IMG/VR virus record: IMGVR_UViG_3300037247_000690
Location: 1 to 25,524 of that record
Origin: a virus
Length of the DNA stretch: 25,524 nucleotides
Strand: one strand, 5' to 3'
The notes beneath the pieces were generated by a model. The model was given only the letters and a program-made list of their open reading frames with translations. It did no database searches and had not been told where the DNA came from. Within the stretch, counting starts at the first letter, position 1, and each line of letters begins with the position of its first letter. The position numbers and the translations under genes were made by a program. Positions 1 through 25,524 of this stretch are shown here, one piece after another.

Positions 1-1
1 T

Positions 2-124
2 CTTCGCTTTTTTGCGCGTCGGTTTATGAAAAAAGGGTGGCGTAGATACTGGACCCTGAGCGGTCGTCGTGCGGCGTGGGGTGGATTCGGGGTGCTGAAA
101 CCCACGCTGGAAACAGTTTCTTAG
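2..124 (+). CDS. Possible 3' end of an upstream gene (partial)
   Basis: This reading frame is open from the window edge to a TAG at 122-124 and encodes about 40 residues rich in Arg, Lys, Trp and Gly (RRFMKKGWRRYWTLSGRR, then GGFGVLKPTLETVS). The composition would fit the basic C-terminus of a phage protein, but the stretch is short and no family is recognised. An internal ATG at 26 would give a 32-residue peptide without a clear ribosome-binding site. Another frame is open only to 45. It could equally be non-coding leader DNA. Its stop codon lies inside the palindrome at 122-139. Confidence 0.25.
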   Translation, partial: LRFFARRFMKKGWRRYWTLSGRRAAWGGFGVLKPTLETVS

Positions 125-139
125 GTGATCTGTCACCTA
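122..139. promoter_or_regulatory. Perfect 7-bp inverted repeat before the first gene
   Basis: TAGGTGA (122-128), a 4-base spacer TCTG, and TCACCTA (133-139) form a perfect palindrome 26 bases before the first start codon. There is no T-run after it, so it does not look like an intrinsic terminator. A dyad of this size next to a 5' leader could be an operator for a DNA-binding protein or a short leader hairpin. Which of these is inference. No convincing -35/-10 pair was seen around it. Confidence 0.4.
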
Positions 140-164
140 GGGTGGACACGAAAAAGGGGGTGAA

Positions 165-440
165 ATGATGTCGATCTCGAGACGCCTATTCCTCGGCCGC
201 GCCGTCCCGGCGATCGCGGCCGCTCCGCTCCTCAAGCACGTAGAGGACCTCGACCTCGAACTCGACGAGCCGCTCGAGCTCCGCGAGGGGGACGTCCTGG
301 TCGTCCTGGTTCCGGAGCGATTCGAGACATCGCAATCGGAGCTCGATGGGATCCGCGATCAACTTCGTCGGGATGTGTGGCCGGACGTGCTCGTGGTCCC
401 GCACGGCGTCGAGTTCGAGGTCCTCCGGCGGTCGCTATGA
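165..440 (+). CDS. Small protein with twin-arginine-like N-terminus
   Basis: The gene encodes 91 aa. The N-terminus carries SRRLFLG (residues 5-11), which fits the twin-arginine signal consensus S/T-R-R-x-F-L-K except at the last position. A short hydrophobic Ala/Pro segment follows (residues 13-23, containing AIAAAP). The rest (about 35-91) is acidic, then a compact alternating beta/alpha segment (DVLVVLVPERF ... DVLVVPHGVEFEVL) of the kind seen in many small unnamed phage proteins. Two ATGs are adjacent (165 and 168). The GGGGG at 156-160 is better spaced from 168. The stop overlaps the next start (ATGA). No function is assigned. The signal may be real or a chance match, because the hydrophobic stretch is short for a Tat signal. 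Confidence 0.6.
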   Translation: MMSISRRLFLGRAVPAIAAAPLLKHVEDLDLELDEPLELREGDVLVVLVPERFETSQSELDGIRDQLRRDVWPDVLVVPHGVEFEVLRRSL

Positions 441-844
441 AGGCCCCGCGGAACCGGATCCGGCGCCACGCCCGGAAGCCGGCGGCTCCTCGCCAGCGGC
501 CGCCGCGGCCCGACCATGTCACGGTCGGGCTCCGCGAGTTCGGCCTCGGAGGGATTGGCGACCTCGAGCCTCGCTTCGGGGTGGGGCTCGTGTGCCGGAT
601 ATGTGGGTGTACCGATGCGGATTGTTCCGGCTGTATTGATCGGACGGGCTCGCCCTGTTGGTGGGTCGACACCTACAACCTCCCGGAGGCCGGGCCGGTT
701 TGCTCGGCGTGCTACTTCGGGACCGGGGAAGTCGAGCCGCACGGCATCTTGACCCGTCGCAAGCTCCGCTGGATGCGGGTCGCGTACTGGTTCCATTGCC
801 GGTTCCGGGTCTTCGGCTGGATCTTTCGCCTCCTTCGGCGATAG
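437..844 (+). CDS. Cysteine-rich (zinc-finger-like) small phage protein
   Basis: Starting at the ATG that overlaps the previous stop (ATGA, 437-440), this gene gives 135 aa. A longer frame exists upstream, but the coupled start is preferred. The middle holds eight cysteines: C53, C56, C58, C63, C66 and C74, then the CSAC pair C89/C92. The layout CxxCxC...C...CWWV...CSAC is a recurrent metal-binding-type motif in small phage proteins, usually without known function. The last 28 residues are strongly basic and aromatic (for example RRKLRWMRVAYWFH), which could bind nucleic acid or membrane. The start region (1-30) is also Arg/Pro-rich. It sits in the leader cluster before the terminase genes, so a role in DNA handling is plausible but only inferred. 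Confidence 0.7.
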   Translation: MKAPRNRIRRHARKPAAPRQRPPRPDHVTVGLREFGLGGIGDLEPRFGVGLVCRICGCTDADCSGCIDRTGSPCWWVDTYNLPEAGPVCSACYFGTGEVEPHGILTRRKLRWMRVAYWFHCRFRVFGWIFRLLRR

Positions 845-900
845 ATTGGGGCGTCCAGCGCGACGGTCCCCTTTCATGTCCCCCCCGAAAGTGAGGCTAC

Positions 901-1089
901 TTGAGTGACGGTGAACGGGTCGGGATCCTGGAGACGAAGGTGGACGCGGTAGTGGGCGACGTTGCGGACCACGAGCTCCGGATCCGGGTGAACGAAAAAC
1001 TTGGCTACAAGATGCTCGGCGTCTCGGCCGCGGGCGCCTTCCTTGGTGGCGCGCTAACGATGCTCATCGCGTTCCTCGCGACCCAATGA
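901..1089 (+). CDS. XhlA/holin-like small membrane protein
   Basis: This 62-aa protein starts with TTG at 901, preceded by GTGAGG at a workable spacing. Residues 1-32 are charged and heptad-like (ERVGILETKVDAVVGDVADH), and residues 38-58 form one hydrophobic membrane segment (VSAAGAFLGGALTMLIAFLA). A soluble helix followed by one C-terminal transmembrane helix is the layout of XhlA/haemolysin-like phage proteins, which often act with holins. The gene lies in the packaging leader, more than 20 kb from the lysis cassette at 21516-23010, so another membrane role is possible. Its TGA overlaps the next ATG (ATGA). The family call rests on architecture, not on a diagnostic motif. Confidence 0.6.
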   Translation: MSDGERVGILETKVDAVVGDVADHELRIRVNEKLGYKMLGVSAAGAFLGGALTMLIAFLATQ

Positions 1090-1358
1090 AACGCGGCCCG
1101 AACGACATCGCGGAAGCCTTTCAGTTAGTCGAGAAGGTGATCGCCGAAGATGAGTCTGGACGCTTCTGTTGGTTCCAGCTCTCGAACGGTGCGATCGGCC
1201 AAGAGTGGCAAAACCTTGAGGTACCGGACGGCAAGTGGGGCGCGTGTTTCGATTATGCGTTCCATCCGGTCAAAACTTTCGCTATCGGCGACACGCCGAG
1301 CGAGGCCATCCGTGCGGCGGTAGCCCAGGCCGAACGGGTCGCGCAAGAGGAGCCCTAG
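1086..1358 (+). CDS. Hypothetical phage protein
   Basis: This 90-aa protein is translationally coupled to the previous gene through ATGA. It has an amphipathic first helix, an aromatic middle (RFCWFQLSNG ... EWQNLEV ... WGACFDYAFHPVK) and a C-terminal helix (PSEAIRAAVAQAERVAQEE). The C-terminal pattern resembles small phage proteins whose last helix closes an alpha/beta fold, but no family is recognised. There is no signal peptide, membrane segment or metal motif. The next gene, the small terminase, begins 3 bases after its stop. Confidence 0.65.
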   Translation: MKRGPNDIAEAFQLVEKVIAEDESGRFCWFQLSNGAIGQEWQNLEVPDGKWGACFDYAFHPVKTFAIGDTPSEAIRAAVAQAERVAQEEP

Positions 1359-1361
1359 CCG

Positions 1362-1934
1362 ATGGCGAAGCGCGGGCCCAAAGGCTCCCACATCCAGCTC
1401 GTCGGCGCGACCGAATCCGCGGATGCGACCGTGGCCACCCCAACCGACGGTAAGCTGTGCGTCGGCCGGACGAAGAGGGGCCACTTTTGCCGGAAGCCGG
1501 CCGGCCAGGGGACGGAGCATCCCGGCGTCGGCAACTGCAGGCACCACGACGGCCAGGTCGAAGAGGGGAGTCCGTGTCCGCTCCCGCTCACCGACCTCGA
1601 GAGCCGGCTATGGGACCAGATCGTCGCGCAACTCACCGCGCTCCGTCTCTTCCGGCTCGCCTTCTGGCCGCACATCTACGGCCTCGTGATCGCGCTCGCC
1701 GGACTCCACACCGCCCGCCAGTCGGCGATCGGCGCGACGGCGACCGTGAAGGGCGCGAACGGGGCGATAAGGAAACACCCGAGCTCGACGGTCACGAACC
1801 AGATGCTCGCGCAGATCCGGCAGTTCTCGAACGATCTCGGACTCAACCCGTCGGCGCTGGCGGCGATGGACCTCGGAGGCGACCCGACGAAACCGCGCTC
1901 GAAGATGGAGGGATACATCCGGGGTAGGCGGTGA
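1362..1934 (+). CDS. Terminase small subunit, P27-like, with N-terminal Cys/His motif
   Basis: This 190-aa protein immediately precedes the terminase/portal block. Residues 33-64 carry C33, C43, C59 and H61/H62 in the frame CVGRTKRGHFCRKPAGQGT...HPGVGNCRHHDG, a putative metal-binding module often found at the N-terminus of phage small terminases. The rest is mostly helical (LESRLWDQIVAQLTALRLF; TNQMLAQIRQFSNDLGLNPSALAAM), and the end motif LGLNPSA followed by basic residues is typical of P27-family small terminases. The small subunit recognises the packaging site and loads the large subunit on DNA. The start at 1362 follows a GAG 12 bases upstream. The end overlaps the next start by GTGA or ATG. 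Confidence 0.85.
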   Translation: MAKRGPKGSHIQLVGATESADATVATPTDGKLCVGRTKRGHFCRKPAGQGTEHPGVGNCRHHDGQVEEGSPCPLPLTDLESRLWDQIVAQLTALRLFRLAFWPHIYGLVIALAGLHTARQSAIGATATVKGANGAIRKHPSSTVTNQMLAQIRQFSNDLGLNPSALAAMDLGGDPTKPRSKMEGYIRGRR

Positions 1935-2146
1935 TGTGTGAGTGGGGGGACACTATCCCGGTTGAGGTAACCATCCCGGCGGACCTGAGTCACACAGGCC
2001 GAGAGCGCCGGAAGCTCGTACAGGTCGACCGTTGTATAGCATCGGCGGTACAAGTTCTCGATGCGGCTGGCTTTATCATGCGCGGCTCGTGTTGCGGCCA
2101 CGGTCGGTCAACGGGAGAAATCTTACTGGATCCACGTAGACCATGA
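1931..2146 (+). CDS. Small conserved phage protein with GSCCGHG motif
   Basis: The protein has 71 aa from GTG 1931 (overlapping the previous TGA) or 70 aa from ATG 1934. It contains CEWGDT near the start, PADLSHTGR at about 17-24, the segment VDRCIASAVQVLDAAGF, and GSCCGHG at 53-58 with C54, C55 and H57. This arrangement recurs in small proteins encoded beside terminase genes in many phages. The conserved Cys/His residues (C3, C35, C54, C55, H57) suggest a metal site, which is inference. The function is unknown. The stop overlaps the next ATG. Confidence 0.75.
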   Translation: MMCEWGDTIPVEVTIPADLSHTGRERRKLVQVDRCIASAVQVLDAAGFIMRGSCCGHGRSTGEILLDPRRP

Positions 2147-2658
2147 TCGAGATCCCCTTCTCCCCCGATGACGCGATCGGTCGCAAGGGCCGAATCACTT
2201 GGCGGCACGATCCACGAGGCGAGCGTGGCGGCCGTCCCGTCGAGCTCCAAACCGACGGTGCGGGGCACCTCATCGAGGTCCCACTTTGCCGGGGCTGCTA
2301 CCGCCCACTAGCGAACCCGCGTGCATGGTGGTGCCCGCCGTGTAGGAAGAAGCAACGCGCGGTCTATCGTCGCCAATACGCCGAGTCCCACCGTGAAGAA
2401 CGGGCCGAGTATGAGGCGCGGAACCGGGAGACGATCCGCCAATCTCACAGTAGGTCAACCGCCAAACGGCGGGTGGCGGCGAGGCAATTCGCGCACGACT
2501 GGCAGACGAAGTACGTCGGGCTCCATTGCTCAACGCCACGCTGCCAGAGCTGCGGAGACGAGGTGCCCTACGTCGGCATGGGCCGCCCGCGGCTGGACGA
2601 CGAAGGTAGATGTCGGAAGTGCCGGCCATACCAGAAGCCGAAGTGGAATCGGCCGTGA
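2143..2658 (+). CDS. Zinc-ribbon protein next to terminase
   Basis: The 171-aa product has two cysteine clusters. The first is C49xxC52 and C64xxC67 (CRGCYRPL ... WWCPPCRKK). The second is C129, C134, C137 and C157xxC160 (CQSCGDE ... CRKC). Between them is a very basic, helical linker of about 55 residues (YRRQYAESHREERAEYEARN). The N-terminal ribbon plus helical linker is often seen in front of phage HNH nucleases, but no H-N-H catalytic triad is visible, so a nuclease call is not made. It may bind DNA near the packaging genes. It starts at an ATGA overlap, and its end overlaps the large terminase gene by 49 bases in another frame. Confidence 0.7.
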   Translation: MIEIPFSPDDAIGRKGRITWRHDPRGERGGRPVELQTDGAGHLIEVPLCRGCYRPLANPRAWWCPPCRKKQRAVYRRQYAESHREERAEYEARNRETIRQSHSRSTAKRRVAARQFAHDWQTKYVGLHCSTPRCQSCGDEVPYVGMGRPRLDDEGRCRKCRPYQKPKWNRP

Positions 2659-4241
2659 TCGAGCTCCCCTCATTCCCGCCGCTCACGCCCGAAGGTGCGA
2701 AGGACGCGGACGACGCGATCGGCTTCCTGCAGGAGCTCAAGCAATCGAAGGGGCGATGGTACGGGAAGCCGCTCGAGCTGCTCCCCTACCAGACCGTCAA
2801 CCTCCGCGAGCTCTTCGGCCGGCGCGATCCGTCGACGGGCCTCCGTCAGTACCGGACCGCGTTCTTCTTCACGCCGAAGAAGGCGGGCAAGTCGACGCTC
2901 GCGGCCGGCCTCGTGTGCAAGCTCGCCTTCGCCGACCAGGAGCTCGGCGCCGAGGTCTACGGGGCGGCCTACGACAAGGACCAAGCGAAGATCGTCTTCA
3001 AGATCGCGCAAGCTATGGTCGAGCAGCACGAGGGCCTCCGCGAGCTCGCGAAGATCAAGGCGTCGCAATCGCTCATCGAGATCCCGTCGACGCGCTCGCA
3101 CTACGCGGCGCTCGCGCACGACACCGAGGGGTCGCACGGCTTCAACATCCACGGGCTCGTGATCGACGAGTTCCACACGTGGAAGGACGCCGGGCTCTAC
3201 CAGACGCTCCAGAAGGGGACCGCCTCGAGGGACCAGCCGCTCACGATCGTCATCACGACGGCCGGCATCTTCGATCCGGAATCGCCGTGCTGGAAGATGT
3301 ACGACTACGCGTGCAAGGTCCGCGACGGGATCATCGAGGACCCGACCTTCCTGCCGGTCATCTTCGAGACGCCGAAGGACGAGCACGGCGAGGAGCTCCT
3401 GGAGTGGGACGACCCGGAGGCGTGGGCGATCGCGCAGCCGGGCCTCGGCACGACGGTCCTCGAGGCGTTCTACGAGGAGCAAGCGCGGACGGCCGCGAAT
3501 ATGCCGAGCGAGGTTCTCTCGTTCAAGCAACTCCTCCTGAACCAGTGGCCGGAGCAGCTCAAGGGCTGGCTCGACATGCGGAAGTGGAAGGAATGCGGGG
3601 AGCTCGACTACCGCGAGGAGGACTTCTACGGGATGGACGCTTGGCTCGGGCTCGACCTCGCGTCGACGAAAGACCTCACCGCGGCGACGCTCGTGATCCC
3701 ACTCGGTGACGAGACGGTCGCCGTCGTGTGCCGGGTCTTCTGTCCGGCCGACACGATCAAGCGGCGCTCGAGCGAGGACAACGTCGGGTACGACCGATGG
3801 GCGAACGAGGGGTGGCTCACGAAGACGCCGGGCAACGCGACCGACTACGGCTTCGTCCGCGAGGAGATCGGCCAGCTCGCCGAGAAGTTCGTCATCCGGG
3901 AGATCAACCCAGATCCGTGGAACGCGCTCCAGCTCTCGACCGAGCTCCACACCGACGGCTTCCGCGTCGTGAAGATCCCGCAAACGATCGCCCACATCTC
4001 GCACCCGGCGAAGGAGCTCGAGCGGCTCGTCGCGACGACCAGGTTGAGGCACGGGAATAATCCGATCCTGACATGGTGCGCCTCCAATGCTACTGTACGC
4101 ATGGACGCGAGCGGCAACATCAAGCCCGACAAGGGCCGCTCGAAGGAGAAGATCGACCCGATCACGGCGCTCGTGAACGGACTCGCACGGGCCCTCGTGG
4201 GCCAGGTCAAGCGGCCGCCGTGGCTCATCTCAGCGGGGTAA
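2610..4241 (+). CDS. Terminase large subunit (packaging ATPase-nuclease)
   Basis: This 543-aa protein is of normal length for the family. The ATPase domain shows a Walker A-like TPKKAGKST at 88-96, Walker B LVIDEFH at 183-189 and the coupling motif ITTAG at 215-219. The nuclease domain begins near 340 with GLDLASTKDLTA (acidic D349), followed by NPDPWNA (D435) and the C-terminal IDPITALVNG (D517), which together supply the expected acidic metal-binding residues. It cuts concatemeric DNA and pumps it through the portal. The ATG at 2610 has GAAGG just upstream and lies inside the preceding gene. The portal gene follows after 4 bases. No residue loss or frameshift is seen. Confidence 0.96.
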   Translation: MSEVPAIPEAEVESAVIELPSFPPLTPEGAKDADDAIGFLQELKQSKGRWYGKPLELLPYQTVNLRELFGRRDPSTGLRQYRTAFFFTPKKAGKSTLAAGLVCKLAFADQELGAEVYGAAYDKDQAKIVFKIAQAMVEQHEGLRELAKIKASQSLIEIPSTRSHYAALAHDTEGSHGFNIHGLVIDEFHTWKDAGLYQTLQKGTASRDQPLTIVITTAGIFDPESPCWKMYDYACKVRDGIIEDPTFLPVIFETPKDEHGEELLEWDDPEAWAIAQPGLGTTVLEAFYEEQARTAANMPSEVLSFKQLLLNQWPEQLKGWLDMRKWKECGELDYREEDFYGMDAWLGLDLASTKDLTAATLVIPLGDETVAVVCRVFCPADTIKRRSSEDNVGYDRWANEGWLTKTPGNATDYGFVREEIGQLAEKFVIREINPDPWNALQLSTELHTDGFRVVKIPQTIAHISHPAKELERLVATTRLRHGNNPILTWCASNATVRMDASGNIKPDKGRSKEKIDPITALVNGLARALVGQVKRPPWLISAG

Positions 4242-4245
4242 CGCG

Positions 4246-5568
4246 ATGACATTCGGCAAGCGGATAAGCGGCTGGCTCCGGCGGCTCACGGGGATCCGGG
4301 CCGACACGTTCATCTCGGTCGACGAGATCCAGCAAGGTCGATCGGGCGCCGGCAAAGTCGGTCAGGGCATGGACTCTAACGTCGTGATGGCGCCGATCCA
4401 ATTCATCCAACGCACGTTTACACAGTCCGTTCCGATCGTCGAGGAGAAGGCCGACGGCCGGAAGTGGACACCGCTCGACGAGCATCCACTCGAGGCGCTC
4501 CTCGCGGAACCGAATCCATTCTACGATGGCGACACCCTCGCGAAGGCGTACCTCTTGAGCTGGTTCATCGACGGGAACGCCTACCTTCTCAAGGCCCGGA
4601 ACGGGCTCCGCGGCGTCGCGCATCTTTGGTACATCCCACACTGGCTCATCGGGCCGGAGTGGAGCCGTGACGGGCGCGGCCCGTTCATCACGCACTACGA
4701 CTTCAACCCGGACGGGCGGGGGAAACAGAAGGTCCCGGTCGAGGACGTCGTCCATCTCCGCGTCGGGCTCGATCCGAGGAACCCGCGGAAGGGGCTCAGT
4801 CCGATCAAGGCGGCGCTCCGCGAGGTTCTCACCGACGAGGAGGCGTCCGCGTTCTCCGCCTATCTCCTCGGCAATATGGGCGTACCCGGTGGGATCATCT
4901 CGCCGAAGACGGCCGACGTCCAGATGAGCACGGACGACATCGCGGACATGAAGGCGTATATGAAGAGCGGCTTCACCGGGAAGAAGCGCGGCGATTGGGC
5001 CGTGTTCGGGCAGCCGACCGAGGTCCAACAGTTCGGCTTCGACCCGAATCGGCTCATGTTGGGCCCGCTCCGCGACATCTCGGAGGAGCGCATCTGTGCG
5101 ATGCTCGGCGTCCCGGCCGCGGTCGTAGGGTTCGGTGCCGGCCTCCAGTCGACGAAGGTCGGCGCGACGATGCGCGAGCTCGTGAAGCTGGCGCGGGTGA
5201 ACTGTATCGAGCCGACGCAAAGCACGATCGGCCGCCAGGTCGGCGGCCAGCTCCTCCCGGACTTCGAGCCGGAGCCGGAGCTCTTCCGGGTCACGTACGA
5301 CAACTCCGGCGTCTCGATGTTCCTCGAGGACCAGGACGCGATCGCGAAGCGGTCGGGCGAGCTCTACGCGGCCGGCCTCGCAACGCGGGACGAAGCGCGC
5401 GGGATGGTCGGCCTCGACCCGGTCGGGGACGACGACTTCAAAACGGCGGCGCCGGCCGTAGTGCCGGCCATCGTCGAGCCGGAGCCGGAGCCGGAGCCGG
5501 AGCCGCCGGTGAATCGCTGGAGCGAATGGGGCGACGCAATCATCGAAAGGAACGGAGGTTCACCATGA
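4246..5568 (+). CDS. Portal protein, HK97 type
   Basis: This 440-aa protein follows the large terminase. Typical portal features are HPLEALLAEPNPF (about 80-92), GNAYLLKAR with LWYIPH (about 108-132), VVHLRVGLDPRNPRKGLSPI (about 168-187), and the region ERICAMLGVPAAVVGFGAG (about 281-299) followed by a helix. The portal forms the dodecameric ring at one capsid vertex, through which DNA passes and to which the connectors bind. The C-terminus ends with a Glu-Pro run (residues 411-420) coded by five tandem GAGCCG hexamers at 5476-5505, then WSEWGDAIIERNG. The stop overlaps the protease start. Confidence 0.95.
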   Translation: MTFGKRISGWLRRLTGIRADTFISVDEIQQGRSGAGKVGQGMDSNVVMAPIQFIQRTFTQSVPIVEEKADGRKWTPLDEHPLEALLAEPNPFYDGDTLAKAYLLSWFIDGNAYLLKARNGLRGVAHLWYIPHWLIGPEWSRDGRGPFITHYDFNPDGRGKQKVPVEDVVHLRVGLDPRNPRKGLSPIKAALREVLTDEEASAFSAYLLGNMGVPGGIISPKTADVQMSTDDIADMKAYMKSGFTGKKRGDWAVFGQPTEVQQFGFDPNRLMLGPLRDISEERICAMLGVPAAVVGFGAGLQSTKVGATMRELVKLARVNCIEPTQSTIGRQVGGQLLPDFEPEPELFRVTYDNSGVSMFLEDQDAIAKRSGELYAAGLATRDEARGMVGLDPVGDDDFKTAAPAVVPAIVEPEPEPEPEPPVNRWSEWGDAIIERNGGSP

Positions 5569-6350
5569 CCAAGCAGAGCTGGTATCGGATCGCCGCAAAA
5601 AAGGGCGACGACTCCCGCGCCGAGATTCTCATCTACGACGAGATCGGTCGCAACTTTTGGGGCAAAGGCATCGCGGCCGAGGACCTAGTCAAGGAGCTCT
5701 CGGCGCTCGACGTGAAGGCGATCGACGTCCGGATCAATAGCGTCGGCGGCCAGGTCTTCGAGGGCCTCGCGATCTTCAACGCACTCGATCGACACCCGGC
5801 GACGGTCACGACGCACGTCGACGGGATGGCAGCCTCGATCGCCTCGATCGTCGCGCTCGCCGGTGACGAGGTCCGGATCGCGGAGAACGCCTTCATGATG
5901 ATCCACAACCCGCACGGGATCGAGATGGGCGACGCGAACGCGATGCGGAAGATGGCCGACATCCTCGACACGCTCGCCGGTTCGCTCGCCGACACCTACG
6001 TCGCGAAGACCGGGAAGTCCGAGAAGGTGATCCGCGCGATGATGGACGAGGAAACGTGGTTCAACGCCGAGGAGGCCCTCGAGGTGGGGATGGTCGACGA
6101 GGTCGACGAAGCGATGGACGTCGCCGCGTCCTTCGATCTCTCGAAGTTCCACAACGTGCGGCCCGACGTCCTCGAGCGTGCGGCCGAGAAGGTGCGGCCG
6201 ATGGGGAAGGTGGTCGTCGAGGCGGACCTCACGGCGAGGCTCGAGAAGGTCGCCGACGAACTCGAGGAGCTCGCCGACAACGCGGAGCAAGCGGAGCTCG
6301 TCCAGCTCGCGGCCGAGGCCGAGGAGACTCTCGCCCGCACGCTTCTGTGA
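5565..6350 (+). CDS. ClpP-like prohead maturation protease
   Basis: The real start is the ATG at 5565, with GGAGG at 5554-5558, giving 261 aa. The frame is open much further upstream, but only through shadow sequence. The core is a ClpP/crotonase-fold serine protease: RINSVGGQVFEGLAIFNAL (57-74), nucleophile Ser91 in DGMAASIAS, and His114 in MMIHNPHG. The third acidic residue is probably near MDEETWFNAEEA (160-171). The C-terminus (about 215-261) is a charged helix (LEKVADELEELADNAEQAEL) that may aid assembly as a scaffold-like tail, which is inference. In HK97-type phages this enzyme trims the capsid protein and itself during head maturation. It overlaps the portal stop. Confidence 0.93.
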   Translation: MTKQSWYRIAAKKGDDSRAEILIYDEIGRNFWGKGIAAEDLVKELSALDVKAIDVRINSVGGQVFEGLAIFNALDRHPATVTTHVDGMAASIASIVALAGDEVRIAENAFMMIHNPHGIEMGDANAMRKMADILDTLAGSLADTYVAKTGKSEKVIRAMMDEETWFNAEEALEVGMVDEVDEAMDVAASFDLSKFHNVRPDVLERAAEKVRPMGKVVVEADLTARLEKVADELEELADNAEQAELVQLAAEAEETLARTLL

Positions 6351-6550
6351 TCGAAGTCCGGTGCGGTGAGTGCGGGCATTGGGTCGGTGAATCGCCGACC
6401 GAGCTCGTCCTGGTCGAGGTCGTAGAGCGGGGTGAGGAGTCGACCGTCGCCCCTCCTCGCGACCTCCGGCGTTGCCCGAGCTGCCGCCGGGTCAACGTCT
6501 TCGTTGCGCGCGCATCTCTTGACGGGACGCTCACCGCTCCGGTAAAGTAG
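6347..6550 (+). CDS. Small zinc-ribbon protein between protease and capsid
   Basis: A 67-aa protein starts at GTG 6347, overlapping the protease TGA (GTGA). Longer upstream starts would lie inside the protease gene and are less likely. The sequence has two CxxC pairs, C6xxC9 (CGECG) and C43xxC46 (CPSCRR), which form a standard zinc-ribbon arrangement. The residues between them are acidic. It has no recognisable ribosome-binding site and would depend on coupling. Position suggests a link to head assembly or to control of the capsid gene, but nothing in the sequence proves this. Confidence 0.6.
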   Translation: MIEVRCGECGHWVGESPTELVLVEVVERGEESTVAPPRDLRRCPSCRRVNVFVARASLDGTLTAPVK

Positions 6551-6579
6551 GGCGTCCAGCTCTTCACCGACGGCCGACG

Positions 6580-6610
6580 TTGGGCCCTCCTACGGCGAAG
6601 CTGCTAGTAT
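6580..6610 (+). promoter_or_regulatory. Possible promoter inside the capsid leader
   Basis: TGCTAGTAT at 6602-6610 looks like an extended -10 element (TGn plus TAGTAT, four of six matches to TATAAT). A poor -35 candidate, TTGGGC (6580-6585), lies 19 bases upstream. A start would be expected near 6617, leaving a leader of about 20 bases with the capsid ribosome-binding site. It is one of few AT-rich patches in this GC-rich stretch. The match could be chance, and the host sigma factor is unknown. Confidence 0.3.
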
Positions 6611-6634
6611 CGACAAACCCATGTAGGAGGGTCT
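6582..6634 (+). promoter_or_regulatory. Inverted repeat that covers the capsid ribosome-binding site
   Basis: CCCTCCTAC (6585-6593) is the exact reverse complement of GTAGGAGGG (6623-6631). G-U and G-C pairs can lengthen the stem to 6582-6593 with 6623-6634. The loop is 29 bases. The 3' arm contains AGGAGGG, the ribosome-binding site for the major capsid gene at 6639, so in read-through RNA this site would be base-paired. There is no U-tract after it, so it is unlikely to be a terminator. Function as a translational switch is inferred. Confidence 0.6.
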
Positions 6635-6638
6635 TTAG

Positions 6639-7901
6639 ATGGCACCGAGCGCGAACCTAGTAGCCAAGCGGAAAGAGCTCGAAGAGAAGCGGACCGGCCT
6701 CGCGAACGTCTTCAAGGCGGCTGGCGAAGCTGGCGAAGGCGGCCTCGACTTCTCCGCGAAGCCCGTCCTCGAGATGCTCGGCGCCGCCGACAGTATGGAC
6801 GCCGTCCTCAAGGCCCGCGCGCTGAATACGGAGATCGACAAGATCTACGATTCGGCGCAGGAGATGGCCGACCTCGAGGAGATCGACGAGAAACTCGACC
6901 GGATGGCCGGGGATCTCAAGAATCCGGACAAGCCGCGCCACGTCGACCCAACGGCCAGGGCTGGCCCATGGGGGATCGGCGACCTGATCGTCGGCTCCGA
7001 CGTCTTCAAGGCGTACGCGGAGAACGGTCCATCGAAGGGCGAGGTCGAAGGGTATAGCCTACGTGATCTCAAGGCGACGCTCTTCGAGACGTCGTCCGGG
7101 TGGGCGCCGGAATCGGTGAGGAGCGGTCGCATCGTCGAAGCCGTGACGCGCCCGATCCAGGTTCTCGACATCATCCCGTCGGGTCCGACCGACGAGGCGG
7201 CCTACGTCTACCTCGAGGAGACGCTCCGCACGCACTCGGGCGTCGAGATGGTCGAGGGCGGGACGTACGCCGAAGATGCTTACGAGCTCACGGACCGTGC
7301 CGCGACCGTCCGGAAGATCGGAACCTCGATTCCCGTGACGGACGAGCAGCTCGAGGACGTCGCCGGGATCCAGTCCTATCTGAACAACCGGCTCACGTTC
7401 GGGCTTCGCCAGCGGTTCGACGGGCAAGTCCTCACGGGCGACGGCACTCCGCCGAACATCGAGGGGATCCTCAATCATGGCGGGATCCAGACGCAGGCGA
7501 GGGGCGGCGATCCGACGCCCGACGCGATCCACAAGGCGATGACGAAGTGCCGGGTCACTGGCCGGTCCTTCCCGCAAAACATCGTGATGCACCCGAACGA
7601 TTGGGAGTCGATCCGGCTGCTCCGTACGGCGGACGGGATCTATATTTGGGGCTCGCCGTCCGAGGCCGGGGAGGCTCGGATATGGGGGCTCCCGGTCGTC
7701 CAGTCCGACGCGCAGACCGAGAACACCGCGCTCGTCGGGGACTTCACCTTCTGCCAGATCTTCGAGCGTCGCGGGATCGACGTACAGGTCGGCTTCACCG
7801 GGACGCAGTTCATGGAAGGCAAGCGGACGATCCGTGCCGACTTCCGGGTCGCGTTCGCGATCTTCCGCGGCTCCGCCTTCTGCACCGTGACGGGCATCTA
7901 G
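6639..7901 (+). CDS. Major capsid protein, HK97 fold
   Basis: This 420-aa protein follows the protease. Residues 1-105 are helical and highly charged (AKRKELEEKRTGLANVF; EEIDEKLDRMAGDL), matching the delta/scaffold domain that HK97-type proteases remove. The HK97 core starts about 120 and includes PESVRSGRIVEAVTRPIQVLDIIPSG-like strands (about 154-180), the segment KIGTSIPVTDEQLEDV (about 226-241), FGLRQRFDGQVLTGDG (about 251-266), FPQNIVMHPNDWE (about 308-320) and a C-terminal end IRADFRVAFAIFRGSAF. The Shine-Dalgarno AGGAGGG (6625-6631) is very strong but lies in a hairpin arm. The 88 bases before the gene form the longest intergenic gap of the head module. Confidence 0.95.
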   Translation: MAPSANLVAKRKELEEKRTGLANVFKAAGEAGEGGLDFSAKPVLEMLGAADSMDAVLKARALNTEIDKIYDSAQEMADLEEIDEKLDRMAGDLKNPDKPRHVDPTARAGPWGIGDLIVGSDVFKAYAENGPSKGEVEGYSLRDLKATLFETSSGWAPESVRSGRIVEAVTRPIQVLDIIPSGPTDEAAYVYLEETLRTHSGVEMVEGGTYAEDAYELTDRAATVRKIGTSIPVTDEQLEDVAGIQSYLNNRLTFGLRQRFDGQVLTGDGTPPNIEGILNHGGIQTQARGGDPTPDAIHKAMTKCRVTGRSFPQNIVMHPNDWESIRLLRTADGIYIWGSPSEAGEARIWGLPVVQSDAQTENTALVGDFTFCQIFERRGIDVQVGFTGTQFMEGKRTIRADFRVAFAIFRGSAFCTVTGI

Positions 7902-7932
7902 GAAGGGCATCTAACCCGAAGAGGTAACTGAT

Positions 7933-8193
7933 ATGATTGACGGACTACCCTGTGACCAGGCGATCGGATTCGGCGACGGACTCGTGCATACGAGCGCGCT
8001 GGCCCTCGGAGGGATCAAGTCGAGCGACAATCTCCTGGCCGTCATAAGCTGGGTGCCCTCGACGGGCGTTTACATTGGTCGTGACGTGACCGATTTCACG
8101 GTGGCGGACGGCTCGATCACCGCGGCCTCGGTCGACCTGTCGGCAGCGGGCACGAAGTTCGTCGCGATCTGGACGAACGCACCGGCCGCTTAG
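7933..8193 (+). CDS. Small beta-rich protein after the capsid gene
   Basis: This 86-aa protein has GAGG at 7920-7923 before its ATG. Alternating hydrophobic segments (NLLAVISWVPSTGVYIG; DFTVADGSITAASVDLS; KFVAIWTNAP) suggest a small beta sandwich. No signal peptide or cysteine motif is present. A place directly after the major capsid gene is typical for capsid decoration or stabilising proteins, but the sequence is not recognised as a known decoration family. Six bases separate it from the next start. Confidence 0.65.
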   Translation: MIDGLPCDQAIGFGDGLVHTSALALGGIKSSDNLLAVISWVPSTGVYIGRDVTDFTVADGSITAASVDLSAAGTKFVAIWTNAPAA

Positions 8194-8198
8194 GACCC

Positions 8199-8522
8199 GT
8201 GGCGTTCGTCGGGAGCGGCATCAAGTACGCGGCGATCGCGGCTGCGGCGTCGGGCGATAACGAGCTCGTCGCGGCGGTCGCGGGCAAGAAGATCCGCGTC
8301 CTTTCGCTGCTCTTGGTCGTCCCGTCGAACCTCGTGATCGCGTTCGAGTCGGACGCATCGGGGACGGCGCTCACTGGCGATATGGAGCTCGGAGAAAAGA
8401 AGCCTCTCGTTCTACCGTTCAACCCGGAGGGCTGGTTCGAGACGGTCGCCGGTGAATCTTTGAACCTTGAGCTCGCCGGCGCTACCGCGACGGCCGGCTG
8501 TCTTTCTTACGTGGAGGTCTAA
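8199..8522 (+). CDS. Small virion-type protein (KKIRVLSLLLV family-like)
   Basis: This 107-aa protein begins at GTG 8199. Recognisable pieces are IKYAAIAAAASGDNELVAAVAGKKIRV near the N-terminus (about 7-33), FESDASGTALTGDM (about 49-62), PFNPEGWFETVAGESLNLEL (about 73-92) and the ending SYVEV. The same order of motifs is common in small proteins of unknown function in structural regions of environmental phages. The pattern fits a beta sandwich. A second capsid decoration or head-fibre component is the likeliest role, by position only. The upstream ribosome-binding site is weak. Confidence 0.7.
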   Translation: MAFVGSGIKYAAIAAAASGDNELVAAVAGKKIRVLSLLLVVPSNLVIAFESDASGTALTGDMELGEKKPLVLPFNPEGWFETVAGESLNLELAGATATAGCLSYVEV

Positions 8523-8527
8523 CGACA

Positions 8528-9355
8528 ATGGGTCAACTCGCAGGCGGTCAGGTTATCGAGGGCGGCCCGGTCATACCGGACGCCATCCCGCGGCACGTGA
8601 ACCCGTTCGGGCAGACTCGACGCGTCCAGAGCGACGCCATCCAGGCGGCGGTCGACGCGTCGAGTGCCGGGGATTACATCTACCTCGATCCGGCGGTGTC
8701 GTACACGGAGAACGTCGTCATCTCGACGTCAGGGCTCACGCTCATCGGGCTCGGCGCGCGCGGCCAGCCGTGGATCAATCCGGCATCGGGTGGCGGGCTC
8801 CAGATCGACGAAGCCGACGACACCGTCCTCATCAACGTCGGGATCGGTGGCGATTCGGCCGCGGACTACGCGCTCAATATCAAGGCGGCGGCCGAGTGCC
8901 GGCTCTACGGGTGCAACATCGAGGGGCCGGACGGGACGCTCATCCTCCTCGACGGTACGGACTCCGCACAGATCTCGAATCTCATGCTCGTCGATTGCGA
9001 GTGGAAGTGGGGCGGGACCGGGATCGAGTTCGATAACTCGCTCTACGGATACCCGACGCAGATCCACGTCATCGGCGGGCTCATGCACAACCTTACCGTC
9101 GCCGCGATGGCCGACAACGCGACCGGCGGCGGCGTACAGGATCTATGGGTGAAAGACGTGACCTTCGCGGCCCAGGAGGATGGCACCGAGCCGACGAAGT
9201 ACCTCGACCTCGTGAACGTCGCGAATACTGGGATGTTCTCCGGGTGCAGGTTCGCGACCGCGACGAACGCGGCCTCCACGCTGGCGATTGACGCCGGGAT
9301 CTTCTGGGCCGCGAACGCGACCGAGGCGGGCTGGTCGACCGGACGTCCGTCCTAA
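8528..9355 (+). CDS. Right-handed beta-helix (pectate-lyase-like) protein
   Basis: This 275-aa protein starts at ATG 8528 with GGAGG at 8513-8517. The section AIQAAVDASSAGDYIYLDP ... ENVVISTSGLTLIGLG (about 37-78) is the usual entrance to a pectate-lyase-type beta helix. It is followed by repeated short strands with Gly/Asn turns (TVLINVGIGGDS; CRLYGCNIEG; SNLMLVDCEW; IHVIGGLMHNL; LWVKDVTF; FSGCRF). No clear catalytic site of a polysaccharide lyase is evident. It lies among head genes, not tail-fibre genes, so it may decorate the capsid surface or form a head fibre. That role is inferred. Its stop shares a base with the next ATG (TAATG). Confidence 0.8.
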   Translation: MGQLAGGQVIEGGPVIPDAIPRHVNPFGQTRRVQSDAIQAAVDASSAGDYIYLDPAVSYTENVVISTSGLTLIGLGARGQPWINPASGGGLQIDEADDTVLINVGIGGDSAADYALNIKAAAECRLYGCNIEGPDGTLILLDGTDSAQISNLMLVDCEWKWGGTGIEFDNSLYGYPTQIHVIGGLMHNLTVAAMADNATGGGVQDLWVKDVTFAAQEDGTEPTKYLDLVNVANTGMFSGCRFATATNAASTLAIDAGIFWAANATEAGWSTGRPS

Positions 9356-9798
9356 TGAAGAAGCTCACGGCTGATCGTCGCCTCTACCTGACGGTGGAGA
9401 AGGATCGAGTCGTCGAAGAGGGCGATGACCGAGGGGCTTGGCTCCTCTACGCGGTTGGCCGAGTGATCGGCGCCGGCGACGTCGAGCTCTTCGATATGAA
9501 GGAGGACGACTTCGGGCGCGTGATCTACGAAGGATGCCCGCGACTCCCCCCGCCGGAGGCCGAGGTCATCGAGGATCTCCAGGAGGACGAGGACGGCGAG
9601 GAGGAGGCCGGAAAGGTGCTCGCGTTCGGCGGCGGCGGGGAGGCCGATGATTCCGATCGGAATGATGATCCCGTGCTGGAGTGGCCCGGCCGGATGGGCC
9701 CGAAGGCGTACCTCAAACGCTACCCGACCGGACCGAAGGCCGAGCTCGCGGCCGCCGTCATCGCCGCCCAAGACGACGGAGCGGATGGTGAGTCGTGA
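9355..9798 (+). CDS. Acidic hypothetical protein before the connector
   Basis: The 147-aa product starts at ATG 9355, overlapping the previous TAA. The N-terminal part (1-50) has LTADRRLYLTVEKDRVVEEGD and AWLLYAVGRVIGAGDVELFDM, a small domain often met in phage proteins between capsid and connector genes. The middle (about 68-105) is Asp/Glu-rich (EDLQEDEDGEEEAGK) and probably disordered, and the end has MGPKAYLKRYPTGPKAELAAAV. Function is unknown. It ends in a GTGA overlap with the gp6-like gene. Confidence 0.65.
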   Translation: MKKLTADRRLYLTVEKDRVVEEGDDRGAWLLYAVGRVIGAGDVELFDMKEDDFGRVIYEGCPRLPPPEAEVIEDLQEDEDGEEEAGKVLAFGGGGEADDSDRNDDPVLEWPGRMGPKAYLKRYPTGPKAELAAAVIAAQDDGADGES

Positions 9799-10397
9799 TC
9801 GCGACCGACGACCTCAAGGCGTTTCTCGGATACCCTGACGAGGAAGGCGTAACGGAGCTGCTCGAAGTCCTCGAGCCGGCGGCGGTCCAGCTCGTCGAGG
9901 ACGAGACGGGCCGCTTTTTTGGTGCCTCCGAGACGCGCACCGAGTACATCATCGGCGACGGTACGCGCGACCTCCACCTCGCCGAGAACGCGACCGCGAT
10001 CACGAGCGTCGGAGCCCGGCGCCACATCGGCGACTCCTTCGACACGATCACCGAGGGCGACTCCGACGGCTTCGAGATCCGGGCGCCGCGTGCCGATTCC
10101 GGTCGGGCCCGGCTCCTCCGGAAGGGCTCGCTCTGGTGGCTCGACGGATACGAGTACAGGGTCATCTACGCCTTCGGCTATACGGCCGGCGCGGAGCCGG
10201 GCCGGATCCGTCAGGCGGTGATGGATCTCGTCGCGTTGAAGTACCATAGCCGTGGCCGCGAAGGACTCCGGAGCTGGGAGGCCGGCGGCGTGAGGTGGGC
10301 TCAATTCACTTCGATCACCGAGCTCGATGTCCATCTCATCCCCGGCCTATCGAGGACGCTCGGGCTCTGGCGAGCTCGTCCGATGGTGCTCCAGTGA
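9795..10397 (+). CDS. Head-tail connector, gp6-like
   Basis: This 200-aa protein starts at GTG 9795. It has the features of gp6-like adaptors: an N-terminal helix pair (DDLKAFLGYPDEE; LLEVLEPAAVQLVEDETGRFF), a beta-rich middle (TEYIIGDGTRDLHLAENATAITSV; YEYRVIYAFGYTAG) and the late helix PGRIRQAVMDLVALKYHSRGREGL. Adaptors of this type bind below the portal and form the first connector ring. Location between capsid and head-closure genes agrees. The C-terminal 40 residues are longer than in the simplest members. The stop overlaps the next GTG. Confidence 0.82.
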   Translation: MIATDDLKAFLGYPDEEGVTELLEVLEPAAVQLVEDETGRFFGASETRTEYIIGDGTRDLHLAENATAITSVGARRHIGDSFDTITEGDSDGFEIRAPRADSGRARLLRKGSLWWLDGYEYRVIYAFGYTAGAEPGRIRQAVMDLVALKYHSRGREGLRSWEAGGVRWAQFTSITELDVHLIPGLSRTLGLWRARPMVLQ

Positions 10398-10750
10398 TCC
10401 CGGCGCCGCTCTTCGATCACCACGCGACCGTGTGGCGCTACCGCGAGCTCCGTGGCGCGTCGTTCCGGGAGAAGACCCGCCAATGGAGCCGCGTCCAGGG
10501 TGCGCGCCGCATCGGGCTCATCTTGCAGGTGAACCGCGAGGCCCGGGACGACACCGGCGCCGGCGAGCGCACGACGGGCGAATACGCCGGCACGTGCGAC
10601 GCCCACGTGGACGTCCAAGGCGGCGACGTCCTCGAGGTCTACGGCGGCCGGATGGCTCCACTCAACCTCAAGGTGGAAGAGCACGACGCCGCCGGCGGGA
10701 TGACCGCCGCGCTCGTGATGGTGCCCTTCGTCGGGGAGCTCGCCTCGTGA
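10394..10750 (+). CDS. Head closure (stopper)-like protein
   Basis: Starting at GTG 10394 (GTGA overlap), the gene encodes 118 aa. The frame is open upstream, but the coupled start matches neighbouring genes. The predicted fold is a small beta barrel: FDHHATVWRYRELRGASFREKT, GLILQVNREARDDTG, YAGTCDAHVDVQGGDVLEVYGG and LNLKVEEHDAAGGMTAALVMV. The pattern "gDvlevyGG...LkVe" is typical of head-closure proteins of the SPP1 gp16 / head-tail joining type. These proteins seal the filled head and dock the tail. The call rests on pattern plus position after the gp6-like gene. Confidence 0.7.
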   Translation: MIPAPLFDHHATVWRYRELRGASFREKTRQWSRVQGARRIGLILQVNREARDDTGAGERTTGEYAGTCDAHVDVQGGDVLEVYGGRMAPLNLKVEEHDAAGGMTAALVMVPFVGELAS

Positions 10751-11211
10751 TTATCTTCATCGTCGACGTCAAGACGACCGGGATCGACGGGATCTCGAGG
10801 GAGCTCCTCCGGGACGCGACGGCGGTCGCGAAGTCCGCGCTCTCGAAGGCGTCGACACCGCTCAAACGTGGGATGGTCCGGCTCTTGAACGTCACGGGCG
10901 GGCCGTCGAGTCCGGGGCAACCGCCCGCCAAACTGACGGGCGAGCTCCGGAGCACTATCGGGAAGGGTCGCCCCGTGGTCGAGGACGGCGACGTCGTCGT
11001 ACACGTGGGGCCGGGCGAAGGGAAGGCGGCGGCCGCGAAGGTCGCGGCGTTGAGGGCCGAGGGGACCGAGATTTTCGCGGCTCTGGTCCTCCACGAGTTC
11101 GGCGGCATCGGAGCGGACGGCCGGCGCTACCCGGCCCGGTCGTACGCACGCCGGGCCGAGCGGGAGGCCGAGGGCGAGATCTCGGCGATCCTCGAGCGGG
11201 AGCTCGGGTAG
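10747..11211 (+). CDS. HK97 gp10-like tail completion protein
   Basis: From GTG 10747 (GTGA overlap) the protein has 154 aa. It opens with a hydrophobic strand (IIFIVDVKTTGIDG), then a helix (RELLRDATAVAKSALSKAS). Hallmarks of the HK97 gp10 family follow: GGPSSPGQPPAKLTGELRSTIG (about 58-79), VVVHVGPG (about 88-95), ALVLHEFGGI (about 116-125) and YPARSYARRAEREAEGEI (about 131-148). The family acts at the head-tail joint or tail completion. The next gene begins immediately at 11212. Confidence 0.85.
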   Translation: MIIFIVDVKTTGIDGISRELLRDATAVAKSALSKASTPLKRGMVRLLNVTGGPSSPGQPPAKLTGELRSTIGKGRPVVEDGDVVVHVGPGEGKAAAAKVAALRAEGTEIFAALVLHEFGGIGADGRRYPARSYARRAEREAEGEISAILERELG

Positions 11212-11619
11212 ATGCGACGGGACGCGGCGGTCGAGGCTTGGCTCGTTCCGGTGGCGGTGGACTCGGTCGTCCAGGGCCTCCTCGGCCCCGAACCTGAGTT
11301 CGACATGGCCGGCGAACAGGACTACGCGGTGCCGAGCATCGAGTATTCGCTGATCTCGCCGGCGGTGCTCTTCGGGGAGGTCTACTGGCGGACGCTCATC
11401 CAGCTCGATATGTGGCTCTACACGCTCGCCGAGCTCAACTCCCTTGAAGGCGCACTCGTTCGGCTGCTACAATTCGACACGCCGGTCGACATCGGGACGA
11501 TCCCGATGTGGTCGGAGATGCAGGAAGGCGGCGTCGCACTCGCGGGCGCCCGTGACGGCGTCTTCGGCCGCTCGATGGATTTCCACCTCACCTATCTCCG
11601 GGGAATGTATACGCCATGA
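11212..11619 (+). CDS. Tail terminator-like protein
   Basis: This 135-aa protein starts directly after the previous stop. Its N-terminal segment (VEAWLVPVAVDSVVQGLLG), the strand block EVYWRTLIQLDMWLYTLAELNSLEGALVRLL, and the late strand GRSMDFHLTYLRG follow the alpha/beta outline of tail terminator proteins, which close the tail tube and contact the connectors. In this position (after gp10-like, before the major tail protein) this is the expected component. No signature motif is exact, so position carries much of the call. Its end overlaps the next gene by ATGA. Confidence 0.65.
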   Translation: MRRDAAVEAWLVPVAVDSVVQGLLGPEPEFDMAGEQDYAVPSIEYSLISPAVLFGEVYWRTLIQLDMWLYTLAELNSLEGALVRLLQFDTPVDIGTIPMWSEMQEGGVALAGARDGVFGRSMDFHLTYLRGMYTP

Positions 11620-11855
11620 GCGCACAGCATCCGATGGACCGACACGATCCCCGCCGGAACGACGCGCTCGGCCTCGTGCGCCGCTTGGTCCGCGTGGGTA
11701 ACTTCACGAAGAGCGACGTCGATCGCTGGAGGGGGGAGCTCGGGGACGTCGTCGTCGACGACATCGTCCAGGAGCTCGCACCGAAGAAGACGGCGAAGAA
11801 GGCACCAAAGAAGGCACCGAAGAAGGCCGATCCGGTCGAACCTGAGAAGGAGTAA
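11616..11855 (+). CDS. Small protein with Lys/Ala/Pro tandem repeat tail
   Basis: The 79-aa protein starts at an ATGA overlap. Residues 1-53 are a helical, Arg/Asp-rich part (DALGLVRRLVRVGNFTKSDVDRW). Residues 55-70 are four tandem four-residue units (APKK, TAKK, APKK, APKK), coded by four 12-base units at 11778-11825. A Lys/Pro/Ala-rich tail of this kind is probably disordered and could bind nucleic acid or acidic partners. No family is recognised. It sits between the tail terminator-like and major tail protein genes. Confidence 0.65.
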   Translation: MSAQHPMDRHDPRRNDALGLVRRLVRVGNFTKSDVDRWRGELGDVVVDDIVQELAPKKTAKKAPKKAPKKADPVEPEKE

Positions 11856-11861
11856 AACATC

Positions 11862-12539
11862 ATGGCCCTCACGGCGACAATCGGCGACCTCACCGCCACG
11901 ATCCGACACATCGGGCGCGCCGCCTGCTTCTACCAAGTCGGCGCGTACGCCGGCAGCGGGAACGATCTCACGCTCGTCTACCTCGGCGACACCGAAGGCG
12001 AGATCACTGTCGAGGAAAATGCCACGTTTCAGATGCTCACGACGCCCGAGCTCACGGGCGAGATCCCGCGCTCGAAGTACCTCGAGGGGATCTCGCCGGT
12101 CATCACGATTCCGCTCCTCGGCGGCGACCCCGCGCTCGACATCATCGTCAATCCGGTGCCGGGCGCGTCCGGTAGCGGTGGCGGTGGCTACGACCGGCAG
12201 CAGGCCGTCACGGAATACGCGCTCGTGATCTTCCCGGAGGAGGTCTTCATCGAGGACAGAACGGTGAAGGTCGTCCAGTACGACACGATCCTCAACTGGA
12301 AGGTGAACGGCGAGGCCGCGGATGCGGGCCAGCTCGCGCTCATCGACAAGGCGATCTTCTTCTGGCGGGGGCACTTCGAGGCGATCACGCCGCGCTACAA
12401 CCGCGAGGACGGCGGGAAGCTCATCACCGAGGTCATCTTCCACGCCATGCACAACAACGCCATGCAGCAAGGCCACTACGTCTACACGAAGGGCCGGCCC
12501 GACCAGGCGGCGACGCCGATCATCGTTTCGTCCACATGA
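11862..12539 (+). CDS. Major tail protein (tail tube)
   Basis: This 225-aa protein has AAGGAG about 10 bases before its ATG. It is beta-rich with the strand/turn order of tube proteins: LTLVYLGDTEGEITVEENATFQML (about 28-51), ISPVITIPLLGGDPALDII (about 68-86), a Gly/Ser loop GASGSGGGGYD (about 93-103), YALVIFPEEVFIEDRTVKVVQYDTILNWKV (about 110-139) and the late segment KLITEVIFHAMHNN. It precedes the tail chaperone genes and the tape measure, which is where the tail tube gene is found in siphoviruses. The call is by position and composition. Family-specific motifs are not obvious. Confidence 0.78.
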   Translation: MALTATIGDLTATIRHIGRAACFYQVGAYAGSGNDLTLVYLGDTEGEITVEENATFQMLTTPELTGEIPRSKYLEGISPVITIPLLGGDPALDIIVNPVPGASGSGGGGYDRQQAVTEYALVIFPEEVFIEDRTVKVVQYDTILNWKVNGEAADAGQLALIDKAIFFWRGHFEAITPRYNREDGGKLITEVIFHAMHNNAMQQGHYVYTKGRPDQAATPIIVSST

Positions 12540-13045
12540 TGCGAGCGGAGAAGCCTCCGCGTTTCGTCATCGAGGAGCGCGCGCGGGCGGCATACCGTGA
12601 GAAGTTTCCGGAAGGGAGGCCGTCGGGCGCGCCGGCGGCGAACGGGCGGGCGGCGTTGCGGGTTATCGGCGCCGAGCTCGCACGCATCACGTACCGCGGC
12701 CGTGTGTACGCGCTCGGCCACGTGAGTTTTGAGGACGGGATCCGGCTGGTCGAGGCGCGGGCCGCGATCGTGGCGATCGGGGAAGGGGACGACCCGACGT
12801 CCGAGAATATCTCCGCGTACGGTCGGGCGATGCGCCTCATCGTCGCGATGGCCCCGCGGTACATGGTCCCCGTCGGCCGGCTCCGTCGCCTCTTCTGGTG
12901 GCTCCGGCTCCGTCGTAACCCGTTCCGCAAGGCGACCGAGTCGGAGGTCGGTCACCTCTTGGGTTTTTTCTTAACGTCCCGGATGAGGTCCCGCGTCCAG
13001 TATCCGACGCCGGCGACCGATCGGGAGCTCGCCCCGATCTCCTAG
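12536..13045 (+). CDS. Tail assembly chaperone, short form (gpG-like)
   Basis: The unshifted product is 169 aa, starting at ATG 12536 (overlapping the major tail stop) or ATG 12539. It is helical and basic: PPRFVIEERARAAYREKF, SFEDGIRLVEARAAIVAIGEG, ENISAYGRAMRLIVAMAPRYM and RRLFWWLRLRRNPFRKATESEVGHLLGFF. In siphoviruses the gene between the major tail protein and the tape measure encodes the chaperone pair G and G-T. The frame ends at TAG 13043-13045, about 25 codons after the slippery site. Recognition comes mainly from this context and the frameshift signal. Confidence 0.8.
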   Translation: MMRAEKPPRFVIEERARAAYREKFPEGRPSGAPAANGRAALRVIGAELARITYRGRVYALGHVSFEDGIRLVEARAAIVAIGEGDDPTSENISAYGRAMRLIVAMAPRYMVPVGRLRRLFWWLRLRRNPFRKATESEVGHLLGFFLTSRMRSRVQYPTPATDRELAPIS

Positions 13046-13242
13046 ACCAGGCCCTCGAGTTCCGGGCCGCGTTCGGGGCGTGGCCGCGGACGTGGATCGA
13101 GTTCGCTCACGGTATCGGCCATCTCGCTCGCGCCGCGGCCGCCGAGAAGCTCCGGATCGCCGACGCCACGGCCGCACCGCACCAGAAGCCGGCCGACTGG
13201 AAGCGGTGGGTGAGTGAACATCGCACGTTGGCGGGAGCCTAA
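12536..13242 (+). CDS. Tail assembly chaperone, -1 frameshift product (gpG-T-like)
   Basis: Reading 12536-12970, then slipping back one base at 12970 and continuing to TAA 13240-13242, gives about 235 aa. The downstream part adds about 90 codons: NVPDEVPRPV, then LLDQALEFRAAFGAWPRTWIEFAHGIG, HLARAAAAEKLRIADA and the end HQKPADWKRWVSEHRTLAGA. It has no ATG, GTG or TTG start in its first 80 codons, so it can hardly be translated alone. A pair of short and extended chaperones made by -1 slippage is conserved in long-tailed phages and guides tape-measure and tube assembly. The extension ends 3 bases before the tape-measure start. Confidence 0.85.
12943..12970 (+). promoter_or_regulatory. Programmed -1 frameshift site
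   Basis: T TTT TTC at 12964-12970 is a canonical X XXY YYZ heptamer, with TTT and TTC as the zero-frame codons. An SD-like GGAGGT (12943-12948) lies 15 bases upstream, and GAGGT/ACCTC (12944-12948 with 12954-12958) could form a small hairpin. Upstream SD-like sequences are known stimulators of -1 slippage in bacteria (for example dnaX). Whether this one acts here is inferred. Confidence 0.85.
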
Positions 13243-13245
13243 ACC

Positions 13246-15060
13246 GTGAGCATCCGACGCACCGTCAAACTCCTCCTGGACAAGGCCGCCGCCCGTAAGG
13301 TCGAGCGCGACCTCAAGGCCCAAAGCCGGCGAGTCAAGGCCGACCAGAAGAGGGCGTGGGCGGAGATCGGCCAGTTCGTCGTCGGCGCGTTCGGCGTCCG
13401 GGCTCTGGCGCGCTTCACGAAGGAGATGTTTCGGCTCGGGAGCGCCGCGAGCGAGACGGGCTCGAAGTTCCAGACGGTGTTCGGAACCGAGGCGGCGGCC
13501 GAGCTCGATGTCTTCATCGACAAGTTCGGCGCCCTCGCCGGCCTCACGAAGAATGAAGGCCGCGATATGCTCGCGATCGCCGGCACGATCGGGCAGGGCG
13601 TCGGGCTGGCCGGCCCCGCGGTCGCCGCCTTCGCGGGGGAGATCGTCGAGCTCGCCGCGGACCTCCAGAGTTTCCACGATGTCCCGATCGCCGAGACGTT
13701 CATGGCGATCCGGAGCGGAGTGACCGGCGAGGCCGAGCAGCTCAAGAAGTTCGGGATCATCCTCCGGGCCGTCGACGTGGATATGCGTGCGCTCGCCGCC
13801 TCCGGGAAGTCGATCGCGAAGGAGCTCACCGAAACGGAGCGCGTCACCGCACGGATGGCCCTTATCACCGAGAAGGCCGGCGTCGCGGTCGGCGACCTCG
13901 CTCGCACGCAGGACTCGACGGCCAACACCGCGCGCCGGCTCTCGACCGTGTGGCGGCAACTCCAGGAAGACATCGCGGGCGATCTCCTCCCGGTCTTCTC
14001 GCTCGTCATCAACGCGTGGGCCGACATCTCCGACGGAGCGCAAGGCGCCGCCGATGTGATCGGCGTGATCTCGGCGAAGCTGGTCGAGTTCGTCGGTGGG
14101 ATCCAGCTCATCGCCGTCGAGCTGAATGCCTTCTTCCGGTCGATCCCGGCGTGGCTCAACCTCGCCACGGCGAAGATCAACGACTTCTTCATCAACGGGC
14201 TCGTACGTCCGGCCGAGCGCGCGATCAATCTACTCCGCAAGCTGCTCGGGCAGGGCGCGATCGACATCTCCTCCTCTATGGTACAAGCCAATGAGGCGTT
14301 TCGTGTAAGTGCGCTGGTCGAGCTCGCGGCATGGCGCGCGCTCGTCGAGGAGGAGACGGCCGCGATCGTCAAGGCGGCGTCGATCGCCGAGGAAGCGTTC
14401 CGGGCTCCGCCGAAGGCGGCGGGGCCGGGGTTGTTGGAGTTCCAGGAGTTCAGGATCGGCCGGATCGACGTCCCGGCGATCCAGCTCGACACCGAGGCGG
14501 CGCAAGCGTTCCTCGACGACCTCGAGCGCAAGTCGCGATCGGTGGCCGAGGGGATGACGGACGCCTTCCAAATGTTCTTCGAGGCGAACGGGAGGGGCTT
14601 CGTGGACTCGGCTCAGATGTGGGGCGCGGCCGTCGAGGCGGCACGAGGCGCCGGGGCCGCGGTTGTCGAGGCGTTCACGGTCGGCCAGGCGGAGAAGGAG
14701 ATGGCGCTCGGGACGGCGGCGATCGCGTCCGGGATATGGCCGCCGAATCCGGCGGCGATCGCGTCGGGCTTGAAACACTTCGCCGCGGCCGCGCTCTTCC
14801 GGGCGATCCCCGGAGCCGTCGCGGGCGGAGGCTCCGGAGGTGGGGGAGGCTTCGGGGCCTCGCTCCCTCGAGGAGCTCTCGGCACGTCGCTCCCGACGGC
14901 GCAACCGTTCGGCCCGGAAATCAACATCTTTATTGACCCGCTCTCGCCGGCGGATCCGGACTTCCAGCGCGCCGTCCTCGGAGCCACACAGGGCGCCAAG
15001 GAACGCTTCGGCGAGAATGTGAAGGTGAACATCCACCCACGCACCGGAGGGCGCATGTGA
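13246..15060 (+). CDS. Tape measure protein
   Basis: This 604-aa protein starts at GTG 13246, with GGGAG at 13233-13237. It is long, Ala-rich and helical. Residues 60-260 look like the TP901-type core: GSAASETGSKFQTVFGTEAA (about 66-85), LAGLTKNEGRDMLAIAGTIGQGVG (about 97-120), DVPIAETFMAIRSGVTGEAEQLKKFGI (about 145-171) and RTQDSTANTARRLSTVWRQL (about 222-241). Hydrophobic helices follow, and a Gly-rich linker (GGGSGGGGGFG, about 527-537) precedes a short C-terminal domain. At roughly 0.15 nm per residue the tail would be about 90 nm. It sets tail length and probably helps DNA entry. Its TGA overlaps the next GTG. Confidence 0.92.
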   Translation: MSIRRTVKLLLDKAAARKVERDLKAQSRRVKADQKRAWAEIGQFVVGAFGVRALARFTKEMFRLGSAASETGSKFQTVFGTEAAAELDVFIDKFGALAGLTKNEGRDMLAIAGTIGQGVGLAGPAVAAFAGEIVELAADLQSFHDVPIAETFMAIRSGVTGEAEQLKKFGIILRAVDVDMRALAASGKSIAKELTETERVTARMALITEKAGVAVGDLARTQDSTANTARRLSTVWRQLQEDIAGDLLPVFSLVINAWADISDGAQGAADVIGVISAKLVEFVGGIQLIAVELNAFFRSIPAWLNLATAKINDFFINGLVRPAERAINLLRKLLGQGAIDISSSMVQANEAFRVSALVELAAWRALVEEETAAIVKAASIAEEAFRAPPKAAGPGLLEFQEFRIGRIDVPAIQLDTEAAQAFLDDLERKSRSVAEGMTDAFQMFFEANGRGFVDSAQMWGAAVEAARGAGAAVVEAFTVGQAEKEMALGTAAIASGIWPPNPAAIASGLKHFAAAALFRAIPGAVAGGGSGGGGGFGASLPRGALGTSLPTAQPFGPEINIFIDPLSPADPDFQRAVLGATQGAKERFGENVKVNIHPRTGGRM

Positions 15061-15479
15061 GCTACGTAGAGAGGCCGAGGTGGGTCTACAACGATGGCGG
15101 CGCGGTCGACTACACGATGGCCCTCCCGCAACGGCCTTGGAACTTCGGGAAACGCCAGTTCGGCGGGAGCGACATCTCGGCCGCGGGCGTGCCGGCCGCG
15201 TTCGCGATCCGTCAAGAGAACCTCCTTTTCATCACGGTCCGGTTCCCCGTCTCCGAGTGGGCCAACGTCGAGCGGCTCGTGCGCCACGGCCAGGGCGGCG
15301 GGACCTTCACGTGGTATCCGGACCAGTCGGGCACGAATCACACGGTCTACCTCGATGAACCGGCGATGAACGAGGTAATCCGGCCGCGCCGCGACGGGAA
15401 CGACCAGCGCACCTTCGAGCTCGACATCACGCTCCGACGCACGACGGACACGCTCTTCACCGACGACTACGAGAGCTGA
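15057..15479 (+). CDS. Distal-tail-like small tail protein
   Basis: The 140-aa protein starts at GTG 15057 (GTGA overlap with the tape measure). It is beta-rich and aromatic: RPRWVYNDGGAVDYTM, FAIRQENLLFITVRFPVSEWANVERLV, GGTFTWYPDQ and TFELDITLRRTTDTLF. A short protein between tape measure and hub is normally the distal tail or its analogue, forming the ring that joins tube and hub. The final strand block resembles the usual tube-like domain. Recognition is mostly positional. Confidence 0.68.
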   Translation: MSYVERPRWVYNDGGAVDYTMALPQRPWNFGKRQFGGSDISAAGVPAAFAIRQENLLFITVRFPVSEWANVERLVRHGQGGGTFTWYPDQSGTNHTVYLDEPAMNEVIRPRRDGNDQRTFELDITLRRTTDTLFTDDYES

Positions 15480-15485
15480 TCGGCG

Positions 15486-18400
15486 ATGGCCGTCGTCTAC
15501 GTGCTCACCGTCTACGATGACGACGACTCGACGCCGCTCTTCGATGTCTCGACCGACGTCGGGCACGCGCGGCCGTACCTCAAGGCGCCGGTCGGATTCC
15601 CCGAGCAGGAGATCAACTTCGCGAAGGGGACCGCCTCGATCGGCCAGGTGAACGTCCAGATCGTCGACGTACCGACGACGCCGACCGACCAGGACACAGG
15701 CTACCTCACCGCGCAACTCCCGGACGCCGCCGGGTATTCGGCGATCAACGGGCACCGCGCGGTCCTCACCGAGAATATCGACGGGGGCGGCGCGACGAAG
15801 GTGATCGACGGAGTGATCCGCTCGATCCGTTTGCTCGACACGTTCTCGAGCTTCGAGCTCGAGCTCCGCGACATCCGCGAGCGGGAGCGGGAAGCGAAGG
15901 CGTTCACGACGACCACGACGCCGACGATCGTCCCGCGCGGGGTGCTGGACGGTTACGGGACACAGTTCACGCTCTTTAGCACGACGTACGGCTATCCGAT
16001 CGGCCCGACGAAGCCGCTCAAGGCGCTTTACCGTAAGGCCCAAGCGAATAGCGGCGTCTTCGTGATCGACTTCGCCGTGGACGGCGTGAAGGAACAGCTC
16101 CAAATGACGGAGCCGATCCGGAACGCACTCGAGAGCGTGACCGAGCTCGCCGGCTCGCCCGATGTCCTCGTGTACGACCGTTGGAAAGTGCTCTGGCGGG
16201 ACAAGGTGGCCGGCGGTGCGTACACCGAGCTCGAGCAGGTCGCGCACTATCATCCCGACCTGTCGGAGCAGACGAACCGCATCACGTACCTCTTCCTCAC
16301 CGACGGGGCGCTCAACGTGGTCCGGGTGAATAACGCGATCTCGGGCGACACGCTCCCGTCGGACAATCAGATATGTGAGATCATCGTCCAGTACGACGGG
16401 CCGATAACGGACGAGTGGCGCCTCCACATCGAGGGCGTCACGGCCGGCGAGCTCCTCCGGAACCTCTACCGCGGCGACTACTCCGACGAGGACCCGCGGA
16501 TCCGGTACAACTCCGCCGCGCTCCTCGCGCTCACGACGCCGGTACGGCTTCGTCTCGGCGAGCCAGTCGACGACGTCCGCGCGTGGGCCGAGAAGAACAT
16601 CTACCCGATCGTACACGCCGCGCCGACGCTCAACGCGGACGGCGAGATCGCGCCGATCACGTACCTCCTACCCGACGCGGACGAGTCGCTTATCGACCTC
16701 GACGACGCGAATTGTCGGCCGTCGGGTGGCGGCTGGAGCCAGGCGTCCGACGACGCCGTCAACGTCGTCAGGGTCAAGTACGAACGCCTCTATCGGGTCC
16801 GGTCGACAGATGAGCGCGGCCGCCAGATCGTCGCCCTTAGCGACACGCTCCAGTCGCGGGAGGTGACGGTCGAGCACCGGATCCAAGCCTCGATCGACCT
16901 CCTCGGCGAGCAGGTGCTCGAGATCGAGTCGGAGCTCTTGAGCACGATCGGCCCGTCGGACGGGGGCCCGTGGACGGGCGACATCGCCGACGACCTCGGC
17001 GCTCGTGTGGCCGAGCGGGTGGCGATGATGGCGACGGACCGATTCGCTCTCGGCGGCCAATACTTCGCGCTCCATTGTGACCGCACCGATGGGGACGTGG
17101 AGGGGCTGGTCGTCGGCTCATGGGTGACCGTTAGCGTCTCATGGATGCCGGACTACGGGAGCGGCGAGCGGAACCTCAACCGGCTCGCCCAGGTGATCGG
17201 CCGCCGCAACTTGAACGGGGCGTGGACGGCGCTCACGCTGATCGACGCGGGGACCGCGCAAGCGCCGCTCGCGGGTCCGACCCTCGGCGCGGTGACGTCG
17301 AACGCGGCCGGCGTCGTGAGCGTGCCCGTGACGGGGCTTGGTGCCGGCTCCGAGTGCCGGGTCGACTATGCGATCTCCACCCTCGAACCGGCCGCCGGCT
17401 CCGAGCTCTGGACGTTCCTCGGCCGCGTCTCTTCGGTGCCGACGACGCTTACGACTCGCCAGATTACGCCCGACACGAAGGTATGGGTCCGAGCTCGGAG
17501 CGAGAACATCGGCCGGAGGCCCTCGGTCTACACGTCCGCGGTGAGCGTCGTCGTCGGGGCGATCCCGCGCATACTCGAGGTCTTTATCCGGGTCAACGCT
17601 TCGGGCGTGCCGACGGTGGAATGGACGGCCAACACGCACACGGTCGGCGTGCGGATCGCCTACGAGGTTCACTATGCGTGGGAGATCCCGACCTTCGCGA
17701 CGTCGATCGACGCGGATGTGAGCGATCTCTCGGCCGCGCTCGCGACGACCGTCTTCGACCCGAAGGTGATTAGCATCCGGATCACCGCGTATCCGGGATG
17801 GAACGGATCGAACGTCACGGGCTCGGCGGGCGACACGACGACCGAGCGCGTGATCGGCGCCGTCCTCGGTCCGGGGCTCCGCGACGTGCGCGTGCTCTAC
17901 GAGATCCCGACGTCCGCCGACGCGACGGTACGCTGGACCCGCAACTCGAACACGTTCGGCGTATGGGTATATCTCAAGACACTCCCGGTGCCGGTCGACG
18001 ACTCCGACGATCCGTGGCCGGACGATACCACGCTCCCGACGACGGCCCTCCCGATCGGGACGGACGAGTATGTCATCACCATCCCGGACGTGGGGAACCT
18101 CACATTTCTCCAGCTCGAGCCGCGCGGCGAGGACGGCGAGGCCGGTAACCCGGTCCGGATCGCGATCGACCCGAAGGCCGTCTCTATCGAGGTCGAAACG
18201 CCGTCGTGGGAGATCTCGGCGGAGACGGAGGCCGCGACGCTCGGGACCTTCACGGTCGTCCTCCACGATCCCGACGCCGTGATGGATGACGTCTATTATC
18301 GGACCAAGTCCGGGACGGCCGCCTGGAGCGCGTACATCCTCCAGGAGGCGACGCCGGCCGACCTCGACGTCTACGCGCGCACCGTCACGATGGTCGAGAA

Positions 18401-19238
18401 GCATCAATCCTACGTCGAGTTCCGCGGCCGCTACACCGTCAACGGCGTCCAGCATACGATCGTCATCAAGTCGAGCGGCTTCGACTTGGGCACCATCGCC
18501 AACATCACCGGCATGGAGATCACGTTTGCATCCGACGGCGATATCATCGTCTCGGCGCAAGCAGACATCGACACCTCTAACATTTACGTCACAGTCTCCG
18601 ACGGTGGCACTCCGGCAGACCCGACGATCGCCGTTAATGACGGTACGATTGCTGGCCGCAACGGATCCGTTGACACAGCGATCGCCGCCACGATGGGCAA
18701 CCTCATCACCGCGAAAGCCGTTGGTGCGAACGCGGCCGCCGAGCCCGGCCCCGTCCTATCGGCACAAAAGAGGCGGGGCGTGGGAACGATCCCGGGGAAG
18801 AAGATGCGGATTGCTGCCGCCGACTTCATCGTCCAGGATCCCGCGACTGTATGGTTCTTCAACGCCAGCGGGTATCTACACCCCGGCGCCGCCGCCGCAC
18901 TCACCAGATTCTTCGCGGCGATTGTGCTGCCCAAGGGCGTGACAATCGAGGAGTTCCATCTTCGCGTAAACCGTGCGGGCGGGGCGGATGTGATCGTCGG
19001 TAAACTCGTCTCGGTGACGGATGCGGCGGTCGCGACCACGCAATCGACGCTCACCGCCGCGGGGACTGGATGGGAAACTCTCAGCGACACGGGCCTTGGG
19101 CTGTCCGTGTCCGATACAAACGAGATGTGGATCATCGAGGTCGCGCTCACCGCGAACACCGGGCCGAGCGCGCTCGCCGCTCAACTCCTATGGGCCGAAG
19201 TCGTTTACGATAGCCCGGAGATCGACAAAACCTTATGA
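15486..19238 (+). CDS. Tail hub / host-specificity protein with fibronectin-like repeats
   Basis: This is the largest gene of the window (1250 aa). Residues 1-590 look like a tail hub: EQEINFAKGTASIGQVNVQIVDV (about 37-59), FSSFELELRDIREREREAKAF, LYRKAQANSGVFVIDF and the block DDVRAWAEKNIYPIVH. From about 600 to 1060 several beta-sandwich segments repeat the fibronectin-type pattern (VEWTANTHTVGVRIAYEVHYAW; VRWTRNSNTFGVWVYL). The C-terminal 190 residues (IAAADFIVQDPATVWFF onward) form a distinct beta-rich domain that could bind a receptor. Phage hub proteins of this shape (like lambda J) act in attachment and penetration. Repeat boundaries are approximate. A weak ribosome-binding site precedes the ATG. 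Confidence 0.85.
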   Translation: MAVVYVLTVYDDDDSTPLFDVSTDVGHARPYLKAPVGFPEQEINFAKGTASIGQVNVQIVDVPTTPTDQDTGYLTAQLPDAAGYSAINGHRAVLTENIDGGGATKVIDGVIRSIRLLDTFSSFELELRDIREREREAKAFTTTTTPTIVPRGVLDGYGTQFTLFSTTYGYPIGPTKPLKALYRKAQANSGVFVIDFAVDGVKEQLQMTEPIRNALESVTELAGSPDVLVYDRWKVLWRDKVAGGAYTELEQVAHYHPDLSEQTNRITYLFLTDGALNVVRVNNAISGDTLPSDNQICEIIVQYDGPITDEWRLHIEGVTAGELLRNLYRGDYSDEDPRIRYNSAALLALTTPVRLRLGEPVDDVRAWAEKNIYPIVHAAPTLNADGEIAPITYLLPDADESLIDLDDANCRPSGGGWSQASDDAVNVVRVKYERLYRVRSTDERGRQIVALSDTLQSREVTVEHRIQASIDLLGEQVLEIESELLSTIGPSDGGPWTGDIADDLGARVAERVAMMATDRFALGGQYFALHCDRTDGDVEGLVVGSWVTVSVSWMPDYGSGERNLNRLAQVIGRRNLNGAWTALTLIDAGTAQAPLAGPTLGAVTSNAAGVVSVPVTGLGAGSECRVDYAISTLEPAAGSELWTFLGRVSSVPTTLTTRQITPDTKVWVRARSENIGRRPSVYTSAVSVVVGAIPRILEVFIRVNASGVPTVEWTANTHTVGVRIAYEVHYAWEIPTFATSIDADVSDLSAALATTVFDPKVISIRITAYPGWNGSNVTGSAGDTTTERVIGAVLGPGLRDVRVLYEIPTSADATVRWTRNSNTFGVWVYLKTLPVPVDDSDDPWPDDTTLPTTALPIGTDEYVITIPDVGNLTFLQLEPRGEDGEAGNPVRIAIDPKAVSIEVETPSWEISAETEAATLGTFTVVLHDPDAVMDDVYYRTKSGTAAWSAYILQEATPADLDVYARTVTMVEKHQSYVEFRGRYTVNGVQHTIVIKSSGFDLGTIANITGMEITFASDGDIIVSAQADIDTSNIYVTVSDGGTPADPTIAVNDGTIAGRNGSVDTAIAATMGNLITAKAVGANAAAEPGPVLSAQKRRGVGTIPGKKMRIAAADFIVQDPATVWFFNASGYLHPGAAAALTRFFAAIVLPKGVTIEEFHLRVNRAGGADVIVGKLVSVTDAAVATTQSTLTAAGTGWETLSDTGLGLSVSDTNEMWIIEVALTANTGPSALAAQLLWAEVVYDSPEIDKTL

Positions 19239-19244
19239 TACGCC

Positions 19245-19493
19245 ATGCCGAATAAGGTCGCCCCCACGAACATTTGGGAGATCCCGAAGGAGGATCTCAC
19301 CGCCCCCGTCCGCATCTACGAGCAGAAGGAGGCCGGCCGCTACGGCTTCACGATCACCGAGGCCGACCACAACGCCTCGCTCGTCCAGGATGCCGCGTCG
19401 GGCGACGTGCTCTTCCAGGACACCGTCGTACAGGGGACGCTAATCACGCTCATCCGCGGCCGCATGGCGATCTCGTCGCTCGCCCAAATATGA
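19245..19493 (+). CDS. Small hypothetical protein between hub and fibre
   Basis: The 82-aa product (ATG 19245) has alternating charged and beta-prone segments: IWEIPKEDLTAPVRIYEQKEAGRYGF and DVLFQDTVVQGTLITLIRGRMA. It has no membrane segment or cysteine. Its position between the hub and tail-fibre genes suggests a minor tail-tip component or fibre linker. No family is recognised. Confidence 0.6.
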   Translation: MPNKVAPTNIWEIPKEDLTAPVRIYEQKEAGRYGFTITEADHNASLVQDAASGDVLFQDTVVQGTLITLIRGRMAISSLAQI

Positions 19494-19506
19494 GGAGCTC
19501 CAGCCG

Positions 19507-20721
19507 ATGACACTCTACAGTCCGGGCGGCCTCAACCTCGCCGACACTACCGCGCCGCTCATCCTCGCGTACGACGATTCGGGTACGAAGGACGTCGTCT
19601 TCGCGGTGTCGGCTTCCGGGGATCTGACGATCACGCCGGACGGTGGGGACGTCACGGTCACGGGCACGCTGGCCGTCTCGGGCACCGTGACGGCCTCGGG
19701 TCAGATTCTAGCCAATGGCACCATAGCCGCCGGGACCTACAGTATCCAGATTACCGCCGCTGTTGGTGCCGCGCGGGACATCTTCGCTGCCGGCCAAGCC
19801 GGTGTATCGAATGGGTTCCTAGTGCAGTCTACCGGCGCGGCGATGGTTTACACCTTCACAGGTGGACAGCTAATCGCAACGGGCACGCTCGCGGTTACTG
19901 GCACATCGACACTAACGGGCAACGTCGGTATCGGTGCGGCTGCATCAACGCAAACGCTGATCGTCACGACCCCGCAGGGTGCGAACAAGACGATGGCGTT
20001 GTTCGGCGTCACTGGCTTCTCTAACGGCTTGATCATCGACTACGTTCATGCGTCGACGAGCATCACATACGAGTTCTCGGACCCCGGCTCGGCATCGGCG
20101 GTTATCATCGGGCCGGATCTCAAGCTGGCCGCCACCAAGAAGTTTTACCTCGACGGCGGCGGCAACACGTACATCCACGAGAGCTCGGGCGACGTGCTCG
20201 ACTTGGTCGTTGGCGCCGCGACGACGCTCCGGCTCACCGGGGCCGCGGCGGCCGTCACGGGCGATCTATCTATTACTGGTATAACGACCAGGGCCAATTC
20301 TGGCGGCTACTACTGGAGCGCCCAAGGCACGGCTACGGTCGGGACCGCCGGTGTGTTCGTCAAGGTATCGACAGGCACCAGCACGACGAGCACCCGTGCT
20401 GAGAATTTCACGATCAGTACGAACAACCGCGCCACTTACACAGCAGCCTCGACACAGACATTCCGAGTTAGCTATGTGATCACAGTCACGAGCTCGGCTA
20501 ACAACGAAATCACGGCATGGGCGATTGCGAAGAACGGCACGGTTGTGGCGGCCACGACCATCCATCGCAAGGTTGGCACGGGCACAGATGAGGGTGCCGT
20601 GACGGTCGAGGGCTTCATCGAATTGGCCCAGAACGACTATGTCGAACTCTTCGGTACGAACAACGACAACATCGCGAACGTCGCGGTGGAGCATGGGACC
20701 TGCACAATCACGGAGGCATGA
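19507..20721 (+). CDS. Tail fibre protein
   Basis: This 404-aa protein has GAGGAG upstream of its ATG. The first 270 residues carry short beta repeats typical of fibre shafts: GDLTITPDGGDVTVTGTLAV, SGTVTASGQILANGT, GTLAVTGTSTLTGNVGIGAA. The last 130 residues (from about YYWSAQGTATVG) form a beta-sandwich-like head: FVKVSTGTSTT, ATYTAASTQTFRVSYVITVTSS, TAWAIAKNGTVVAATTIHRK, GAVTVEGFIELAQNDYVELFG, consistent with a TNF/C1q-like receptor-binding knob. GC at 20401-20520 is about 51 percent by hand count, against about 68 percent in terminase, suggesting that the knob came from another source. Its stop overlaps the next ATG. Confidence 0.82.
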   Translation: MTLYSPGGLNLADTTAPLILAYDDSGTKDVVFAVSASGDLTITPDGGDVTVTGTLAVSGTVTASGQILANGTIAAGTYSIQITAAVGAARDIFAAGQAGVSNGFLVQSTGAAMVYTFTGGQLIATGTLAVTGTSTLTGNVGIGAAASTQTLIVTTPQGANKTMALFGVTGFSNGLIIDYVHASTSITYEFSDPGSASAVIIGPDLKLAATKKFYLDGGGNTYIHESSGDVLDLVVGAATTLRLTGAAAAVTGDLSITGITTRANSGGYYWSAQGTATVGTAGVFVKVSTGTSTTSTRAENFTISTNNRATYTAASTQTFRVSYVITVTSSANNEITAWAIAKNGTVVAATTIHRKVGTGTDEGAVTVEGFIELAQNDYVELFGTNNDNIANVAVEHGTCTITEA

Positions 20722-21068
20722 TGGATCCGCTCTACGTTTTCGCCTTATACGCTCCGGTCAACGGGATCACGCACGTCGGCGTCCTGGAGGAGATCCGCGA
20801 CGGACGCCGGATCAGCGTCTCGGGCAGTTACGGGACGCTCGATGACGATGACTTCCAGCCCTCGGCGATCGCGGTCCCGTACAACGTCAAGATCTCGGGC
20901 GAAGACCTAATCGACCTCGACGCGCAATCACTGGCGGCGGGACGTCCGCCCGCAAAGCCATGTTGGGAGATCGGCTCGGCCGACGTCGCCGCCTGGCTCG
21001 CGGAAGACCCGGCGGTCCGGGAAGCGCGGATCGAAGAGCGACGACCAGACCCCGAACCAGGAGCGTAA
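20718..21068 (+). CDS. Hypothetical protein downstream of fibre
   Basis: The protein has 116 aa from ATG 20718 (ATGA overlap) or 115 from ATG 20721. The N-terminal part is beta-rich (LYVFALYAPVNGITHVGVLEEIRDGRRISVSGSYG). The C-terminal half contains AKPCWEIGSADVAAWLAEDPAVREARIEERR and a short Pro-rich end. The segment PVNGITHVGVLEEI might be a small sensor or adaptor fold, but no family is recognised. It may act with the fibre, for example as a chaperone; this is position only. Confidence 0.6.
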   Translation: MMDPLYVFALYAPVNGITHVGVLEEIRDGRRISVSGSYGTLDDDDFQPSAIAVPYNVKISGEDLIDLDAQSLAAGRPPAKPCWEIGSADVAAWLAEDPAVREARIEERRPDPEPGA

Positions 21069-21072
21069 GTCG

Positions 21073-21519
21073 ATGAGGGCATGGCCGATCGAGGTCACGC
21101 GGCTCGAGTTCGATCGGTTCTTCTATCCGTACGGGACGAACGTCGCCTCGAAGGACGTGAGGGAGCACATCGTCTCGCTCCGGCTCGTCGAGAAGCTCCA
21201 GGACCCGGACGTGACCGACCAACACGATCCGAGCCAAGATGTGATCGACGAAGCCGAGGAGGCGGGCGAGATGTGGTGGCCGACCCACACGCTCGCCGTC
21301 GACCAGCACACCTTCCTCTTCGAGGAGGACGAGAAGAAGCTGGCGCTCAATCGCCTCGAGAAGAACATCGGACGCGTACCTCCAGCTCTCGGTGCCGAGT
21401 TCGAGGTGCTCCGCCAGAAGTTCATCGAGGCGGAGTCGATCGACCTCGCGCCGCCGGTCGAGGATGAAGAGCCGGCCGAGGAGCCCGTCGACGCGCCCGA
21501 ACCGGCGCCCGTGCCATGA
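21073..21519 (+). CDS. Acidic hypothetical protein before the lysis cassette
   Basis: The 148-aa product has GGAG at about 10 bases before its ATG. Residues 1-110 are mixed helical/beta with many acidic residues (DVREHIVSLRLVEKLQDPD; WWPTHTLAVDQHTFLFEEDEKK; LALNRLEKNIGRVPP). The C-terminal tail (about 122-148) is Glu/Pro-rich (PPVEDEEPAEEPVDAPEPAP), probably disordered. No signal, membrane segment or metal motif is present. It is unrecognised. Its end overlaps the holin-like gene by ATGA. Confidence 0.6.
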   Translation: MRAWPIEVTRLEFDRFFYPYGTNVASKDVREHIVSLRLVEKLQDPDVTDQHDPSQDVIDEAEEAGEMWWPTHTLAVDQHTFLFEEDEKKLALNRLEKNIGRVPPALGAEFEVLRQKFIEAESIDLAPPVEDEEPAEEPVDAPEPAPVP

Positions 21520-21767
21520 CCAGGGCCGTCGACGCGGAGCTCGACATCCAGCACCAGGTCGAGCGCAACGAGAAGCGGAGGCTCGAGAAGTCGCGGGCGA
21601 AGCAACGGCTCGTCGGCTCCTACGTCCTCGGCGCCGTCGCCGCGTGGAAGTTGCTCACGTACGACGCCGGCGGATCCGACTGGAGCCTCGCTATGTGGGT
21701 CGCGCTCGGGGTGCTCGCGTTCGGGCTGGCGTCGGTGGACCAGGTGCTCAAGGCTCTCAAGCGATGA
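21516..21767 (+). CDS. Holin-like membrane protein
   Basis: This 83-aa protein has a charged N-terminus (DIQHQVERNEKRRLEKSRAK) and two hydrophobic segments: 32-47 (LVGSYVLGAVAAWKLL) and 57-74 (SLAMWVALGVLAFGLASV), ending in a basic LKALKR. Small size, two membrane segments and placement directly before the endolysin gene support a holin, which would open the inner membrane for the lysin. The sequence alone does not show which holin class it is. It is coupled to both neighbours by ATGA overlaps. Confidence 0.7.
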   Translation: MTRAVDAELDIQHQVERNEKRRLEKSRAKQRLVGSYVLGAVAAWKLLTYDAGGSDWSLAMWVALGVLAFGLASVDQVLKALKR

Positions 21768-22282
21768 TCCGGGCCGTGACGCTCGGCGTCCTCGCCGCGG
21801 AGGTCGACCACGGCGTCCGCGAAGAGGGCGGGAACAACATAGGCCCGCGGATGACCCGCTACCGCGAGAACGCGGACCCGCCGATCCGTGTCGCCGTACC
21901 GTGGTGCGCGCTCCTCATTCAGTACGCCTCCGACGTGGCTGCTCGGGCGCTCGGGATCCGGAACCCGCTGGACGACGTCCGCCAGGAGGCGCTCGTCCAG
22001 AGCTACTTCGAGGAGCTCCGCCACCAGGAGGTCGGACGTGCGGCGGCCGAGGCGGGCGACCTGGTCCTCTTCAAGTTCGGGAGCTCGGCGCGCGCGTGGG
22101 ATCACATCGGGCTCCTGGTCGTCCCGCCGAGGGCCGGGGCGAGCGGCTTCCAGACGATCGAGGGCAACACGAGCGATGACTCACAGCGCGACGGTGACGC
22201 GGTCGCGTACAAGGCCCGCAACGTCGACTCCGGCTATCCCGTCATATTCCTGACGTGGGGCCGCGAGCTGGCGCTCGACTAA
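21764..22282 (+). CDS. Endolysin, CHAP/NlpC-type cysteine peptidase-like
   Basis: The coupled ATG at 21764 gives 172 aa. Upstream extension is only open frame. Residues 23-27 (GNNIG), then PWCALLIQYASDVA (46-59) with nucleophile Cys48, AGDLVLFKFG (97-106), WDHIGLLVV (112-120) with His114 and QTIEGNTSDD (130-139) with Glu133/Asn135, have the Cys-His-polar order of CHAP/NlpC peptidoglycan peptidases of the type often seen in phages (TIGR02594-like). It would cut peptide bonds in host peptidoglycan. There is no signal peptide, so release should depend on the holin-like neighbour. No separate cell-wall-binding domain is seen. Confidence 0.82.
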   Translation: MIRAVTLGVLAAEVDHGVREEGGNNIGPRMTRYRENADPPIRVAVPWCALLIQYASDVAARALGIRNPLDDVRQEALVQSYFEELRHQEVGRAAAEAGDLVLFKFGSSARAWDHIGLLVVPPRAGASGFQTIEGNTSDDSQRDGDAVAYKARNVDSGYPVIFLTWGRELALD

Positions 22283-23010
22283 TGGACTTCCTCCGCTCGC
22301 TCCCGTGGAAGTGGATCATCCCGGTCCTTCTCATCCTCGCCCTCGGCCAAACCGTGCGAGCTCGCTCCCGAGCCCTCGGCCAAGCGGACGCGGCGGGAGC
22401 TCTCGCGCTCCATCTCTCGGTCCGACTCGCGGACATCGAGGACTCGAATGAGTCCTATGCGGAGGCCCTCGCCCACGCCGACTCGAGCAACGCCGTCCAA
22501 GCTCGAGCGGACTCGATCCGGATCGCCGAGCTCGAGCGCGAGACGGAGGAGCTCGAGCGCACCGTGCGCGATCTCGCGGCCGACGACCGCCGAAACGCCG
22601 AGGGCGTAGATGCCGCTCTAAGGGACCTGGGGGCCGTACTCCCACCGGAGGCCCTACCCGCGCTTCGAGGGCTCACGAGCGCATGGGAAACCCGCGTCTC
22701 AGGGCTTTCCGACCAGGTCGTCGCCCTCACGGGTATCGTCGAGGTGAAGGACGAGGAAATCGAGATCCTCAAGGTCGAGCTGGCGGCCGAACGGTTCGCG
22801 CGTGGCCTGGCCGATCGGGTCGCCTCCGGGCTCCACCGACAGATCGACGTCCTCGAGGAACGCGACGCGGCACGGGTGATCGAGATCGACGCGCTACGCG
22901 ACGCCGTGGCGCCCGGTTTCCTGGTGCGGCTCTGGCAGAACGCCGAGCTCGCGGTCGGCGCGGCCGTCTTCGGTGGCGCCGTCGTATTCCTCGCCTTTGG
23001 CGGGGGCTGA
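22282..23010 (+). CDS. Spanin-like coiled-coil protein with two membrane ends
   Basis: The gene starts at ATG 22282, sharing a base with the endolysin TAA (TAATG), and gives 242 aa. Residues 9-22 (WKWIIPVLLILALG) form an N-terminal membrane anchor. Residues 45-110 and 140-205 are long charged helices, probably coiled coil (ELERETEELERTVRDL; VALTGIVEVKDEEIEILKVEL). Residues 221-240 form a second hydrophobic segment (AELAVGAAVFGGAVVFLAFG). The place after holin and endolysin fits an inner-membrane spanin (Rz-like), but a C-terminal membrane helix is unusual and no lipobox gene follows. A structural or lysis-timing role is possible. Confidence 0.6.
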   Translation: MDFLRSLPWKWIIPVLLILALGQTVRARSRALGQADAAGALALHLSVRLADIEDSNESYAEALAHADSSNAVQARADSIRIAELERETEELERTVRDLAADDRRNAEGVDAALRDLGAVLPPEALPALRGLTSAWETRVSGLSDQVVALTGIVEVKDEEIEILKVELAAERFARGLADRVASGLHRQIDVLEERDAARVIEIDALRDAVAPGFLVRLWQNAELAVGAAVFGGAVVFLAFGGG

Positions 23011-23050
23011 GACTTAGGCTACTGTTCGTTAACCACAAAGGAGGGGGACC

Positions 23051-23650
23051 ATGCCCACCAGAAAGCCCAAGGTCGGGGACGCGGCCATCATCGACGGATG
23101 TGATTGCGAGATCACCTTCGTGGGCCCCGGACGGGTCGATTTCAAGTGCCTGGAGCGCCTGGAATACGAGGCCAAGATCGCGGAGCTTCGCGCGATGCCG
23201 ATGGACACCGAAGAGGTGCGAAAGGAGTACCAGAAGAAAGGCCAGGCCGGTCCCCTGGAGGCAGCGGCCAACGCGGCGAAAGAGGAGTTCATGGCCGAGC
23301 ACAATGCCAAGCTGCCCCCGATGGCCGAACGCCAGCGCCTCGTGAGCCATGGGTGCATCATGCCCGGCGGCCAGCGGACATCCGCACATCCCAAAAAGGT
23401 CTATTGGGTCGAGCACGCGGGGGCCTGGACTTGCTTCGGCCGCTTGCTGTCACGGGCCGAGGTCGTGAAGACCCACGTCGACGACAACGGCGTCATCTGC
23501 GACACCCACGATGAGCACGGGGAGTGCATCGTGACGGAACAGTCGGACCGGAAGAGGTACCGGATCCATCGCAAGCAGGGTCAGGCGTTCGACCCTGCCC
23601 ACGAGATCGCCGCTCACATCGCTCACGCGACAACCACGGCGAAGGCGTAG
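23051..23650 (+). CDS. Stand-alone hypothetical protein
   Basis: This 199-aa gene has its own strong ribosome-binding site (AAAGGAGGGGG, 23037-23047) and a 40-base gap upstream, unlike the overlapped genes before it. The protein has an N-terminal small domain (VGDAAIIDGCDCEITFVGPGRVDF), a charged helix (LERLEYEAKIAELRAM; EEVRKEYQKKGQ), a middle with HPKKVYWVEHAGAWTCFGRLL and a Cys/His-containing part (VICDTHDEHGECIVTE). No family is recognised. It may be an independently expressed accessory gene, but no promoter is evident. Confidence 0.7.
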   Translation: MPTRKPKVGDAAIIDGCDCEITFVGPGRVDFKCLERLEYEAKIAELRAMPMDTEEVRKEYQKKGQAGPLEAAANAAKEEFMAEHNAKLPPMAERQRLVSHGCIMPGGQRTSAHPKKVYWVEHAGAWTCFGRLLSRAEVVKTHVDDNGVICDTHDEHGECIVTEQSDRKRYRIHRKQGQAFDPAHEIAAHIAHATTTAKA

Positions 23651-23654
23651 ACCG

Positions 23655-24062
23655 ATGGCGTCATTCAACAAGTTCGAGACGTTCGTGGGCGACCTTGGGA
23701 TCGGCGAGAACCACGACCTCAACGCCGACGAGCTCAGTTGTTACCTGAGCAACGCGGCGGCCGACGCTGGCGCGGATAGTGTCAAAGCCGACCTCGCCGA
23801 GATCACTCCGGAGAACGGCTACACGGGACCGGAGGACACGACGAACACCGCGTCCGAGACGGGGGGCGTTCTTACGGTCGTCGGCGTCGACATCGTCATC
23901 ACCGCAACCGGCTCGGTTGGGCCGTTCATCAACACGGTCCTCCAGAACGACACTCCGGCGGCTGGCCCACTCATCGGGTGGTGGAATCGGTCGAGCGTGA
24001 CGATGGCGAACACTGATACGTTTACTATCGACTTCGGCGCGAGCATGTTCACTTTCACGTAG
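23655..24062 (+). CDS. Virion-type beta protein (MASFNKF family-like)
   Basis: The 135-aa protein opens with MASFNKFETFVGDLG and contains KADLAEITPENGYTG (about 45-59), a Val/Ile-rich strand VLTVVGVDIVITATGSVGPF (about 72-91), NDTPAAGPLIGWWN (about 97-110) and TFTIDFGASMFTF at the end. This order (FNKF start, ADLtEi..gNGYt, NDTP..PLIGWW, FtvdF) recurs in small proteins encoded near tail and fibre genes of many phages, presumably structural, and presumably beta sandwiches. The precise role is unknown. Confidence 0.75.
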   Translation: MASFNKFETFVGDLGIGENHDLNADELSCYLSNAAADAGADSVKADLAEITPENGYTGPEDTTNTASETGGVLTVVGVDIVITATGSVGPFINTVLQNDTPAAGPLIGWWNRSSVTMANTDTFTIDFGASMFTFT

Positions 24063-24068
24063 GGCCGG

Positions 24069-24251
24069 GTGGTAATATGGGCGGTCGCGTTGCTCCTGTC
24101 CGACGGCGGCGCGACCGCCATGACGCTCACTGTGGCGGCGGGGAGCGAGGAAGAGGTGACGGAGAAGGCGGTCGCGTTAGCCTCGGAGTCACATCCGGGG
24201 ATGCGCGTCGCGGAGACGATCGCTCGCGGGGTATTGGATGACAGGGGGTAG
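24069..24251 (+). CDS. Small hypothetical protein
   Basis: The frame from GTG 24069 gives 60 aa. An internal ATG at 24120 would give 43 aa (MTLTVAAGSEEEVTEKAVAL...). The N-terminus is hydrophobic (IWAVALLLSDG), the rest helical and acidic. Neither start has a good ribosome-binding site. Small "MTLTV-AGS...A..A...HP" proteins are met in phage virion regions, but this is a weak likeness. Confidence 0.4.
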   Translation: MVIWAVALLLSDGGATAMTLTVAAGSEEEVTEKAVALASESHPGMRVAETIARGVLDDRG

Positions 24252-24271
24252 GGCTGGTCCTACGAATCACG

Positions 24272-24634
24272 ATGACCTCGCTCCCCGACGGGATGGTCGG
24301 CCAACCGTACAGCGTCACGCTAGAGGCCGAGGGCGGGGACGGAGAGTACACATGGAGGATCACGGAGATGGGGGCAATAACAAACGCACACGTCCGGGAG
24401 GTGTGGCGGGAGCTGTATCGTAAGGGGGCGGGCAAGGAGGAAATCAAGGCAAGTCCGCTCCCCTCGCCGGCGGAGATCAAGGCGATCCTCCAGGCCATCG
24501 AGGACGCTTGGGTGGCAAACCTCCCCACGATGAAGGCCGCGATGGATACGGCGGCCGGCGTCACGCTCGCCAACTCGACGGCCAAGGTCTACGGCCGCGC
24601 TTGGCTCGCGCTGAAAGCAAGGCGGGGAGGCTGA
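24272..24634 (+). CDS. Phage virion-type protein with Ig-like half-domain in front
   Basis: The frame from ATG 24272 gives 120 aa. Residues 4-30 (LPDGMVGQPYSVTLEAEGGD ... YTWRI) are the first half of a He_PIG/Ig-like domain, whose second half is absent. The body begins at MGAITNAHVREVWRELYRKGAG and continues with a helical section (PAEIKAILQAIEDAWVANLPTMKAAM ... LALKARRGG), which resembles small phage proteins that normally stand alone. An internal ATG at 24368 has GGAGG (24354-24358) at good spacing and would give just this 88-aa body. Either a fusion or a mosaic scar is possible. The internal start is favoured. Confidence 0.65.
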   Translation: MTSLPDGMVGQPYSVTLEAEGGDGEYTWRITEMGAITNAHVREVWRELYRKGAGKEEIKASPLPSPAEIKAILQAIEDAWVANLPTMKAAMDTAAGVTLANSTAKVYGRAWLALKARRGG

Positions 24635-24635
24635 T

Positions 24636-25148
24636 ATGGCTACTTTAGAAATTCCCATCATCGACTTTCAGGTTACACCGGACGTTACGGGTGACTGTTG
24701 GTTTGCGCCCGTGAGCACCGAGTTAACCCTCGGCAATGCCGACGGTGCGAAAATCTGTGGGGTCCTCCCCGCTGCGGCCACCATTAGTGCTGACACAGGT
24801 TTCAAGGGCGGGTTCCAAGTACCCAGGGGCTATGTGGACACCCCGGTACTGGTGATCCGTGGAATCCTCGACGGAGCGCCCACCACGCTTGTCATCGCGT
24901 TCGGTGTTCAGTTACGGCCCCTAGCGGACGACGAAGCCTATGACGTGGCGTACAACGCACAAAACATCGCGTCCGCGTCGAGCGTGGGCCAAGCGGACGA
25001 GGACGTATACGAGGAAACCATCTCGATCGCGGATACTTTGGCGGCGTTCGACGACGTGGACTGGTTTTTCTTCATAGACGACAGCGTCCACACCTACACG
25101 GGGAAATTCCTGCTGACGGGATTGTTCTTCCGCTACAACGACGCGTAG
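24636..25148 (+). CDS. Beta-rich virion-associated protein
   Basis: The 170-aa protein has GGGGAGG (24624-24630) just before its ATG. Strand-like segments dominate: TLEIPIIDFQVTPDVTGDCWFAPVS, TPVLVIRGILDGAPTTLVIAFGVQL, AYDVAYNAQNIASAS and the end VDWFFFIDDSVHTYTGKFLLTGLFFRYNDA. The ending pattern is common in small structural proteins of environmental phages, with no assigned biochemical role. Base composition is lower in GC than in the head module, suggesting different ancestry. Confidence 0.65.
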   Translation: MATLEIPIIDFQVTPDVTGDCWFAPVSTELTLGNADGAKICGVLPAAATISADTGFKGGFQVPRGYVDTPVLVIRGILDGAPTTLVIAFGVQLRPLADDEAYDVAYNAQNIASASSVGQADEDVYEETISIADTLAAFDDVDWFFFIDDSVHTYTGKFLLTGLFFRYNDA

Positions 25149-25153
25149 GCCCG

Positions 25154-25524
25154 ATGTCTCTCCTTTTTGGAGGTGCTACCGGCCACCAGGTTGATATCGG
25201 CGACCCCTACACGATCGGCGACTTCTCAATCCTTATGTTGGTTAATGTCAATACATTTACGTCCTCTAGAACATTCTGGAGCCACCAGAATGACGGGACG
25301 AGGTTCTCTTTACAGGGCACCTCGGGGGACCTGCGGCTCAGAATCACCGACACCGGCGTCACTAACTATATAACCAATGACACCCCGTTATCGACGGGCT
25401 CATGGTTTTGGATCGCCGCAACGTTCAACGAAGCTGCTGGCTCCAATAGGGTACACATTTACACCGCACCCCTAGCGGCGCTGCTCACCGAATCCACCTA
25501 CGGGACCTCAAGCGACGGGTCTAG
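25154..25524 (+). CDS. LamG/concanavalin-A-like protein (partial at window end)
   Basis: The ATG at 25154 opens a frame of 123 codons that has no stop before the window ends. The start (MSLLFGGATGHQVDIGD) is followed by YTIGDFSILMLVNVNTFTSS, TFWSHQNDGTRFSLQG, LRLRITDTGVTNYIT, LSTGSWFWIAATFNEAAGSNRVHIY, which is the strand order of a LamG/concanavalin-A-like lectin domain ("F.i.~wv...~f~l~...~~~~...~~~~w~hva~t~d"). Such domains in phages often bind sugars or form part of tail spikes. GC at 25201-25380 is about 51 percent by hand count. A weak ribosome-binding site precedes it. Confidence 0.72.
   Translation, partial: MSLLFGGATGHQVDIGDPYTIGDFSILMLVNVNTFTSSRTFWSHQNDGTRFSLQGTSGDLRLRITDTGVTNYITNDTPLSTGSWFWIAATFNEAAGSNRVHIYTAPLAALLTESTYGTSSDGS

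Follow-up and report, generated by a model that had tools for sequence, protein, structure and literature searches.

In the virus record analysed here (the window, 25,524 bases, with terminase, portal, ClpP-like protease and HK97-fold capsid genes and further phage genes downstream), the leader of the major capsid gene forms a hairpin that masks the Shine-Dalgarno (SD) sequence of that gene, and we propose, with a probability of roughly 0.55, that this lock is opened in trans, most likely by a small zinc-ribbon protein encoded just upstream and acting in a Com-like manner. The hairpin looks like an undescribed timing mechanism for capsid production. The fold, the masking of the SD and its coevolution, the co-occurrence of gene and promoter, and the alternative pairings in relatives have all been computed. 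In the window, the zinc-ribbon ORF sits between the protease and capsid genes and leaves an 88-nt leader from its end to the capsid ATG, and the features are as follows.

6347-6550, plus strand: 67-aa zinc-ribbon ORF (C-x2-C-x33-C-x2-C), with a GTG start codon that overlaps the stop codon of the ClpP-like prohead protease gene; candidate trans-acting regulator
6519-6548, plus strand: sigma-70-like promoter TTGACG-18-TAAAGT, 9/12 consensus match, with a predicted RNA start near 6555
6567-6583, plus strand: small upstream hairpin CCGACG/CGTTGG of the predicted fold, in competition with the two outermost pairs of the SD stem
6582-6593, plus strand: 5' arm GGGCCCTCCTAC, read from the sequence, which aligns with the start of the conserved leader box of relatives
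6602-6610, plus strand: extended -10-like TGCTAGTAT in the hairpin loop, non-conserved and probably not functional
6623-6634, plus strand: 3' arm GTAGGAGGGTCT, which carries the capsid SD GGAGGG (6626-6631)
6639-7901, plus strand: HK97-fold major capsid protein gene, 420 aa (Pfam Phage_capsid, 4.4e-40; PHROG major head protein)

The original prediction held that CCCTCCTAC (6585-6593) and GTAGGAGGG (6623-6631) are perfect complements, that the stem lengthens to 12 bp, and that its 3' arm is the SD of the capsid gene, and each of these statements is borne out by the sequence. The nine perfect base pairs are continued by G6584-U6632, G6583-C6633 and G6582-U6634, so that 6582-6593 pairs with 6623-6634, and the GGAGGG motif lies 7 nt before the capsid ATG (6639-6641). 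On folding of the RNA, the SD stem is present in both the MFE and the centroid structure, with pair probabilities of 0.95-1.0 for the inner ten pairs and of 0.47 and 0.64 for the outer two, and the duplex between box and SD has an energy of -23.9 kcal/mol. The overall fold of the 101-nt region around the hairpin is no stabler than that of shuffled sequences (z -0.44), so the signal lies in the placement of the stem. A perfect stem of at least 9 bp on the capsid SD arises in 0.46% of shuffled versions of the upstream leader, the stem found here is the longest at any of the 31 starts inspected in the window (the runner-up has 7 bp), and opening the SD costs 14.3 kcal/mol, as opposed to 7.3 kcal/mol in leader shuffles, of which it exceeds 99.3% (p = 0.007). 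A minimal ATG-TAG frame (6621-6626) also spans the beginning of the 3' arm, at a distance of 12 nt from the capsid ATG, and is probably due to chance.

By itself, and across about 30 genes, the window hairpin is unusual only to a moderate degree. It could be a functionless complement that a strong SD has met by chance in GC-rich DNA, in line with a 9-bp stem being expected in about 0.5% of such leaders, or about 0.14 times per window, and with the lack of any global fold excess. The first capsid relatives to be recovered were viral contigs of at most 44% identity and cultured phages of at most about 46%, and the hairpin is not shared by any of the examined leaders of these first relatives (~41-46% capsid identity). 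A degenerate scan by capsid alignment was needed for relatives at 60% identity, and a second such scan enlarged the set, leaving 122 capsid loci with a usable start after removal of redundancy, among which 61 have leaders of at least 60 nt and 50 have gaps of less than 30 nt (the tight loci). Capsid starts in these relatives were picked by SD strength and position.

In this set, the mean cost of opening the SD is 10.7 kcal/mol for leaders of at least 60 nt versus 6.7 kcal/mol for the tight loci, and the masking exceeds that of dinucleotide shuffles of the upstream segment in the long leaders (Fisher 7e-7) as opposed to the tight set (0.67). Alignment of the 22 leaders that follow a zinc gene reveals a box, GGnCCcttyGACGG, to which the window 5' arm GGGCCCTCCTACGG aligns. 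Pairing was assessed with RNAduplex energies, in which segments of each leader were paired with one another and with segments swapped among loci. The middle segment pairs with its own SD at -17.8 kcal/mol compared with -13.6 kcal/mol for swapped segments, a difference reached in none of 20,000 permutations (p < 5e-5), and this specificity persists with fixed, unpicked segments and with the window removed; in the tight-gap loci, no such effect is found (p 0.46). In the window and in two relatives (L305 and L299), the box itself serves as the 5' arm of the SD hairpin, and compensatory change, which had been named as a check on the hairpin, is seen in L305, where the box-SD hairpin is kept with different bases (box GGACCCTTTG, SD arm CAGAGGGTCC). 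This retention, together with the coevolution of leader and SD when the window is left out, makes a chance origin very improbable, and the hairpin becomes convincing, as far as comparison of sequences can make it so, through this comparative evidence. The earlier claim that the capsid ribosome-binding site is masked is thus well supported, as the SD is paired in the fold and the masking recurs and coevolves in related phages.

An 8-bp SD stem in another relative (L012) was judged to be due to chance, its 5' arm lying inside the protease coding sequence. A search of viral contigs with the exact hairpin pattern returned 17 stretches, mostly terminator-like palindromes, none of which coincides with a capsid SD. 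In large virus contigs (L091, L093, L097 and L103, some above 200 kb), the exact CCCTCCTAC/GTAGGAGGG palindrome recurs as a hairpin flanked by TTTAT, which is probably a terminator unrelated to the capsid-leader lock. Neither the window nor the related loci that were scanned give an Rfam match at gathering score.

A profile search of all the capsid loci collected places the zinc gene in 22 loci after removal of redundancy, the window among them, all metagenomic. In these loci, it is always on the same strand as the capsid gene and ends 85-178 nt before the capsid start. It is found in none of the 50 capsid loci that have no leader (gap below 30 nt), and it is single-copy in all 21 sister records. 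All 17 zinc-protein sequences compared keep the four cysteines, and AlphaFold2 predicts a small beta fold with confidence (pLDDT 89). Against the Pfam Com family (PF10122), the window protein gives no hit, and 3 of 17 relatives give one below the cut-off (best E 0.01). When the zinc profile is compared with four Com proteins by hhalign, the two align over 37 columns that cover both Cys pairs (probability 90, E 1.6e-6), while against Mu Com alone the alignment spans 12 columns and the Cys spacing differs. This likeness may reflect homology with Com, but zinc knuckles can also resemble each other by convergence. An initial scan of viral contigs with the zinc protein gave no confirmed match, four queries against 50,697 phage records gave no match, and sequence and fold searches of the PDB returned nothing informative. 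More distant relatives (L004:1602, L005:1622, L008:1601, L010:1121 and L013:813) have other small ORFs with two CxxC motifs 5' of the capsid gene, and some of these are Com-like (YRCPxCGRLLFK).

Long leaders without the zinc gene also have masked SDs, with a weaker own-SD pairing effect (cognate versus permuted, p 0.003), which indicates that such locks do not strictly require the zinc protein. This finding speaks for a lock that works without a dedicated protein, in which temperature, ions, ribosome availability or RNase processing would tune capsid translation and the zinc protein would be an unrelated morphogenesis factor. We consider this unlikely, as every zinc gene found lies immediately before such a leader and the additional hairpin described below (H1) occurs only together with the zinc gene. 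Translational coupling from the zinc ORF was also considered and set aside, since its stop lies 32 nt before the 5' arm, which we infer is too distant for a terminating ribosome to melt the stem.

The best promoter-like site found by consensus scan is that at 6519-6548 (9/12), with the reservation that consensus promoter rules may not hold in its host. A TTGAC-16/19-TANNNT element within 220 nt of the capsid start is present in 13 of the 22 zinc-gene loci. Among the 39 other long leaders it occurs in 2, and the 50 tight loci all lack it; the background rate is 2%. This site overlaps the end of the zinc gene, and TTGAC falls in different phases of the zinc reading frame in different loci, so its conservation is at the level of the DNA and is not explained by protein coding. 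RNA that starts near 6555 contains both arms, and the main transcript should therefore carry the whole hairpin. A GACAAC..CGGCC element is also conserved before the box in five leaders (L197, L211, L270, L297 and L323), just after the promoter-like site, where the leader RNA would have its 5' end, and it is possibly a protein site.

The original prediction also placed a promoter in the hairpin loop, whose short transcripts would lack the 5' arm and be open for translation while long operon RNAs would be closed. Such a system has been described for T4 gene e, where late promoters lie inside the SD-masking structure, and the pairing of the SD in a leader hairpin is shared with T4 gene e (lysozyme), soc and I-TevI (PMC3014915). 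The sequence element itself is there, as TGCTAGTAT is present at 6602-6610 and extended -10-like sites are scarce in the window (8 on the plus strand of 25.5 kb, compared with 2.5 expected); its role as a promoter is what fails to find support. The loop hexamers agree with the consensus at no more than 3/6 and 4/6 positions, their spacing is 19 nt, and an extended -10 is missing from the equivalent segment in all 21 relatives with the same gene order. Moreover, the stronger, conserved promoter-like site lies 5' of the hairpin, so that, as opposed to the T4 masked sites, RNAs made from it carry the full lock. By computation, a transcript that begins at 6555-6560 needs about 8 kcal/mol to open the SD and one that begins at 6611-6618 needs 3.6-4.6 kcal/mol, and in RNA without the 5' arm, ACCC/GGGT would still pair over the edge of the SD. 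Control of the T4 gene e type therefore appears distinctly unlikely here, though some short transcripts may be made, and the part of the prediction that relied on such control is not supported.

The reading that we favour is that of a leader lock opened in trans. In this system, the promoter over the end of the zinc gene would produce, from a start near 6555, an mRNA with the full capsid leader, in which the box (6582-6593) would pair with the capsid SD (6623-6634) and block initiation, so that the mRNA would be born closed. If so, as is most likely, some factor must open the leader, and the zinc-ribbon protein is the obvious candidate for its position, its exclusive co-occurrence and its resemblance to Com. 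Zinc-ribbon protein made from the upstream operon is predicted to bind the leader and free the SD, and bulk capsid synthesis would then begin only after this protein has accumulated. Three parts of this reading are inferred, namely the zinc protein as the ligand, its action as an activator and not as a repressor, and the role in timing.

The system most like this one is com-mom of phage Mu, in which Com binds a hairpin that adjoins the translation inhibition structure of the mom mRNA and activates translation (PMC6483171). In both cases, a small four-Cys zinc protein is encoded directly 5' of the controlled gene, and the start region of the target is held in an RNA hairpin, close to which a second one lies (in 19 relatives here) (PMC6483171); the two proteins may also be similar over both Cys pairs, as the profile comparison suggests. 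The two differ in that the target here is the major capsid gene as opposed to a DNA-modification gene, the C-x2-C pairs are separated by 33 or more residues as opposed to 16 in Com, and the zinc protein falls under the Pfam cut-off. In addition, the system described here has its own conserved promoter and terminator-like hairpin, and the window leader (6551-6638) lacks the CC(N)2-3GAG loop motif associated with Com.

In 19 of the 22 leaders, the box is followed by the H1 hairpin, with an outer stem of the GACGGCCA/TGGCCGTC type and an inner hairpin like GCGC-nACC-GCGC. In the H1 model, 92.5% of cells are paired, covariation is 0.433 compared with 0.175 (reached in 0 of 500 shuffles), and the stretch 3' of H1 is rich in T (0.54 versus 0.16 in the background). 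The H1 model gave no convincing match among leaders that lack the zinc gene, and in the window, L299 and L305 it found no copy. The 3' half of H1 pairs with the middle segment of its own leader (-22.1 versus -18.9 swapped, 0 of 20,000 permutations), and the 5' half of H1 shows no effect in the swap test with either the middle segment or the SD. Three mutually exclusive pairings thus exist in the relatives, each of which is cognate-specific (p < 5e-5) with null controls, and a per-locus shuffle control agrees with these pairing tests (Fisher 4e-10). These three exclusive pairings suggest the layout of an attenuator, in which H1 and the SD lock form the closed state and the pairing of the H1 3' half with the middle segment forms the open one. 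As computed for the sister leaders, the closed state is far stabler than the open alternative.

Attenuators of transcription or translation with 1:2, 2:3 and 3:4-type pairings include trp, pyr and the riboswitches. The 19 relatives share with these systems the three exclusive pairings, a hairpin with a U-tract and an SD sequestor, and differ from them in having no leader peptide or metabolite site, the ligand perhaps being the phage zinc protein. In most relatives, the third pairing could disrupt the terminator as well as the SD lock, so that a single event could free transcription and translation together. On this basis, we tentatively suggest a plausible wider scheme, an undescribed phage RNA switch in which a Com-like zinc protein flips a three-way leader (terminator, anti-terminator and SD sequestor) and thereby switches on both elongation into and translation of the capsid gene, with the window representing a translation-only form. 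The window differs from known attenuators, and from the 19 leaders, in having the SD sequestor without the terminator-like hairpin; judged by its sequence, it is a reduced version of the leader system with the SD-masking hairpin alone, as are L299 and L305, which have likewise retained the SD lock alone. The window switch may therefore be degenerate. The U-rich tract after H1 and the competing, anti-terminator-like pairing of H1 would also fit a zinc protein that is an antiterminator or transcription attenuator factor, for which the SD hairpin would be a secondary or passive lock; this is again unlikely, given that the window lacks H1 yet retains the SD lock, and that the SD pairing is itself strongly selected.

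Our searches of the open-access literature found no published description of such a capsid-leader system, whose components are of known kinds and whose combination on a capsid gene appears to be new. Hundreds of copies of the capsid protein are needed, and their synthesis has to be well timed and matched in amount to portal and protease; the means by which small uncultured tailed phages lift capsid above its operon neighbours are generally assumed rather than known. The leaders described here offer a concrete candidate lock, in which promoter, SD-masking leader and putative protein key are conserved together. If the proposed role of the zinc protein is true, Com-type translational control would reach from DNA modification to virion assembly, and a first handle would be gained on a phage zinc-ribbon gene family without annotated function. 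Such compact leaders may also be usable as orthogonal switches.

Hairpins of other kinds have been noted before capsid genes as well. In the Sinorhizobium phages StopSmel and Aussie and their relatives (L082:2760-2995, L084:2760-2995, L083 and L244), a CCCGCGCnGACGCGGGC-type hairpin, not present in Rfam, lies some 70-90 nt ahead of the capsid start. A second class of leader, which lacks the zinc gene (L236:2070-2165, L267:2885-2980, L315:1345-1440, L335 and L269), carries a CCGGAACG..CGTTCCGG or GTCCGGGGCG hairpin and is probably another leader regulator; in L236 and L267, the SD is locked by TCTCCAC/GTGGAGA.
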